DNA from: an uncultured Pseudodesulfovibrio sp.
GTDB taxonomy: Bacteria; Desulfobacterota; Desulfovibrionia; Desulfovibrionales; Desulfovibrionaceae
Length of the DNA: 64,000 nt
Direction: 5' to 3'
Assembly (NCBI RefSeq): GCF_963675635.1
Contig: NZ_OY776488.1
Location: 971,740-1,035,739, forward strand
Positions 1 through 64,000 of the stretch are shown piece after piece. The translations under genes and the position numbers were made by a program. The notes beneath the pieces were generated by a model. The model was not told where the DNA came from. It saw only the letters and a list, made by a program, of their open reading frames with translations, and made no database searches. Position 1 is the first letter of the stretch, and each line of letters opens with the position of its first letter.

Positions 1-1
1 G

Positions 2-1021
<1,020 letters not shown>

Positions 1022-1022
<1 letters not shown>

Positions 1023-1639
1023 TGAAAGGGCGTCCGGCTCTGATACTTGTTCTCATATTCGCTGTCGGTCTCGTTGTCGGGATCACAGTGAATACTGTAT
1101 TCTTTTCTGATCCGATTATTGAACCCGACTCGGCACAGACCGATGGGTCAAAATCACGCAAACGCCTACTGGAAGAAGCCGACGTCACTGCTGAGGATAT
1201 AGAACTCGTACAGGGCAGACAGGGGAGCATGAGCTGGAAATTGCTTGCTAAAACAGCAAAATATAATCAGGAACAAGGACTCATCGGCGTAGAGCGTCCT
1301 CAGTTGACGGCCTATTTCGGCGAAGATCGTAAAGAAGTCTATGTCCGGGCGGATCGTGGTGAAGTCGATCAGGGAAACGACAACCTGACTCTTTACGACG
1401 GTGTCTCCGGTCGTTTCGGAGACATGGCCCTTGATGCCCAGCAACTTGATTATGTCGGGGCTATTGATAAGGTATATCTCAAGGGCGGTGTGACTGTTCG
1501 TCGACCTGATATGACCATTGAAGCCAAAGCGATGGAAATAGATCTCGTCACTCGCCAACTTGTAGCAGCCGGGGGCGTAACAGCTTTACTGGCACCTACA
1601 GGCCTTGATAAGAATCCGTTGAATGAAGATGAGGAGTGA
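1022..1639 (+). CDS. lptC: LPS export ABC transporter periplasmic protein LptC
   Basis: LptC links the inner-membrane LptB2FG extractor to the periplasmic LptA bridge. I chose the ATG at 1022, which overlaps the kdsC stop, over an in-frame GTG 12 bases upstream; this gives 205 residues. One N-terminal transmembrane helix (about residues 6-28) is followed by a soluble domain with beta-rich repeats, such as 'VYVRADRGEVDQGNDNLTLYDGVSG', typical of the LptC/YrbK family. Identification rests on this pattern and on the position between kdsC and lptA. Confidence 0.85.
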
Positions 1640-1646
1640 GTCTTTC

Positions 1647-2513
1647 ATGAAGAATATATTTGCACTGGCGACCCTGCTTCTGTTGGTCGTGTTGACACTT
1701 CCTTCCATGGTTTTTGCTGAGGAATGGGGTGAAATTCGTGAGGCCACAGTCAATCTCAATGTCCGAGAACAGCCCGACAAGAAAAGCGGACACGTCCTTA
1801 CCTTGGCGAAAGGGCAGCGGGTCAAGGTTGATTTTATTGAAAATGGATGGGCGGCCATATTCAATCTTACTGAGGCCAAACGTGACCTGAATAAAGCCGT
1901 AGGCTATGCAAATGTAAAATACCTTGAACCTGTTACAGTTTCACCTGCACCTGCGCCAGTAGAGAGTAAAGAAACTACGGCACAGTCTGAAACGGTTGTG
2001 AAGGCTGAAAGCGGTGAAGGGGAAGTCAAGGCCTCGGTGGCAACAGCTCCCAAGGGAGATCCTGTCAAAATGGGTATTAATCCGAGCCGGATGCCAGTCA
2101 AAATTTCATCTGACCGCATGACTTATGACGAAACCGGCAAAGTCGTTTCCTTTGTCGGCAACGTTGTTGCCGAACATGGCCAACTTACCTTGTGGGCGGA
2201 CAACCTGTCAGCGTATCTCGCTTCCAAAAGTGGGAAAAAATTTACGGCTGACAGTGTTGATCGTATTATTGCCGAGGGAAATGTCAGAGCCCAAAAAGGA
2301 ACTGCTGAAGGAACCTGCGGCAAGCTGACGTATTTCGTGAATGATCAGCTCCTACAGATGGAGCAGAATCCGCTTTTGCAGGATGGCCCCAACAGTCTGA
2401 CAGGTGAAATCATCAAGTTTGACATCAAGGACAACCGTTCCGAAGTCGAGGGGGGTAAAGGGCAACGGGTCAAAGCCATTTTCATGACTCCCGGCAACAT
2501 GAAGGTACAATAA
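1647..2513 (+). CDS. lptA: LptA-type LPS transport protein with an N-terminal SH3-like domain
   Basis: LptA forms the periplasmic bridge that carries LPS to the outer membrane. The start at 1647 has a GAGGAG Shine-Dalgarno; a second in-frame ATG 24 bases upstream lies inside lptC. The 288-residue protein has a signal peptide ending near 'SMVFA', a bacterial SH3-like domain (about 30-95, with 'TVNLNVREQPDKKSGHVL'), a Pro/Ala/Glu-rich linker, and an OstA/LptA domain from about residue 150 ('KISSDRMTYDETGKVVSFVG'). Classical LptA has no SH3 part, so this copy is longer than the approximately 180-residue enterobacterial form. The stop is directly followed by the lptB ATG. Confidence 0.85.
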   Translation: MKNIFALATLLLLVVLTLPSMVFAEEWGEIREATVNLNVREQPDKKSGHVLTLAKGQRVKVDFIENGWAAIFNLTEAKRDLNKAVGYANVKYLEPVTVSPAPAPVESKETTAQSETVVKAESGEGEVKASVATAPKGDPVKMGINPSRMPVKISSDRMTYDETGKVVSFVGNVVAEHGQLTLWADNLSAYLASKSGKKFTADSVDRIIAEGNVRAQKGTAEGTCGKLTYFVNDQLLQMEQNPLLQDGPNSLTGEIIKFDIKDNRSEVEGGKGQRVKAIFMTPGNMKVQ

Positions 2514-3239
2514 ATGTCAACTGGACTGCGAGCTGCGAATCTTTCGAAGCGTTACGGGCAGAAAGAAGTCGTTCACGGCATCAATCTGGAACTGAATCCC
2601 AAGGAAGTCGTCGGCCTGCTCGGCCCGAATGGCGCAGGTAAGACAACAACATTTTATATGCTCGTCGGCATTGTTGAACCCAACACAGGCAACGTGTCTT
2701 TAGGGGGGGTGGACCTGACCGAAAAGCCGCTTCATGAACGCGCTCGCATGGGAGTCAGCTATCTGCCTCAGGAAAGTTCCATTTTCAGAAAGCTGACTGT
2801 ACGCCAGAACCTTGAAATAATACTTGAACAGACGTCCATGTCCTCAAATCAGCAAAAAGCTCGAGCTGATGAGTTGATGGAAATGTTTACCATCACAAAA
2901 CTTGCTGATCAGGCTGCCATGTTTTTGTCTGGCGGAGAACGCCGGCGTCTTGAAATAGCCCGCGCACTTATTCTTGATCCTCAATTTATCCTTTTGGATG
3001 AACCTTTTGCAGGCATTGATCCCATTGCTGTTATCGACATCCAGGAAATTATCTCCGTACTGAAAAGTATGGAGATCGGTATCTTGATTTCAGACCATAA
3101 CGTTCGCGAAACACTCAATATTTGCGATAGAGCCTACCTTGTATACGAAGGGAACGTCATTCTTGAAGGATCACCGGAAGAGATCGTTCAAAATAGTCGT
3201 GCCCGTCAAATCTATCTGGGTGAAGACTTCCGTCTTTAA
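2514..3239 (+). CDS. lptB: LPS export ABC transporter ATP-binding protein
   Basis: LptB is the cytoplasmic ATPase that powers LPS extraction with LptF/G, which are not in this window. The 241 residues carry Walker A GPNGAGKTT (37-45), the ABC signature LSGGERRRLEIARAL, Walker B 'FILLDEPFAGIDP' and the switch His in 'ISDHNVRE', all in the form typical of LptB. It starts at the base after the lptA stop. An intrinsic terminator follows at 3277-3305. Confidence 0.95.
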   Translation: MSTGLRAANLSKRYGQKEVVHGINLELNPKEVVGLLGPNGAGKTTTFYMLVGIVEPNTGNVSLGGVDLTEKPLHERARMGVSYLPQESSIFRKLTVRQNLEIILEQTSMSSNQQKARADELMEMFTITKLADQAAMFLSGGERRRLEIARALILDPQFILLDEPFAGIDPIAVIDIQEIISVLKSMEIGILISDHNVRETLNICDRAYLVYEGNVILEGSPEEIVQNSRARQIYLGEDFRL

Positions 3240-3276
3240 TCACCAATCACTCGACTTTCACGCATTCGCGATTTAC

Positions 3277-3305
3277 AGTGTAACCAAAGGTTGGTACACT
3301 TTTTT
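3277..3305 (+). terminator. Intrinsic terminator after lptB
   Basis: AGTGTA-(A)-CCAA / TTGG-TACACT forms a 10-bp stem with a single bulged A and a three-base loop, followed by six T. It separates the LPS operon from rpoN. The rest of the 238-base gap to rpoN holds only weak promoter-like hexamers (TTGCTT, 17 bases, CATACT near 3363-3391), so the rpoN promoter is not firmly placed. Confidence 0.65.
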
Positions 3306-3477
3306 CATGTCATGCATGCTGCACTTTATCGTTAATGGTAACGGCATGTTATAACAATGTCCTTGCTTCGATGTTGTAGGTGTGACATACTCAAATCAGA
3401 ATAATAAAGGTATGGCCGGAAAAGAATTCAAACCGGTAGTGCGATCAAGACTATATTAGCCTTTCGAGATATACATT

Positions 3478-4887
3478 ATGGGATTGGAACTCAGACAACA
3501 ACTCAAGCTTTCTCAACAACTGGTCATGACACCGCAATTGCAGCAGGCCATCAAACTGCTGCAACTCTCGCGTCTTGAGTTGCTTGAAACTGTTCAGCAA
3601 GAGCTTATGGAAAACCCGTTTCTCGATGAAATAGAAACGGAGACCGAAGTTCCTGACTCTTCAGAGGTTCTCACGGAGTCCCAGGCTGAGGAAGAATTAG
3701 TTCGCAACGCCGATTGGGAAAACTATCTCGGCGAATTTTCGAGTACATCAAAGCAGGCAACCGGACGGGATTCAGAAATCCCTGAAGAGGGCATGTCGTT
3801 TGAAGCTCGTCTTGCATCCAAGCCTTCTCTTGAGGGGCATCTCAATTGGCAGATGCGTCTTTCAAATTTCACAGAACAGGAACTCGCTATTGGCGAAATA
3901 ATACTGGGTAACGTCGATTCCAACGGATATCTACAGGCCTCCATCGAAGAACTGCAATCCATGGTCCAGGCAACGGATGAAGAGGTTGAATCCACTATTA
4001 AACGTATCCAACGACTTGACCCCGTTGGTGTCGCGGCGCGGACTCCGCAAGAGTGTCTGCTCGTTCAAATGGATGTTCTCGGATATGATGATCCCATTCT
4101 TGTGTCGCTCGTCACCGATCACCTGGAAGACCTCGAAAAGAATCGCTACAAGCCCCTGACACGCAAGTTCAAGATATCCATGGATGAGCTCAAGGAATAT
4201 CTGGACATGCTTCAGACGCTTGATCCCATGCCCGGTAGCAATTTTTCAAGCACAGAACCTCATTATGTCAGCCCGGACGTCTTTGTTTATAAATACGGAG
4301 ATGATTTTGTAATCATTCTCAACGAGGACGGGTTGCCGCGTTTACAGATGAACGCCTTTTACATGGATTCCATGAAAGGTGCTGCAAACAAGGAAAAAGA
4401 GTATTTTCAGGAGAAGATGCGATCTGCCGCGTGGCTTATGAAAAGCCTGTACCAGCGTCAGAGAACATTGTATAAAGTAGTTGAGAGTATTGTCCGTTTT
4501 CAACGAGAGTTCTTCGAAGAAGGCGTGACAAAACTCAAACCCCTGATTCTCAAGGAGGTAGCCGAGAATATCGAGATGCATGAATCCACGGTGAGTCGTA
4601 TTACAACAAGCAAATACGTCTCAACTCCACACGGTATCTTCGAGTTGAAATTCTTCTTTAACTCGGCCTTGGATTTGAACGATGGTTCTCAAGTGGGTTC
4701 GGAGAGCGTTAAGGCGCTCATCAAGAAAATGATTGCAGGTGAAGACACGAAAAAACCACTCAGCGATGAACGGATAGGTGAAATACTTCAAGAGAAACTT
4801 GAAGTAAATATTGCCCGGCGAACTGTGGCCAAATACCGTTCAGCAATGGGTATTCCGTCTTCATCAAAACGCAAGCAGTATTTCTAA
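3478..4887 (+). CDS. rpoN: RNA polymerase sigma-54 factor
   Basis: RpoN directs transcription from -24/-12 promoters with enhancer-binding activators. The 469 residues show the Gln/Leu-rich region I (about 1-50, 'QLKLSQQLVMTPQLQQAIKL'), an acidic region II, the core-binding region, and the C-terminal DNA-binding part with the RpoN box 'ARRTVAKYR' close to the end. The gene sits upstream of hpf, a PtsN-like gene and rapZ, the same neighbourhood as in many proteobacteria. Confidence 0.97.
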   Translation: MGLELRQQLKLSQQLVMTPQLQQAIKLLQLSRLELLETVQQELMENPFLDEIETETEVPDSSEVLTESQAEEELVRNADWENYLGEFSSTSKQATGRDSEIPEEGMSFEARLASKPSLEGHLNWQMRLSNFTEQELAIGEIILGNVDSNGYLQASIEELQSMVQATDEEVESTIKRIQRLDPVGVAARTPQECLLVQMDVLGYDDPILVSLVTDHLEDLEKNRYKPLTRKFKISMDELKEYLDMLQTLDPMPGSNFSSTEPHYVSPDVFVYKYGDDFVIILNEDGLPRLQMNAFYMDSMKGAANKEKEYFQEKMRSAAWLMKSLYQRQRTLYKVVESIVRFQREFFEEGVTKLKPLILKEVAENIEMHESTVSRITTSKYVSTPHGIFELKFFFNSALDLNDGSQVGSESVKALIKKMIAGEDTKKPLSDERIGEILQEKLEVNIARRTVAKYRSAMGIPSSSKRKQYF

Positions 4888-4922
4888 TCCTGCTTGCCGC
4901 ACTCAAAACCAGGAGGCAGCGT

Positions 4923-5465
4923 ATGAACATCAGCTTCACTTTCAAAAACTTTGAGCCGTCCGATCATCTCAAAGAATACGCTAGTAAGCGGTTTGAAAAA
5001 GTAGCAAGATACGTTTCCGATTCCGAATCCGATCTTCAGGTAAATCTGCAGGTTGACAAATTTCGTCACAAAGCGGACGTTATTCTGAATTCGGAAGGCA
5101 TTCACATATCGGCTTATGAGGCTTCAGAAGACATGTACTCTACCATTGATATGGTTTTGGACAAACTTGAAGCCCAATTGCGCAAGATGCGTGAGAAGAT
5201 GAAAAGTCGTTCCAAGCAGGGGCGCGGCAACAAAATGGTACAGCTGAATGTGCTGTCCTATCAAGAGTTGCCCAGCGAAGCTGCACCTACCATTGTTGGC
5301 ACGGACGAGTATGTTCCGAAACCGATGTCTGTTGACGAAGCCGCCATGCAGCTTGATGCTCTTGATAATGAATTCCTGGTGTTCCGCAACGCCGAAACCG
5401 AAGACGTTAATGTCATCTACAAAAGAAAGAATGGCGATTACGGCCTCATTGACCCTGGATACTAA
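4923..5465 (+). CDS. hpf: Ribosome hibernation promoting factor, long form
   Basis: Long HPF binds the 30S decoding region and dimerises ribosomes into inactive 100S particles in slow growth. It has 180 residues: an S30AE domain at 1 to about 100 ('MNISFTFKNFEPSDHLKEYA') and, after a linker, the C-terminal dimerisation domain (about 125-178, 'KPMSVDEAAMQLDALDNEFL', 'RKNGDYGLIDPGY'). A strong AGGAGG lies 6 bases before the ATG. The next gene begins 2 bases after its stop. Confidence 0.95.
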   Translation: MNISFTFKNFEPSDHLKEYASKRFEKVARYVSDSESDLQVNLQVDKFRHKADVILNSEGIHISAYEASEDMYSTIDMVLDKLEAQLRKMREKMKSRSKQGRGNKMVQLNVLSYQELPSEAAPTIVGTDEYVPKPMSVDEAAMQLDALDNEFLVFRNAETEDVNVIYKRKNGDYGLIDPGY

Positions 5466-5467
5466 AG

Positions 5468-5917
5468 ATGAAACTTGGTGATTACCTGGCGAAGGAACTT
5501 GTCCTTCCCGAAATGCTGTCCGAAACCAAATCGGACATTCTGAAAGAACTCATTACCCCGCTAGGGGATAAATATCCTGAGATGGACACGGACCTCGCGG
5601 TCCGTGTCCTTCTCGATCGTGAAAAGCTGGGAACAACAGGTATTGGCGACGGAATAGCCATCCCGCACGGCAAACTGGAAAATCTTGATAAAATCGTTGT
5701 CATTGTAGGCCGGAGTCTGCAAGGGGTCGAATTCGATGCCCTTGATCATCAGCCGTGTTCAATTTTCTTTCTTGTTCTTGCGCCAGAACAGGCGGCTGGA
5801 ATGCATTTGCGCATACTGGCTCAGATTTCCAGGCTTTTAAAGGATGAAACATTTCGTCAATCTTTTCTTGAGGCTGACAGCATCGATGAATTGTGGGGGC
5901 TTCTCAAGGGTGTTTAA
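5468..5917 (+). CDS. ptsN: PTS EIIA of the nitrogen/fructose type (PtsN-like)
   Basis: This is a phosphoryl-accepting EIIA domain protein, probably regulatory. It has 149 residues, the length of stand-alone EIIA-Ntr. The phosphorylation site is His67 in 'GIGDGIAIPHGKL'. It lies 2 bases after hpf and 18 bases before rapZ, matching the rpoN-hpf-ptsN-rapZ order known in gammaproteobacteria. No transport domain is attached. Assignment to EIIA-Ntr rather than a sugar EIIA rests on context. Confidence 0.88.
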   Translation: MKLGDYLAKELVLPEMLSETKSDILKELITPLGDKYPEMDTDLAVRVLLDREKLGTTGIGDGIAIPHGKLENLDKIVVIVGRSLQGVEFDALDHQPCSIFFLVLAPEQAAGMHLRILAQISRLLKDETFRQSFLEADSIDELWGLLKGV

Positions 5918-5935
5918 GCTTCAAAGGACACTTCT

Positions 5936-6817
5936 GTGACACCTGCCAATTCTTTTCCCGTTGTCATTGTGACCGGGCTTTCAGGCTCGGGGAAAAGCAC
6001 AGCCCTTAAGGTCTTTGAGGATCTGGGGTTTTTCTGCATTGACGGGCTGCCTTCGGAGATGTCGCCAAAGATCACGGATCTCATTTTAAAGTTCGATTCC
6101 AAATACAGGGGCCTTGCCCTTGGTATGGATTTACGACAACTCGAATTCGTTGACGGGTGGGACCAGGCGCTGCGTGACTTCAATACACTCGGTATCACTC
6201 CTCAAGTTTTATTCATTGAAGCTCGCATGAATGAGCTTGTCCGTCGATATGCGACAACTCGTCGACCGCATCCATTGGAGAGCAGGAATCTTGGTCTTGA
6301 ACAAGCTCTCGATCAAGAAAAAAGTCTCCTTGAGCCCGTTCGATCCGGTGCTGCATTAGTTCTGGATACAACGAATTACTCCATCCACGATCTTCGGCGC
6401 GTTATCCAGACAAAATGGTCCGCCATAGAGGAAGTGGGGCGCGGCATGCGTGTGCATCTCATTTCTTTCGGTTTCAAATACGGTGTGCCGTCTGAAGCTG
6501 ACTTGGTCTTTGATTTACGGTTCTTACCAAATCCTTACTTTGACGAAAAACTCAGGTCACTGTCTGGTATGGACAAATCAATTGCTCAATTTGTGGTCGG
6601 TAGTGACGTCGGCAGTGAGTTTAACACGCGTTTTCTTGATTTTTTAAGCTACATGCTTCCCCTGTACGCTGATGAAGGGCGCTACAGGATCACACTGGCC
6701 CTTGGTTGCACGGGTGGTCGACATCGGTCGGTAGCTGTGGGAGAGTCCGTACTGGCGACCCTGAAGAAAAAAGGGTATACTGTTTCGATTGAACACCGAC
6801 ATATGGAACTTGGATAA
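5936..6817 (+). CDS. rapZ: RNase adapter protein / P-loop nucleotide-binding protein RapZ
   Basis: In enterobacteria RapZ delivers the GlmZ sRNA to RNase E and senses glucosamine 6-phosphate; its target here is unknown. The 293-residue protein has Walker [10 protein letters not shown] at residues 14-22, the conserved '[12 protein letters not shown]' segment, and the family's C-terminal '[16 protein letters not shown]' motif. The start is GTG at 5936, preceded by AAGGAC. The gene is followed 3 bases later by a mannose-family EIIA. Confidence 0.95.
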
Positions 6818-6820
6818 ACA

Positions 6821-7258
6821 ATGGCTTCAAAGTCTGAAAAAAAGAATGCGATGGTCGGCATCGTTCTGGTTACCCACGGCACCTTTGGGGAAGCCTTGCT
6901 TGATGCTGCTAAAATGGTCATGGGCCAACAGGAAAACTGTTTGGCTGTGGGTATTGATGTCGAAAAAAGTGTGGACGAGACTATGGAGGCCGTTAGAAAG
7001 GCCATACATACCGTGGAAAACGGTAAAGGTGTTGTCGCACTGACAGACCTGTTTGGCGGTTCGCCGACCACCATGAGCCTCTCTCTTATGAAATCAGAAA
7101 ATCTTGAAGTCATCACCGGCGTCAATCTGCCAATGCTGGTGGCAACGTTGCAATCGCGTAAAATGGACCTGAACGCTCTGGCCGAAACGGTCAAAACTGC
7201 TGGAAGACAGGGCATCAAGGTCGCGGGCGCGATGCTTCGAAAAAAAACGAAGAAATAG
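6821..7258 (+). CDS. PTS EIIA, mannose/sorbose family
   Basis: This 145-residue protein accepts phosphate from HPr at His19 in 'IVLVTHGTFGEALLDAA' and passes it to EIIB. The fold marker 'ALTDLFGGSPTTMSLSL' fits the EIIA-Man family. Unlike E. coli ManX it is not fused to EIIB. It forms a tight run with rapZ upstream and with EIIB and EIIC downstream (3-, 9- and -3-base junctions). Confidence 0.92.
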   Translation: MASKSEKKNAMVGIVLVTHGTFGEALLDAAKMVMGQQENCLAVGIDVEKSVDETMEAVRKAIHTVENGKGVVALTDLFGGSPTTMSLSLMKSENLEVITGVNLPMLVATLQSRKMDLNALAETVKTAGRQGIKVAGAMLRKKTKK

Positions 7259-7267
7259 GATGTTGCC

Positions 7268-7732
7268 GTGATTCTTGTCCGTATAGACAACCGCCTGATT
7301 CACGGCCAGATTATTGAAACATGGCTTCCTTACACAGGCGCGAAACAGGTCGTAGTCGCCAACGATGAACTTGCACACGATATTTTGCAACAGGAAATCA
7401 TGTCGCTGGCCATTCCCCAAACCGTGGATAGTTCATTTGTCGGCGTTGATGCGCTTAATGATCTGCTGGAGCAAATGAACTTTGATAGCGGTCAGACTAT
7501 CGTGCTTTTTTCTAGCTGCGCAGATGCAAAACGCGCCTATGAAGCCGGTTTCGATTTTGACATCCTTAATATTGGCAATGTCCATTACAGCCCAGGAAAG
7601 AAACAGATCTCTCCAAGTGTTGCATTGTCTGATGAGGACGAAAACTGTCTCAAAATTCTCAACCGAAAAGGGGTAAAACTCGATTTCAGGTGTGTCCCCA
7701 ATGACCCGGTTCAGGTAAGGTTCGAATCATGA
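7268..7732 (+). CDS. PTS EIIB, mannose/sorbose family
   Basis: The 154 residues carry the phosphorylation site His12 in 'RIDNRLIHGQIIETW', the hallmark of mannose-type EIIB, and 'INIGNVHYSPGKKQISPSVALS'-like segments. The start is GTG at 7268. The stop TGA overlaps the ATG of the IIC gene (ATGA), which implies coupled translation. Confidence 0.92.
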   Translation: MILVRIDNRLIHGQIIETWLPYTGAKQVVVANDELAHDILQQEIMSLAIPQTVDSSFVGVDALNDLLEQMNFDSGQTIVLFSSCADAKRAYEAGFDFDILNIGNVHYSPGKKQISPSVALSDEDENCLKILNRKGVKLDFRCVPNDPVQVRFES

Positions 7733-8426
7733 TCGTTTACAATTCATTCGCCTGGTTTGGCATGGTCGCTTTTTTTTTGCCCTCTTTTCTCTATTCAGAA
7801 ATTCAATAAGCATAGGACTGCTCGAGCGACCACTTGTTATCGGACTTTTTTGGGGTGCGTTTAGCGGCGACTACACAACAAGTCTTTATATTGCTATTTT
7901 CTTTGAGCTTTTATGGCTCGATCTCATACCAGTAGGAACATTTATTCCACCGCATTTAACCGCTGCAACATTTTCAGCGCTTTCTTTGACAACATACTTT
8001 GGCCTGGAGCATCCGGCAAAAATCATGGGGGTTCTCTTTGCCAGCATGCCTCTCGCCTGGCTCGGTACCCAAATTGAAATGATGATACGAGAACAGGAGC
8101 AGGGGAGTTACAACAGATTACTCAATTGGGCTCGGAATCCAGACGCTGTGAATCTTCCTGGTACATTAATCATGAAATCCATGGCGCGCACTTTTATCTT
8201 GCTAGGCCTTTCATTTTTCATCGCCATTCTCATAATTAAACAATGTCTTCAGCTCTTCTTTTCACTGTATCCTGGCTTTCTCGTATCCATTGACATCACA
8301 TGGGCACACCTATGGGTAGCTGCTACCCTTGGTGGATTAATGGCACTTCGAGTGAAACGTGCGTATGCCGTCTTAACGACGGGTATAAGTCTTTTCGTTA
8401 TTTTCTTAGTTTGGAGCCGTTTTTAG
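7729..8426 (+). CDS. PTS EIIC, mannose/sorbose family, with a -1 frame change at a T9 run
   Basis: The natural start is ATG at 7729, overlapping the EIIB stop. That frame encodes 26 residues and stops at TAA 7807-7809. From the run of nine T at 7770-7778 the -1 frame is open to 8426 and encodes an EIIC-like membrane protein ('LLERPLVIGLFWGAFSGD', 'IAIFFELLWLDLIPVGTFIP'). Joined at the T run the product is about 232 residues with several membrane helices and a normal EIIC N-terminus. The T run forms a T-TTT-TTT slippery heptamer in the correct phase for -1 slippage. A missing T (sequence error or mutation) or transcriptional slippage would explain it equally well. No EIID gene follows. Confidence 0.7.
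7770..7778 (+). other. Slippery T9 run, candidate -1 recoding or slippage site
   Basis: Nine T in a row read GCT TTT TTT TTG in the frame of the ATG at 7729. Slipping back one base on T-TTT-TTT yields the frame of the rest of the EIIC protein. Ten T would give an uninterrupted gene. The sequence alone cannot separate programmed frameshifting, RNA polymerase slippage, a mutation or an assembly error. Confidence 0.55.
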
Positions 8427-8445
8427 CTTGGCAGTCCTATTTGAT

Positions 8446-8461
8446 TGTGATATCCGTCACA
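8446..8461. promoter_or_regulatory. CRP/FNR-family operator candidate upstream of ppaC
   Basis: TGTGA-TATCCG-TCACA is a perfect match to the TGTGA-N6-TCACA half-site pattern of CRP/FNR-family regulators. In sulfate reducers the family member HcpR binds a closely similar TTGTGA-N6-TCACAA motif. The site lies 57 bases before the ppaC start, in the short gap after the EIIC gene. The regulator is inferred, not shown. Confidence 0.5.
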
Positions 8462-8518
8462 TTCTATTTTCAAGGCAAATTTCCTTATCTAAGGACAATT
8501 CAATTAGGAGGACTTGAT

Positions 8519-9439
8519 ATGGCTATTTTGGTTGTTGGACACAAAAACCCTGATACTGACACCGTCGCTTCCGCGATTGCTGCCGCTGATCTGTACACAA
8601 AGCGTGGTATGGAAGCCAAGGCTGTTACCCAGGGCGAAATCGCTCCTGAGACTGCTTTCGTTCTCGAAAAGTTCGGCTTTGCCGCTCCCGAGATCGTTGC
8701 CGATGCAACTGACCAGCAGATCATTCTGGTCGACCACACCGACATCTCCCAGACCATCGACAATCTGGACAAGGGCGAACTCGTTGCCGTTGTTGATCAC
8801 CACAAACTTGGTGATGTCACCACTTCCGGCCCTCTGGAAATGTGGGTCTGGCCTGTAGGCTGTACCGGCACTGTTCTGAAAAACATGTACGATTTTTACA
8901 ATGTGGAAGTACCTGCCAATGTTGCCGGTATATTGCTGTGCGCTATCCTGAGCGACACCGTCATGTTCAAGTCCGTCACCTGCACCGATGCTGACAAGGA
9001 AGCTGTAGAAGCTCTTGCCAAGATCGCTGGTGTTGACGATGTCATGGCTCTGGGCATGGAAATGTTCAAAGTCAAGTCCGCTGTCGATGGCGCAAGCCCG
9101 AGCGAACTGGTCTTCCGTGACTACAAGGACTTCGACATGTCCGGTAACAAGGTTGGCATTGGCCAGTTGGAAGTCGTGGACCTGTCCATGCTGGACGCCC
9201 ACAAAGAAGCCCTTCAGGCTGAGATCGAAAAGGTCAAAGCTGATGGTCGCCACTCCGTCTTCCTGCTCCTGACCGACATCATGAAAGAAGGTTCCGAGAT
9301 GCTTATCGCTTCTGACGACGCTTCCGTTGTTGAGAAAGCTTTTGGTATCGCTCCTGAAGGTACCTCCGTATACCTTGACGGCGTAATGAGCCGTAAAAAA
9401 CAGGTTGCTCCCAACTTCATCAAGGCCTTTGAAGGCTAG
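8519..9439 (+). CDS. ppaC: Manganese-dependent inorganic pyrophosphatase, family II (DHH)
   Basis: The enzyme hydrolyses pyrophosphate; in sulfate reducers this pulls sulfate activation by ATP sulfurylase forward. The start at 8519 follows AGGAGG, giving 306 residues; the frame is open further upstream but overlaps the EIIC gene. Metal-binding motifs are 'VVGHKNPDTDTVASA' at the N-terminus and 'VVDHHKLGD' (DHH), and the C-terminal DHHA2 part ends in 'SRKKQVAPNF'. No CBS or DRTGG regulatory insert is present. A perfect 12-bp terminator follows. Confidence 0.96.
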   Translation: MAILVVGHKNPDTDTVASAIAAADLYTKRGMEAKAVTQGEIAPETAFVLEKFGFAAPEIVADATDQQIILVDHTDISQTIDNLDKGELVAVVDHHKLGDVTTSGPLEMWVWPVGCTGTVLKNMYDFYNVEVPANVAGILLCAILSDTVMFKSVTCTDADKEAVEALAKIAGVDDVMALGMEMFKVKSAVDGASPSELVFRDYKDFDMSGNKVGIGQLEVVDLSMLDAHKEALQAEIEKVKADGRHSVFLLLTDIMKEGSEMLIASDDASVVEKAFGIAPEGTSVYLDGVMSRKKQVAPNFIKAFEG

Positions 9440-9470
9440 TTGAAGCGATCTGATTGAAGCGCAAAGTATG

Positions 9471-9505
9471 GGCCCGTCAGCATTGTGCTGACGGGCCTTT
9501 TTTTT
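9471..9505 (+). terminator. Intrinsic terminator after ppaC
   Basis: GGCCCGTCAGCA and TGCTGACGGGCC form a perfect 12-bp stem with a TTG loop, followed by eight T. Confidence 0.93.
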
Positions 9506-9531
9506 GTTACAGGCTTCTTTTGATATTTTTT

Positions 9532-9545
9532 TCACATACCTGTGA
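9532..9545. promoter_or_regulatory. Inverted repeat upstream of the solute-binding protein gene
   Basis: TCACA-TACC-TGTGA is a perfect inverted repeat 49 bases before the next start. The half-sites are those of CRP-family sites but in the opposite (outward) order, so CRP-type binding is doubtful. It could be an operator for another dimeric regulator. Confidence 0.25.
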
Positions 9546-9593
9546 TAGTACTTCTGTATGTACTTGATTCAGAGAAACGTGTATTTATCTTAA

Positions 9594-10391
9594 ATGGAAA
9601 CATATGCGCACAAGAATAAAACAAAAAGAATTGCAACCTACTTCTTGCGATGGATTCTCTTCATCATATTATTTAACATTTTTTTCTCGGTAAATTGGGT
9701 ACTTGCCGATTCAGGAAAAAAAACAATTATCTGTGGGATAGCTGAAGGCTTTCCGCCATACCAATATCGAACTGATTCGGCAGAGCCTGCAGGTCTCGAT
9801 GTGGATATAATGCTCCGTGTCGCAAAACGTCTGCAACAAACTGTAATTTTCCAACAGTCCTCATGGGATAAGGTCATAACTGGACTAAGATTGGACACTG
9901 TAGATTGTATATCTGGCATAGAAATTAATGATAAGCGTAAGACATATTTTGACTTTACCACGCCATACTACAACAGAAAAAACGTAGTATTTGTAAGACA
10001 AGACAATACCGATATCCACTCCATTCAGGATCTGAAATGGCAGGTTGTTGCCGGGGACAGACATTCGTTTGTTGAACTATACTTGGCTCAGATAGGATTG
10101 CGAAGTCAGATACGATTGTATCAAACCGACAGCAAAGACACATCCATTCGCATGCTAAAGGAAAAAGTGGTCGTGGCCGTTATTGCCCCTCTTGAAGTCG
10201 GTTTGTATCTTGCAAAAAAACACTCAGTAGAAGTCAGAATACTCGATAATTCAGACCCAGGGTCGCCTGTGGGCATCGCTGTAAACAAAGGCAATGGGGA
10301 ACTCCTTAATCAAATAGAAAAGGCTCTAGAGGCTTTAAAGACAGAAGGTGTTCTTGACACTATCATTAACAGATGGCGTTCTATGGATTGA
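9594..10391 (+). CDS. Periplasmic solute-binding protein, amino-acid type (SBP family 3)
   Basis: This is a probable periplasmic receptor for an amino acid or similar small polar ligand. Of 265 residues, about 1-39 form a signal peptide with a basic N-terminus and a hydrophobic core ('WILFIILFNIFFSVNWVLA'). The mature part has the family 3 start 'GIAEGFPPYQYR', then 'GLDVDIMLRVAKRL', 'VDCISGIEINDKRKTYFDFT' and a C-terminal 'LNQIEKALEALKTEGVLDTI'. No permease or ATPase gene is adjacent, so it is an orphan receptor. It may serve a transporter encoded elsewhere or act as a sensor. Confidence 0.85.
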   Translation: METYAHKNKTKRIATYFLRWILFIILFNIFFSVNWVLADSGKKTIICGIAEGFPPYQYRTDSAEPAGLDVDIMLRVAKRLQQTVIFQQSSWDKVITGLRLDTVDCISGIEINDKRKTYFDFTTPYYNRKNVVFVRQDNTDIHSIQDLKWQVVAGDRHSFVELYLAQIGLRSQIRLYQTDSKDTSIRMLKEKVVVAVIAPLEVGLYLAKKHSVEVRILDNSDPGSPVGIAVNKGNGELLNQIEKALEALKTEGVLDTIINRWRSMD

Positions 10392-10489
10392 TTTCTTTCC
10401 CAAATCTGGATCAGCATAACCATTCATTTTAGCATTCATACTGTCTGTAAGTGAAGTTTTCAATTGTATACAAAGAATGACTAAAAAAA

Positions 10490-10509
10490 GGGCGACCATA
10501 TGGTCGCCC
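10490..10509. terminator. Bidirectional terminator between the SBP gene and dapA
   Basis: GGGCGACCAT / ATGGTCGCCC is a perfect palindrome with an A-rich 5' and a T-rich 3' flank. It can stop transcription of the SBP gene (+) and read-through from dapA (-). Confidence 0.8.
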
Positions 10510-10531
10510 TTTTCAGGAGATGACAAAAAAA

Positions 10532-10551
10532 CCCCGGCAACAAGGCTGGGG
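10532..10551 (-). terminator. Intrinsic terminator of dapA
   Basis: On the minus strand CCCCAGC / GCCGGGG forms a 7-bp stem with one G-T pair, followed by seven T, 9 bases after the dapA stop. Confidence 0.8.
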
Positions 10552-10560
10552 CTTTAAAAA

Positions 10561-11442
10561 TTACAGAATTCCGGCGGTTTTCAACACGCATTTAAGTATG
10601 GGTTTGTTCTCATCCTGCAAAGGAACGATAGGCAGACGGAACTGAGCATCTTTGAAAATACCCATCATGGCAAGGGAGGTTTTAACAGGGATTGGATTAG
10701 TTTCCATAAACATAGCACGATTTACAGGAGCCATTTTCAAGCTCAAGTCGAGAGCGGCTTCGTGGTCCTTGTTAAAAAAAGCTTTGCACATATCACTCAT
10801 CGCTTTGGGCATGATGTTGGAAATGACAGAAATAACGCCTACACCACCCACAGAAAGCAGGGGAAGGACAGTAAAGTCATCGCCGGACAACAGGTTGAAG
10901 TCTTTGCCACACTGTTCAATTACCTGCGCAGCCTGGTTCATGTCACCAGTAGCCTCTTTGACAGCTACAGCTTCGGGGACAGCATCCACGATCATTTTAA
11001 GATGCGCAGGGAGCAGATTAAGACCTGTACGGCCAGGAACATTGTAGATGACAAAAGGCATAGACACTTCTGCCGCAATAGCCTTGAAGTGTTCAACCAG
11101 TCCGCCAGGTGTGGGTTTGTTGTAATAAGGCGTAATTTGCAAGGCAGCATCAGCCCCGGCATCTTTAGCCATTTTGGTTAATGCGATAGCTTCTTTCGTG
11201 GAGTTGGAACCGGCACCAGCTACGACCGGCACACGGCCTTTCGCCTGCTCCACACAAATTTTGATGATCCGTCCTTGCTCTTCGTGAGTCAAAGTAGCGG
11301 CTTCGCCTGTAGTGCCGCATGGCACCAACCCGTCGATTCCCTGCTCAATCTGCCACTCAATGAAATCCCGATATGCGGATTCATCGATTTCCCCGTTTTC
11401 AAAAGGGGTCGAGAGGGCAGTATAAGCTCCTCTAAATTCCAT
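10561..11442 (-). CDS. dapA: 4-hydroxy-tetrahydrodipicolinate synthase
   Basis: DapA condenses pyruvate with aspartate semialdehyde, the first committed step to lysine and diaminopimelate. I chose the ATG at 11442 because AAGGAG then lies 6 bases upstream; an ATG two codons earlier touches the Shine-Dalgarno. The 293 residues show Thr44-Thr45 in 'PCGTTGEAATL', Tyr133 in 'YNVPGRTG' and the Schiff-base Lys162 in 'VAVKEATGDM'. It is the last gene of the minus-strand run that includes the UshA-like selenoprotein gene, 43 bases upstream. Confidence 0.97.
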   Translation of the reverse strand: MEFRGAYTALSTPFENGEIDESAYRDFIEWQIEQGIDGLVPCGTTGEAATLTHEEQGRIIKICVEQAKGRVPVVAGAGSNSTKEAIALTKMAKDAGADAALQITPYYNKPTPGGLVEHFKAIAAEVSMPFVIYNVPGRTGLNLLPAHLKMIVDAVPEAVAVKEATGDMNQAAQVIEQCGKDFNLLSGDDFTVLPLLSVGGVGVISVISNIMPKAMSDMCKAFFNKDHEAALDLSLKMAPVNRAMFMETNPIPVKTSLAMMGIFKDAQFRLPIVPLQDENKPILKCVLKTAGIL

Positions 11443-11485
11443 AGTCATCTCCTTGTCTTTCTATGAAACATACGGACGTTAGCCA

Positions 11486-12346
11486 CTATTGCAATACAGC
11501 GGCAACCTCCGGATTGTCCTTATAGGTATCGTTCAAACCTATTGATGTAGAGTTATAGTTCTTCGAGACATTCCAGGCAAACGAATTTTTACGTTGAGGC
11601 CATTCGAATATCTGTATCTCGCAAACGCTCCGCCCTTTGTCATAAGGACGAATCCATACACAACGGTCGTCCGCAAGAACTCGACCATTTAATCCGGATC
11701 CGCGCCCACTTCCCAACAAAAGATCAGGAACAAATTCAGGATTTTTTATCAAATATTCATTTTCACCAATCCAGCCCCAATCGGACAAGCCGACAATCAG
11801 ACGAACATCATTTTGTAATGATTGGATGTGGCGTCTTACAGATAAGACCATTTCTTCGTTTGGAATATCTTCGCCTTGAGGCAAGGAAGGGAATCGGATA
11901 AATCCGATTCTATCACCGGTACCAAGCGTCAAAACCGTGATTGGTGCGTCTGTGGAGGATTGCTGCCAAGAACCAAGCGCAACTTGAGCCTTCGCCAGAG
12001 CATGGGATTCTTCTTCGGAGATGAAACCTATGTCGTACCTCAGCAGGTTGTACGCTTTGACCAATGAAAGCACACCATCTTGATCGGGAAGTGTACCCTG
12101 AGGACGCATATATTCCCAACCACCGGAAACTAAGAGTCGTGGGGCCGATGTTTTGTGGACATCAAAAAAATACGTGGCCCGCCGGGCCACGCCACCAAGA
12201 GTTTTACCACCTCATGATGGGCATGGACGCACCGTGCCATACGTATTTGCCGAATAGAGAATAGTCAGTACCGCTTCTTTCGCCCACACTTGAGTGCAGG
12301 CGAAGAGAAAGACTGCCAGGCAAAGGCAGTATGTATACCGTCTCAT
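11486..12346 (-). CDS. UshA-like probable selenoprotein with in-frame UGA (Sec) codon
   Basis: Read from the ATG at 12346, the frame codes for a 286-residue secreted protein if the TGA at 12214-12212 is read as selenocysteine. The N-terminus is a signal peptide (hydrophobic, ending near 'CTQVWA'). Then comes 'NTYGTVRPCPSUGGKTLGG' with Cys42 and Sec45 in a CxxU redox-type motif, and 'VARRATYFFD', which continues in frame to the stop at 11486. The fold resembles the 5'-nucleotidase/UshA metallophosphoesterase family ('LIVGLSDWGWIGENEYL'). The usual metal-binding histidine motif (GGHSHT) is replaced by 'LGSGRGSG', so phosphatase activity is unlikely. The start lies 1 base after the IHF/HU stop, suggesting coupling. 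A hairpin fitting a bacterial SECIS starts 20 bases after the UGA. Without recoding, only a 44-residue peptide or a GTG-started 234-residue fragment lacking the signal peptide would be made. Confidence 0.85.
12173..12191 (-). promoter_or_regulatory. Candidate bacterial SECIS hairpin
   Basis: On the minus strand CGTGGCCC-GGC-GGGCCACG forms a perfect 8-bp stem with a G-containing apical loop. It begins 20 bases after the UGA at 12214-12212 and its loop lies about 28 bases after it. Bacterial SECIS elements sit in the coding region just downstream of UGA and have guanine in the apical loop. The three-base loop is tight, and the bulged U of the E. coli element is not evident. Confidence 0.6.
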
Positions 12347-12347
12347 C

Positions 12348-12623
12348 CTACTGGTTGATGAATTCTTTCAATTCTTTACCAGGACGGAAGAAGGGGAGTC
12401 TTTTAGGACTGACCTGAACAACAGTGCCCGTCTTGGGATTGCGCCCTGTGTAACCTTCATAGTCTTTGATCTTAAAACTGCCAAAACCTCTGATTTCGAC
12501 ACGGTCACCGCGACGAAGGGCTTCCTTGACGGAATCGACGAAAGCTCCGACCACCTTGGTGGCCTCGTCTACGTGCATTTTTTTCTGTTCCGACAGAGCC
12601 TTGATCAATTCGCTCTTATTCAT
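12348..12623 (-). CDS. HU/IHF-family DNA-binding protein
   Basis: This 91-residue nucleoid protein is of the HU/IHF fold. The start at 12623 is set by AGGGGG, which fits far better than an ATG six codons upstream. The family signature is 'VEIRGFGSFKIKDYEGYTGRNPKTG', and the beta-arm ends in 'KRLPFFRPGKELKEF'. The RxGRNP arm tip is intact. Whether it acts as HU or as an IHF subunit cannot be decided here. Its stop is 1 base from the start of the selenoprotein gene. A promoter candidate lies at 12715-12744. Confidence 0.93.
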   Translation of the reverse strand: MNKSELIKALSEQKKMHVDEATKVVGAFVDSVKEALRRGDRVEIRGFGSFKIKDYEGYTGRNPKTGTVVQVSPKRLPFFRPGKELKEFINQ

Positions 12624-12714
12624 GGTTTCCCCCTGAAACATTGCTTGAATCGTAGCGCCACAAAAAGGCTCTACGAAGATATGGAAATGAAGTCACTCTC
12701 CAAAATTCTCACTA

Positions 12715-12744
12715 ACTATGCCGAAAAATAACTCTTTTCGTCAA
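12715..12744 (-). promoter_or_regulatory. Sigma-70-type promoter candidate for the IHF/HU-selenoprotein unit
   Basis: On the minus strand TTGACG (12744-12739) and CATAGT (12720-12715) are separated by 18 bases. They lie about 92 bases before the IHF/HU start and just after the end of the MinD-like gene. Confidence 0.45.
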
Positions 12745-12763
12745 CCCCTTATTTGTGTTTTCG

Positions 12764-13570
12764 TCAAGATGGAAAATTTTTCAAAATTGGACGTCCGCTG
12801 ATTCGCTCAATGTTGTCTTCACGGTATCGCATTATCTTACGCGCAATGGCCCTAATATCCTTGCTGGCCGGAGCTTTTGGGGCATATTTCATAAGTGGCG
12901 TCTGACGTCGAACCGATTCGACAAGAGTCGAATCCTGATGAACAAATCCGAGGTTCCGTAACTCAATGTTCAAAAAATTCTTACATGCGGCAGACAATCT
13001 ATCAAATGTTTGATTCGCTTCCTGCGCACTCAGAGCCTGATTGACCACGACAAGATAATCCTTGATATCATACTGCGTCGTCAGAACTTTGATCATGGCA
13101 TAACTATCTGTCAACGAAGTTGGCTCAGGCGTGACAACGACGATTCGAAGCTGAGACAGGGATGCCAGCGAAAGAACTGTCGGGCTGATGCCAGCGCCAA
13201 GGTCGAGCATGAGGTAATCATACCTTCCGGCGATAGTGATGAGTTTCTTGAAGAGAATATCCTGAATGTCTTCGTCCATTTCAACCAGTTCTGGAACGCC
13301 ACTGGTGGCCGGGAGCATGTCAAATCCAGGCTCGATAGAGACAACAACGTCTTCTGCGGAGACTCCAGTCTGCAACAGGTCATGCAAGTTCTTCTCCGGT
13401 GAAATTCCGAGCAAAACATCAAGGTTTGCCAGTCCAAGGTCACAATCCATGAGTATGGCTGTTGCTGCGGCCTGTTGCAAAGCGTATCCTAGATTGAGGA
13501 CGATGTTTGTTTTACCCACGCCGCCTTTACCGCTCATAATAGCGAGGCTGAGTGTCTTGTTTGTGTTCAT
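12764..13570 (-). CDS. MinD/ParA-family ATPase, FlhG-like
   Basis: This 268-residue P-loop ATPase has the deviant Walker A 'SGKGGVGKTN' (signature Lys15, catalytic Lys20), 'DCDLGLANLDVLLG' and 'MLDLGAGISPTVLSLA'. It also has 'VVVTPEPTSLTDSYAMIKVL', a segment typical of the FlhG/YlxH group, which sets flagellar number and position. No FlhF, MinC or MinE gene is near, so the target is uncertain. It is the last gene after prfB and a GGDEF gene, with only 12 bases between it and the GGDEF stop. Confidence 0.85.
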   Translation of the reverse strand: MNTNKTLSLAIMSGKGGVGKTNIVLNLGYALQQAAATAILMDCDLGLANLDVLLGISPEKNLHDLLQTGVSAEDVVVSIEPGFDMLPATSGVPELVEMDEDIQDILFKKLITIAGRYDYLMLDLGAGISPTVLSLASLSQLRIVVVTPEPTSLTDSYAMIKVLTTQYDIKDYLVVVNQALSAQEANQTFDRLSAACKNFLNIELRNLGFVHQDSTLVESVRRQTPLMKYAPKAPASKDIRAIARKIMRYREDNIERISGRPILKNFPS

Positions 13571-13582
13571 GGCCTGTCTCCG

Positions 13583-14437
13583 TTATTTCCCGCCGAACAG
13601 GAATTGCTTTTCATTTGCCTGGACAAGAGTTGCATTTGGTACATTGTCCACAAAGGGCAGTTTGGATACCTTCACTTGGTCTTTTCCAGACGATTTTGCT
13701 TCATAGAGCGCTTCGTCAGCCAGCTTGATAAGTTCCTTCTCTGTCATCTCTATCGTCCCCTTGAAACAGGTCAACCCCGCAGAGCATGTGACATTGAAGG
13801 ATGTTTCTTTATCAGAAGAGTAGAATGTAATTTTTTTAAACTCATCAAGCAGTCTATTAATAAGTTGCGTTGCCTTGACCACGCCGGAGCCTGCCATGAT
13901 CAGGGCAAACTCTTCTCCTCCGAACCGTGCGGCAAGATCGTATCGCCTGGTCGACGCCTGCAAGTGCTCAGCAAAACGCGTCAAGACTTCGTCCCCCTTG
14001 GGGTGACCGTAGGTGTCATTGACGGATTTGAAATTATCAAGGTCGAAAATTGCAAGCGACAACGGGGTCTTGGCTCGTTTTGATCGTTCGATTTCAATAT
14101 CGAGGATACGATCGAAAGCACGTCTGTTCGCCAACCCTGTCAAAGCGTCATGATCGGTCTGATACGACAATTTTTCCAGTATTTTCTGAAGCCTTTCAAG
14201 TTGCGGAAACGCCTCACCGTCAACTGGTATAGTCAACCATTGTCGCAAATCATGCTTTGCTGACAAGTCATCCCATTCATTCTGGGTGATGCCTTCCAAC
14301 TGTCGAAATATCCAAACAGCATTAGCATCAACTTGCACCGGGTTCACCCCGGAAATGTCGTTTAACTGCTTCTGAAGTTCAGAAAGTTCAGCGGCGATTT
14401 CCTGTTCAGGGAAAGTAATTTTATTTTCCTTGGGCAT
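13583..14437 (-). CDS. Diguanylate cyclase (GGDEF domain)
   Basis: The gene probably makes cyclic di-GMP from two GTP. In 284 residues, about 1-95 form a domain I do not recognise, with no obvious membrane segment. The GGDEF domain follows: 'DHDALTGLANRRAFDRIL', 'FDLDNFKSVNDTYGH' and the active-site GGEEF at 173-177. The inhibitory I-site RxxD is present at 164-167 (RRYD), five residues before GGEEF, so product inhibition is expected. The protein is cytosolic. It overlaps the end of prfB by 17 bases. Confidence 0.93.
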   Translation of the reverse strand: MPKENKITFPEQEIAAELSELQKQLNDISGVNPVQVDANAVWIFRQLEGITQNEWDDLSAKHDLRQWLTIPVDGEAFPQLERLQKILEKLSYQTDHDALTGLANRRAFDRILDIEIERSKRAKTPLSLAIFDLDNFKSVNDTYGHPKGDEVLTRFAEHLQASTRRYDLAARFGGEEFALIMAGSGVVKATQLINRLLDEFKKITFYSSDKETSFNVTCSAGLTCFKGTIEMTEKELIKLADEALYEAKSSGKDQVKVSKLPFVDNVPNATLVQANEKQFLFGGK

Positions 14438-15534
14438 GGATGTAGAGTAGGTGGTTTCGGATCATTTCGTCCAGATCTCCGTCCAAAAAGGCGTCGACGT
14501 TGCCGCTTTCACTATTGGAACGGTGATCCTTGACCAAACGATATGGTTGAAGAGTATAGGTCCGTATCTGACTTCCCCAGGCGATAGCCTCTTTGGCCTG
14601 ATAATCCTGCCTGCGGCTTTCTTCGATCTTTTTCAACTCCTGCTCATACAGTCGAGCTTTCAAAAGACGTAAGGCTGTAGCCTTATTCCTGTGCTGTGAT
14701 TTTTCATTCTGACACTGTGCAACAAGGCCAGTGGGAATATGTGTGATGCGGACCGCAGAACTGGTTTTATTGACCGACTGCCCGCCGGGCCCGCTGGAGC
14801 GGAAGGTGTCAATCCGCAAATCTTCATCCTTGACCTCAATTTCAATATCATCATCCAGATCAGGATAGACATCCACGGACGCAAAAGATGTATGACGCCT
14901 TCCTGATGAATCGAATGGGGAGATACGAATCAAGCGGTGGACACCAGCCTCACCTTTGAGCAGGCCATAAGCGAACAGGCCTTCGATTTGAAGGGTAACG
15001 GATTTGATTCCCGCTTCCTCTCCAGCTTGAAAGTCGAGCTGGGAAACCTTGAATCCTTTACGTTCGGCATACCTATTATACATTCGAAGCAGCATCTCAG
15101 CCCAGTCCTGGGATTCGACACCGCCAGCTCCTGGGTGGATTTCCAGGATGGCATTGCTTTTATCATGCTCAAAGGCGAACATGGTTGCCAGTTCTGTCCC
15201 TGCCAGCCGTTCTTTGAGCAGGGCAACCTGCCCATCCAACGCTGCAAGCGATTCGTCATCAGGGGATTCCTGAGCCAATTCAAGCCATGCCTCAAGGTCG
15301 TCCTTGGCTTCAATCAACCCATTATACATGCCAAGCTTTGTGGAAAGCTGACTTTTTTCTTTAAGAACAGGTGTAAGTGCTTCAGGCTTGTCCCATGCAC
15401 CCGGCTTGGAAAGATCAGCCTCTATGGCATCAAGACGTTCTTTTGTCTGGGCGTAGTCAAAGCCGCCCCCAGAGAGTCTCGAACTGGTCTATAAGATCTT
15501 GCGATGTCGCTTTAAGTTCATGATATTCAAACAT
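14421..15534 (-). CDS. prfB: Peptide chain release factor 2, with programmed +1 frameshift
   Basis: RF2 recognises UAA and UGA. The ATG at 15534 overlaps the lnt stop. The first frame encodes 25 codons and ends at an in-frame TGA (15459-15457) inside CTTTGAC. A +1 shift there joins it to the main frame, giving about 370 residues. A GGGGG run a few bases upstream acts as the internal Shine-Dalgarno. The main frame contains the SPF tripeptide ('RISPFDSSGRR') that reads stop codons and the GGQ motif ('RSSGPGGQSVNKTSS') for peptide release. This is the classical autoregulation: low RF2 favours the shift. Confidence 0.96.
15456..15462 (-). promoter_or_regulatory. prfB +1 programmed frameshift site
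   Basis: CTTTGAC on the minus strand puts UGA in the zero frame after 25 codons. It is preceded by GGGGGCGG acting as the stimulatory Shine-Dalgarno-like element. Confidence 0.95.
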
Positions 15535-17051
15535 TATTCTGTTTTTCCTTTATATCGGATGGCTGTGTAGCCGATAAAACCGAATGCGGCAATGGTCATG
15601 CCGTATATAAAAAACGACAACCAACCGACTATCCGGTGGTATAAAGTCGTTTCGTTCAAAGGTGCAATACTCAAGCTCAAACTCTCAGCCTCAAATTGAG
15701 TCCCCATAGCGGCAATTCGCCCGACCGGATCGATGAACGCGGAAACACCTGTATTGGTGCTCCTCGCCAGCCAACGGCCTTGTTCAACAGATCGCATGAT
15801 AGACAGATTGAGGTGCTGCTGTGGAGCGGATGTGTCACCAAACCATGCATCATTACTGATATTCACTAGAATGTTGGCACCACGCTCCACCTGTGCTTGT
15901 GCCAACTCTGGAAATATTGCTTCATAACAAATGAGCACTCCAAGAGCAACGCCATTCACTTTTAGCGGCTGGTTGTCTGAGCCGGGAAGGAAGTTACCGG
16001 CGGCCTGGACCAGCTTTTCAAAGGGTACCCATTCTTCAAAGGGCATATATTCGCCGAACGGAACAAGGTGCTCCTTGTCATAATGCTGTATTGTCCGACC
16101 TGTCGCATCCATGAGCCATGCACGGTTGTAGAGTACATAGCTGTTCTTTTTCATGTCAGTGACATGGTACGCAGGAGATCCGGTGATAATGTTAACTTTC
16201 GCCTCTCTAGCAAGGATTTCAACACCTTTGCGAAGTGGCGTCATGTTTTGCAAGTAAAACGGCATGGCCGTTTCAGGCCAGATGGCAAGAACCGGCTTAT
16301 GAGTCCGCATAGCCTCCAAGGTCAATCTACTGTATTTCTTAACCGTTTCTGCCTGATAAGCCGGTACCCATTTTTTACCCTGGTCGACATTGCCTTGGAT
16401 TAGTGAAACCGAGAAATTTGCTGAACCAGTCTCGAAAGTCGTAACTCTGTAAAAACCAAATACAGCCAGGGAAACAGTCAGTCCCACCGCAAACCAGAGC
16501 GTACTTTTGTATGTACTGTAAAGAAGTAATGCCACAGCCAACATGGCAAAGACCCCGGATAAACCATACGCTCCGAACACTGAAGCGCCTTGAATGGCAA
16601 ACGGCCATGAGGCGAATGCAGACGACAGGTTCATCCATGGAAAACCGGAAAACAGCGTCCCCATGAGCATTTCCATGGTTGCCCAGGAAAAGCCTGCAAG
16701 CAGACAGAGAGGGATTCCATCAATTTGTTTGCCCGCGTGATACAGCCCCAAAGAGAACAGGCCGAAATAGATGCCCATAAAAGCAGCCAGTAAGATGGGA
16801 CAGGGCAGGGCAATGAACCATGGCAGCCCCCCGTAGATCTGAACCGGGATAACCATCCAGTAATAACATCCGGTGGCGGCCAAGGTACCAGCCAGCCAAC
16901 CATATTTGAGAGCTTTTTTCCACGAAGTGGCACGTAACCCTATCCAGGTGAGGCCAAGAGGAAAAGCTAACGCGGCCAGAGGAAAATGAAAAACCGGATT
17001 GGCAAAACCTATCCACGCCCCGACGGTTGCGATAAGGACCAGCGTCAGCAC
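15534..17051 (-). CDS. lnt: Apolipoprotein N-acyltransferase
   Basis: Lnt adds the third acyl chain to lipoproteins at the inner membrane. In 505 residues there are several N-terminal membrane helices (about 1-200), a periplasmic nitrilase-type domain and a final helix near the C-terminus. The catalytic Glu lies in 'AIWPETAMPFY', the Lys in 'DKEHLVPFGEYMPFE' and the Cys in 'VLICYEAIFPE'. The start is GTG at 17051, 3 bases after the corC stop. Its stop overlaps the prfB start. Confidence 0.95.
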   Translation of the reverse strand: MLTLVLIATVGAWIGFANPVFHFPLAALAFPLGLTWIGLRATSWKKALKYGWLAGTLAATGCYYWMVIPVQIYGGLPWFIALPCPILLAAFMGIYFGLFSLGLYHAGKQIDGIPLCLLAGFSWATMEMLMGTLFSGFPWMNLSSAFASWPFAIQGASVFGAYGLSGVFAMLAVALLLYSTYKSTLWFAVGLTVSLAVFGFYRVTTFETGSANFSVSLIQGNVDQGKKWVPAYQAETVKKYSRLTLEAMRTHKPVLAIWPETAMPFYLQNMTPLRKGVEILAREAKVNIITGSPAYHVTDMKKNSYVLYNRAWLMDATGRTIQHYDKEHLVPFGEYMPFEEWVPFEKLVQAAGNFLPGSDNQPLKVNGVALGVLICYEAIFPELAQAQVERGANILVNISNDAWFGDTSAPQQHLNLSIMRSVEQGRWLARSTNTGVSAFIDPVGRIAAMGTQFEAESLSLSIAPLNETTLYHRIVGWLSFFIYGMTIAAFGFIGYTAIRYKGKTE

Positions 17052-17054
17052 GGC

Positions 17055-17876
17055 TTAGCCTTGCTCGGGAGGTTCAATTTTGATGGACCAGATCTGTCGC
17101 TCATCCGCTTCGAGTACAGTAAATCGTCGCGAATCCAACGTAAAGAATTCACCTTGCGCAGGGATGCGTCCTGCCATATCGGCGATATATCCACCAATGG
17201 AATCCACGTCCTCACTTTCAAGTTCAAGTGAACAACGTTCGCTGACTTCATCCAGAGGCACACGTCCGGAGACAACATATGCTCCGTCAGGTAGCTTCTG
17301 GATCTCAATGGGGCGTTCACTGTCATACTCGTCAGCTATTTCACCGACGATTTCTTCCAGAACGTCTTCCATGGTGACCATTCCCGATGTTCCACCGTAT
17401 TCGTCTTGTACGATGGACATGTGGAGTTTTTCCTTTTTGAGGATAGCTAAGACCTCATCCAGAGGGCATTCTTCATTCACAAAGAATGCCGGGCGCATGA
17501 GATCATCGACCGGAGAGTTGTCCATACCCTGCAGAAGTGGCTCCAAAAGATCCTTGGCATGCACAAGACCAAGTATATGATCCTTGGTCTCCTGAAAAAT
17601 TGGAATGCGGGAATGCGCTCCCTGATTGGCGATAAGATCGGCCACATCCTTGACCGTACTGCCGATTTCGGCACAGACCATATCTGTGCGCGGAACCATG
17701 ATTTCCCTGACCTGCTTTTCATTCAGTTCCAAAACGTTCAGCAGCATGGAGACTTCATCACTCTCAAGCTCACCGTCCGCTTTGGCATCGAGGATATGCT
17801 CCTCAATCTGCTGGCCATTCGTGCCGAATAGTTTTTTAAAAATGGTAAAAAACCGACTGTCAGATCCTTCGTCCAA
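17055..17876 (-). CDS. CorC/HlyC-family protein with paired CBS domains
   Basis: This 273-residue cytosolic protein has two CBS domains (about 65-185, 'IMVPRTDMVCAEIGSTVKDV', 'DDLMRPAFFVNEECPLDEVLAILKK') and a C-terminal CorC_HlyC domain ('YVVSGRVPLDEVSERCSLEL'). It lacks the membrane DUF21 domain. The family is linked to Mg/Co efflux, and corC-lnt adjacency is common in proteobacteria. The start is TTG at 17876, chosen because AAGGAG lies 8 bases upstream. It is the first gene of the corC-lnt-prfB-GGDEF-MinD run and has a good promoter candidate at 17959-17987. Confidence 0.88.
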   Translation of the reverse strand: MDEGSDSRFFTIFKKLFGTNGQQIEEHILDAKADGELESDEVSMLLNVLELNEKQVREIMVPRTDMVCAEIGSTVKDVADLIANQGAHSRIPIFQETKDHILGLVHAKDLLEPLLQGMDNSPVDDLMRPAFFVNEECPLDEVLAILKKEKLHMSIVQDEYGGTSGMVTMEDVLEEIVGEIADEYDSERPIEIQKLPDGAYVVSGRVPLDEVSERCSLELESEDVDSIGGYIADMAGRIPAQGEFFTLDSRRFTVLEADERQIWSIKIEPPEQG

Positions 17877-17958
17877 GATCAGACTCCTTGAGGTGGGTTT
17901 GTCAGTACATTGAATAAGGAATGAAACGACACAACTGCATCAAATCGCGTATTCTTTG

Positions 17959-17987
17959 TATTTAGACAGAGTGGCACCCCCTGTCAA
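17959..17987 (-). promoter_or_regulatory. Sigma-70-type promoter of the corC-lnt-prfB operon
   Basis: On the minus strand TTGACA (17987-17982) and TAAATA (17964-17959) are separated by exactly 17 bases, about 83 bases before the corC start. The spacer is bordered by GACAG and CTGTC, a short inverted repeat that might bind a regulator. Confidence 0.6.
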
Positions 17988-18008
17988 TACAACGAATGAA
18001 CGCTTTGG

Positions 18009-19892
18009 TTACAAGAGGCCGTTTTTTTTGAGATGAATTTCCAGACAAGTCAGTGCAGCTGGTGTAATGCCGGATATGCGTCCTGCCTGTCCCAGAGTCA
18101 TTGGCTGGATTGAGGACAGCTTTTCCACCACTTCACGAGTTAAACCGGAGATTTCAGAATATTCTAGATCCGCCGGTAAAATAACGTTTTCCATGGATTT
18201 TGATTTGGCAACAAGCTCTGTCTGCTTGACAAGATACCCTTCGTAACGAACTTGCGTTTCCGCTTCGCGCAAAACAACTTCATCCAGATCGGCAATGGGC
18301 GGATAAAAAACTTCCAATTGCTCGATTGTCATCTGGGGTTGACGCAGCAAAGCAGCCAGTTCAACGGCTTTCCCTGGAATTGAGGCTCCGATTTCCTGCA
18401 TTATCGCACGAGTTGGAGCATCGGGCCGAATTCGAAGCGTACGCAACGCTTCCAATGTGGATTGAAGCTGCTTTTGTTTAGCTGTAAATATTGACCAGTG
18501 CTCGTCGTCAACGAGACCGAGATCTCGACCAACTGGAGTCAACCGTTCGTCTGCATTTCCTTCACGAAGCAGCAGTCTGTGTTCGGCGCGTGAGGTAAAC
18601 ATGCGATACGGTTCTTCGGTCCCCTTGGTGACAAGATCATCCACAAGCACAGCCATATACGCCTGATCGCGCGAAAGCAGAAAAGGTTCACGACCAAGGA
18701 GTCTATTGGAAGCGTTGATCGCGGCCCAGAGTCCCTGCGCTGCGGCTTCCTCATAACCGGAAGTTCCGTTGATTTGTCCAGCGAAGTAGAGTCCTGCCAC
18801 ATGTTTCGTCTCAAGTGTGGGCTTAAGCTGTGTTGGTGGAGCAAAGTCATATTCAATAGCGTAGCCTGGACGGACGATTTGTGCGTTTTCCAACCCGACA
18901 ATCGCGGCGACCATTTTTTTCTGCACGTCGAAAGGAAGACTGGTCGGAATACCACTTGGATACATCTCGGGACTATCCAGTCCTTCCGGTTCCACGAAAA
19001 TCTGATGGCGATCCTTTTCTGGGAAACGGGCGACCTTGTCCTCAATGGAAGGGCAGTACCGTGCGCCGGTACCCTCAATGATCCCTGTGAACATCGGGGA
19101 CCGGTCAAAACCGGACCGGATCGCCTCGTGTGCCTGTTCATTGGTATACGTCAGGTAACACGGCACCTGCGGCATGGGCACCGTCGTGTTCCGAAAACTG
19201 AACGGAATCGGCGGATCATCGCCAGGCTGTATCTGCATGACATCGAAATTGATGGAATCTTTCAAAAGTCTCGGTGTAGTACCAGTCTTGAGACGACCCA
19301 AGTCAAAGCCCAGTTCACGTAGATTGTCAGACAATTGATTCGAGGCCGGATCGCCCATACGACCGCCCTTGATATTTTCCAGGCCGATATGCATGAGACC
19401 ACGCAAAAATGTTCCGGTAGTCAGCAATACAGCCCTGGAAGACAGTTCCTCACCAAGTTCAGTACGCACTCCACAAGCGCGTCCTTCCTTGGTGAGCACG
19501 GCTGCACCAGTGTCCTGAAACACCCAGAGGTTATCCTGAGAGAAAATGGATTTCTGGACAACGCGCATGTATTCCACGCGATCAATCTGAGCACGACTGG
19601 ACCGGACAGCCGGTCCCTTGCGGGTGTTGAGGATGCGAAACTGGATGCCGGCGGCATCAGCCCACAACCCCATCATACCGCCAAGTGCGTCAATTTCCTT
19701 GACCATATGCCCTTTGGCCAACCCGCCAATGGCAGGGTTACAGGACAGATGACCGATCCGATCCGCATTGATCGTCAAAAGCAGCGTTTTGAGACCAAGA
19801 CGGGAAGCTGCCATGGCGGCTTCACAACCGGCATGGCCCGCTCCCACGACAATAAGATCGAATTGGTTTGGAAATGGGGATTTGCGCTGCAT
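18009..19892 (-). CDS. mnmG: tRNA uridine-5-carboxymethylaminomethyl modification enzyme
   Basis: MnmG (GidA) with MnmE modifies U34 of several tRNAs, using FAD, NADH and a methylene-folate donor. The 627 residues match the family length. The FAD-binding '[19 protein letters not shown]' is at the N-terminus, followed by '[24 protein letters not shown]' and the C-terminal 'YEGYLVKQ', with '[20 protein letters not shown]' at the end. GGAAGG precedes the ATG. mnmE is not in the window. Confidence 0.97.
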
Positions 19893-19909
19893 TTGCCTTC
19901 CGTGACCTT

Positions 19910-21133
19910 CTATTGAGTCAAGAGGATGTCACCAATGACTTTGGCATCATTGATGGTGTTCTTGATTGAAGCCCATTCATTCGGCTGATGAGCACAATGA
20001 TTCAGAGTAGCCCAGACAACAGCCTGGTACTCTTTACGACGCAGGAAGGCGGCAACAGTCCCACCGCCAACACCGACAGTACGGGGGGTGTTGTTGTAAA
20101 TCTTTTTAACGGACCGGATAACCTTGACAACAATTTCGCTGTCAACAGGAGTAGCTGGAGCAGCCTTCTCAGCCTGAACCGTTTCGTAAGAAATGGTCAC
20201 ACCATGCGCTTTTTCCACCTCAGAACCGAAGCCTCTGATGGTCTTCAGGATCTCTTCGACATCATATTCAGGCATGACGCGGCTATCGATATAAAATACA
20301 TCACGACCGGGAAGGGTGTTGATATTGGCCACGTTTGCTTCTTTCATGGTGGGCTGAAACGTGGAACGGGGCGGATCATAGATCGGATTCTCGGCATCGT
20401 AGATGGTTTCCAGCTCCTTGATCCGAAGAATGAAGTCGGAAGCAGCAACGAGCGAGTTGACCCCCTGATACGGAGTGGAAGCATGGCACTGCTTACCTTC
20501 GACAATAACCTTGAGCCAGAACATGGATTTTTCTGCAACTTCAACCATCTCTGAAGAGGGTTCGCCGAAATCAGGAATCAAAAAATGGTCTTCTTTGGCA
20601 AATATGTCTTCATGTTCGTTGACCAGATACTCAAGGCCAAAACCGCTGCCGGTTTCTTCATCAGCTACGAAGATCATTCCGTAATTGATTTCAGGAGTAA
20701 TCTTAAGGTCCAGAAGTGCCTGCGCAGTCAGGATCGAGGAAACAATACCCTGCTGATTGTCTTCAACACCGCGACCGATAATTTTGTCACCATCACGAAC
20801 CAGAGTATAGGGATCAGTGTCCCAGAGGGAGAGGTCGCCCGGAGGAACAATATCAATGTGTGAGATAACCCATAAGGTCTTTTCCGTGTTTTTACCGGGA
20901 ATCATCGCTACAATATTCGGACGATACCCGCAGGATACATCATTGGCGGGAGCATTGTATTCTCGGATATCATCAATACCCATGGATTTGAGGTGAGCGA
21001 TCAGATAATCGGCCTTATCTTTCTCACCATCACCACCATTCATGGGGCCAAGAGCAGGGATGGCTGTGAGCTTGGTTTGCAGTTCGACAACGGCTTCAGA
21101 CTGTTTGTCCAGTTCGGAAAAGAAAGCATCCAT
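19910..21133 (-). CDS. M20-family metallopeptidase
   Basis: This is a zinc peptidase or deacylase of the M20 group (dipeptidase/DapE/ArgE relatives). The start at 21133 has GGAGG upstream, giving 407 residues. Metal ligands are seen in '[22 protein letters not shown]' and '[15 protein letters not shown]', and the catalytic Glu pair in '[15 protein letters not shown]'. The dimerisation domain lies in the middle. Its real substrate is unknown; the length and motifs fit the M20 group annotated as diaminopropionate or dipeptide hydrolases in Desulfovibrio. Confidence 0.88.
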
Positions 21134-21197
21134 GTGGGGCCTCCGGTTCATTTTCAATAAAAATAGCCAAATATACGATTCATACAAACAAAAAAAA

Positions 21198-21216
21198 GGC
21201 GGGGACTTGCCCCGCC
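21198..21216 (-). terminator. Intrinsic terminator of the PxxKW gene
   Basis: GGCGGGG and CCCCGCC form a 7-bp GC stem with a 5-base loop flanked by A and T runs. On the minus strand it lies directly after the stop at 21235. Confidence 0.88.
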
Positions 21217-21234
21217 TTTTTTAAAAACTGTAGC

Positions 21235-21522
21235 CTAGCGGCCGCGTGCAGCGCGCTTGGAAGCTTTCAGCGGGTTGACCTTGACCTTGCCGGTCTTGTC
21301 AACTTCTGCGCGAGCATGAGTAGCGAAGTTGCAAACCCCTTTGCTCCACTTAATTGAGGGTTGTGCATAAGTCGGGCAGTATGTGTTGTCTTCAAAGGTA
21401 ACAACACGATCACAACCTTCACACTGATCAACAACGGGTTCCATGATAACGCCCTTGTAAGTCAGACCTGCATCGGTCTTGACAGCGCCTTCCAGGGAAA
21501 CGGTAACATTCTTTTTGGCCAT
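21235..21522 (-). CDS. PxxKW family cysteine-rich protein
   Basis: This small protein has 95 residues and no known biochemical function. Four cysteines occur as C-x2-C ('DQCEGCDRVV'), one in 'YCPTYAQPSIKW' and one in 'GVCNFATHA'. They could bind a metal or be redox-active. The P-S-I-K-W stretch is the family signature. The lysine/arginine-rich C-terminus ('KASKRAARGR') suggests nucleic-acid contact, though this is only inference. AGGAGG precedes the start, and it has its own promoter candidate and terminator, so it is monocistronic and likely well expressed. Confidence 0.88.
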   Translation of the reverse strand: MAKKNVTVSLEGAVKTDAGLTYKGVIMEPVVDQCEGCDRVVTFEDNTYCPTYAQPSIKWSKGVCNFATHARAEVDKTGKVKVNPLKASKRAARGR

Positions 21523-21603
21523 TTCGTGCCTTCCTCCTAAAAATAATGCGGCTCACAGGATGCCAGCGGCATAAAAATTATCATATTAATGCAAGAGCAG
21601 AAT

Positions 21604-21633
21604 TCGATATGCACCCAGGGTGGGTGTTGTCAA
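21604..21633 (-). promoter_or_regulatory. Promoter candidate for the PxxKW gene
   Basis: On the minus strand TTGACA (21633-21628) is followed after 18 bases by TATCGA. The spacer holds the inverted repeat CACCC-T-GGGTG, a possible operator. Confidence 0.45.
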
Positions 21634-21651
21634 GTTTTTTACAGTTTTTTT

Positions 21652-23001
21652 TTATTTTTTCGCTTTTGATTGAACCCATTGAATAGCGTGAAAAGCCTTG
21701 TCTTTCAAGGCCTGCACGTCAATAGTCCTGAAATCACCGTAGAGATAGAGAATTTCTCCGGCGACCATGGTCATACACACTTCCATACCCGTTGCCGCAT
21801 AGACGGCATGGGAGACAGGAGAAAACATAGGCATGAGATTAGGGAAGCCTAGATCAAGTGCCACCATGTCCGCAGGACAACCAGCTTCAATACGTCCCAG
21901 TTCAGGCCAGCCGAGACATCGGGCCGAATTCACAGTCGCCATATCAAGCGCTGTCTGGGCGTTTACAGCCGAAGCATCATCATGACGGACCTTACCGACA
22001 AGTGCTGCGAGGGCCATATCACGAAACATATTGAGCTGATTGTTGCTGGATGCGCCGTCTGTCCCCAGACCGACAACAACGCCGGCATCCAACATTTTCT
22101 GTATCGGCGATATACCGGAACAGAGTTTTAAATTGGAAGCGGGGTTATGAACCACGTTTACGCCATTTTCCGCAAGAACGGCGATCTCATCGTCTGTTAC
22201 ATCAACACAATGATGAAGCGTGGTACGCGGCGTCAGCAAATCAAGAGAACGGAGCAGTTCTACAGGGCGCTTGCCAAATTTCCCAAGGCATACCGAGGTC
22301 TCTACAGAGGACTCTGCCAGATGCACCTGCCAGGGTATGTCCAGTTCTGTAGCCAATTCAAAGCTGGCCTGTAATTCATCAGGATTGACGGTAAAAGCAG
22401 CGTGAGGTGTGACTGCAGTTCGAATTCGCTCATTTCCTTCATACCGGGCTTTCAATGCACGAATCGTATCCCAACAATCATCCGCAGTTGGAAAATGCGG
22501 AGAAGGGAAATGGAAGAATCCTTCACCGAGAACCGCACGCAACCCTGCGGCATGAGCGGTGTCTCCTGTGACATATTCGTGGAAATACCCATTCAGAAAG
22601 GCAGTGCAGCCGGTCCTGATCAGCTCACAACAACCAATTTCTGCTCCTATTGCGAGCATTGCATCGGTCAATTGAAATTCTACGGGCCATATATGGTCTT
22701 CAAGCCACTGCATGAGGGGAAGATCGTCAGCATATCCACGAAAGAGTGTCATCGGCAGATGAGTATGCCCATTGACAAGACCCGGTATGAGCATCTTGCC
22801 AGCCAGATCCAGCCGTTGGACTGGCTGGTATTTGGCATCCAAAGTCTCATACCCGCCAACTTCGACTATAAGTCCATCGGTGACAGCCACGCCTGCCCCT
22901 GCAATTACTCGACGATCAACATCCTGTGTAACAACAACATCCGCCCGGACAAGCTGATCGCATTCTGTCAGAGCGGAGGGAGCGGTTTGTTTCTGATTCA
23001 T
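21652..23001 (-). CDS. mtaD: Amidohydrolase, 5'-deoxyadenosine / MTA / SAH deaminase type
   Basis: The enzyme likely deaminates the adenine ring of 5'-deoxyadenosine, methylthioadenosine or S-adenosylhomocysteine, all by-products of SAM chemistry. It has 449 residues with the metal HxH in 'LVNGHTHLPMTLFRGYADD', then 'TPHAAFTVN', 'WQVHLAESSVE' and 'GLGTDGASSNNQLNMFRD'. It is followed upstream by mtnP and apt on the same strand with gaps of only 5 and 14 bases, so the three probably form a salvage operon. Exact substrate preference cannot be read from sequence. Confidence 0.88.
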   Translation of the reverse strand: MNQKQTAPSALTECDQLVRADVVVTQDVDRRVIAGAGVAVTDGLIVEVGGYETLDAKYQPVQRLDLAGKMLIPGLVNGHTHLPMTLFRGYADDLPLMQWLEDHIWPVEFQLTDAMLAIGAEIGCCELIRTGCTAFLNGYFHEYVTGDTAHAAGLRAVLGEGFFHFPSPHFPTADDCWDTIRALKARYEGNERIRTAVTPHAAFTVNPDELQASFELATELDIPWQVHLAESSVETSVCLGKFGKRPVELLRSLDLLTPRTTLHHCVDVTDDEIAVLAENGVNVVHNPASNLKLCSGISPIQKMLDAGVVVGLGTDGASSNNQLNMFRDMALAALVGKVRHDDASAVNAQTALDMATVNSARCLGWPELGRIEAGCPADMVALDLGFPNLMPMFSPVSHAVYAATGMEVCMTMVAGEILYLYGDFRTIDVQALKDKAFHAIQWVQSKAKK

Positions 23002-23006
23002 TGCTA

Positions 23007-23756
23007 TTAATCGATACGTTTGATGACTTCAACAAGCAGAGAAGTGACTTTCTCCACATTGCCCTGAAAAACTTCCAGAATTTCCTCCCATGTAACAGGG
23101 GCTTCATCGGTTTTCCAACAGTCATAATCTGTCGACATTGCTACTGCGGCGTAGGGTATACCAGCTTCGTTAGCCAGTATGCATTCTGGGGCGACAGACA
23201 TGTTAATGACATCGGCCCCCCACATACGGAACATGTTGGACTCCGCCCGAGTCGAAAAACGGGAACCTTCTATGGTAATAACAGTCCCATTCTTGTGATG
23301 AGTCAGCTCAAGAGAATCGCACGCCTGATTGAAGAGTCCGCGTAGATGGCCGTCAAACGGGTCGGCCATCCCTGTATGCACTGCGCCATGTGGTTCAAAC
23401 TCTTCATAAAAAGAGACAGGGCGGCGACGGGTGAAGTCAATAAACTGATCCAGAATGACAAGATGCCCCCGATCAATCTCTGCCCGGAGAGACCCGCAGG
23501 CGGTCGTCGCGAGAATCAGCGTACAACCAGCATCTTTCAACGCCTGAATATTTGCGCGGTAGTTAACGAACGTGGGCGGAATAGTGTGTTCGCGGCCATG
23601 ACGTGCAAGCAGAACGACTTCCTTGCCTGCAATAGTTCCCACCTTGAGAGGAGAGGAGGGGACGCCAAAAGATGTTTCCACCTTGAGATCGTGTGCATCC
23701 TGCATGAGGTCCGGGTTATCAAGCCCACTTCCGCCAATAATTCCTATCTTAGTCAT
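23007..23756 (-). CDS. mtnP: S-methyl-5'-thioadenosine/nucleoside phosphorylase
   Basis: This phosphorylase splits methylthioadenosine, or its deaminated inosine form, into base and sugar phosphate. The 249 residues begin with the phosphate-binding 'GIIGGSGLDNPDL', followed by 'LARHGREHTIPPTFVNYRAN' and 'IEGSRFSTRAESNMFRMWGADVINMS'. With an upstream-acting deaminase in the same operon, the real substrate may be methylthioinosine. AGAAGG precedes the ATG. Confidence 0.92.
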   Translation of the reverse strand: MTKIGIIGGSGLDNPDLMQDAHDLKVETSFGVPSSPLKVGTIAGKEVVLLARHGREHTIPPTFVNYRANIQALKDAGCTLILATTACGSLRAEIDRGHLVILDQFIDFTRRRPVSFYEEFEPHGAVHTGMADPFDGHLRGLFNQACDSLELTHHKNGTVITIEGSRFSTRAESNMFRMWGADVINMSVAPECILANEAGIPYAAVAMSTDYDCWKTDEAPVTWEEILEVFQGNVEKVTSLLVEVIKRID

Positions 23757-23770
23757 GATCTGTCCTTCTA

Positions 23771-24289
23771 CTATACTTCAATGAGGAAATCATGAGCCAC
23801 GCCGGCGGCTTTCATAACCTTATCACCATCGAGGAATCCGAGCTGAATGACAAAGCCGCAGCCGACAATGTCTCCGCCCGCTTCCTTGATGAGCTGAACC
23901 ATACCTTCCGCGGTGCCACCTGTCGCCAACAGGTCATCAATCATTAAGACTTTGTCACCTCGGTTAATGGCGTCAACATGCATGCAAAGGGTGTCCGAAC
24001 CGTATTCAAGGTCATATGTAACACAACGATTTTTGTATGGAAGCTTGCCTGGTTTGCGAACCGGGATGAAAGGAATCCCCATCCTCAAGGCCAACGGCGC
24101 TCCGAAAATGAAACCGCGTGCATCGGCTGCCACGATTTTGTCGGCACCGCAATTTTTGTACTTCTCGTACAGTTGATCCATGACAAATTTAAAAGCTTTC
24201 GGATCACTGAGAATGGGCGTTATATCATAAAAGGTGATGCCTTTTTTCGGATAGTCGGGAATGTCTCTTACATAGTGGCGCAAATTCAT
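23771..24289 (-). CDS. apt: Adenine phosphoribosyltransferase
   Basis: Apt converts adenine and PRPP to AMP. It has 172 residues, the usual length, with the PRPP-binding motif 'VLMIDDLLATGGTAEGMV' and the N-terminal 'RDIPDYPKKGITFYDITPIL'. AGGAGG lies before the ATG at 24289. It heads the apt-mtnP-mtaD operon and is divergent from rsmA. Confidence 0.96.
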   Translation of the reverse strand: MNLRHYVRDIPDYPKKGITFYDITPILSDPKAFKFVMDQLYEKYKNCGADKIVAADARGFIFGAPLALRMGIPFIPVRKPGKLPYKNRCVTYDLEYGSDTLCMHVDAINRGDKVLMIDDLLATGGTAEGMVQLIKEAGGDIVGCGFVIQLGFLDGDKVMKAAGVAHDFLIEV

Positions 24290-24403
24290 AAAATCCTCCT
24301 AAAAAATAGATAACGAAGTCTCATACGTTTTGATTTTATATGGTGTCAATGATGTTGCCAGATAAATGGTGTTCCGCTATCCATGTGCACATGGAGAGAA
24401 TAC

Positions 24404-25186
24404 ATGTCTGACGAATTGCAAAAACACAGGGCCAAGAAAAGTCTGGGACAGAATTTTCTTAAAGATCAAAACATCTGTCGAAAGATCGTGGACGCCATTG
24501 ATCCGACAGAAAATGACTATATTATAGAAATTGGACCAGGGCGTGGTGCCTTGACGGAATTTCTCGTGGAAACGGGTGCACGCAAGCTTGTCGCCCTGGA
24601 AATGGATGATGAACTGGCACGGCGTCTTGATGAAAGATGGCCGCATCTGGAAGTCATTCGAATGGATGCGCTTAAATTCCCCTGGGAATCCCTGAACGAA
24701 GGTCCATGCAAGATCATTGGCAACCTGCCATACAATGTCGGCTCGAAACTCATTTGGGACATTGTCAGCAGAGTGAAAACGCTGGAAAGGGCGGTTTTCA
24801 TGGTGCAACATGAAGTTGCAACACGGTTGACGGCAGAACCGGGGTGCAAGGCTTTTGGCGGCCTGACCGCGTGGGTGAATAATTTCTGTACGACAACATA
24901 TCTGTTCAAGGTGCCGCCCACTGTCTTCCGTCCACAGCCCAAAGTCGACTCGGCTGTCGTGCGCTTCACCCCGTTGCCAGTCGAAAAATGGCCTGCCGCC
25001 CCGGACAAGCTTTCCGAACTGATCAAGATTCTCTTTCAGCAGCGTCGCAAGCAAATTTCAACCATTTTGAAGAAACGATGGAATCAATCCATCGAAGAAT
25101 GGTTTGAATCGGAAGGCATCAGCCCAAAGATTCGCCCGGAAAATTTGACACCAAAACAATTTTCCAGCCTCTCAGAACGACTTTAG
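24404..25186 (+). CDS. rsmA: 16S rRNA dimethyladenosine transferase
   Basis: RsmA (KsgA) dimethylates two adjacent adenines in helix 45 of 16S rRNA. The start at 24404 has GGAGAG upstream, giving 260 residues. The SAM site is 'IEIGPGRGALTEFLV', and the catalytic 'NLPYNVGSKLIW' and 'KSLGQNFLKD' motifs are present. Ends before a 274-base gap to HU. Confidence 0.96.
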   Translation: MSDELQKHRAKKSLGQNFLKDQNICRKIVDAIDPTENDYIIEIGPGRGALTEFLVETGARKLVALEMDDELARRLDERWPHLEVIRMDALKFPWESLNEGPCKIIGNLPYNVGSKLIWDIVSRVKTLERAVFMVQHEVATRLTAEPGCKAFGGLTAWVNNFCTTTYLFKVPPTVFRPQPKVDSAVVRFTPLPVEKWPAAPDKLSELIKILFQQRRKQISTILKKRWNQSIEEWFESEGISPKIRPENLTPKQFSSLSERL

Positions 25187-25378
25187 TTCATTTTTTCACA
25201 ACAAATGGGCCTTTCCCTATTGACTTGAGAGGGAAAATGCTGTTTCTGATTTAAATTGTTGCGTTTAAAATACCTAGAAACCTTGATAGGACATAGGGTT
25301 TTTCGCAGTTTTTAACCGCCTGGACTGGACACAAACAAAAAGTTCATTTAAAGGCGGAGGGGTGAGTTGTTGAAGGAA

Positions 25379-25416
25379 AAAAGTGCAAGTGCAATTTGAG
25401 CACTAGCAGCACTTTT
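25379..25416 (+). other. Nested stem-loop in the HU leader
   Basis: AAAAGTGC pairs with GCACTTTT (8 bp), enclosing AGTGC/GCACT (5 bp) with a 7-base loop; an asymmetric bulge (A against AGCA) separates the stems. It ends about 30 bases before the HU Shine-Dalgarno. It may act as an mRNA stability or translation-control element. The rest of the gap from 25187 shows nothing firm. Confidence 0.4.
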
Positions 25417-25460
25417 ACCCAGATACGTAAAGGAATTATTTCATTGAGGAGGAAGGACAG

Positions 25461-25733
25461 ATGACAAAGGCTGAATTGGTTGTCAAAATCGCAGAGAAAG
25501 CCAACCTGACTAAAGCAAATGCAGAACGCGCTCTGAATGCTTTTCTGGAGACTGTCGAAGGTACTCTGGTCAAGGACGGCAAGCTGACCCTGACTGGTTT
25601 CGGCACCTTCGTTGTTGAAGAACGTAAGGCTCGTGTTGGTCGTAATCCCCGCACTGGCGACGAAATCAAGATACCGGCCACCAAGGTCGTCAAATTCCGT
25701 CCCGGCAAGGTCCTCAAGGACGCCGTTAAATAA
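25461..25733 (+). CDS. DNA-binding protein HU
   Basis: This 90-residue nucleoid protein begins with 'MTKAELVVKIAEKANLTKANAERALNAF'-type helices and has the signature 'GFGTFVVEERKARVGRNPRTGDEI' and the DNA-arm end 'VVKFRPGKVLKDAV'. GAGGAGG precedes the ATG. It is more HU-like than the copy at 12348-12623. A 57-residue membrane protein is encoded 15 bases downstream. Confidence 0.95.
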   Translation: MTKAELVVKIAEKANLTKANAERALNAFLETVEGTLVKDGKLTLTGFGTFVVEERKARVGRNPRTGDEIKIPATKVVKFRPGKVLKDAVK

Positions 25734-25748
25734 TTTGGAGACAATTCT

Positions 25749-25922
25749 ATGATGATTCATGGTGAAACCGTTCATAGCCCGCTCTTTCAGGATCTGCCCT
25801 GGTGGATGCCCGACCATTTCGTGTTTTTCGGCGTCCTGTATGCCGTTCTCGGCGTCATCGGCATTGCTTTGGCTGTCACTGTCCTTCAGTCTTTGCGTGA
25901 TGCAAAAAAAGCTGAACACTAA
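25749..25922 (+). CDS. Small single-pass membrane protein downstream of HU
   Basis: This short gene codes for 57 residues from ATG 25749 (another ATG is the next codon). A GGAG lies 8 bases upstream. The N-terminal part is soluble and aromatic ('DLPWWMPDHFVFFG'), then one hydrophobic helix (about 28-47, 'YAVLGVIGIALAVTVLQSL') and a charged tail ('RDAKKAEH'). It lies in the HU transcript before a strong terminator. I recognise no family. Confidence 0.75.
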   Translation: MMIHGETVHSPLFQDLPWWMPDHFVFFGVLYAVLGVIGIALAVTVLQSLRDAKKAEH

Positions 25923-25943
25923 AAAATTGATTTTTATTTAAAT

Positions 25944-25988
25944 AGAGACAAAGGCCTGTCGAGAAAAAAACGACAGGCCTTTGTCTCT
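25944..25988 (+). terminator. Long inverted-repeat terminator after the HU unit
   Basis: AGAGACAAAGGCCTGTCG and its perfect 18-base complement are separated by 9 bases of mainly A. The inner part, AAAGGCCTGTCG/CGACAGGCCTTT, gives a classic terminator stem. Confidence 0.85.
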
Positions 25989-26109
25989 GTTGTGTGCACA
26001 GATTTTTTATATTTATCTGTTGCAATCCAATTTTGATACGTATATGTAGTATCTCTTATTTCGCTCGCCCGCCAAAGGCGCGGGCAGTTCACCGAGGAGG
26101 TGATTTACT

Positions 26110-26310
26110 TTGCCGGGTGTTTACTTTGACGAAAACGACAACTTCGACATTTCTCTGCGCCGCTTCAAGAAGCAGGTTGAGAAAGCCGGAATTTTGTCCG
26201 AGCTGAAAAAACGTCAGCACTACGAAAAGCCCAGCGTGCAGAAGAAGAAAAAGAAAGCTGCCGCTAAGAAAAGACTTGCTAAAAAAATGCGTAAAATTCG
26301 CAGCATGTAG
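26110..26310 (+). CDS. rpsU: 30S ribosomal protein S21
   Basis: S21 has 66 residues. The start is TTG at 26110, set by AGGAGG 7 bases before it and by the protein beginning '[21 protein letters not shown]'. The basic C-terminus '[22 protein letters not shown]' is typical. It is the first gene of the macromolecular-synthesis operon rpsU-yqeY-mutS2-dnaG-rpoD. The use of TTG may limit its translation relative to downstream genes. Confidence 0.95.
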
Positions 26311-26312
26311 TT

Positions 26313-26759
26313 ATGAGTCTGTCACAACAAATAGACAAAGACTACATTGAGGCCTATAAGGCTAAATTGACGGTTAAAGTAGCCGTCTTGAGGCACCTCA
26401 AGACGGCTATTAAAAACCGCATGGTCGAAGAAAGGTCCGATAGTCTTCCCGATGATGTCGTTCTTGATCTTATCGCCAAACAGGTCAAGCAACGTAAGGA
26501 TTCCTTTGATCAATACATCAAAGCAGGCAGAGAGGATTTGGCCCAGGTAGAGGCTGAAGAGCTCACTGCCCTTGAAACCTATCTCCCCCAATCGTTGTCT
26601 GATGAAGAACTGGAAGCTGCTATCGAGAAAGCCATTGCTGATCTCGGAGCGTCTTCCATTGCCGACATGGGCAAGGTGATGCAAGCCGTTCTTGGTACGC
26701 ACAAAGGGCAGGTTGACGGCAAAAAAGCCAGCGGACTGGTCAAGTCCAAGCTTTCCTAA
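26313..26759 (+). CDS. yqeY: GatB/YqeY domain protein
   Basis: This 148-residue protein is of the YqeY family, related to the tRNA-binding tail of the GatB amidotransferase subunit. Family features include the start 'LSQQIDKDYIEAYKAK', the basic 'RHLKTAIKNRMVEE' and the end 'GKVMQAVLGTHKGQVDGKKAS'. Its precise function is unknown. It starts 2 bases after rpsU and 23 bases before mutS2. Confidence 0.92.
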   Translation: MSLSQQIDKDYIEAYKAKLTVKVAVLRHLKTAIKNRMVEERSDSLPDDVVLDLIAKQVKQRKDSFDQYIKAGREDLAQVEAEELTALETYLPQSLSDEELEAAIEKAIADLGASSIADMGKVMQAVLGTHKGQVDGKKASGLVKSKLS

Positions 26760-26782
26760 CTTTCCAACCAAACGGCTCATAG

Positions 26783-29080
26783 ATGGAATCCAGAACATTC
26801 CACGTATTGGAGTTCCCCAAAATTCTTGGGGCACTGTCCGGTTTCGCTGTTTCCGAGCCCGGCGCTTCGTCGTGCCTTGAAATCCAACCATATCCAACAG
26901 TTGAAGAGGTCTGTAACGCTGGAGCACTCTTTGAGGAAGCTGCGGCATGGGTGGGAGAATCCGGGTTCAAACTTCGCCCATTCCCAGAAATGGACGGCAT
27001 ATTTCCGCATCTTGAAAGCGACAAGACAGTCCTTGATCAAGATGCTCTTTTTGCCCTCAAGCTCATTCTGGAGATGGCAAAAAACGCTCGAGAGTCCTTG
27101 GAACGATTTGAGGAAAGGGAATGGCATACGCTTACTGAAGCTTTATTCGCTCATGCGTGGCCTCAGAAAACCGTTTCCGGCATAAGCCGTTGTCTGGATG
27201 CTGACGGACAGATAAAAGACGAAAGTTCGCCTGACCTGTTGGCTGTTCGTCAAGAAATCCGTTCCATTCATCAACGGTGCACCAAACGGGTCAAAGATTT
27301 TATTATTCAGGAAAACATGACTTCGGCCATGCAGGACGAATTCATGACGGTTTCTTCTGATAGATATGTCTTGCCCATCAAAGCGAACTACAAGAACAAA
27401 ACCAAAGGTATAATTCACGATTATTCACAAACAGGTGAGACCTGCTACTTTGAACCAATGTTCCTTGTGGAGACCAATAACCGGCTCCAAGAATTAAAAC
27501 GAGAAGAGCGGGAGGAAGAATATAAAATCCTACTGTTTCTGACGGAACTTGTTCGTAGCGAATTTGAAGAAGTCTATGAATCATACCAGGGGCTTGTATC
27601 TCTCGATGTCCTCATGGCAAAAGTGGAGCTTGCCCGATCCTACAATGGACGCACTATTGAGGTCGTTGAAAATGGGGCGCCTCACCTTATCAAGGCGCGA
27701 CATCCACTTCTGGCCCTGACCGATGACTCCGTGCAGCCCCTCAGCATTGAGTTGCTGGAAGGCCAAAAAGCTATGATTGTCAGCGGTGGCAATGCTGGCG
27801 GAAAAACCGTCTGCCTGAAAACCGTTGGCCTTATAGGGTTAATGGCATTTGCCGGTTTGCCGGTTCCAGTAGCAGAAGGCAGCCGACTGCCTTTTTGGTC
27901 TGAAGTTTTTGTCATCATGGGTGATGAACAAAGCCTTGAAGAAAATGTTTCGACCTTTACCGCACAAATTCAATATCTAAAAAGAGTGTGGGATCAGGTC
28001 GACAGCCAGTCGCTTTTCATTCTTGATGAATTTGGTGCAGGCACAGATCCGACGCAGGGCGCTGCCCTGGCTCAAGCCGTTATTGACTCGTTGGTCGAAC
28101 GACAGGCCACGACCTTTACCGCGACGCATTTCCCGGCTTTGAAAGCATATGCGATGGCCAATGAATCCGTTCGGGCTGCTAGTGTCTTGTTTGATCCTGG
28201 CACTAAGCGTCCGCTATTTAAGCTTGCATATGACCAGGTTGGCGCGTCCATTGCCTTGGATGTGGCCAAAGAACACGGTCTGCCTCCAGAGATTTTGTCT
28301 CGTGCAGAAAAATATCTTCTTCTGGATGGCTCCGACACTACCTCGGTGTTGGATCGTCTCAATGCCATGGCGGTTAAAAAAGAAGATGAATTGGATGCCA
28401 TAGAAAAAGAACGCGGCAGGATTGAACAGAAACGGGCTAAATTAGAAGCTAATTTTGAAAAAGAGCGTTCCAAACTCCTCAAAAACATCGAAAATCGTGC
28501 TCAGGACGTGGTCAAGCAATGGCAAGCCGATAAACTTGGCCGCAAGGAAGCACGAAAAAAACTGGCACAAGTCCGCATGCAAGTTGAAGAAATTGGGGAG
28601 ACTCGAAAAAAGACTCACACCTTTTCCTTTGTGGATATTGTCCCGGGCAAAAAAGTATCGTATTTGGCTTGGAACAAATCGGGCACAGTGCTTGAAATTA
28701 ACGAAAAGAAAAAACAAGCCAAAGTCGATATCAACGGAGTTGCCATGTGGGTCAAGGCAGAACACCTTGGACCGGTGGGTAATACTCAGAAAAGCACCGC
28801 CAAAGGAACCAAAGCTGTAGCCGTGACGCCAAGTGACCTCGTCGTGGAGGTTGACATCAGAGGCAATAGAGCCGATGTGGCCATCAGCGAACTGGAAAGA
28901 GCGATCGACAGAGCATTGCTTAAAGGTGCCGGTAAAATGGAGATTGTCCATGGCCGGGGCACAGGAGCACTCCGACGCGAAGTACATGAATTTTTAAAAT
29001 ATTATCCTGCGGTAGAAAAATTTTCCTTGGCACCCGAAGATCGGGGTGGGGATGGTATGACCGAAGTGACACTCAAGTAA
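26783..29080 (+). CDS. mutS2: MutS2 endonuclease / ribosome-rescue ATPase with Smr domain
   Basis: MutS2 proteins suppress homologous recombination, and in Bacillus split collided ribosomes. In 765 residues there is a clamp/lever region, then the ATPase with Walker A 'VSGGNAGGKTVCLKT' and Walker B 'LFILDEFGAGTDPTQGAALAQ', a coiled coil (about 520-600) and a C-terminal Smr domain ('VEVDIRGNRADVAISELERA', 'EIVHGRGTGALRREVHEFL'). The mismatch-recognition domain of MutS is absent, as expected. It sits inside the rpsU-dnaG-rpoD operon. Confidence 0.95.
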   Translation: MESRTFHVLEFPKILGALSGFAVSEPGASSCLEIQPYPTVEEVCNAGALFEEAAAWVGESGFKLRPFPEMDGIFPHLESDKTVLDQDALFALKLILEMAKNARESLERFEEREWHTLTEALFAHAWPQKTVSGISRCLDADGQIKDESSPDLLAVRQEIRSIHQRCTKRVKDFIIQENMTSAMQDEFMTVSSDRYVLPIKANYKNKTKGIIHDYSQTGETCYFEPMFLVETNNRLQELKREEREEEYKILLFLTELVRSEFEEVYESYQGLVSLDVLMAKVELARSYNGRTIEVVENGAPHLIKARHPLLALTDDSVQPLSIELLEGQKAMIVSGGNAGGKTVCLKTVGLIGLMAFAGLPVPVAEGSRLPFWSEVFVIMGDEQSLEENVSTFTAQIQYLKRVWDQVDSQSLFILDEFGAGTDPTQGAALAQAVIDSLVERQATTFTATHFPALKAYAMANESVRAASVLFDPGTKRPLFKLAYDQVGASIALDVAKEHGLPPEILSRAEKYLLLDGSDTTSVLDRLNAMAVKKEDELDAIEKERGRIEQKRAKLEANFEKERSKLLKNIENRAQDVVKQWQADKLGRKEARKKLAQVRMQVEEIGETRKKTHTFSFVDIVPGKKVSYLAWNKSGTVLEINEKKKQAKVDINGVAMWVKAEHLGPVGNTQKSTAKGTKAVAVTPSDLVVEVDIRGNRADVAISELERAIDRALLKGAGKMEIVHGRGTGALRREVHEFLKYYPAVEKFSLAPEDRGGDGMTEVTLK

Positions 29081-29102
29081 TGCTAAGTTTGGAGGCGTTT
29101 TA

Positions 29103-30857
29103 GTGGACAGAAGTGGTGTTGAGGCCGTCAAGGCCCGTATCAACATTTCGGACATAGTACGCCGTTACGTAGACCTGAAACCAGTATCTGGCCGATGGAT
29201 GGGGGCGTGTCCTTTCCATCAGGAGACCAAACCTTCCATGTCAGTTAATGACGACGAAGGGTTCTTCTATTGTTTCGGCTGTCAGGCTTCGGGCGATGTC
29301 ATTGATTTTTATGGACGTATAAACGGCCTCGAATTTCGGGAGTCCCTGGAACAACTGGCTGCCGAAGCCGGAATTGAACTTTCCCATGTCCCTCACGATC
29401 CACATGCCGCTGAGCGTAAAGCACGCAAGCAAAAACTCATCGACATGCACCATGAATCAAGTGAGTGGTTTCAGCGAAACTTGGGTATGGCTACCGGAGA
29501 TCATGCCAGAAAATATCTGATGAATCGGGGCATGACTCAGGAGATGATTGAAAAATTCGGCCTTGGCTATAGTCCTGACGATTGGCACGGTTTGGACAAT
29601 TTTCTCAAGACAAAAGGCAGAACATCTGAAGAAGGTGTCGAAGCGGGCCTTTTGTCAAAAAACGATAAAGGCAATATTTACGACAGGTTCCGTGGAAGAC
29701 TGATTTTTCCGATACATAATTTATCGGGTCGGGTTATTGCCTTTGGCGGCAGAATAATTACAGATGGAGAACCAAAGTACCTGAACAGCTCGGATACGCC
29801 TATTTATAAGAAGGGCGACCACTTGTACGGGTTGAATTTGGCACGGTCTACCATGACCCGTTCCAAACGGGCCATTTTGACTGAAGGATACATGGATGTG
29901 ATATCGCTTCATCAGTTCGGTTACACTGATTCGTGTGGTGTTTTGGGAACAGCTCTGACACCGGATCAAGTAAAAGCACTGACAGGTTTTTGTTCGCGCG
30001 TTGACCTTGTATTCGACGGCGATGGAGCAGGCCGCAAGGCCGCACTTAAATCGAGCAGAATGATTCTCTTGCAAGGCGTGGCCTGCAAGGTGGTGCTTAT
30101 GCCCGATGGTGAGGACGTGGACAGCTTGCTCCAGACCAAGGGAGCTGAAGGTTTCGAGGCATGCATGACTGCAGCCCCGGACGGACTAGATTTTTGTATG
30201 ACAACCCTGAGGGATGAGTTTGCCCCCAGGGATATTGTGGCGTGGGCCAAAAGTTTTTTGTCGGACCTGTCCGACGCATCCTTGCGGGCATACTATCTGC
30301 CCCGTTTAGCTGGCGGACTTGGTCTGTCGGAGGCTGACTTCAGGCGCGATGCCGGTGCAATGCCACCGCCGCGCACTACGCAACAGCAGCCTCAACGACG
30401 TCAACCAGTCAGACAGCAACAACAGGCAAGTATGGCGGTCGGCAAAGATGATACGGATGATCGGTATTTTTTACGGTTTCCGATCCAGTATCCGGACTAT
30501 GTGTCCGAGCTTGCCAACAGAGGATTTGAACGTATTCTTCGGACCGACTGGGCGAAGACGCTTTGGGAGAAGCTTGTCAATACGCAGCCAGGCCACATAA
30601 CGAGCCTGCTGAACGAACAAGAAAAAGGCTTCTACTACAGGTGTCGTGAAGAAATGCGAATCAATATTCTATCCGGTAGGGACCTACTGGACGAATGGAA
30701 ACATATTTGTAATAAAATCACGTTTGGACAAGATGAAATGAACAAACGGCAGCTCACAGAGGCCATACGTCAGGCACAACAGAATGGCGACACCAAACGG
30801 GCAATGGAACTCTTGGCCTTGAAGGAATCTCGCAGGAGGGATGATGAGCAATATTAA
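29103..30857 (+). CDS. dnaG: DNA primase
   Basis: DnaG makes RNA primers at the replication fork. The 584 residues contain the CHC2 zinc motif (Cys-x2-His ... Cys-x2-Cys in '[10 protein letters not shown]' and 'FYCFGC'), a TOPRIM core ('[15 protein letters not shown]', '[17 protein letters not shown]') and a Gln/Arg-rich linker near 425-445 before the C-terminal helicase-interaction domain. The start is GTG with GGAGG upstream. It overlaps the rpoD start by up to 17 bases. Confidence 0.97.
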
Positions 30858-32586
30858 GGAAATCCAACAGATCAAATCGCTGATCGCTGAAGGTAAGAAA
30901 AAAGGATTCCTGACATACGAGGAGTTGAGCAAGGCGTTGCCTTCTGACTACAACTCCCCGGAGCAGCTGGAAGAAATTCACGCAATCTTCGACCAGATGG
31001 ACATCGCGATTGTGGATTCAGAAGAAACCCACAAGAAGCTGAATCCTGAAAAAGAATTAGAGCTGGACGATAAGGACGAAGATTCTGCGGAATACGCGTC
31101 TCGAAGCACAGACCCTGTTCGCATGTATCTGCGTGAAATGGGTGCTGTTCCACTTTTGGATCGGGAAGGCGAAGTCGTGATCGCCAAAAAGATCGAAAAT
31201 GGTGAACTGGATGTCCTCTATTCTCTGATTGAGGTCCCCGTTGCCGTTGAAGAACTCATCGGCGTGGGTGAAGATCTTGAAGAAGGGACCGTCAAACTGA
31301 AGGACGTGGTTAAGACCATCGAGGAAGATGACCCTTCAGAAGACGAAATGAACCAGCGCCAAAGAGTTATCTTTTTGCTTGCAGAGGTCAAAGAACTCTA
31401 CGTCAAAAAACGCAAGATTTACGAGAAACTGGATTACTGTGCCTGCCTGGACAAGCGGGTATACGGCGTTCAGAAAGATATACTCAATTATAAGGAAGAG
31501 ATCGTTACCAGACTGCGTGACATCAAGCTGGAAAAGACTCTTATTGACCGCATCATTGATACGGTCAACGATTACGTTCGCCAGATGCACAACTGTCAGC
31601 GCGATTTTTCCGCCTACATCCTTTCCGTAGGCAAGACGAAAACGGAAATCGAAGAACTGTTCAAACAGGTTGACGACCGTGAGATCAATCCAGTGGTTGC
31701 CGCAGACCAGTTGGGTATGACCGTTGAAGAATTCTTTTCTTTCAAGGAAATGCTCGCCGGAAAACTGGAGATCATGAAGCGTCTTCAGGACAAATGCTGT
31801 CACTCCGTCCACGATCTGGAAGAAGTCTTGTGGCGCATCAAGAGCGGCAACCGTACCGCAATGCAGGCAAAGCAGGAACTCATTCGTGCCAACCTGCGTC
31901 TGGTTGTGTCCATCGCCAAAAAATACACCAACCGCGGGTTGCAATTCCTGGATCTCATTCAGGAAGGTAACATCGGGTTGATGAAGGCTGTCGACAAATT
32001 TGAATACCAACGCGGTTACAAATTCTCCACATACGCCACATGGTGGATTCGTCAGGCCATTACCCGCGCCATCGCGGACCAGGCCAGGACCATTCGTATC
32101 CCTGTGCATATGATTGAGACCATCAACAAACTCATCCGCACCTCTCGTTACCTGGTGCAGGAATTGGGCCGCGATCCTTCGCCTGAAGAAATCGCCGAGC
32201 GCATGGATTACCCGCTTGAGAAGGTCAAAAAGGTTCTCAAAATTGCCAAGGAACCTATCTCCCTTGAAACTCCCATTGGAGACGAGGAAGATTCGAGTCT
32301 GGGTGATTTCATTGAAGACAAGAAGGCCACCGCGCCCGCCGAAGAAGTGGTTTCCACAAAACTCGGCGAGCAGATAGCTTCCGTTTTGTCCGACCTGACT
32401 CCGAGAGAAGAGCAGGTTCTCAGGAAGCGTTTCGGTATCGGCGAAAAGTCTGACCACACTCTTGAAGAAGTGGGCAAACTCTTTAACGTTACCCGTGAAC
32501 GTATTCGTCAGATCGAGGCCAAGGCCTTGCGCAAATTGCGCCATCCTGTACGAAGTGCGCTACTGCGGTCCTACTTCGAAAACTAG
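30844..32586 (+). CDS. rpoD: RNA polymerase sigma factor RpoD (sigma-70)
   Basis: This is the main housekeeping sigma factor, of about 580 residues. Region 1.1 is at the N-terminus; region 1.2 has '[21 protein letters not shown]'; region 2 has '[21 protein letters not shown]' and '[17 protein letters not shown]'; region 4 has '[12 protein letters not shown]'-like and '[17 protein letters not shown]' helices. Two ATGs stand side by side at 30841 and 30844; I use the second because AGGAGG is then 4 bases away. The start lies inside the dnaG end, so translation is coupled. A terminator follows. Confidence 0.97.
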
Positions 32587-32595
32587 ACCTCAAAG

Positions 32596-32631
32596 GGCCG
32601 GGGAGAGTGACAACTCTTCCCGGCCTTTTTT
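32596..32631 (+). terminator. Intrinsic terminator after rpoD
   Basis: GGCCGGGGAGAG pairs with CTCTTCCCGGCC (12 bp with one G-T) and is followed by six T. It ends the macromolecular-synthesis operon, and the cbiB start follows 7 bases later. Confidence 0.9.
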
Positions 32632-32637
32632 AATTTC

Positions 32638-33588
32638 ATGACTACACTCATATCCGTTTTCATCATCCCGGCACTGGCTGTCATGCTGGACAGCCTTTTG
32701 GGTGACCCCAAGAACATGCCACACCCCGTTCGATTGATCGGGAAGTTCCTCGATATCTACGAGAAAACAGCACGCAAGACGCATATAAACCTGCGAACAG
32801 CAGGCTGGGGTGCAGTCATACTGTTTGCCTCTGTGGTTTGGGGAGTCGTTGAACTCGTGACCGCCATCCCATATGTTGGCGTTTTAATAGGCTTGTATCT
32901 GGCATACGCCGGATTGGCTCTCGGATGTCTGATCAGGGAATCGCGTCAGGTTGTGCGCCTTTTGGACTCCGGCAACATCATTGAAGCACGGACAGCTTTG
33001 TCCATGCTGGTCAGTCGTGATACGACCGAACTTGATGCGCATGGTATTCGTCGTACGCTCGCCGAAACCGTCAGCGAAAATCTCAATGATGGTTTTGTCG
33101 CTCCACTTTTTTACCTCTGTCTGTTTGGTCCGGGAGGTCTGTGGGCATACAAGACCGTCAGCACCATGGATTCAATGTGGGGGTATCGTACCGAACGGTT
33201 TTGTGATCTGGGACGTGGTGCAGCCAAGACTGACGATCTGTTGGCATGGTTACCGGCACGAATCACGGCGTATCTCATGATCTTTGCCGCCGGGCTCCGT
33301 GGTCTGAATATGAACAAGGCAAAGAAAAAGTTTAAAGCTGACGCTCAAAAAATGGAAAGTCCCAATGCTGGCTGGCCCATGGCAGCCGCAGCATGGCTAA
33401 TCGGTGGTCAAATGGGTGGACCGACCATGTATTTCGGCGCACTCAAGGATAAACCCATCCTGGGGCCTTCCGGCAAATTGTGGGATAAAGCCATGATTCG
33501 CGCTCTGATAAGCCTGTGCGACAGAACTGGGACCATTGCTGCATGGGGGTTCATCCCCGTACTGGGATGGCTTTCACTGGCTTTTTGA
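32638..33588 (+). CDS. cbiB: Adenosylcobinamide-phosphate synthase
   Basis: CbiB (CobD) attaches the aminopropanol arm to cobyric acid in cobalamin synthesis at the inner membrane. The 316 residues contain several membrane helices and conserved segments 'DSLLGDPKNMPHPVRLIG', 'ETVSENLNDGFVAPLFY' and 'KTVSTMDSMWGYRTERF'. It is the only cobalamin gene in the window. Sitting right after the rpoD terminator, it needs either its own promoter or read-through. Confidence 0.95.
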   Translation: MTTLISVFIIPALAVMLDSLLGDPKNMPHPVRLIGKFLDIYEKTARKTHINLRTAGWGAVILFASVVWGVVELVTAIPYVGVLIGLYLAYAGLALGCLIRESRQVVRLLDSGNIIEARTALSMLVSRDTTELDAHGIRRTLAETVSENLNDGFVAPLFYLCLFGPGGLWAYKTVSTMDSMWGYRTERFCDLGRGAAKTDDLLAWLPARITAYLMIFAAGLRGLNMNKAKKKFKADAQKMESPNAGWPMAAAAWLIGGQMGGPTMYFGALKDKPILGPSGKLWDKAMIRALISLCDRTGTIAAWGFIPVLGWLSLAF

Positions 33589-33610
33589 AGGGTATGATTT
33601 CAAAGAAAAA

Positions 33611-33638
33611 GGGGGCTTCGTATGAAGCCCCCTTTTTT
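33611..33638. terminator. Convergent terminator between cbiB and proC
   Basis: GGGGGCTTC and GAAGCCCCC form a perfect 9-bp stem with a 4-base loop, with A5 before and T6 after, so it can serve both strands. Confidence 0.9.
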
Positions 33639-33639
33639 A

Positions 33640-34443
33640 TTACTTGTCGCCGAGTTCGATACTTCGAAAGTATGATTCAAAAACACCGTCAATGATGTCG
33701 CCCCGGATTGCCTGACGATCAAAGTGCATAAGCGCACGAATAGTTGTTCCGCCAGGGGAGGTGACCATCTCACGAAGCTGACTGATCGAAAGGTCGCTTT
33801 CAGCGGCCAACTTGGCGGAGCCAAGGAAGAGCCCCTCGACCATTTCTGTCGCTTGCGACCTGGTCAGGCCGAGAGCCACGCCGGATTCAATCATTGCTTC
33901 CATGAAGTAGAAGACATAGGCCGGTCCGGAACCAATGACGCCGGTAAAGGCATCAAACTGTTTCTCCGGCAGAATGTGAGCCTGACCGATTCCCTTGAAC
34001 ATGGCCGGGACGAATTCCTTCATCTCGTCAGAGAGATTGACGTTATCAAGACAAATAGCTGACACGCCTTCATTGACCAGCGCAGGGGTGTTGGGCATAA
34101 CCCGCACCACGCCGCACCGGCTTTCGGTCCATTCTTCGAACTTTGCCAGGGAAAGCCCAGCGCAAATAGAGATAAGACATTTGGACGAATCCAGTGCTGT
34201 CGCAATCTCTCTCACTACGGGTTCGGCGTGCTGCGGCTTGACGGCCACAATGATGTAGTCGCATGCCTTGGCGAGGTCCAAAGCGCTTTTCTGCGCCACC
34301 AGACCATATTCTTTGCCAGCCCGGACCAGATTGTCCGTATGCAGGTCGAATCCATGCAGTTTGATATCATCACGCGAGGTCAGCCCCTTAAGAATGGCTG
34401 TCCCCATATTGCCAACGCCTATGAACCCGATTGACTGCGTCAT
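33640..34443 (-). CDS. proC: Pyrroline-5-carboxylate reductase
   Basis: ProC catalyses the last step of proline synthesis. The 267 residues have the Rossmann start 'IGFIGVGNMGTAILKGL' and the conserved C-terminal 'LREMVTSPGGTTIRALMHFD'. Its start overlaps the ndk stop by one base. Confidence 0.96.
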   Translation of the reverse strand: MTQSIGFIGVGNMGTAILKGLTSRDDIKLHGFDLHTDNLVRAGKEYGLVAQKSALDLAKACDYIIVAVKPQHAEPVVREIATALDSSKCLISICAGLSLAKFEEWTESRCGVVRVMPNTPALVNEGVSAICLDNVNLSDEMKEFVPAMFKGIGQAHILPEKQFDAFTGVIGSGPAYVFYFMEAMIESGVALGLTRSQATEMVEGLFLGSAKLAAESDLSISQLREMVTSPGGTTIRALMHFDRQAIRGDIIDGVFESYFRSIELGDK

Positions 34444-34865
34444 TATCCCACCAGCTCGTCGTCGTTAAAGAAGTACGCCACTTCGGTTTTAGCAGTCTCG
34501 GGACCGTCGGAACCGTGGCAGGAGTTATTCTGAATATTCTCACCATAAGCAGCTCGGATGGTGCCTTCAGCTGCATCTGCCGGGTTGGTGGCACCCATCA
34601 GATTACGGTATTTTTCAATAGCGTTTTCGCCTTCCAGGCAGGAAACAACCACCGGACCGGAGATCATGTAGTCAACCAGTTCACCGAAGAAAGGACGTTC
34701 CTTGTGAACGGCGTAAAAACCTTCAGCCTTGGCACGGTCCATATGCATCATTTTCATCCCTTTGATCTTCAAACCGGAATCGGTGATCATTTTCAGGATT
34801 TCAGCAATGAGACCGCGACCTACTGCATCGGGCTTGATGATAGAAAAAGTTTGTTCAATAGCCAT
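34443..34865 (-). CDS. ndk: Nucleoside diphosphate kinase
   Basis: Ndk balances nucleoside triphosphate pools. The start at 34865 follows GGAGG and gives 140 residues; the frame is open further upstream without a good site. The catalytic His117 lies in '[16 protein letters not shown]', and '[12 protein letters not shown]' is at the N-terminus. Confidence 0.97.
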
Positions 34866-34950
34866 AATAGCCTCCGTCTTGTCAGTTATTGTTTGTATAC
34901 AGGTTGGTATAAAAATACCAGTTCTCGCCAAAGGACGGTACCAAGCACCC

Positions 34951-35745
34951 CTAGCTCAGTAACATCCGGTCAGAGACACCTTCATCTCCACGCAATTTTG
35001 AAAAACGCAGGAGCAGGTCTTCGACCTTGAGATTTGTTTTTTCTTCCCCGCTGATATCCATGACAATTTCACCTCGGTGAAACATGATAAGGCGGTTACC
35101 CATGGCAATGGCTTGGTTCATGTTGTGTGTGACCATCAACGTTGTCAGCCCCTGAGAACTGACAATTTCTTCAGTAAGGCCAAGAACCATGCTCCCGGTC
35201 TTCGGATCAAGAGCTGCGGTATGTTCATCCAAAAGCAGCAGGCGAGGGCGAACCAGTGTTGCCATGAGCATCGTCAGAGCCTGTCTTTGACCGCCGGAAA
35301 GTAAGCCCGTGTGGGACTTGAGTCGATCTTCGAGTCCAAGTCCGAGGACTGACAGCTTTTCCTTGAAAAATTCACGGTCTTTACTTTTTACACCTCGGGA
35401 AAGACCACGCGAAAGTCCTCGTCTGTTGGCCATGGCAAGATTCTGCTCAATAGTCGCTCCGGCACAGGTGCCGAGTAGGGGGTCCTGAAAGACCCTGCCT
35501 ATAAGGGCAGCCCGTTTGTATTCAGGCCATTTGGTGATATCGATGTCGTTAAGAACAATCTTGCCGGAATCAATGGAAAAGGAACCTGCCAAGGCATTGA
35601 GAAAAGTGGATTTTCCTGCGCCATTTGAACCAATGATAGTGATAAAGTCACCATCTTTGACTTCAAGACTGACACCGTTGAGTGCGGTCACTTCATTGAC
35701 GTCGCCTTTATTGAAGGCTTTGCACACGCCGGATATGGATATCAT
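34951..35745 (-). CDS. ABC transporter ATP-binding protein
   Basis: The 264 residues have Walker A 'GSNGAGKST', signature '[15 protein letters not shown]' and Walker B '[13 protein letters not shown]'. The family accompanies COG2984/COG4120-type importers, some of which transport tryptophan or other aromatic amino acids in Gram-positives. It overlaps the permease gene by 4 bases and is the last gene of the importer operon. Confidence 0.9.
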
Positions 35746-36641
35746 TTTGACCTCCCGGCGAGGAATTTCCGTTTCATTCTAGGGGCGACCAGAGCCACAA
35801 CAACCAGTAGAGCTGTAATAAGGTTCAAGTCACTCGGCGTTATGGAAAAGGAACCAAGTTTAAGTCCGAGGGCCAAGCCGATAGCAATGCGATACAAAGC
35901 GGACCCAAGCAGAGCGGCAATGAGTGCGCGTCCGATGGTCTTGTCTCCGAAAATAGTTTCACCAAGTATCACAGAAGCCAAACCGGCAATGATGGTCCCC
36001 ACCCCCATATTCACGTCAGCAGCACCCTGATTCTGAGCAACCAAAGCACCAGATGTAGCGACCAGTGCATTAGAGAGACCAACGCCAAAAATAATCACGG
36101 TGTCCGTGTTGACACCTTGACTGGTGATCATCTGCATATTGTTGCCCGTAGCCAAAAAGGCGAGACCTTGTTCGGTGTGCATAAACCAAATGAGTATAGC
36201 GACAATTACAAGGCAAATAATGAGAAAAAAAAGTGGGGTAGAGTAATACGGCAATAATCCTGTCAACTCCATGAACCAGTCGACTACGGTTTCCTGTCCC
36301 AGCAGGGCCATGTTAGGCCGGCCCATGATGCGTAAATTAATCGAATAAAGCGCGATCATAGTCAGAATAGAGGCAAGCAGGTGCAATATTTTGAATTTCG
36401 TATTAAGTATACCAGTCACCATTCCTGCCAGAAACCCAGCTCCAGATGCCATCAGTATAGCCAAAAAGGGCGAATATCCAGAAGTGACAGCTACGGCGGA
36501 AACAGCGGCCCCGAGAGGCAGGCTACCGTCAACGGTGAGATCAGGGAAATCCAGTACCCGGAACGTCAGATAGACGCCAATGACCATAAGGCCGTAGGCG
36601 AAGCCCTGTTCCAAAGCACCAAAAAAAGCATAACTTGTCAT
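35742..36641 (-). CDS. ABC transporter permease
   Basis: This 299-residue polytopic membrane protein has about 8 hydrophobic segments. Conserved stretches include 'LTVDGSLPLGAAVSAVAV' and 'GLSNALVATSGALVAQNQGAADVNMG'. It resembles the branched-chain amino acid permease fold and the COG4120 group. It lies between the binding protein and the ATPase. Confidence 0.9.
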   Translation of the reverse strand: MTSYAFFGALEQGFAYGLMVIGVYLTFRVLDFPDLTVDGSLPLGAAVSAVAVTSGYSPFLAILMASGAGFLAGMVTGILNTKFKILHLLASILTMIALYSINLRIMGRPNMALLGQETVVDWFMELTGLLPYYSTPLFFLIICLVIVAILIWFMHTEQGLAFLATGNNMQMITSQGVNTDTVIIFGVGLSNALVATSGALVAQNQGAADVNMGVGTIIAGLASVILGETIFGDKTIGRALIAALLGSALYRIAIGLALGLKLGSFSITPSDLNLITALLVVVALVAPRMKRKFLAGRSK

Positions 36642-36704
36642 ATTTGTTTCCTAAATAAGTCGAGAATCAAGCAAAATCATTCCCTCGACGAACACAATGA
36701 AAAA

Positions 36705-36725
36705 GGCGCGTTTAAGCAACGCGCC
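36705..36725 (-). terminator. Intra-operon terminator between the binding-protein and permease genes
   Basis: GGCGCGT and ACGCGCC form a 7-bp stem with T-rich flanks on both strands. Partial termination here would let the binding protein be made in excess over the membrane parts. Confidence 0.7.
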
Positions 36726-36761
36726 TTTTATCCTTAATAGCCAGAATAAGCAAATCCAAGG

Positions 36762-37712
36762 CTACTCAATAACCTTGACTGCACGGCTTACAATTGAATC
36801 GGGCAGGGTAACACCCATGGCGGCAGCAGCCTTCTTGTTTACATGCAGCTTGAGATCATTAAGAAACTCGATAGGCATATCTGCAGGTTTCACACCATCA
36901 ACAAGAATCTTGGCAACCATGTCACCTGTTTGCAGGCCCATCTTGTAATAATCGACTGCCACGGCGGCGATCGCACCACGAGCAACAGAGTCGACATCAC
37001 CGACGATCAGGGGAACCTGACTTTGCGTACAAACCTTGATTGCTGACTCCAGTGCGGAAATGGCGGTGTTATCAGTCGGGATGTAAACAACATCGCATCG
37101 GCCGATAAGACTCTTGGCGGCCTGATACACACCACTTGAATTCGCAATGGTGGCTTCTACTAGGGTCAGTCCGGCCTTGGCAACATTTTCACGCAACGCA
37201 CCGACCAGAGCCACGGAATTGGGCTCACCAGCGTTGTAGATGACACCTATGGTCTTGGCAGAAGGGACAATTTCCTGAATCAAGGCCACATGCTTATCCA
37301 TGGGACTGAAGTCGGACATCCCGGTAACGTTTGTGCCATCACTGTTTTGCAGATCTTTGACTAATCCGGCATCAACAGGGTCAGTGACACCTGTGAACAC
37401 AATAGGGCGATCATGTATTTTCTGCGCAGCAGCTTGTGCGCCGGGAGTGGCAATAGCCAAGACCAGATCCGGCTGTTCACCCATTATCTGTCCGATGATC
37501 TGCACATTTGTGGCTGAATTGCCTTGGGCAATATGAACATTGTATGTGGCATCTATACCTTTTTCCTTAAGCCTATCAGCAACACCGTTACGCATGGCGT
37601 CTAAAGCTGGGTGCTCAACAATCTGGGTCACGGAGATGACGTAGGGTTTACCGGCAAAAGCGGTAGTAGCGACCAGCAATACAGCCGCAAGGGTCAACAA
37701 CAGTTTTTTCAT
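36762..37712 (-). CDS. ABC transporter substrate-binding protein (COG2984 type)
   Basis: This periplasmic receptor has 316 residues from the start at 37712, which follows GAAGGAG. The signal peptide 'KKLLLTLAAVLLVATTAFA' precedes 'KPYVISVTQIVEHPALDAMRNG', a segment characteristic of this family. Later segments are 'VFTGVTDPVDAGLV' and 'IGVIYNAGEPNSVALV'. Known relatives bind tryptophan or tyrosine; the ligand here cannot be told. Confidence 0.9.
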   Translation of the reverse strand: MKKLLLTLAAVLLVATTAFAGKPYVISVTQIVEHPALDAMRNGVADRLKEKGIDATYNVHIAQGNSATNVQIIGQIMGEQPDLVLAIATPGAQAAAQKIHDRPIVFTGVTDPVDAGLVKDLQNSDGTNVTGMSDFSPMDKHVALIQEIVPSAKTIGVIYNAGEPNSVALVGALRENVAKAGLTLVEATIANSSGVYQAAKSLIGRCDVVYIPTDNTAISALESAIKVCTQSQVPLIVGDVDSVARGAIAAVAVDYYKMGLQTGDMVAKILVDGVKPADMPIEFLNDLKLHVNKKAAAAMGVTLPDSIVSRAVKVIE

Positions 37713-37800
37713 GGAAAGGACTCCTTCTCTCGATTTAGGCAAAATTTTGATCAACTAGAGGTTGCAAAGTCAAGATGTTTAACACTTCGAGCATAAGAAA

Positions 37801-37820
37801 GGGCCGTTTGAAACGGCCCT
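37801..37820 (-). terminator. Terminator after fliM
   Basis: GGGCCG and CGGCCC with a TTTGAAA loop (extendable to 9 bp) lie 25 bases after the fliM stop and are followed on the minus strand by a T-rich stretch. Confidence 0.7.
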
Positions 37821-37844
37821 TGGTAATTAACTCTCTGTGGTGCA

Positions 37845-38822
37845 TTAGAATCGGATTTCTTCTTCCTTGACCACTTGAAAAGATTTGTTGCCTTTTACTC
37901 GTCCAGGCAGACCGTGAAATTTGCGAATTCCTTCGATCTCCGCTTCAAGCAGTTCATCTTCGTCGGTATCAAGAAGAATGATGTCGCCTTCCTGAAGATA
38001 GAGCAGCTGACGGCCACTGATAGTCGTCCGCCCCATACGAACAACCATTTCCACGGGAGTTTCCATAAGACGTTCCTTGAACCGATTGATCCATACATGA
38101 TCGACTTCAAGGCGTTCTGACTGGAAAGATGCATGCAGTTTCGACCTGATGGGCTCCATTGTTGCGTAAGGAAGACAGACAATGAGAGAACCAATGGCGT
38201 TTTCCAGCTCAACTTCAAAAGTAACAACAATAACAACGTCAGACGGTGGGACAATGGCTGCAAACTGTGGGTTGACCTCGGTGCGGACCATTTCGATATG
38301 CACTTCATGCACAGGCTTCCATGACTCTTCCATGTTTGCCAAAGCAATTTTTACAACACGCTCGACAATGGCCTGTTCAATAGGCGTAAAATCACGACCT
38401 TCTACCTTGGGCTGACTGCCTGCTCCACCGAAAAAGTTTTCGACCAAGGCAAAAACGAGTCTGGAGTCAACAACAAGCAGGGCATTGCCTCGAAGCGGAT
38501 CCATCTTGAAAATTGAGATTGACGTCGGGACCGGCAAGGAACGCATGAAGTCACCGAACTTAGACATGTCGATAGAAATAGGGTTGATATCCACGCGTTT
38601 ACGCATGGTATTCGCCAGCGCATTCGTACAAAGACGCGCAAAGCGATCATTGACGATCTCAAGAACAGGCATGCGACCGCGAATGATTCTGTCCTGATTG
38701 GCCAGATCAAACGCGACAACGCCGGTATCGTCCTCCGGTATCTCAGTTTCCGTTTCGACGTCCCCACCGGAAAGACCCCGGAGCAGGGCATCAACTTCAT
38801 CTTGTTCGAGGATTTTGCTCAT
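37845..38822 (-). CDS. fliM: Flagellar motor switch protein
   Basis: FliM is part of the C-ring and binds phosphorylated CheY. In 325 residues, the N-terminal CheY-binding segment 'KILEQDEVDALLRGL' is followed by the middle domain ('SNFGDFMRSLPVPTSISIF'-like) and a C-terminal SpoA domain ('VEMVVRMGRTTISGRQLLYL'). It stands alone with its own terminator, away from other flagellar genes. A sigma-54 promoter candidate lies upstream. Confidence 0.95.
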   Translation of the reverse strand: MSKILEQDEVDALLRGLSGGDVETETEIPEDDTGVVAFDLANQDRIIRGRMPVLEIVNDRFARLCTNALANTMRKRVDINPISIDMSKFGDFMRSLPVPTSISIFKMDPLRGNALLVVDSRLVFALVENFFGGAGSQPKVEGRDFTPIEQAIVERVVKIALANMEESWKPVHEVHIEMVRTEVNPQFAAIVPPSDVVIVVTFEVELENAIGSLIVCLPYATMEPIRSKLHASFQSERLEVDHVWINRFKERLMETPVEMVVRMGRTTISGRQLLYLQEGDIILLDTDEDELLEAEIEGIRKFHGLPGRVKGNKSFQVVKEEEIRF

Positions 38823-39191
38823 TGGGAAAAAGCCTCATGACTGCCGAATTTTCGGCCCGTTTTTCACCGGCTATGCCGGAAATTTGAACACCTTGAATAT
38901 GTTAGCAAAAATCGGACCGGGTTTCATGACTTCATATCGACCGAAACGGAAAATTGCTTAAATATATTTTTACACTGACGGCCCATGTTAGGCAATAAAA
39001 AGGCGAAAATTCAGTCAAAAATATCTAGAGAATTGTTCGAAATTATCAAATATCAACATCAGTATTCATTTATATATCAATAAAAACAAGTTGTTGCAGA
39101 TCGCCAAACAAAGGGGAGTAACATTTACATAACAACAGAAATATCATTCAAATGTGCGCTCATTCGCCACCATTCAAACAACGACAAAACA
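38823..39191. other. Intergenic region upstream of fliM
   Basis: These 369 bases are AT-rich from about 38950 on. I see no coding frame with a credible start. The part next to fliM contains the sigma-54-like site described separately. The part next to the deacetylase gene shows no terminator. Confidence 0.5.
38904..38920 (-). promoter_or_regulatory. Sigma-54 promoter candidate for fliM
   Basis: On the minus strand CGGTCC-GATTT-TTGCT places GG and GC exactly 10 bases apart, the -24/-12 geometry. The -12 part is good and the -24 part is weak. It lies about 83 bases before the fliM start. Confidence 0.35.
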
Positions 39192-40442
39192 TTATTCCGG
39201 TGAGATCCGTGAAAGAGAGATGATTTGAACGGATGAATTTCTGTCAGCCTGCCACTGTTTCAAGGCAGCTAGGGTCTCTTTATATGGATGTCCAATAGCA
39301 ATGGCAGTTCCTTGACGTATAGCCACACGCTCTGTTTTTTTGAGCTGATGAATAATGGCGTTCACATCTTTGACATTATCAAGAAAAATATCTCGCTTAT
39401 AAAATGGGATACCAACGGATTGTGCTGTTTGGGAACCAACGCTCTTGGCAGATGTCATGCTGTCCAAAAAGAACAACCCGCGCCGCTTGAATTCCGTCAA
39501 GGCGGTCATCATGCCAGGGGAGGACGCCGTAAAACGTGAGCCCATATGATTATTCACCCCGATAGCTTGCGGTATTCTCTTCAGATTGACGACGATCTGT
39601 CGTTCTATCTGAGCAGTCGTCATATCGACAAAAAGAGCGTCTTCTCCAGGTTTGACTTTAGGATAACCAAGAGGTTCCATGGGGAAATGGACAATCAGGT
39701 CGCGCTTATTCCTGTTGATGAGAGTTACGGACTCTTCGGTATGACTCGCATGAGGCCAGACTGCAAAAGTCAAAGGCAGATCAAGAGCAAGTAATCCTTT
39801 GAGTACAGCATGGTTCTCACCAATGTCATCAATAACAATTGCGAGCTTTGACCTCTTCGCTTCGGGACGGGCGATAATCTGAGGCGTGTTTTCCAGAAGC
39901 AGGCGATGAGTTGGAAGACCATCGATTTGAATAATGGCCTCATTGTCACCGTTATCGAGCAGGATAGCGGCTGGTAGCCGCTCAAAAATATTCTTTCTCA
40001 GTGTCAGGAGAAAGTTGTTCCTGTCTTTCACTCGAGGAAGTTGCAGAACCTGATAATGATAGTTGTGATCTTGATGCTGACGAAGTTCTACGTCAACAAG
40101 ATCAAGATCCTTCAGGGAAACGTCGAGTTCTCGCAATGTTTCAAGTATGGCGAAATCTGCCTGTTTGACATGATCCTCCATCTCGGTTGTCTCTTCCTCA
40201 TACTCCTTTTCAGGGGGAGGTGACTTGACGGGAATGAGAGTTGTTGGAGCATCAGGAGTTGGAGCTGATGCCAAGACTGATGGAGGGGGAGTCTCTTCAG
40301 TTATAAGAAAGTAGCCAAGAGAGATGAGAGCCAGAAAGGCAATGGTAAAAAGAAACACAAGAGGACCGGGCCGATAGATCCTTTGTAGAAATCCATCGAG
40401 CCCGGTCTTGTTATCCGTCTTTTCAGAAGGGTGATCGTCCAT
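39192..40442 (-). CDS. Divergent polysaccharide deacetylase family protein
   Basis: This 416-residue protein has one N-terminal membrane anchor (about 28-50), a Pro/Glu-rich linker and a C-terminal domain of the divergent polysaccharide deacetylase (YibQ) family. Motifs are 'LAIVIDDIGEN', 'VHFPMEPLGYPKV' and 'GVNNHMGSRFT'. The function is not established, but the envelope location and the neighbours CtpA and EnvC fit a role in peptidoglycan or envelope upkeep. It starts 18 bases after ctpA. Confidence 0.88.
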   Translation of the reverse strand: MDDHPSEKTDNKTGLDGFLQRIYRPGPLVFLFTIAFLALISLGYFLITEETPPPSVLASAPTPDAPTTLIPVKSPPPEKEYEEETTEMEDHVKQADFAILETLRELDVSLKDLDLVDVELRQHQDHNYHYQVLQLPRVKDRNNFLLTLRKNIFERLPAAILLDNGDNEAIIQIDGLPTHRLLLENTPQIIARPEAKRSKLAIVIDDIGENHAVLKGLLALDLPLTFAVWPHASHTEESVTLINRNKRDLIVHFPMEPLGYPKVKPGEDALFVDMTTAQIERQIVVNLKRIPQAIGVNNHMGSRFTASSPGMMTALTEFKRRGLFFLDSMTSAKSVGSQTAQSVGIPFYKRDIFLDNVKDVNAIIHQLKKTERVAIRQGTAIAIGHPYKETLAALKQWQADRNSSVQIISLSRISPE

Positions 40443-40460
40443 CGGAACGGTCTTCCTTAT

Positions 40461-41747
40461 TTACTTTATTTCTCTCAGCTTCGGCAGGCTTTTTACCAAC
40501 TCCAAAGCCATGCGAAGCTGATTGTCGCGAGCCAGCATGTCTTTTGCTTTTTCAGCATCCGCATCTTTTCCGGTCTTCGACGAAGCTGAACCGTTTTCCA
40601 GATGACGGGTCAAATCCTTCTCACGAAGCGTAAACCTGTCGCGCATGCCAGAATCGTCATCCGTATTGGGTGCAACAAAGGGGATACGAAGGTCAGGTTC
40701 AATCCCGGTGGCCTGGATGGAACGCCCGCTCGGCGTGTAGTACAGCGCGGTGGTCAACTTGATACCGGAGCCATCAGACATGGGAATGATGGTCTGCACA
40801 GATCCCTTGCCGAAAGAACGTTCGCCTACAATGAGAGAACGATGATGATCCTGCAGGGCTCCAGCAACGATTTCGGAGGCAGAAGCAGAGCCAGCATTTA
40901 TCAACGTAACGAGAGGGACCTTGATTTCATTAGAATTCTTAGTGGCATAGAAATCCTTGCGATTGGATTTGTCCTTCCCTTGGATATACACGATGGTTCC
41001 ATCATCAATGAAGGTGTCAGCCACGGAAACGGCCTGACCAAGAAGTCCACCGGGATTGTTGCGCAGATCGAAAACGATACCCTTAAGCGTATGGCTCTTC
41101 TGATAATTCTCAATTTCTTCACGCAGGTTCCGCGTGGAAGACTCTTGGAACTTGGTCAAACGCAAATACAGGTATCCGTCTTCAAGCGACTGAGTTTTGA
41201 CATTGACGATGGGAATGGTACCGCGAACGATGGGGACCTCTTCCGGTTTGTTGGAATCCTTATGCAGAATGAGAAGGGTGACTGTGGTTCCCTTCTCACC
41301 GCGAATCCGTTTTACCGCGTCCATGAGCGTCATGTCTTGAGTCGATTCACCATTAATCTCAAGAATAAGATCGCCAGCCAGCAGGCCTGCTTTGTAAGCC
41401 GGAGTGTCCTCAATCGGGGAAACCACAAGAATACGACCTTGCTCCTGACTGATTTCAATACCGATTCCACTGAATTTACCCGCAGTATCAGCCTGCATCT
41501 CCTTGAAATCTTCTGGAGTTAAGTAGGCAGAATGAGGATCGAGTTGCTCGATCATTCCCTTGATGGAATTGTCGATGAGCTCTTTTTTGGAGATCGGATT
41601 AACGTAATGTCCTTCAACTAAATCAAGAATCTGCGAGAAACGTTTAAGCGACTCGAAATGATCCTCCCTGCCTGCCATGGTTGGAGCAGGGGCAATGGTA
41701 AGGGTAAAAAGAAGAAAGAATGTAACTATCCAAAGCGTAACGCGCAT
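40461..41747 (-). CDS. Carboxy-terminal processing protease, S41 family
   Basis: This is a periplasmic serine protease of 428 residues with a signal peptide (about 1-25, 'TLTIAPAPTMA'). A PDZ domain covers about 95-180 ('FSGIGIEISQEQGRILVVSP', 'GLLAGDLILEINGES'). The S41 catalytic dyad is Ser in 'NAGSASASEIVAGAL' and Lys in 'GERSFGKGSVQ'. EnvC homologues are often encoded next to CtpA, as here. Confidence 0.94.
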   Translation of the reverse strand: MRVTLWIVTFFLLFTLTIAPAPTMAGREDHFESLKRFSQILDLVEGHYVNPISKKELIDNSIKGMIEQLDPHSAYLTPEDFKEMQADTAGKFSGIGIEISQEQGRILVVSPIEDTPAYKAGLLAGDLILEINGESTQDMTLMDAVKRIRGEKGTTVTLLILHKDSNKPEEVPIVRGTIPIVNVKTQSLEDGYLYLRLTKFQESSTRNLREEIENYQKSHTLKGIVFDLRNNPGGLLGQAVSVADTFIDDGTIVYIQGKDKSNRKDFYATKNSNEIKVPLVTLINAGSASASEIVAGALQDHHRSLIVGERSFGKGSVQTIIPMSDGSGIKLTTALYYTPSGRSIQATGIEPDLRIPFVAPNTDDDSGMRDRFTLREKDLTRHLENGSASSKTGKDADAEKAKDMLARDNQLRMALELVKSLPKLREIK

Positions 41748-41797
41748 GAAAGCCTCCCGAAAAACGGAGTCCTGAATATTAATAGGTTAACGACGTA

Positions 41798-42904
41798 TCA
41801 TTTTAAAGCTGTTAACCAATTTCTTGGATTAATTGGTTTTTGATGAAAACGCAATTCAAAATACAATCCAGGCCCATCGGCCTTAGGATAAAAGCCAACT
41901 GTACCCAAGGGTTCATCTTTTTCAACCTCCTGCCCGTTTCTGACAAAAGTATCAGACAAATAGGCGTAAAGGCTGTAATAATCATATCCATGATAAACAA
42001 TTACGACATGGCCAAAGCCACGTAAGGTGTCGTTGTGGACGACTTTGCCCCAAAAAACAGCCTGAACATTGGCCCCGTCTTCAGTTCGAATAACCAACCC
42101 TCGAACCGGCGGCGTGGCCTGAGGGTTGAATCCAGACACCAAACGTCCTTGAACAGGCCAGGGCAGTGTTCGTTTGTAGAGAGAAAACCGTTTTGTTTTC
42201 TGTGATTGCAACTGGTATTTGAGATTTTCAATAGTGGAAAGAATTTCAGTCAATTCAGATTCAGCATCCTGACGTTTCTTTCGTATTGTTTTCAAATTTT
42301 TACGGAGAGCATACTTGTTACCCAGCAATCGGTCCTTATTCTTGTTGATACTGGCAAGTTGTTTTTCAGCTTCAACCTCTAAAAGGCGTTGTTGCTCAAG
42401 ATTTTTTGCAATTTTCTCAGAATTTTTGTGTGCTTCAGTCAACTTTTCTTTGGTCGCATCATAAATATCAGCCAGCCAGTTGAACCTGCGATCGAACATG
42501 GCCCAACTGTCCACGCCTTCAAAACGCGCACGAACATTTTGTAAATGAACAGGCCATAACGTTTGCATCAGGCCGGATAATTCGAGAGATAACCGTTGCT
42601 TCTCTTCTTCAAGTGCAAAGTGGTCCTGTCTGGCCTTATGTTCATTTTCTTTTATTTTATTGAGAAATATTTCCTGTTTACGGATTTTTCCCTGCAAGAA
42701 TTTCATGTCGTCTTCAATATCCGAAAGGCGAGTTGAAATTTGCCCGGCCTGTCGCGTCAATTCGCGGACTTTCTGCTCATTCTCGTCAGCACGCTGATGT
42801 TCCTGCTGCAATGATTCATTCAGCATATCGCCATCATCCTGAGCATACGTAAAGGTTGCCAGAAAGAGTACGTTCAAGGAAATCAGCAGAAAATATTTAT
42901 ACAT
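41798..42904 (-). CDS. EnvC-like murein hydrolase activator (degenerate M23 domain)
   Basis: From the start at 42904, chosen because the longer frame overlaps the preceding glycosylase gene, this gives 368 residues. They comprise a signal peptide ('YFLLISLNVLFLATFTYA'), a long coiled coil (about 25-225) and a C-terminal LytM/M23 domain. The metal-binding residues are replaced ('YYSLYAYLSD' and 'GLYFELRFH' lack the usual His ligands). Like E. coli EnvC, it should therefore activate amidases rather than cut peptidoglycan. The Shine-Dalgarno is weak, leaving the start less certain. Confidence 0.87.
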   Translation of the reverse strand: MYKYFLLISLNVLFLATFTYAQDDGDMLNESLQQEHQRADENEQKVRELTRQAGQISTRLSDIEDDMKFLQGKIRKQEIFLNKIKENEHKARQDHFALEEEKQRLSLELSGLMQTLWPVHLQNVRARFEGVDSWAMFDRRFNWLADIYDATKEKLTEAHKNSEKIAKNLEQQRLLEVEAEKQLASINKNKDRLLGNKYALRKNLKTIRKKRQDAESELTEILSTIENLKYQLQSQKTKRFSLYKRTLPWPVQGRLVSGFNPQATPPVRGLVIRTEDGANVQAVFWGKVVHNDTLRGFGHVVIVYHGYDYYSLYAYLSDTFVRNGQEVEKDEPLGTVGFYPKADGPGLYFELRFHQKPINPRNWLTALK

Positions 42905-42912
42905 TCGATCGG

Positions 42913-43563
42913 TTACTCGAGAAATGGTTGCAATGGGCAAGTATCGCACAGACCCTGTTTCTTTTTACACCAATCCTTACCAATACGGACGATAAGGGCA
43001 TGGTATTCATTGTATATTGCCACATCTTGCGGCAAAACGTCCATGAAAAGAGATTGAAGTTCATCATATTCAATGCCTTCAAACGCCAAACCATGTCTGT
43101 GCACCAGCCTGGCCGTATATGCATCAATGACAAATGTCGGAAATTCAAACGCATATAAGAGAATTGCATCGGCAGTTTCTGGCCCAATACCATTGACAGC
43201 AAGAAGTTTAGGCCGAATGCGATCCAAAGAATATTCTTTTAATAACGAAATATTATATGACACTTCATCTCTTAAAAAAGACAAGAAATTGAAAATCCGA
43301 CGTGCCTTTATATTATAATATCCAGCCGGACGAATCAGCTCTGCCAAATCATGAATAGGAACGTTATGCATAGCTTCAGGCGTTAACAGATCAGACTTCC
43401 TGAGGTTGCTGATGGCCTTTTCGACATTTGTCCAGTTCGTATTCTGCGTCAGAATGGCCCCAATGGCTATCTCAAATGGAGTCTCGCCGGGCCACCAAGC
43501 GCTATCACCAAGCGCAGCATGCATGATTTCATACATGGCCAGAATCGTATCAGCTTGAGACAT
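42913..43563 (-). CDS. HhH-GPD DNA glycosylase, MagIII-like
   Basis: This 216-residue enzyme is of the endonuclease III superfamily. 'SAWWPGETPFEIAIGAILTQNT' and 'LIRPAGYYNIKARRI' match the MagIII 3-methyladenine glycosylase branch. The helix-hairpin-helix is 'VNGIGPETADAILLYA'; the endonuclease III lyase lysine is Glu here, while the catalytic Asp remains ('FVIDAYTARL'). The C-terminal cluster has only three cysteines (C-x6-C-x2-C), and the fourth position is Leu just before the stop. Start 43563 lies 5 bases after the prmA stop. Confidence 0.82.
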   Translation of the reverse strand: MSQADTILAMYEIMHAALGDSAWWPGETPFEIAIGAILTQNTNWTNVEKAISNLRKSDLLTPEAMHNVPIHDLAELIRPAGYYNIKARRIFNFLSFLRDEVSYNISLLKEYSLDRIRPKLLAVNGIGPETADAILLYAFEFPTFVIDAYTARLVHRHGLAFEGIEYDELQSLFMDVLPQDVAIYNEYHALIVRIGKDWCKKKQGLCDTCPLQPFLE

Positions 43564-43568
43564 GAACG

Positions 43569-44432
43569 TTATCTCTCGATGTTTTCCCAGACAAGGCAGA
43601 CCCACTCGCCTTCCACAAATCGTTGTGGCATACCGATTCCTCGCCTGTCATACGCTTCTGCCACTGCATCTGATTGCTTATCCGCCAAAATACCGGAAAG
43701 AACCAAAGCCCCCCCGGGTGCAATATGGGCAAGAATATCATCTGCTATTTCGATGAGTGGGCCGGAAAGGATGTTGGCGACGATGAGATCAAACTGCGCA
43801 TTGCCATCAAGACAATCAATAGTTCCAACCGCCATTTCAACGGAGTCAGCGACATCATTGACTTGCGCATTTTCCAACGCACACGGAATTGCAATTGGGT
43901 CATTGTCCAACCCCATACCACTCAAACCGGCCTTGGCAAGACCGATAGCAAGGATGCCGGACCCCGTACCAAGATCAAGAAAAGTCTGCCCCGGATGGAT
44001 ATGTTTTTCCTTTGCCAATGTTCCAATAGTTCCCAAGCACAAGGAAGTGGTCGGATGGTGTCCGGTGCCGAAAGCCATTTTGGGTTCAATGACAATATGT
44101 GTAGTCCCGTTTGCTTCGTCTTCATTGAGCCACGGAGGAAAAATCTTGAATGTTTCTCCGCAGTTGACAGGGACAAAAAAATCTTTCCACGCCATAACCC
44201 AGTCTTCAGGAGTTTCTTCGGTGGCAACGACGTCAGCATCGATAAATCGAGTCTGAAATTCACTCGCAACCTCCTGACCTAGTGGATGATCCTCCAGATA
44301 CAGAGTGATGCGGCGACCATTCTCCACCGGTGTCTCTTCCCAACCATGAGGAATCTTGGAAGCAATAAACACACCGGCTTCATCAGCGATTTCTTCGGGA
44401 ATGGTGAATTCAATTTTGAGCAGGGTGGACAT
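43569..44432 (-). CDS. prmA: Ribosomal protein L11 methyltransferase
   Basis: PrmA trimethylates ribosomal protein L11. The start at 44432 has GGAGAG upstream, giving 287 residues. Family motifs are 'PKMAFGTGHHPTTSLCLG' and the SAM-binding 'FLDLGTGSGILAIGLAKAG', then 'IVANILSGPLIEIAD'. The N-terminal substrate domain is present. Confidence 0.92.
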   Translation of the reverse strand: MSTLLKIEFTIPEEIADEAGVFIASKIPHGWEETPVENGRRITLYLEDHPLGQEVASEFQTRFIDADVVATEETPEDWVMAWKDFFVPVNCGETFKIFPPWLNEDEANGTTHIVIEPKMAFGTGHHPTTSLCLGTIGTLAKEKHIHPGQTFLDLGTGSGILAIGLAKAGLSGMGLDNDPIAIPCALENAQVNDVADSVEMAVGTIDCLDGNAQFDLIVANILSGPLIEIADDILAHIAPGGALVLSGILADKQSDAVAEAYDRRGIGMPQRFVEGEWVCLVWENIER

Positions 44433-44463
44433 ACTATTTGTCTCTCCGGTGTTTGCATATGGC

Positions 44464-44489
44464 AAGGCCGGGAACCTTGTCCCGGCCTT
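44464..44489. terminator. GC hairpin between the small orphan gene and prmA
   Basis: AAGGCCGGGA pairs with TCCCGGCCTT (10 bp, 6-base loop). Neither side has a good T run, so termination may be weak. It could instead stabilise or separate the two transcripts. Confidence 0.45.
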
Positions 44490-44517
44490 GTATAATGAAT
44501 TATCTTATTTAGTTAAG

Positions 44518-44730
44518 TCAGAATACCTTATCAATGAATGAACCTCGTCCCGTATATTGAAATCCGTAAATGGTTTCATTTTCGGACTGTTTGCGAATAG
44601 CTCCCTGCACTGATTCAGTCGACTTTTCTTGCACAGGAGGCTGGTGATTTGGCTCAATGCGCTCTTTCTCATCCTCTCGGGTGAGGGGGTGATACTCATT
44701 AACTGATCCTATGGGAGCAACGCCACTCAT
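44518..44730 (-). CDS. Small hypothetical protein (70 residues)
   Basis: A GAGG lies about 10 bases before the ATG at 44730. The protein is polar and charged ('LTREDEKERIEPNHQPP') with a C-terminal aromatic and glycine patch ('YGFQYTGRGSFIDKVF'). There is no signal peptide, no membrane helix and no cysteine. I recognise no family. It lies alone between argD and prmA. The codon pattern looks coding-like, but this is a weak basis. Confidence 0.55.
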   Translation of the reverse strand: MSGVAPIGSVNEYHPLTREDEKERIEPNHQPPVQEKSTESVQGAIRKQSENETIYGFQYTGRGSFIDKVF

Positions 44731-44775
44731 AAAAGGATACCTCTGAATTAAAGATACGCGCTACTCTTGGAGTGG

Positions 44776-45993
44776 TCAAGCAGACTCGATTTCAACGGTT
44801 TTAAGAATGGTATCCAAAACGTTCATAAAAGCCGTTATATCCTCTTTGGTAATAGTCAGCGGCGGTACCAGACGCAAAATGGTTCCCTGCGTCAGATTGC
44901 ATACCATTTTATGTTCAAGCAACGCTTTCCAGACATTTGCACCATTAAAAGTCAATTCGATGCCAAACAACAACCCGAGACCACGTGTGCCGGCAATCTT
45001 GTCTGGATGTTTCGCTTTCAGCTTTTGTGCTTCAGCCGCAGCAAATTCACCCATTTCCCAAGCGCGTTCAGCCATCTTGTCGCCAATCATTATGTCCAGC
45101 ACCTTGGATGCCACAGCGGAAACAACAGCCCCTCCACCGAAAGTGGTGGCATGAGAACCGGGCGTGAAGCCTTTGGCGAGTTCGTCAGAACACAGGACTG
45201 CCCCCATGGGTAATCCGTTGGCCAAAGCCTTGGCTGATGTGAAAATATCTGGAGTGATATTGTAGTGTTGATGCGCCCACATCCTGCCGGTCCGGCAAAC
45301 GCCTGTCTGCACTTCATCGACGATAAGAAGTATGCCGCTTTCCTTGCACAGTTGGACGATATCATTAACGTAATCACTCGGCAAAGGACGGACACCGCCT
45401 TCACCCTGAACCATTTCGATCATAATGGCGGCCGTATTTTTGCCGATGGCGCCACGCAGGGCGTTTACATTACCGAAGGGAACCGTAATGAATCCCTCGG
45501 GCAGAGGAGAAAAGCCGTCCTTGATGGGGCCGGTCTGACCTGTCGCAGTCAATGTAGATAACGTCCTGCCATGAAATGATTTCTCCAGAGTGATGATCTC
45601 ATATCGATCTTCATTCCTGATCGTCCGCATATACTTGCGGGCCAATTTGATGGCCCCCTCATTGGCTTCGGCTCCGGAATTACAGAAAAAGACTTTCCCT
45701 GCACTGCATGTACTCAGGAGTTTTTCCGCCAATTCAAGCTGCGGTTCCTGATAAAACAGATTGGAGACATGAACCATCTTTCTGGCTTGTTCAGCCATGA
45801 CATCCGCCAAATCCTCTCGACTGTGACCGAGGCTACATACAGCAATACCGGCCAGGAAATCGTAATATTCGTTACCATCGAGGTCATACAATCTGCAATC
45901 CTTGGCTTTGGAGATCGCCAAAGGATACCGGCCATACGTGTTACAGAGGAGGGCGTTTTCTCTGTTGACTATTTTTTCGAATTTATTACTCAT
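44776..45993 (-). CDS. argD: Acetylornithine / succinyldiaminopimelate aminotransferase
   Basis: This PLP enzyme acts in arginine synthesis and probably also in the lysine/diaminopimelate pathway. In 405 residues it shows 'YDFLAGIAVCSLGH', 'FCNSGAEANEGAIKLARKY', the PLP Asp motif 'LIVDEVQTGVCRTG' and the Schiff-base Lys in 'TSAKALANGLPMGAVL'. It starts 17 bases after dut. Substrate range cannot be fixed from sequence. Confidence 0.93.
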   Translation of the reverse strand: MSNKFEKIVNRENALLCNTYGRYPLAISKAKDCRLYDLDGNEYYDFLAGIAVCSLGHSREDLADVMAEQARKMVHVSNLFYQEPQLELAEKLLSTCSAGKVFFCNSGAEANEGAIKLARKYMRTIRNEDRYEIITLEKSFHGRTLSTLTATGQTGPIKDGFSPLPEGFITVPFGNVNALRGAIGKNTAAIMIEMVQGEGGVRPLPSDYVNDIVQLCKESGILLIVDEVQTGVCRTGRMWAHQHYNITPDIFTSAKALANGLPMGAVLCSDELAKGFTPGSHATTFGGGAVVSAVASKVLDIMIGDKMAERAWEMGEFAAAEAQKLKAKHPDKIAGTRGLGLLFGIELTFNGANVWKALLEHKMVCNLTQGTILRLVPPLTITKEDITAFMNVLDTILKTVEIESA

Positions 45994-46010
45994 TTTAATG
46001 CTCTATTGAT

Positions 46011-46469
46011 TTAATGTTTTCCTGTGGACCCAAATCCTCCGGCACCCCTGTCCGTGTCACCGAGTTCGTCAACCGGAAGGATGGCAGCCTGAAAGATGGG
46101 CATGAATACCAACTGTGCTATGCGCTGTCCGCGCCTGATTCGTCGCACCTTGTCCGAGGTATTGAGCAGGGAAACCTTAATTTCACCACGATAATCAGGA
46201 TCAATGACACCAACGCCCTGACTGACGGTCAGGCCTTCCTTGGTACCAAGGCCACTACGTGAAAAAACATATCCAGCAATACTTGGCTCACGAATTTCAA
46301 TGGCGACACCGGCAGGGATTGCCACCTTTTCACCCGGGCCAATTTCAACATCATCGGTTTCAATGCAGGCACGCAGATCAAGCCCGGCAGAATATTCTGT
46401 TGCGTACGCGAGCTCGTTTTCTTCCCATACTGGGTGCAAAAATTTTACGTTTACATCAATCTTTCTCAT
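46011..46469 (-). CDS. dut: dUTP diphosphatase
   Basis: Dut hydrolyses dUTP to dUMP and keeps uracil out of DNA. The 152 residues contain the trimeric dUTPase motifs: 'AGLDLRA', 'SRSGLGTKEGL', 'GVGVIDPDYRGEI' and the C-terminal flexible arm 'RGAGGFGSTG'. Confidence 0.97.
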   Translation of the reverse strand: MRKIDVNVKFLHPVWEENELAYATEYSAGLDLRACIETDDVEIGPGEKVAIPAGVAIEIREPSIAGYVFSRSGLGTKEGLTVSQGVGVIDPDYRGEIKVSLLNTSDKVRRIRRGQRIAQLVFMPIFQAAILPVDELGDTDRGAGGFGSTGKH

Positions 46470-46547
46470 CTATTTTCCAATCCTTTTTTACGTGAATGGT
46501 TTTTTATGTGCGCAATGCGAGCGACTGTCAATTACTCATAAAAAAAG

Positions 46548-46573
46548 GGCGCCGGTTTTATGCACGGCACCCA
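46548..46573 (-). terminator. Terminator after the sodium symporter gene
   Basis: On the minus strand GGGTGCCG and CGGCGCCC form an 8-bp stem (one G-T) with a 10-base loop, followed by seven T. Confidence 0.8.
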
Positions 46574-46597
46574 TTTTTATCTTTTAACATTAAGAAG

Positions 46598-48205
46598 TTA
46601 GCAAAGGCCGTCCCAGCAGAGGTCAAGATGTTTTTGCTCCATTCGTCGGGTAGCAAGGCTGAAACCGATAGCCAGCGCAAGTGAAACGGGCAGGGCAACG
46701 ACATTAGGATCAACCCATTGAAGCAGCCATATCCATGACCCCTTCGAGGCATTTGCCACCAGCGTCACCTGACCTGTCAAAGCCTGACACAAACCGATTG
46801 GTGCAGCTTCCTTAAGGTGAATGAACAGAAGCCAGAACATGGAAAAGACAAAGCCGCCGACCATGGAAACCTTGGCACCGATTTTGGTCATGCCTTTCCA
46901 ATACAACCCCAAAACATAGATAGGCAGAAAGGCCGCAGCGCACAACCCGAAAAAGAAGGCTGTGGCACGGGCAATCACACCGCCGGGCAGGAGCCACGCC
47001 CAAATCAGGGTCGCAATAACAGCCACTGTCACGCCTAGCCGATTCAACTTCAAAGAAGAGTCTCCGTTGCCGATAGCCACATGCTGTTCCAAGAAGTCAC
47101 GAGAGAGCGAAGTGCCGCCGACATGATACTGAGAACTCATTGTAGACATGGCCGCAGCGAACATAGCGACAAGGAAAAGCCCCGAAAACCATCCAGGCAT
47201 GATTTTGTCTATATAAATCGGAATAATCTTGTCGAAATTTCCGCCTGCCATTGCAATGGATATCTTTCCAAACTCTTTGTAAAAAACAACATTCGACAGT
47301 GCGCCAGTAAGGAAAGCGACGCCAGTCATCAGAAGAATAAAAACACCACCAATGGCAACAGCCCGGTTAAGTTCCCTATCTGACGGTACGGTCATGAATC
47401 GAATGGCCAGCTGTGGCTGAGCCAAAACACCGATTCCGACTCCATATATAATAGTAGTGTATATGGTCAGGCCGATGGGTGACTGAATCTGCGGACCAGT
47501 TGTCCAGCCAACAAGACCGCCTTGCTGCAATTTGGCAGGCACCAGACTGATCATATCTGTCAACGCCTGATGCGCTTCCGTAACCCCGCCGAGAAGAGAG
47601 TAGGTGGTCACGATCAGAATAAGCATCATGGCAGCCATGATCGATCCCTGAAAAGCATCCGTATACATGACTGCTTTTAGACCGCCAGTGATGACGTACA
47701 TGGCGACAATGCCGGTCACTATAAGCAGCCACGCACCATAACTCACCGCAGGGAAGGCAACTTCAAGCATGCGGCAGATGCCAATGAGGACTGCCGCTGC
47801 GTAGACAGGGATGAATACAAAGATGACCACGCCGGAGAATTGTTGAATGAATTTTGATTTATACCGCCTTCCCAGTAGTTCAGGAAAGGTGTGTGAATCA
47901 AGAGCCAGCCCCATACGACGTGTCCGTTTGCCGAAAAAGACCATGGCAATGAAAATGCCAACGAAAATTGTCAGAAATGTAAGCCAGAGGAGGGACATTC
48001 CAAACATACCGGAAACTCCGCCGAAACCGATGATGGCAGAGGTAGAGACAAAAGTCGCTCCATAGGACATGGCCAGAACGAACGGATTCATACCCCGACC
48101 GGCGAGCATATAGTCTGTGGATTCTTTCGTGTTCTTCCAGGCTTTGTACCCCAGATAAAAGATAACACCTAAATAGATAACAATTCCGAGGATTTTACCT
48201 TCCAT
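46598..48205 (-). CDS. Sodium:solute symporter (SSS family)
   Basis: This 535-residue inner-membrane carrier has about 13 hydrophobic segments. 'YMLAGRGMNPFVLAMSYGATFVSTSAIIGFGG' and 'VTGGLKAVMYTDAFQGSIM' are typical of the SSS family (PanF, ActP, PutP relatives). The substrate is unknown. A 48-residue accessory protein is encoded immediately upstream, with the stop touching this ATG. Confidence 0.92.
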   Translation of the reverse strand: MEGKILGIVIYLGVIFYLGYKAWKNTKESTDYMLAGRGMNPFVLAMSYGATFVSTSAIIGFGGVSGMFGMSLLWLTFLTIFVGIFIAMVFFGKRTRRMGLALDSHTFPELLGRRYKSKFIQQFSGVVIFVFIPVYAAAVLIGICRMLEVAFPAVSYGAWLLIVTGIVAMYVITGGLKAVMYTDAFQGSIMAAMMLILIVTTYSLLGGVTEAHQALTDMISLVPAKLQQGGLVGWTTGPQIQSPIGLTIYTTIIYGVGIGVLAQPQLAIRFMTVPSDRELNRAVAIGGVFILLMTGVAFLTGALSNVVFYKEFGKISIAMAGGNFDKIIPIYIDKIMPGWFSGLFLVAMFAAAMSTMSSQYHVGGTSLSRDFLEQHVAIGNGDSSLKLNRLGVTVAVIATLIWAWLLPGGVIARATAFFFGLCAAAFLPIYVLGLYWKGMTKIGAKVSMVGGFVFSMFWLLFIHLKEAAPIGLCQALTGQVTLVANASKGSWIWLLQWVDPNVVALPVSLALAIGFSLATRRMEQKHLDLCWDGLC

Positions 48206-48352
48206 TTACACATCCTCCCCGGAATTCATAGTCTTAGTTTGTTCACCGGAGTTATTCCAATTAACAATTCCGTAAACAACACACAAAACAGTCGCACCAA
48301 TGCTCATCCAAAAGGCCAATGCAATCTCAACACTTCCGAAACCCAACATCAT
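48206..48352 (-). CDS. Symporter small accessory protein
   Basis: This short gene codes for 48 residues. There is one membrane helix (about 7-30, 'SVEIALAFWMSIGATVLCVVYG'), a following 'IVNWNN' and a polar tail. The TAA is directly followed by the symporter ATG. Small one-helix proteins of this kind are known beside SSS-family symporters. Two ATGs stand side by side at 48352 and 48349. Confidence 0.85.
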   Translation of the reverse strand: MMLGFGSVEIALAFWMSIGATVLCVVYGIVNWNNSGEQTKTMNSGEDV

Positions 48353-48409
48353 AACGGATGCCCCTCGTGTTTAAGGCCTTGGCTCAAGCTGACGACTCAC
48401 AACAAAAAA

Positions 48410-48436
48410 GGGCCGTAAGCTTGTCGCCTACGGCCC
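48410..48436 (-). terminator. Minus-strand terminator upstream of the symporter operon
   Basis: On the minus strand GGGCCGTA and TACGGCCC form a perfect 8-bp stem with an 11-base loop, followed by six T. CACAACAA/TTGTTGTG flanks could extend the pairing. No minus-strand gene lies upstream of it for over 400 bases. It is either an attenuator in the symporter leader or the end of an unseen small RNA. Confidence 0.75.
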
Positions 48437-48869
48437 TTGTTGTGGAAATCATGTAATATAAATTGTTACATGCACACCCCAAGACCGCAGGCGCTTCTAA
48501 AAAAGCGAAAGCAAAAAAAGAAAAAGAAGCTAAAGCGGTTTTGGTACGTGTTCATGTTTTTTTATTTATGTCGAGACATTCCAAAAGTCAAGCAGACAAT
48601 GGATAAGCTCACACATTCCTTCATTATTGTAGCCTTGTTTACAGCACACTAGCTACATAAGTGTATTTTTAACTTTATCATTTATCTACAAATCCAACAA
48701 AATTAAGTATTTAAATCTTCTCTTGACAGCCTTGCTGTACTTATGTTTTTGTATTTTCCCCCTAGAAGGGGATCAGTATTCCCTGAATTGTGAAATGTTC
48801 GGAGCTGAGTTTCGATCATTTTCAACACGAGATGACTTTTTTGGCAACTAACGTAAAGAGGTACCAGTC
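48437..48869. other. Intergenic region between the symporter operon and the glutamate synthase cluster
   Basis: The region is AT-rich. It holds the inverted repeat CATGTAA (48450-48456) / TTACATG (48466-48472), a lysine-rich frame fragment around 48480-48540 without a start, a TTGACA near 48724 without a good -10, and a small CCCC/GGGG hairpin near 48761-48774. I see no RNA family I can name. Confidence 0.4.
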
Positions 48870-50399
48870 TTGCTTTTCCAGCCCATCAACAAAAACTACC
48901 ATGAGTTTTGTATTGAACGGGACAAAGACCTGTGCATCAATTGCAAAGTCTGTGTCCGTCAATGTTCATATGAAGCGCATTATTGGGATGAGGCCCGACA
49001 GAAGGTTATGCACGACAACACCAAGTGCATAGGCTGTCACCGCTGCGAGGCTTTGTGCCCCACGGCGGCCTTGAACATCGTCAACAAGCCTTCCGACTTC
49101 AGGACCAATAGCCTATGGCGGCCAGTGTTCCTGCAGAACATTTACAAACAGGCCGATACCGGCGGTGTCCTGCTTGCCGGAATGGGCTCGCCTGTGGATA
49201 TTCCCGTATATTGGGATCGCATGCTGCTTGACGCCAGTCAGGTAACCAACCCATCCATCGACCCGTTGCGCGAACCAATGGAACTCAAGACGTTCCTCGG
49301 CGCAAAGCCAAGAAAACTTGACATTACGACAGATAAAAAAACCGGCAAGCCCAAACTGAACACCAAGCTGACGCCGCAGCTTGAACTTGATGTTCCCATA
49401 ATGTTCGCCGCAATGAGCTTTGGTGCCATCAACTTCAACCTTCACCGCGCCATGGCCCGTGCTGCCACTGAAACCGGCACCGCCTACAATACGGGTGAAG
49501 GAGGCTTGCACAAGTCGTTATACAAATATGGCAAAAACACCATCGTCCAGGTGGCGTCCGGCCGTTTCGGCGTGCATCGAGATTACCTCAAAGCCGGTGC
49601 GGGCATTGAAATCAAGGTCGGACAAGGAGCCAAGCCGGGTATCGGCGGCCATCTCCCTGGTGAAAAAATCAATGATATGGTGTCAGAAACCCGCATGGTC
49701 CCCATTGGTTCCGACGCGATCTCTCCGGCACCGCACCATGACATCTATTCTATCGAGGATCTGCTCCAGCTCATTTACGCGCTGAAAGAGGCCTCCGAAT
49801 ACAAAGTCCCGGTTTCTGTCAAAATTGCAGCCGTTCATAATGTCGCTGCTATCGCATCCGGCATTGCCCGGGCTGGAGCGGACATAATCACTGTTGACGG
49901 TATGCGCGGCGGCACGGGCGCAGCACCGGCCATGATCCGTGACAATGTCGGCATCCCCATCGAGCTGGCCCTGGCACAGGTTGACCAACGCCTGCGCGAT
50001 GAAGGCATACGTAACAACGTTTCCATTGTGGCAGCAGGCGGCATCCGGTGTTCGGGCGACGTCGTCAAGGCAATAGCACTTGGCGCAGACGCCGTTTACA
50101 TCGGTACTGCGACCCTGATCGCTGTCGGTTGCACCATCTGCGGCCGTTGCTACACCGGCAAATGCCCTTGGGGCATCGCTACAAACGACCCCAAATTATC
50201 AAAGCGTCAGAACCCGGATATAGCGGCCAAGAAATTGACCAACCTAATTCGCGCCTGGGGCCATGAAATTGAGGAAATGCTCGGCGGAATGGGACTGAAT
50301 TCCATCGAATCCCTGCGCGGCAACCGTGACAAACTCCGCGGCGTAGGCATTTCCGACACAGAACTCGACATTCTCGGCATCAAGCATGCCGGCCGTTAA
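48870..50399 (+). CDS. Archaeal-type glutamate synthase, FMN-binding catalytic subunit with ferredoxin domain
   Basis: This subunit should form glutamate from 2-oxoglutarate and glutamine-derived ammonia. Of 509 residues, the N-terminal 8Fe ferredoxin domain (about 12-75) has two Cys-x2-Cys-x2-Cys-x3-Cys sets ('CINCKVCVRQC', 'CIGCHRCEALC'). The FMN-binding GltB core follows ('GQGAKPGIGGHLPGEKI', 'ITVDGMRGGTGAAPAMI'). A third Cys cluster is 'VGCTICGRCYTGKCPWG'. The start is TTG, with AGAGG 8 bases upstream. Large GltB domains are split here into separate genes, as in archaea. Confidence 0.92.
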   Translation: MLFQPINKNYHEFCIERDKDLCINCKVCVRQCSYEAHYWDEARQKVMHDNTKCIGCHRCEALCPTAALNIVNKPSDFRTNSLWRPVFLQNIYKQADTGGVLLAGMGSPVDIPVYWDRMLLDASQVTNPSIDPLREPMELKTFLGAKPRKLDITTDKKTGKPKLNTKLTPQLELDVPIMFAAMSFGAINFNLHRAMARAATETGTAYNTGEGGLHKSLYKYGKNTIVQVASGRFGVHRDYLKAGAGIEIKVGQGAKPGIGGHLPGEKINDMVSETRMVPIGSDAISPAPHHDIYSIEDLLQLIYALKEASEYKVPVSVKIAAVHNVAAIASGIARAGADIITVDGMRGGTGAAPAMIRDNVGIPIELALAQVDQRLRDEGIRNNVSIVAAGGIRCSGDVVKAIALGADAVYIGTATLIAVGCTICGRCYTGKCPWGIATNDPKLSKRQNPDIAAKKLTNLIRAWGHEIEEMLGGMGLNSIESLRGNRDKLRGVGISDTELDILGIKHAGR

Positions 50400-50411
50400 G
50401 CGGAGGACACC

Positions 50412-50858
50412 ATGAAAAGAGTCTATCCGGATAAAGATTATTGTATTGGCTGCCATCTCTGCGAGTTGGCCTGCATCACAGCGCACTCAAAATCAAAAGA
50501 CCTCATAATCGCCTACCGCGAAGAGCGGAGCAAGGACGGCCTGTCTCCCTGCAAAAAGGTCTTTGAAAAGGGCGACACGTGTGTTGCCATCAGTTGCCGT
50601 CATTGTGACGAACCTTCCTGCGTGGCTGCATGTATTTCCGGCGGGTTGCACAAAGATCCTGAGACCGGACGCACTGTCTATGACCGCGAAAAATGCGTAG
50701 GTTGCTGGTCCTGCCTCATGGCGTGCCCATACGGTGCCATCCGCAGGCATCCCACGGAAAGCAAAATCGTCAAATGCGACCTGTGCGAAGGCCGAGAAGA
50801 AGGTCCGGCCTGTGTTCAGGCATGCCCCAACCAAGCCCTGAAATTCGAGGAAAGGTAG
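50412..50858 (+). CDS. 4Fe-4S ferredoxin-type electron-transfer subunit
   Basis: This 148-residue protein has four cysteine groups ('CIGCHLCELAC', 'CRHCDEPSCVAAC', 'CVGCWSCLMACPYGAI', 'CDLCEGREEGPACVQACP'), as in HycB/DmsB-type iron-sulfur proteins. It probably carries electrons between the FAD subunit and the glutamate synthase. It lies 12 bases after the catalytic subunit and 9 before the FAD subunit. Confidence 0.9.
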   Translation: MKRVYPDKDYCIGCHLCELACITAHSKSKDLIIAYREERSKDGLSPCKKVFEKGDTCVAISCRHCDEPSCVAACISGGLHKDPETGRTVYDREKCVGCWSCLMACPYGAIRRHPTESKIVKCDLCEGREEGPACVQACPNQALKFEER

Positions 50859-50867
50859 GAAGCGATC

Positions 50868-52142
50868 ATGAAATACGTCATCATTGGCAACGGCATCGCT
50901 TCCATCGGTGCTATCGAAGGTATCCGCAAGGTGGATACCGACAACGAAATCCTGATTATCGGTGCCGAGGACTCCCCGGCATACGGTCGTCCGCTCATTT
51001 CCTACCTGCTCGCAGGCAAGATCGGCCCGGATCGTCTGGCTCTTCGCCCTCAGGAATTCTACGAGAAAAGCAAAGTCTCCCTCAAACTCGGAACAACAGT
51101 CACTGGAATTGATACCAAAGCCAAGACCGTAACCACCGATAAGGGTGAGATCATTGAATTCGAAAACCTGCTCATCGCTACGGGCGGTATCCCGTTCACG
51201 CCTCCCATTCCGGGATCTGACGGTACCGACGTATATAACTTCACCAATTTGGCTCACGCGCAGACACTTATCTCCAAAGCAAAAGAGATAAAGAGGGCGG
51301 TTGTCATCGGCGGCGGTCTCATCGGCCTAAAAGCAGGTGAGTCCCTGTTCGACCGTGGTGTGGACGTAACCATTCTGGAATTATCCCCACGCATCCTAAG
51401 CCTTGCTTTCGATGAAAACGCTGCGTCCCTGGCCGGTTCCCGGCTCGCAGAGGTCGGTCTCAATGTTCGCTGCGGTGTCTCTGCCAAGGAAATTCAACGG
51501 GATGCCGACGGCAACCTCAAAGGTGTTCATCTGACAGACGGAGACTTCCTCCAGACGGATGTGGTGGTCATCGCCATCGGTGTGGTCCCCAACTATGGAT
51601 TAGCCAAGGAAGCCGGGATCGAAGTGGATCGCGGAATCCATGTCGACGACCACATGCGCACCAGTGCAAACGGCGTATTTGCAGCGGGAGATGTGGCCCA
51701 GGCCAAGGATCTGCTGTTCGGCGACGACCGTGTCATTCCCATCTGGACCAATGCCTACAATCAAGGATTCTGCGCCGGAAAGAATATGACTGGCACCGAT
51801 ATCGAGTTCAAAGGGTCTCTGGCTATGAATTCCATCTCCTTCTATGGCCTGCCCACGATTTCCGTCGGCACGGTCAATCCGCCGGAAGGAGACAACTCCT
51901 ATACCGCGGCGGTCACGTTGGATGAAAAAAAGAAGAGCTACCGCAAATTGGTTTTCCAGAATGACCATCTCGTCGGATATGTTCTGGTGGGCGACATCGA
52001 TATGGCTGGTATGTATACCGCTTTTGTCAAATTCCAGATGCCCATTCCCGAGGAAGCCAAGAAACAAATGCTGGCCGGTGAGCCAGATGTGTTGATGTGG
52101 CCTGATGATTTCTTTCGGGAAACCTGGAACCCCGAAGCGTAA
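50868..52142 (+). CDS. NAD(P)/FAD-dependent oxidoreductase subunit
   Basis: This 424-residue flavoprotein has an N-terminal FAD motif ('YVIIGNGIASIGAIEGI'), an NAD(P) motif ('AVVIGGGLIGLKAGESLFD') and the FAD-binding 'GVFAAGDVAQAKDL'. It resembles the NADH-nitrite reductase or rubredoxin reductase class. In this cluster it likely feeds electrons from NAD(P)H to the glutamate synthase. The context supports but does not prove this. Confidence 0.88.
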   Translation: MKYVIIGNGIASIGAIEGIRKVDTDNEILIIGAEDSPAYGRPLISYLLAGKIGPDRLALRPQEFYEKSKVSLKLGTTVTGIDTKAKTVTTDKGEIIEFENLLIATGGIPFTPPIPGSDGTDVYNFTNLAHAQTLISKAKEIKRAVVIGGGLIGLKAGESLFDRGVDVTILELSPRILSLAFDENAASLAGSRLAEVGLNVRCGVSAKEIQRDADGNLKGVHLTDGDFLQTDVVVIAIGVVPNYGLAKEAGIEVDRGIHVDDHMRTSANGVFAAGDVAQAKDLLFGDDRVIPIWTNAYNQGFCAGKNMTGTDIEFKGSLAMNSISFYGLPTISVGTVNPPEGDNSYTAAVTLDEKKKSYRKLVFQNDHLVGYVLVGDIDMAGMYTAFVKFQMPIPEEAKKQMLAGEPDVLMWPDDFFRETWNPEA

Positions 52143-52166
52143 GTTAGCGATTTCTGAGAGGATTAC

Positions 52167-53264
52167 ATGAAAGCGCCTGATAGATATTATGATTTCGAAA
52201 AGGATATTTCCGGTTGTGGAATATTCGGCGTCATCAACAAGAAGCGTGGCTTGATTCCGGGTGATATGCCCATTCAGGCCATGACCTGCATGCATGATCG
52301 CGGCAACGGCCTTGGGGGCGGATTTGCAGCCTATGGCATCTATCCCGACCACGCGGACAAGTATTGTTTTCACATGATGTGCGATGACGATGCCGGCATC
52401 AAGGGTTCGGAAGAAATGATCAAGAAATACTTTGATCTGCACTACTACGAGCCTATTCCCACACGCCGCACCCTGGCTATCCCCAATCCGCCGATGTTTA
52501 ACCGCTATTTCGTGACTGTGCCCCAAAAGCCTGACAACGAATTCTGGGAACTCCCGGAAGAAGATTATATCGTGGCTGTGGTCATGAAAATCAATACTGC
52601 GGTCCCCGGTGCATTTGTCGTGTCCAGTGGCAAAAATATGGGCGCATTCAAAGGCGTCGGCTTTCCCGAAGATATTGCTGAATTCTTTCGTCTCGAAGAA
52701 TATTCGGCCTATATCTGGACGGGACATAACCGTTTTCCGACGAACACACCTGGCTGGTGGGGCGGGGCGCACCCGTTCACCATCCTGAACTGGTCTATCG
52801 TGCACAACGGCGAGATATCATCCTACGGCATTAATCGCCGTTATCTGTGCGAACACGATTACCTGTGCACCATGATGACGGACACCGAAGTCGTGGCCTA
52901 TGAACTGGATATGCTCATCCGTAAACACGGCCTGTCGTGGGAAATGACCGCAAAGTGCTTTGCGCCGCCTTTCTGGGACGAAATTGAACGCATGGACCCG
53001 GAAGATAAAGAACTGTATACCGCGCTCCGCGCTACATATGGTCCGGGCATGCTCAACGGTCCTTTCGCTATTCTGGTAGCTGACAATACCCGGCTCATGG
53101 GGCTGAACGATCGCATCAAGCTCAGGCCACTGCTCGTGGCTGAAAAAGATGACATGGTCTTCATGTCTTCTGAAGAATCAGCTGTGCGCGACGTCTGTCC
53201 CGACCTGGACAGGGTCTGGATGCCCAAGGCGGGCGAACCCGTCATCGTGGATCTGGAGGATTAA
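52167..53264 (+). CDS. Glutamine amidotransferase, class II (GltB N-terminal domain type)
   Basis: This subunit releases ammonia from glutamine. In 365 residues the catalytic cysteine is Cys17 in 'SGCGIFGVINKKRGLIP'. As in GltB, a propeptide (here about 16 residues) must be removed to expose it. Further motifs are 'WTGHNRFPTNTPGWWGGAHPF' and 'IVHNGEISSYGINR'. The stop is directly followed by the next start. Confidence 0.9.
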   Translation: MKAPDRYYDFEKDISGCGIFGVINKKRGLIPGDMPIQAMTCMHDRGNGLGGGFAAYGIYPDHADKYCFHMMCDDDAGIKGSEEMIKKYFDLHYYEPIPTRRTLAIPNPPMFNRYFVTVPQKPDNEFWELPEEDYIVAVVMKINTAVPGAFVVSSGKNMGAFKGVGFPEDIAEFFRLEEYSAYIWTGHNRFPTNTPGWWGGAHPFTILNWSIVHNGEISSYGINRRYLCEHDYLCTMMTDTEVVAYELDMLIRKHGLSWEMTAKCFAPPFWDEIERMDPEDKELYTALRATYGPGMLNGPFAILVADNTRLMGLNDRIKLRPLLVAEKDDMVFMSSEESAVRDVCPDLDRVWMPKAGEPVIVDLED

Positions 53265-54026
53265 ATGGCAATGAAGAGAAAAAAGATAACCCTCACGGCA
53301 GGGCGGACATATTACAAACAGTTCAATGAAGAAATTCGGGAACTTGTCAGAAATGGTGTTACCGATTTCACGCTTAAAGAATGTAATGGTCAGCGATACA
53401 TTGCGACAGCTCTTGAAGGGGATCTGACGTTTGATGTCTATGGTGTTCCCGGGCAGGATCTGGGCGCTTTCATGCGCGGACCCAAGATTCACATTCATAA
53501 TAATGCACAGGACGGGGTCGGCAACACAATGGATGACGGCCGTGTTGTCATCGAAGGCCTTGCCGGTGATGTCATCGGATATGCTATGCGTGGCGGTGAA
53601 ATATTCATCAAGGGTGATGTCGGCTACAGGGTTGGTATTCATATGAAAGCCTATCTTGACCATCAGCCAAAGATAGTTGTTGGCGGCAAGGCCGGGGACT
53701 TCCTGGGAGAATACATGGCTGGCGGAATTATTTTGCTCTTGGGCATGTTTTCTGATAAGCCTGATGCGCCTGTTGCGGGACGAAGCCTCGGAACAGGAAT
53801 GCATGGCGGTGTAATCTATGTTCGCGGAAACGTTCCTGAGAACCAAATCGGTCCTGGTTTGAACGCTCAACCCGTGAACTCTGAAGATTTAAAAATAATT
53901 GAAGATTTGGTAAAAGATTACGCCAACGAATTGAAGCTGGACAGCACGGAAATAATGAGTGAGAACTTTGTGAAGATTCGTCCGTTCTCACATAGACCGT
54001 ACGGCAATCTGTATGTTCCCTGTTAG
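53265..54026 (+). CDS. Glutamate synthase alpha-subunit C-terminal (GXGXG) domain protein
   Basis: This 253-residue protein has the right-handed beta-helix repeats G-x2-G-x3-G of the GltB C-terminal domain ('GDVIGYAMRGGEIFIKGDVG', 'GGKAGDFLGEYMAGGIILLL', 'GTGMHGGVIYVRG'). It is the structural partner of the amidotransferase and the FMN subunit. An alternative ATG lies two codons in. It completes a five-gene set: FMN core, ferredoxin, FAD subunit, amidotransferase and GXGXG. Confidence 0.9.
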   Translation: MAMKRKKITLTAGRTYYKQFNEEIRELVRNGVTDFTLKECNGQRYIATALEGDLTFDVYGVPGQDLGAFMRGPKIHIHNNAQDGVGNTMDDGRVVIEGLAGDVIGYAMRGGEIFIKGDVGYRVGIHMKAYLDHQPKIVVGGKAGDFLGEYMAGGIILLLGMFSDKPDAPVAGRSLGTGMHGGVIYVRGNVPENQIGPGLNAQPVNSEDLKIIEDLVKDYANELKLDSTEIMSENFVKIRPFSHRPYGNLYVPC

Positions 54027-54072
54027 ATAGCTCAGCAAACTGCAACATTATTAACCTTTTTTGGAGGAACCT

Positions 54073-54423
54073 ATGTTCTTCGATTCCGTAGCCTATGCCA
54101 TGGCTCCGCCTGCGGACGGTGGCGCGGCAGGCGGTCTGGGCGGCATTCTCGGCGGTCCGCTGCCCATGCTGGTCCTGATGTTCGCCATTTTTTACTTCCT
54201 GCTTATTCGCCCTCAGCAGAAAAAACAAAAAACGCATAAAGCCATGCTCGAAGCCCTGAAAAAGGGTGATAAAGTGTGGACTAATGGTGGCATCCTCGGC
54301 GCCATCGTTGACATCGATGGCGACAATCTCACCATTGAGATTGCTACCGGCGTCAATGTCGTCATCAAGCGCGGATTCGTTGCCGACAAAGACGGCGGCG
54401 CACCGGCAGCTGACAAAAAGTAG
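54073..54423 (+). CDS. yajC: Preprotein translocase subunit YajC
   Basis: YajC assists SecDF. The start at 54073 follows GGAGG, giving 116 residues. The N-terminus is Gly/Ala-rich, then one membrane helix ('PMLVLMFAIFYFLLIRP') and the YajC motif 'RPQQKKQKTHKAMLEALKKG'. It is followed by secD and secF. Confidence 0.95.
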   Translation: MFFDSVAYAMAPPADGGAAGGLGGILGGPLPMLVLMFAIFYFLLIRPQQKKQKTHKAMLEALKKGDKVWTNGGILGAIVDIDGDNLTIEIATGVNVVIKRGFVADKDGGAPAADKK

Positions 54424-54553
54424 GTTCTTGCAACCGTTTTTTGAGACACCCTAACGGACCGGACCTCGATATAATCGTGGCCCGGTCCGTAATTGCGTTT
54501 ATCGTTATGGTAGTGCAAACAGGTTGCAACTAGTTCGTATTAAGGGAGTTTTC

Positions 54554-56149
54554 ATGCAAAGTTTGCGTTGGAGGGCCGTCACGGCTCTCGTCGTCCTGGT
54601 CCTTGGACTGGCCTACATGCTGCCATCCATACCGGGCTTCAAGGAGTCGGCATTCGGCAAAATCCTGCCAGGCGATTCCATCAACCTCGGCCTTGACCTC
54701 AAAGGTGGTATCAATCTGACTCTTGGAGTAGATATGGATACCGCTATGGACAACAACCTCGCCCGACTCGGCGACGACCTCAAAGCCGTGGCACGTGACA
54801 AGGAAATCTTTGTTCTGCGCCCGACCGTTTTGAATGAATCGCAAATCGAAGTCGTGCTTCTCAAGAGTGAACAGAAAGAGGCTTTTGAAGAGGTCATCAC
54901 CAAGTACACACAGTTCACTATTGATGACACCAAACTCATGGATGGCGGCAAGGAAGAATATATCCTTTCAATATCACCTCAGTACCGTAGTGATATTGAA
55001 AAGCTGACCATGGAACAGGCCATCAAAACAATCCGTAACAGGATTGACCAGTTCGGTGTTGCTGAACCCGATATTCGCAGACAACAGGACAACCGCATTC
55101 AAGTGCAGCTGCCCGGCCTGCAGGACCCGGAACGAGCAATCAAGATCATCGGCCAGACCGCTCACCTCGAATTCAAAATGGTGGACGACACTGCTGATGT
55201 AGCCAAAGCCAAGAAGGGCATCCTTGCCCCGGGCCGCGAGCTTTCCGTTCTGCTCAAAAAACTGCCCAGCGGCGACTACGCCGAGACTCCAATCGTTTTG
55301 AAACGTGACGCGGTCCTTACAGGCGAGTACGTAACCGACGCCAAGGTGCTTCTCGACAACTGGAATGCACCATATGTTTCCATTACATTTAATGCACGCG
55401 GCGGAAACATCTTCACCAACCTGACGACTGACAATGTGAACAAACGCATGGCCATCGTTCTGGACGGTAAGGTATATTCCGCACCGGTCATTCAGGAACG
55501 TATTTCCGGCGGTCGCGCATCAATCACCGGCCAGTTCAGCCGTGAAGAAGCCCGCGATCTGGCCGTTGTACTCCGCGCTGGCTCCTTGCCGGCTCCTGTC
55601 GAGATTCTGGAACAGCGCACTGTCGGCCCGTCTTTGGGACAGGAATCCATCGACAACGGTATCATGTCAGCCTTCATAGGTATGATTATGGTGCTCGGCT
55701 TCATGGCCATTTACTACGGCATTGCAGGACTGGTTGCAGACGTAGTGCTCTGCATCAACATCATGCTCATCATGGGTGGCCTTGCAGCGTTTGGCGCCAC
55801 ACTGACTCTTCCGGGTATCGCAGGTATTATCCTGACCATCGGTATGGCTGTTGACGCCAACGTGATTATCTTCGAACGCATTCGCGAGGAACTGAGACGC
55901 GGACTGTCCGCATCACAGGCCGTTGCAGAGGGATATGGCAGGGCGACCCTGACTATTCTCGACGCCAACGTGACCACGGTCATAGCGGCAGTCATCCTCT
56001 ACCAATTCGGTACCGGACCTGTTCGAGGTTTTGCTGTCACACTGACCCTGGGCATCATTACGTCCATGTTCACGGCGATTTTTGTGTCGCGCATCATGTT
56101 CGACCTGTACTTAAAGAGCCGCTCCGATAGCGCCAAGCTGAGCATTTAA
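54554..56149 (+). CDS. secD: Protein translocase subunit SecD
   Basis: SecD uses the proton gradient to pull exported proteins through SecYEG. The start at 54554 has AAGGGAG upstream, giving 531 residues. The first helix is near the N-terminus, then a periplasmic region ('LGLDLKGGINLTLGVD', 'RNRIDQFGVAEPDI'). The C-terminal helices contain 'GIAGIILTIGMAVDANVIIFERIREELR'. It ends 10 bases before secF. Confidence 0.97.
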   Translation: MQSLRWRAVTALVVLVLGLAYMLPSIPGFKESAFGKILPGDSINLGLDLKGGINLTLGVDMDTAMDNNLARLGDDLKAVARDKEIFVLRPTVLNESQIEVVLLKSEQKEAFEEVITKYTQFTIDDTKLMDGGKEEYILSISPQYRSDIEKLTMEQAIKTIRNRIDQFGVAEPDIRRQQDNRIQVQLPGLQDPERAIKIIGQTAHLEFKMVDDTADVAKAKKGILAPGRELSVLLKKLPSGDYAETPIVLKRDAVLTGEYVTDAKVLLDNWNAPYVSITFNARGGNIFTNLTTDNVNKRMAIVLDGKVYSAPVIQERISGGRASITGQFSREEARDLAVVLRAGSLPAPVEILEQRTVGPSLGQESIDNGIMSAFIGMIMVLGFMAIYYGIAGLVADVVLCINIMLIMGGLAAFGATLTLPGIAGIILTIGMAVDANVIIFERIREELRRGLSASQAVAEGYGRATLTILDANVTTVIAAVILYQFGTGPVRGFAVTLTLGIITSMFTAIFVSRIMFDLYLKSRSDSAKLSI

Positions 56150-56159
56150 GGGGAAGACA

Positions 56160-57224
56160 ATGGGACTTCAAATAATCAAACCTGATACCAAAATAGACTT
56201 TATCGGATTCAGGAAGATCGCATTTGCTATTTCAGCGGTCATTATCCTGGCCGGCCTTGGCTCCCTTCTCATCAAAGGCGGCCCCAAGTACGGCATCGAC
56301 TTCGCAGGCGGCATGATCGTCCAAGTGAAGATTGATAAGAATACCGACGTTGAAATGGTTAAAGACGCCGTAAGCGGTGTAGAACTGCCTGGACTCGTTG
56401 TCCAGACCCTGGGTATGGAAGGTGACCATGAATACCTGATCCGTACCTCAAGCTCCGACATCACTTCGGAGGAAGTTCGGAAAAAAGTGTCCACAGCTCT
56501 TTCGAGCAACCTTGACGGTGCACACTTCGAGATACAACGTCTCGAAATGGTCGGCCCCAAGGTTGGCGCAGATTTACGCACAAAAGCTCTGGAGGCTCTG
56601 TTCTACGCAGTTCTTCTCATTGCCGTGTATATCTCCGGTCGCTTTGAGCAGCGATGGACAGTTGCAGCCGTCATGGCCGCGGCTCTGGGCTTCAGCGTCT
56701 ATGGCATCGGTCTACTTGGCCTTGAAATGGGATGGCTGATCATTGCCGCACTCATCATAACCGTCATGATGTGTTGGTACTTGAAACTTAACTATGCTCT
56801 AGGCGCAGTTGCAGCTCTCATACATGATGTGACTATTACGATCGGTATCTTCTCTATTTTGGGGAAAGAATTCGATCTGACGATTATCGCCGCACTGTTG
56901 ACCATCATCGGTTACTCGCTCAATGACACGATCATTGTATTCGACCGTATCCGTGAGAATAACAATGCCCGTAAAGGTAATATGTCATTTGGCACGGTCA
57001 TCAACAATGCAATTAACCAGACTCTGTCTCGTACGATTATGACATCGTTTACGACCCTGTTGGTCGTATTCTGCCTCTTCGTACTGGGCGGCAGTGTTAT
57101 ACACGACTTCGCTCTGGCTCTGCTTATCGGCGTCGGTGTTGGCACCTACTCCTCCATCTTTGTTGCAAGCCCGATTCTACTTGGATTCGGACCAAGCGCA
57201 ACAGAAGTGGAAGCCGAAGCTTAA
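56160..57224 (+). CDS. secF: Protein translocase subunit SecF
   Basis: The 354 residues contain the SecF motifs 'GIDFAGGMIVQVK', 'LIHDVTITIGIFSILGKEFDL' and 'GYSLNDTIIVFDRIREN', with six membrane helices. It pairs with SecD. A strong terminator ends the yajC-secD-secF unit. Confidence 0.97.
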   Translation: MGLQIIKPDTKIDFIGFRKIAFAISAVIILAGLGSLLIKGGPKYGIDFAGGMIVQVKIDKNTDVEMVKDAVSGVELPGLVVQTLGMEGDHEYLIRTSSSDITSEEVRKKVSTALSSNLDGAHFEIQRLEMVGPKVGADLRTKALEALFYAVLLIAVYISGRFEQRWTVAAVMAAALGFSVYGIGLLGLEMGWLIIAALIITVMMCWYLKLNYALGAVAALIHDVTITIGIFSILGKEFDLTIIAALLTIIGYSLNDTIIVFDRIRENNNARKGNMSFGTVINNAINQTLSRTIMTSFTTLLVVFCLFVLGGSVIHDFALALLIGVGVGTYSSIFVASPILLGFGPSATEVEAEA

Positions 57225-57245
57225 GCCTCCGCACTCTACAAATAA

Positions 57246-57277
57246 AAGGGAAGGACCAAATGGTCCTTCCCTTTTTT
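57246..57277 (+). terminator. Intrinsic terminator after secF
   Basis: AAGGGAAGGACCA pairs with TGGTCCTTCCCTT, with a small AA-centred loop, followed by T6. Confidence 0.9.
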
Positions 57278-57434
57278 GTTATTAATGCGTCGGTACATAG
57301 GCTTCGATCAAAGGATTGCGTATATTATCACTTCTGCAATAAAAATGAAATTCACGAACTCAACAGCTTTTACGAGGAAGGAAAAACGCTGGAAGACATT
57401 TTTTGTTTTGCACTAGCGGAAAAGAATAAAAAAA

Positions 57435-57460
57435 GCCTCCTCCGTATACACGGAGGAGGC
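57435..57460 (-). terminator. Intrinsic terminator after adk
   Basis: GCCTCCTCCGT pairs with ACGGAGGAGGC (11 bp, ATAC loop), followed on the minus strand by seven T. Confidence 0.92.
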
Positions 57461-57482
57461 TTGAATCATTCTATAAATAGAA

Positions 57483-58148
57483 CTAGACAAGCTGGCTCAT
57501 CAGGTATTCCTTGATGGCGGTGATAGAGTCTTCGCCATCCAGTTCGATGAATTTGAAACCACCATCTTTCATGTTCTTGTAGAAATTACAAGCAGCCATA
57601 GTGCCAGTCTCTTCATCATAGTATATGTTGTGACGGACATCGATTGCAGCTTCGTCCTGATCGTCTTCACGAGCGGACAGGGCACCGCCACAGACGCGGC
57701 ATTTGTCGCCGTCAGGAGCGATAACCGGGATGCCAACATTGTTGGGATGGTTCGGGTTATTTTCGCAGAGACGACGACCCATGATACGGCCCTTTGCAAT
57801 TTCACGGGGCAGCTTGATTTCGATAACATAGTCGAGCTTCTCACCATCTTTCTGCAAAGCTTCCCAGAGCTTTTCGCCCTGAACCAGAGAGCGGGGGAAG
57901 CCGTCGAGCAACCAACCGTCCTTGGAGCTGGACAGCACGTCCAAAACCATGGGGATTGTGATATCATCGGGAACGAGCTCGCCCTTGTTGATGAATTCCT
58001 TGGCTTTCATGCCAAGTTCGGTACCGCCGCCGATGTGCTTACGGAAAATAGCACCGGATTCAATATGATCCAGACCGTATTTGTCTTTGGCCAGGGTACC
58101 CTGGGTGCCTTTACCGGAGCCGTTGGGGCCGAAAATCAAAATATTCAT
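57483..58148 (-). CDS. adk: Adenylate kinase
   Basis: Adk interconverts AMP, ADP and ATP. The start at 58148 follows AGGAGG, giving 221 residues. The P-loop is 'FGPNGSGKGTQG', and the AMP site includes 'DGFPRSLVQGEKLW'. The LID has 'GDKCRVCGGAL', a zinc-type Cys-x2-Cys pair. The LID and C-terminal part differ from enterobacterial Adk but agree with the Desulfovibrio type. Confidence 0.93.
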   Translation of the reverse strand: MNILIFGPNGSGKGTQGTLAKDKYGLDHIESGAIFRKHIGGGTELGMKAKEFINKGELVPDDITIPMVLDVLSSSKDGWLLDGFPRSLVQGEKLWEALQKDGEKLDYVIEIKLPREIAKGRIMGRRLCENNPNHPNNVGIPVIAPDGDKCRVCGGALSAREDDQDEAAIDVRHNIYYDEETGTMAACNFYKNMKDGGFKFIELDGEDSITAIKEYLMSQLV

Positions 58149-58247
58149 AATAAACTCCTCCTGATGATAAAAAAGCGAAACGCCTGCATGACGTTTCAGC
58201 ACATTGTGCAAAAGATCACATGCTCTTATACCGGAGAGTTACGGAAG

Positions 58248-59258
58248 TCAATGGGTGCAGCCGAAAACCACGCCTGTAGCAGTGATTGTTGCTACTTTTT
58301 CGCCGGGGAATTGAAAGGTCGTTCCAACGCGCTTTTCCAACCATGCATCATCGAGTTTAAACAACGTATCAGCCAAGGCCTGACCTGACCCCAGTTGGTC
58401 CAGACAGGCCTTGTAGAGACGAAGACGCAAAGCTTGATGAGCAGTTTCCAGCAGATCATTTTCCAACATCTCCGAAGCAGAAGATGTCATAGACTGCCAA
58501 TAATCATGCTCAATGCGGCCGATTTTCCATAAACGGCTTACAGATTGCCAGAAGTTGGGATTTTCCTTCTGTATCAAAGGAAGAAGCTCATTCCTGACTC
58601 GGTTTCGAGTCCAATTCAATTCATCATTCGAAACATCTTCACGCCAAACAACACCAATTTTGGTTACAAAAGCCACCAGAGTGGACTTCGGGATCATGAG
58701 CAACGGGCGAATAAGTGTCCGCTGCGGATCATAGCCAGTCATCCCAGACAATCCCGGCCACCCAGTGCCTCGGATTAGACGCATAACCACGTCTTCACTC
58801 AAGTCGTCCAGTTGATGCCCCAAAGCAATATAGTCAGCACCGGTGTCTGCTTTTACCTTCTGATACAAAGCATACCTGGCGTTACGTCCAGCTTCTTCAA
58901 CCCCGATGTTAGAACTATCTGCCAACGCTCCAACATCACGCGACTCTACGACGCATGCAACACCAAGAGCTTCACAGAAAGACATACACCATTGAGCGTC
59001 ATCATCTGCTTCAGGACGCAATTGATGATTCAGATGGACAGCAGTCAAACGTAAACCATGTCTTCGAGAGAGATAGTGCAGTATAAGAAGAAGGGCAGTG
59101 GAATCAACACCGCCGGAAAAACCTAAAACAGCATGCTTGCCTGTGAGTTCCTGGCCGAGTTCACGAGTGATAAACTTTTCCACATAGAGACAAAAGTGTG
59201 CCCACTTTGGAAGAAGGTCCTGAAGTGTTTCAGGAAAACTCTCAGGCACACGCAACAT
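58248..59258 (-). CDS. tilS: tRNA(Ile)-lysidine synthetase
   Basis: TilS converts C34 of tRNA-Ile to lysidine so that it reads AUA. The 336 residues contain the PP-loop 'VLGFSGGVDSTALLLIL', 'VHLNHQLRPEADDDAQWC' and 'IALGHQLDDLSEDVVMRLIRG'. It is shorter at the C-terminus than E. coli TilS. It lies 2 bases after the preceding small gene. Confidence 0.94.
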   Translation of the reverse strand: MLRVPESFPETLQDLLPKWAHFCLYVEKFITRELGQELTGKHAVLGFSGGVDSTALLLILHYLSRRHGLRLTAVHLNHQLRPEADDDAQWCMSFCEALGVACVVESRDVGALADSSNIGVEEAGRNARYALYQKVKADTGADYIALGHQLDDLSEDVVMRLIRGTGWPGLSGMTGYDPQRTLIRPLLMIPKSTLVAFVTKIGVVWREDVSNDELNWTRNRVRNELLPLIQKENPNFWQSVSRLWKIGRIEHDYWQSMTSSASEMLENDLLETAHQALRLRLYKACLDQLGSGQALADTLFKLDDAWLEKRVGTTFQFPGEKVATITATGVVFGCTH

Positions 59259-59260
59259 AA

Positions 59261-59608
59261 CTATACGGACACTTCCAACTCATCAATGAATTGATCAATA
59301 TATTCAAGCATGTGAGCTCGTTGTTCAGGAGTAGCATAAGAAATACAGGAACAGCGCATTTTCTTTCTACCGCGGACAAGCAGTTCCAGTTTCAAGGAAT
59401 TTTCATCTTCCTTTTCAATAAATTCAAGAGCCATGAAATACGGACCACACTCTTCCAGGTGCTCCTGTTGTTCACGCTGCAGCAGGTCAGCAGGCAAGGG
59501 AAGGTAATAGATACCATCCAGAGGGCCTCTTAATTCCAACTCTTCAAACGCGGCAACAATAGCCTTATAATCTTTATCGCTCAGGTCTTCTATAAAATAA
59601 CTACGCAT
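59261..59608 (-). CDS. Conserved hypothetical protein
   Basis: This 115-residue soluble acidic protein has no signal peptide. A Cys-x-Cys sits in 'KMRCSCISYATPEQR', and the end is helical ('MLEYIDQFIDELEVSV'). Its ATG overlaps the hemA stop, and tilS follows 2 bases after, so it is translated with both. I do not recognise a named domain. The tight spacing suggests a real gene. Confidence 0.75.
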   Translation of the reverse strand: MRSYFIEDLSDKDYKAIVAAFEELELRGPLDGIYYLPLPADLLQREQQEHLEECGPYFMALEFIEKEDENSLKLELLVRGRKKMRCSCISYATPEQRAHMLEYIDQFIDELEVSV

Positions 59609-60981
59609 TATTGTTCCTTGTTCTTTGATGCTTCAATAAGATCTTCGATGTCTTCAGTCGAACAGGTGTTCACCTTGCGATCAAGGTGCGCTTCCGCAGG
59701 AATAGATTCATCATCCAAATTAAACATGCGGCGCGCCAGATCAATGAACCTCTCGGCTGATCCCTCTTCCTGAGTACGACGTTTCAGAAAACATATGGGC
59801 TCATGCATGGACTTATGTGCTACGGAAAGAACAAGTGTTTCCAAAGCCTTTCGCGTCGCCTCATCCACTTGACCGATCTTTTTCAATGTCTTGTTCAATT
59901 CTCGATGCGCAACGTCTTCGGTCTTTTCCACCAAATCGACAATGGTCGGCTGAAGATTCAACGAATGCAGCCAATTCCCGAAAATATCCGTTTCCAGATC
60001 AACAACGGTTCTGGCCTTGGCGGCTTCCTCATGGCGTTGCGCCATATTGTCTTCCACAACCTCTTTGAGATCGTCGATATCGTACAAATACACGTTATCC
60101 AGACTATTGACGTCAGGATCAATATCTCGGGGCACGGCAATGTCGATGAAAAACATCGGCTTGTTTTTACGCCGCTTGAGCACGGATTTAACGTCCTTGG
60201 CTTTGATCACTGCGACCGGAGAGCCAGTTGAACTGATAACTATATCCACTTCATGCAGACGATCCGGCATACTTTCAATCTGAATAGGTTCACCGCCAAG
60301 GCTGTCTGCCAATTCTTTGGCGCGGGAGAGCGTTCTGTTGGCGATAATGACATCATGAACGCCATTGCGCAGTAAATGGGTTGCAGCCAATTCTGCCATT
60401 TCCCCTGCACCCACAAGCATAGCCTTGGTACCTTCCAGATCACCAAAAATCTTACGCGCCAATTCAACAGCGGCAAAACTGATAGACACCGCACTGGAGG
60501 CAATAGCCGTCTCGGTACGGATACGCTTGGCAACGGAAAAGGACTTATGCAGCAGGCGGTTGACTATCGTCTTGGCCGTCCCCTTAGCAACAGCTGCACG
60601 GTACGCGTCCTTGAGCTGGCCAAGAATCTGCGGCTCCCCCATAACCATGGAATCCAGACTACTGGCAACTGAAAAAATATGTTTAACAGCGTCAAGGTGT
60701 GAATAATTATAGGTATTGTCTAACAAAAGAGCAGGATCACCTTTGCAGATAGCTGCCCAATACTCGATGATGGAATCGACCACCTTGCGTTCAGTGACAT
60801 GTTTGGCAACAACAATTATCTCCACACGATTACAGGTGGAGAGAGCCATACACTCAAGCACGGGACAATGGGCCATAAGTCCCTGTTCAAAGTTCTCCAC
60901 ATCGGTCAGCGCGAATTTTTCTCGCACATCCACACCGGCTGTCCGATGGTTGAGGCCTATGAGAATAATTTGTCTGTTCAT
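59608..60981 (-). CDS. hemA: Glutamyl-tRNA reductase
   Basis: HemA reduces Glu-tRNA to glutamate 1-semialdehyde, the start of tetrapyrrole synthesis by the C5 route. The start at 60981 gives 457 residues. The catalytic Cys50 lies in 'LSTCNRVEI', 'GEPQILGQLKDAYR' is present, and the NADPH fold is 'KAMLVGAGEMAELAATHLL'. It overlaps the HemX-like gene by 4 bases (ATGA). Confidence 0.97.
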   Translation of the reverse strand: MNRQIILIGLNHRTAGVDVREKFALTDVENFEQGLMAHCPVLECMALSTCNRVEIIVVAKHVTERKVVDSIIEYWAAICKGDPALLLDNTYNYSHLDAVKHIFSVASSLDSMVMGEPQILGQLKDAYRAAVAKGTAKTIVNRLLHKSFSVAKRIRTETAIASSAVSISFAAVELARKIFGDLEGTKAMLVGAGEMAELAATHLLRNGVHDVIIANRTLSRAKELADSLGGEPIQIESMPDRLHEVDIVISSTGSPVAVIKAKDVKSVLKRRKNKPMFFIDIAVPRDIDPDVNSLDNVYLYDIDDLKEVVEDNMAQRHEEAAKARTVVDLETDIFGNWLHSLNLQPTIVDLVEKTEDVAHRELNKTLKKIGQVDEATRKALETLVLSVAHKSMHEPICFLKRRTQEEGSAERFIDLARRMFNLDDESIPAEAHLDRKVNTCSTEDIEDLIEASKNKEQ

Positions 60982-61790
60982 GGCACTACTCTGAAAGTGA
61001 TGGTGTGATGAATAAGGGAAATGCACATGCCGACAAAAACCCATATGGCAAGAATGGCGGGTTTACGACCACGCCAACCGAGCACAATTCGTTGATGAAA
61101 AAGAAATGCATAAAGGAACCAGACGGCCAAAGAGCCGATCTTCATTATATCCCAGGAAAACGGTTTACTAGGGGCAATCAGATACCAAAAGAATGTGGAA
61201 AAAAGCCCCAAAGTATACAACGGAAATCCGATGGCCACAGCCCAGCGATTCACTGTATCAAATTTATCCAGGGAAGGGACAGCCTTTCCCATGCTGCCAA
61301 GACCAGCCTTGGTTTTGAGTTTGCGGTTATAATAGATGAAGGCCATACCCGCTCCGAGAGCCATCATCAGTGCGCCCAGTGTCAGCACAAGAGAACCTAT
61401 GTGCAGACTGAAGAACAAAGCGGTCAACTGCGGAGGCATAATCACTTTGATACCACCAAGAGCCATGGACGACACGAAAAGGAGCAGGGCAAGGGGGAGG
61501 GCGGTAATAGCCAGAAATTCAAGCCGCAGACGCCACCAGAGGAAAAAATAGATCGCCAGAACGCTCCAGGCTAAAATATTGAAATAAAATGTACCACCAC
61601 TGAGTGCCGTAGGATCTTTCGTAAGAACAATCCCCAAGTCTATTGTATTCAGAGAAAAACCAATGACGGCAAACCATATGGCTACCCGCTTGAGCTTTTC
61701 ATTGCCAGTAGTGATACCAGTCAGAAAAAGCACAGTGCCGAGAGCGTACAGTGCAATGATAAAAATATGGAGAGTATCAAATAAGCCCAT
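60978..61790 (-). CDS. HemX/CcsA-family membrane protein
   Basis: This 270-residue protein has about 8 membrane helices. The segment 'TALFFSLHIGSLVLTLGALMMALGAGMAFIYY' and the late 'IHHTI' histidines fit the CcsA/HemX cytochrome c-type biogenesis family. Its place right before hemA matches HemX of Bacillus, which affects HemA levels. The start at 61790 has GGAG upstream and overlaps the preceding gene by 14 bases. It could instead be a heme-handling CcsA. Confidence 0.85.
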   Translation of the reverse strand: MGLFDTLHIFIIALYALGTVLFLTGITTGNEKLKRVAIWFAVIGFSLNTIDLGIVLTKDPTALSGGTFYFNILAWSVLAIYFFLWWRLRLEFLAITALPLALLLFVSSMALGGIKVIMPPQLTALFFSLHIGSLVLTLGALMMALGAGMAFIYYNRKLKTKAGLGSMGKAVPSLDKFDTVNRWAVAIGFPLYTLGLFSTFFWYLIAPSKPFSWDIMKIGSLAVWFLYAFLFHQRIVLGWRGRKPAILAIWVFVGMCISLIHHTITFRVVP

Positions 61791-62454
61791 CAAGCATCTC
61801 CGGGATGTTGGCGTACAACGGTTCGGGCAAAGATTCTTTAAGTATTTCCCTGGCAGCGTCAAGGTTCTTGTTCTTTATGGCTGCCAGCAAATTTGAATTA
61901 ACCAGTGAACGAAATACAGCGGTGTTATGCTTTGTCCCTTGATCAAGGCTGAGCATCAACGGACGGATACGGCCCATGAGAGTAATAAGGGAGGCGTATT
62001 CATCTCCAAAGCTATCCTGTAAATCCCGACAAATACATTTTGCCAAAGCCGGACTTTGACCTGCTGTAGAAATAGCAACAGTCAGGTCACCACGTTTGAC
62101 AGTGGCCGGAACAATAAAACTGCCTTTTTCAGGTTGATCGGCAATATTGCATAAAATGCCGCGTTTTGCACAGAGATCGCTGATTCGTTGGTTTACTTTT
62201 TCGGAGGAAGTACAGGCTATCACAAGAAACTTGCCGTCAAGATCACTATCAACAAATTTACGACATTGAAAATCAACTTCCCCCTTTCCAATGATCGACT
62301 CTAACTCAGAGGCCGCCTCACAGGCGTCGACGATGGTCACATGACGAGCGCCGGAGTCAAGAAGAGATTGAATTTTTCGCCTGCCAACAGCGCCTGCACC
62401 GACAACGAGGCACGTCTTGTTTTCCAGATTAAGGAAAATTGGGTAGTATCGCAT
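61777..62454 (-). CDS. Precorrin-2 dehydrogenase / siroheme synthase N-terminal type
   Basis: The enzyme probably oxidises precorrin-2 to sirohydrochlorin, and may insert iron. The start at 62454 gives 225 residues beginning 'RYYPIFLNLENKTCLVVGAGAVGRRKIQSLL', the NAD fold of CysG/Met8p. 'IVPATVKRGDLTVAISTAGQSPALAKCI' is the family signature. No methyltransferase domain is fused. It leads the operon with the HemX-like gene and hemA. The Shine-Dalgarno is weak. Confidence 0.9.
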   Translation of the reverse strand: MRYYPIFLNLENKTCLVVGAGAVGRRKIQSLLDSGARHVTIVDACEAASELESIIGKGEVDFQCRKFVDSDLDGKFLVIACTSSEKVNQRISDLCAKRGILCNIADQPEKGSFIVPATVKRGDLTVAISTAGQSPALAKCICRDLQDSFGDEYASLITLMGRIRPLMLSLDQGTKHNTAVFRSLVNSNLLAAIKNKNLDAAREILKESLPEPLYANIPEMLDGLI

Positions 62455-62558
62455 GCGTCTTGATAACCAATGCGCAGGAACATGTAAAATGAGAAATTGC
62501 CCGGTTCTTGCAATAATCAATGAAGTTACGATACATTTTTGACGCCGTGAACAAACGA

Positions 62559-63809
62559 ATGAAAAATTACCTTGTCATACAGTTGGCCCGATTCGGAGAT
62601 TTGATCCAGTCCAAACGGCTCATCGCGACCCTTGCTGCACGCCGTGACGGAGTGGTGCATCTGTGCGTGGACATCTCTTTAAAACCCTTGGCACAACTGG
62701 TTTATCCTGATGCTATAATACATTCTATTACAGCCCACGGGACCGGATTGGACGCATCAAGCGCCTGCCTCAAGATACTGGTGGAAAACCAAAAAACTTT
62801 CTCCGAATTACAGACAATTGATTTTGAGACTGTCTTCAATCTCAATTTTTCTGGACTCAATTTTCGTCTGGCCGCATTGTTCGATTCTGAAAAAGTTGCA
62901 GGTTACTCTTGGCACAACGGACAGGAACTCACTGGGACATGGCCCTCCATGGCAATGCGCTGGTCCAATAGACGGCGGTTGGGCATGAATCTCGTCGATT
63001 TCTGGGCCGGATATTGCCCGGACAGTCTCGCTCCAGAAAGAATAAACCCTCCTGCCACACCAAAAGGTGGAGGAATTGGCGTCGTCCTCGCCGGTCGAGA
63101 ATCCCGACGTTCTTTGCCAGCGCAAACCCTTGCCACTATATCCACAACACTTGGAGCAGCGCAAAAAGCCGACTCAATCTTTTTGCTGGGCGGAGAGACT
63201 GAACGTTCAGCAGGGCAGGCGGTTCTCAAGGAGCTGTCCCCGACATTTCAAACAAAAACCACGAACCTTGCGGGCAAAACGAACTGGAATGATCTTGTGG
63301 ATATCGTCGGCTCACTCGATATGCTCTTAACACCGGACACCGGAACCATGCATCTGGCCGCCCATCTAGGAACACCGGTCACGGCATTTTTCCTGTCTTC
63401 GGCATGGTGTTTCGAGACTGGTCCTTACGGACTGGGACACACAGTATATCAAGCTTCGACAGGGTGTCTCCCATGCCTGGAATCAAGGCCGTGCGATATT
63501 GGCACCAAATGCCTATCACCATTTACATCACCGAAATTTCAACGTTTTCTTGTCACACAAAAAAATATACATGTTCCTGATGGACTTATTGGTTTCACAT
63601 CTGCATTTGATGCTTTGGGTCAAATTTACACCCCATTTGCCGGTGTTGACAAAGACCATAAACAAAGAACAGTTTTCAGACACTTCATTCACCAGTATCT
63701 CTCAGGTGAAGGAACTGAATGTTATGAAAATGAACATTTGTTTGCTCAAGAATTCTATAGGGAAAAAGATTGGATGACCCAATTTCAACCTCTCGCGACA
63801 CGTGGATAA
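62559..63809 (+). CDS. Glycosyltransferase family 9 (heptosyltransferase-like)
   Basis: This 416-residue protein probably transfers a sugar in LPS core or surface polysaccharide synthesis. The start at 62559 ('KNYLVIQLARFGDLIQSKRL') fits the GT9 N-terminus; other in-frame starts lie up to 39 bases upstream. The GT9 nucleotide-sugar site is 'LLTPDTGTMHLAAHLGTPVTAFF', followed by 'CLPCLESRPCDIGTKC', which resembles the cysteine pattern of related heptosyltransferases. Confidence 0.85.
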   Translation: MKNYLVIQLARFGDLIQSKRLIATLAARRDGVVHLCVDISLKPLAQLVYPDAIIHSITAHGTGLDASSACLKILVENQKTFSELQTIDFETVFNLNFSGLNFRLAALFDSEKVAGYSWHNGQELTGTWPSMAMRWSNRRRLGMNLVDFWAGYCPDSLAPERINPPATPKGGGIGVVLAGRESRRSLPAQTLATISTTLGAAQKADSIFLLGGETERSAGQAVLKELSPTFQTKTTNLAGKTNWNDLVDIVGSLDMLLTPDTGTMHLAAHLGTPVTAFFLSSAWCFETGPYGLGHTVYQASTGCLPCLESRPCDIGTKCLSPFTSPKFQRFLVTQKNIHVPDGLIGFTSAFDALGQIYTPFAGVDKDHKQRTVFRHFIHQYLSGEGTECYENEHLFAQEFYREKDWMTQFQPLATRG

Positions 63810-63813
63810 CTCA

Positions 63814-64000
63814 ATGGATAAATTACGCATACTTGTCATTCTTCCTTTATATGGAGGTTCGCTCCCCATCGGCCGTTATGTGGCCACAGCCCTTAGAGAA
63901 GAAGGACATTTTGTAGAAGTCTTTGAAGCGCCCGATTTTTATCCGGCATACACCTCTTTAAACAATCTCAAAGTGACTACTGACCGACTAGATTACTTAC
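63814..64000 (+). CDS. CgeB-like glycosyltransferase, 5' end only
   Basis: The gene is cut by the window end. The 62 visible codons begin 'DKLRILVILPLYGGSLPIGR' and continue 'VATALREEGHFVEVFEAP', a start seen in the CgeB/DUF3880 glycosyltransferase group of Desulfovibrio. It lies 4 bases after the GT9 gene, so the two are probably co-transcribed for surface glycan synthesis. Confidence 0.7.
   Translation, partial: MDKLRILVILPLYGGSLPIGRYVATALREEGHFVEVFEAPDFYPAYTSLNNLKVTTDRLDYL

Follow-up and report, generated by a model that had tools for sequence, protein, structure and literature searches.

An in-frame UGA (12214-12212) in a minus-strand gene of the window, i.e. the whole 64,000-nucleotide stretch of DNA from an uncultured Pseudodesulfovibrio sp. 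that was analysed, is very probably decoded as selenocysteine. For its product, the plausible and most likely reading, to which we give an even chance of being right, is that of a putative periplasmic selenol-thiol redox protein built on a dead metallophosphoesterase scaffold.

Reading frame and family membership

The features of the gene are as follows.

11486..12346, minus strand: selenoprotein gene, UshA-like (seleno)protein family 2 (286 codons plus TAG stop; match to NF049981)
12281..12346, minus strand: probable signal peptide, residues 1-22 (...VWA/KE), assigned by eye, with similar hydrophobic N-termini in relatives
12221..12223, minus strand: codon of Cys42, the first residue of CxxU, invariant in 33 aligned rows and lost in locus L051
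12212..12214, minus strand: in-frame UGA, predicted Sec45, with U or C in 150/150 rows covering the column
12188..12190, minus strand: GTG start of the truncated product in the mechanical ORF list

Between ATG 12346 and TAG 11486, the minus-strand frame has a single interruption, the TGA at 12214-12212, confirming the frame of the preliminary description, which had led from a signal peptide through one TGA into a 241-residue body. The product comprises 286 residues, with U45 lying within P-C-P-S-U-G-G and 241 residues following C-terminally; its N-terminus, a hydrophobic run followed by VWA/KE, is signal-peptide-like as judged by eye. ORF calling with table 11 yields only a 234-residue GTG ORF (11486-12190) devoid of signal peptide and motif, the truncation that had been foreseen for ordinary gene calling. 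The gene thus has what is expected of a bacterial selenoprotein in this respect, an in-frame UGA with coding sequence on either side.

Matches to the interrupted frame were found in 49 of the 60 genomes searched (own genome included), and 49 of the 50 match rows contained exactly one internal TGA, the remaining row being a C-terminal fragment that ends short of the UGA site. This recurrence argues that the interrupted frame is not a product of chance. The region upstream of the UGA is conserved as protein: in an alignment of 33 of the 48 rows then found (the divergent L051 lies outside the 33), P41, C42 and P43 were invariant, and N34, T35 and G37 nearly so. Family-like residues therefore stand on both sides of the UGA, as initially proposed, and since N-terminal parts and motif are conserved, the homologues do not start after it.

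By profile comparison, the window protein is a member of the already named NCBIfam family NF049981, 'UshA-like (seleno)protein family 2' (316.9 bits against a cut-off of 140, E 9.6e-95), and hence not a discovery. The match spans residues 27-286, i.e. the mature protein, and the whole profile (1-262); CxxU is common to the protein and the family, and no difference between them was found. Within the order, NF049981 has matches in 186 of 348 genomes, 180 of them above cut-off. The excerpted text of a 2026 review (PMC13188914) lists the family with the motif CxxU, marked as GenBank annotated, and gives CxU as the motif of NF041198. The older UshA-like selenoprotein with CxU appears in excerpts of PMC2398784 and PMC9312934, the former of which places UshA-like outside the major families with a conserved Cys-based redox motif, though its table gives CxU. 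The literature search turned up no functional study of UshA-like family 2, so the statement that relatives are known while their function is undescribed holds as far as the literature found.

NF041198 (UshA-like (seleno)protein, PCGU) is matched weakly by the N-terminal region (residues 7-76, 39.5 bits against a cut-off of 275). The window protein shares this region and the motif position with that family but is not a member: the NF041198 profile has 519 positions and the motif CxU, whereas the window protein has CxxU, no heme and a score below cut-off. Two relatives that do pass the NF041198 cut-off, L182 and L187, have CxC and a C-terminal tetraheme domain. Against Pfam, no family matched the window protein up to E = 1, and 33 members gave scattered weak matches only. 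In viral_contigs, searched with one pattern, 16 stretches fitted and none encoded a relative.

Probable selenocysteine insertion at the UGA

The selenocysteine machinery that the preliminary description had suggested looking for is present in the genome: tRNA-Sec (81.8 bits, cut-off 47, anticodon tca; weaker matches read as other tRNAs), selA (609 bits, cut-off 268), selB (383 bits, cut-off 242) and selD (335 bits, cut-off 125). The selD gene (L219; C1:2543451-2544380 of the own genome) is itself interrupted by one TGA, so SelD is probably a selenoprotein too.

Across 154 domain rows, which come from partly redundant loci, the UGA column holds U in 134 and C in 16 and is absent in four fragments; all 150 rows covering it thus have one of the two residues anticipated for homologues. 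In one genus, 13 genomes pair a Cys copy with a Sec copy in tandem; a second genus has the Cys form as a single copy in 3 genomes, and four further Cys copies lie off-site. On a tree of 123 rows (104 Sec, 19 Cys) with Sec sequence as outgroup, from which L205, the L056/L085 fragments and many repeated genomes were left out, three Sec/Cys changes are needed, two of them forced by well-supported branches. Selenocysteine as the ancestral state, replaced by Cys at least twice, fits this pattern. The tandem copies adjoin at the HU site described below (L120-L123 and L127-L135) and offer a natural Cys-versus-Sec comparison. The copies at L085, L056 and L230 are split into several frames in draft genomes, possibly through sequencing error or decay; L056 and L085 appear to be one locus.

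In bacteria, a SECIS element is expected as a hairpin just after the UGA with a G in its apical loop. Such a hairpin is present in the window, and its third-position pairs are kept in relatives.

12172..12192, minus strand: SECIS-like hairpin of 9 bp with apical loop GGC, the loop beginning 28 nt past the UGA

When the 65-nt segment of the window was shuffled, 13 of 200 shuffles folded equally well. The inner pairs 28:38, 29:37 and 31:35, together with the first loop G, are largely fixed by the Ala-Arg-Arg-Ala code, while pairs 27:39 and 30:36 link third codon positions and hence are free to vary. We compared these two pairs with synonymous resampling (each gene's own codon usage, 300 draws), taking one row per distinct 60-nt segment with the motif PCPx[UC] or PIKA[UC], i.e. 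110 of the 154 rows. Both free pairs were Watson-Crick in 71 of 95 distinct Sec genes, which share descent and are not 95 independent cases, against 10.8 +/- 3.0 expected (maximum 20). Among Cys genes, the count was 6 of 15 against 2.2 +/- 1.3 (maximum 7), which suggests that Cys copies may keep part of the hairpin. Compensatory pairs were seen in L035 and L158, and a shifted hairpin with a loop starting GGC in L139 and L083; L053 and L055 had no hairpin in the fixed register. The loop G is found in 95/95 Sec genes, but being forced by the Arg codon it is no evidence by itself. Folding energy gave a weaker signal against synonymous controls, with a mean z of -0.87 for Sec and -0.01 for Cys genes and 15 of 95 Sec genes below 0.05; the window gene had z -2.15 (fraction 0.005). 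An Rfam scan of the window returned nothing at the gathering threshold.

Could the gene not encode a selenoprotein at all, with translation starting at GTG 12190, or with the TGA being a sequencing error or the mark of a pseudogene? The GTG ORF does stand in the mechanical ORF list, but the TGA recurs in 49 of the 50 match rows, is exchanged with Cys only across the 150 rows, and stands ahead of a hairpin for which synonymous changes do not account; we give this alternative almost no weight.

A predicted 5'-nucleotidase-like fold with a replaced metal site

An AlphaFold model built from 20 sequences (the broken L085 left out) had a mean pLDDT of 88.3 and a pTM of 0.86, with residues 44-50, the motif loop, below 50. 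Compared with the PDB by Foldseek, 48 of the best 50 rows were named 5'-nucleotidase or CD73 (best E 9.2e-13), and E. coli UshA (1ush) was matched with E 3.7e-10. The fold matches had TM scores by query length of 0.54-0.65 and rmsd values of 5.2-11.4. On the predicted model, the protein would accordingly adopt the metallophosphoesterase fold; the low pLDDT of the motif loop and the high rmsd of the fold matches count against this reading of fold and site.

The ligands of the dinuclear metal centre of E. coli UshA we take to be D41, H43, D84, N116, H217, H252 and Q254. In a multiple alignment comprising UshA of E. coli, the UshA encoded in the genome itself, intermediates and 14 family-2 rows picked for spread, the window protein has N, Y, W, E, D, G and G at these places, i.e. 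7/7 are replaced, and the PCxxU loop sits directly after motif I.

12236..12256, minus strand: residues 31-37, YSANTYG, at the place of UshA metal motif I (TNDxHG), with the ligands D and H replaced, from the alignment with UshA and intermediates

Few ligands are left in the 14 family-2 rows, where D41 is kept in two (L079, L155), D84 in one (L055) and H217 in one (L155); in L041, outside these rows, H stands where UshA has H43. The genome's own UshA has retained the D, H, D, N, H and H positions. Distant Sec/Cys relatives are mixed, L179 and L187 keeping D84, H217 and H252. A direct profile comparison with two UshA sequences was not significant, so the ligand assignments rest on the alignment with intermediates and on the fold match.

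The window protein thus has the predicted fold and a GGxARR segment in common with the N-terminal metallophosphoesterase domain of UshA and the 5'-nucleotidases (COG0737), and differs from UshA by its replaced metal ligands, its gained Sec/Cys motif and the absence of the C-terminal domain (286 residues versus 550). The label 'UshA-like', under which the protein was initially described, consequently stands for the fold and falls for the metal site. That the protein is still a phosphoesterase or nucleotidase, its Sec/Cys motif an extra, would agree with the 5'-nucleotidase fold, the UshA-like annotation and the part of the metal site kept in some distant Sec/Cys relatives, but is very unlikely given the replacement of all seven ligand positions, their scarcity in the family-2 rows and the missing C-terminal domain. 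Of the CxC relatives, L182 (7e-25) and L187 (5e-30) match the SoxB thiosulfohydrolase, both below the SoxB cut-off, whereas for the window protein no match to SoxB appears up to E = 1.

Relatives, gene neighbourhoods and candidate function

The family profile matched 131 of 395 genomes drawn from the phylum, and among the matches listed most have one TGA. We hand-picked 20 distant loci among these listed matches and read them in full. All seven with CxU or CxC (L181, L182, L185-L189) carry four CXXCH motifs C-terminally (tetraheme), while the 13 others have no CXXCH motifs; in this sample, motif spacing and heme part go together. L182 matches cytochrome c554 in Pfam, and among the proteins of the own genome a lone cytochrome matches the C-terminal portion of NF041198. 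Co-occurrence of the lone tetraheme cytochrome with NF049981 (146 genomes with both, 40 with the family only, 39 with the cytochrome only, 123 with neither) is confounded by shared descent and was set aside.

The CxxU pair is not universal. In L051 (L051:1477-2358), UGA and hairpin are kept and the partner Cys is lost (PIKAU instead of PCPxU), suggesting that the selenol may matter more than the Cys-Sec pair; L209 and L213 keep the second Cys only, and the more distant L210 and L211 have neither. In another part of the phylum (L170, L171, L172, L177), a gene for an Fe-S protein with CCG domains, recognised by Pfam for L170 and L172 and by similarity for L171 and L177, lies near the UshA-like gene.

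At its standard site, the gene is flanked by the following two genes.

12348..12641, minus strand: HU-type DNA-binding protein gene, upstream, its stop one base before the selenoprotein ATG; named by eye
10561..11448, minus strand: dapA-like gene, downstream; named by eye

An HU homologue lies upstream in 95 of 107 loci (some genomes counted twice); for dapA the downstream count is 85 of 107, with some stretches ending before they would reach it; in several loci a dapF-like gene (by eye) stands between the selenoprotein gene and dapA. We considered this synteny as a functional clue and read it instead as an old operon.

Extra copies were surveyed in 27 genomes, hand-picked from the 186 matching, mostly for showing more than one match. 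Six off-site second Sec copies (L198-L203) were found in six genomes of three genera, with a heavy-metal P-type ATPase gene directly downstream in 6/6, a TPR gene upstream in 6/6 (one partial) and a CcmF/NrfE-type heme-lyase gene in 5/6, the sixth locus (L201) ending at a contig edge. In five loci from three genera the cluster reads heme lyase (CcmF/NrfE), TPR, UshA-like Sec protein, heavy-metal P-type ATPase, M23 peptidase. Pfam names CcmF for L198 and L203, and the ATPases of these two loci score above the cut-offs for the heavy-metal and cadmium families; at L198 there is a CadR/PbrR-type regulator gene as well. Four of the off-site Sec copies were placed on the tree, where they group as one clade, so their context may reflect a single event. 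The off-site Cys copies (L204-L207) sit in a common cluster, together with pseudopilin-type and GspE/PilB-like genes; these names were assigned at L204 and extended to L205-L207 by similarity.

Downstream of the L199 copy lie rhodanese and MauE genes, which are also found beside UshA-like genes in L174, L209, L213 and L230. Starting from the L213 MauE, an UshA-like gene was within about 1.5 kb in 2 of the best 30 loci (L223 being the query's own locus), and we regard the rhodanese-MauE link as minor. A rhodanese gene stood beside MauE in 30/30 MauE loci looked at in the order.

The off-site clusters bear on two further explanations. Under the first, the CxxU/CxxC site binds or hands over periplasmic Zn, Cd, Hg or Cu and is not engaged in redox catalysis. 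The ATPase gene next to L198-L203 in all six loci and the regulator at L198 speak for such a role, but this context, albeit spread over six genomes and three genera, may go back to one event in one clade, none of these metal genes adjoins the window copy (by eye; the 107-locus survey covered the window's neighbour genes only), and L051 has U without Cys. We regard soft-metal binding as unlikely.

The second explanation, which we consider less probable still, is that the protein serves cytochrome c maturation by keeping apocytochrome CXXCH thiols reduced, in place of a missing CcmH/NrfF thiol component. Consistent with this, heme-lyase and TPR genes precede the off-site Sec copies in five of six loci (the sixth cut by a contig end), only 2 of the order's 348 genomes have CcmH (PF03918) (control: matches in 4 of 14 known genomes), and the CxU/CxC relatives carry heme domains. 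However, according to the excerpted text of PMC3601427, holocytochrome was made in E. coli by a Desulfovibrio Ccm operon that lacks both CcmH and CcmG, so such a part is not required and the proposal is weakened. Moreover, NF049981 is unmatched in 162 of the 348 genomes, of which no more than 2 have CcmH, a reading by eye of the listed ORFs flanking the gene (6-18 kb) showed no ccm gene, and the off-site heme-lyase cases, too, may be one event.

The loss of the metal site, the strict retention of Sec/Cys throughout the examined family rows, the heme domains of relatives and the thiol- or sulfur-related neighbours together point to redox or soft-ligand chemistry and away from hydrolysis. In the selenol-thiol redox reading that we favour, the gene would give rise to an exported 286-residue selenoprotein, its UGA decoded by the cell's SelABD/tRNA-Sec machinery as directed by the hairpin at 12192-12172. 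The predicted fold of the product is that of the N-terminal metallophosphoesterase domain of UshA and other 5'-nucleotidases, with the ligands replaced and a P-C-x-x-U loop directly after motif I; phosphatase function would have been lost in favour of a periplasmic selenol-thiol redox activity. Cys42 and Sec45 would cycle between an Se-S bond and the thiol/selenol pair, their electron partners in the periplasm being multiheme cytochromes or thiol carriers. Judging by the genes that surround its relatives, the candidate substrates are apocytochrome thiols, sulfane sulfur or soft metal bound to thiols. Counting against the redox reading are that the CxxU class has no heme domain, that the standard-site neighbours HU, dapF and dapA say nothing on redox, that PMC2398784 leaves UshA-like out of the major Cys-based redox families, and that the CxxU pair is not universal and the metal site partly kept in several distant Sec/Cys relatives.

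For the family at large, we tentatively propose a possible history in which the UshA/SoxB metallophosphoesterase fold, the scaffold of metal-dependent phosphatases, was stripped of its metal centre and rebuilt as a periplasmic selenol/thiol redox enzyme. The CxU/CxC branch would have become wired to a built-in tetraheme cytochrome (the old metal site may partly persist there), the window's CxxU branch would be free-standing, and copies would have moved into heme-lyase/heavy-metal-export clusters and, at L230, a rhodanese-MauE cluster. Beyond the known family, the analysis adds the metal-site replacement, the position of PCxxU just after motif I, the tetraheme CxU/CxC relatives and the off-site Sec clusters. 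Redox enzymes on thioredoxin-like or molybdopterin scaffolds make up most of the known selenoproteins; if the proposal is true, a selenoenzyme would have arisen by a new route, through a hydrolase fold that gave up its metal centre in favour of selenol chemistry, and the heme-bearing relatives and off-site clusters give concrete, testable hypotheses for a family this widespread in the order.
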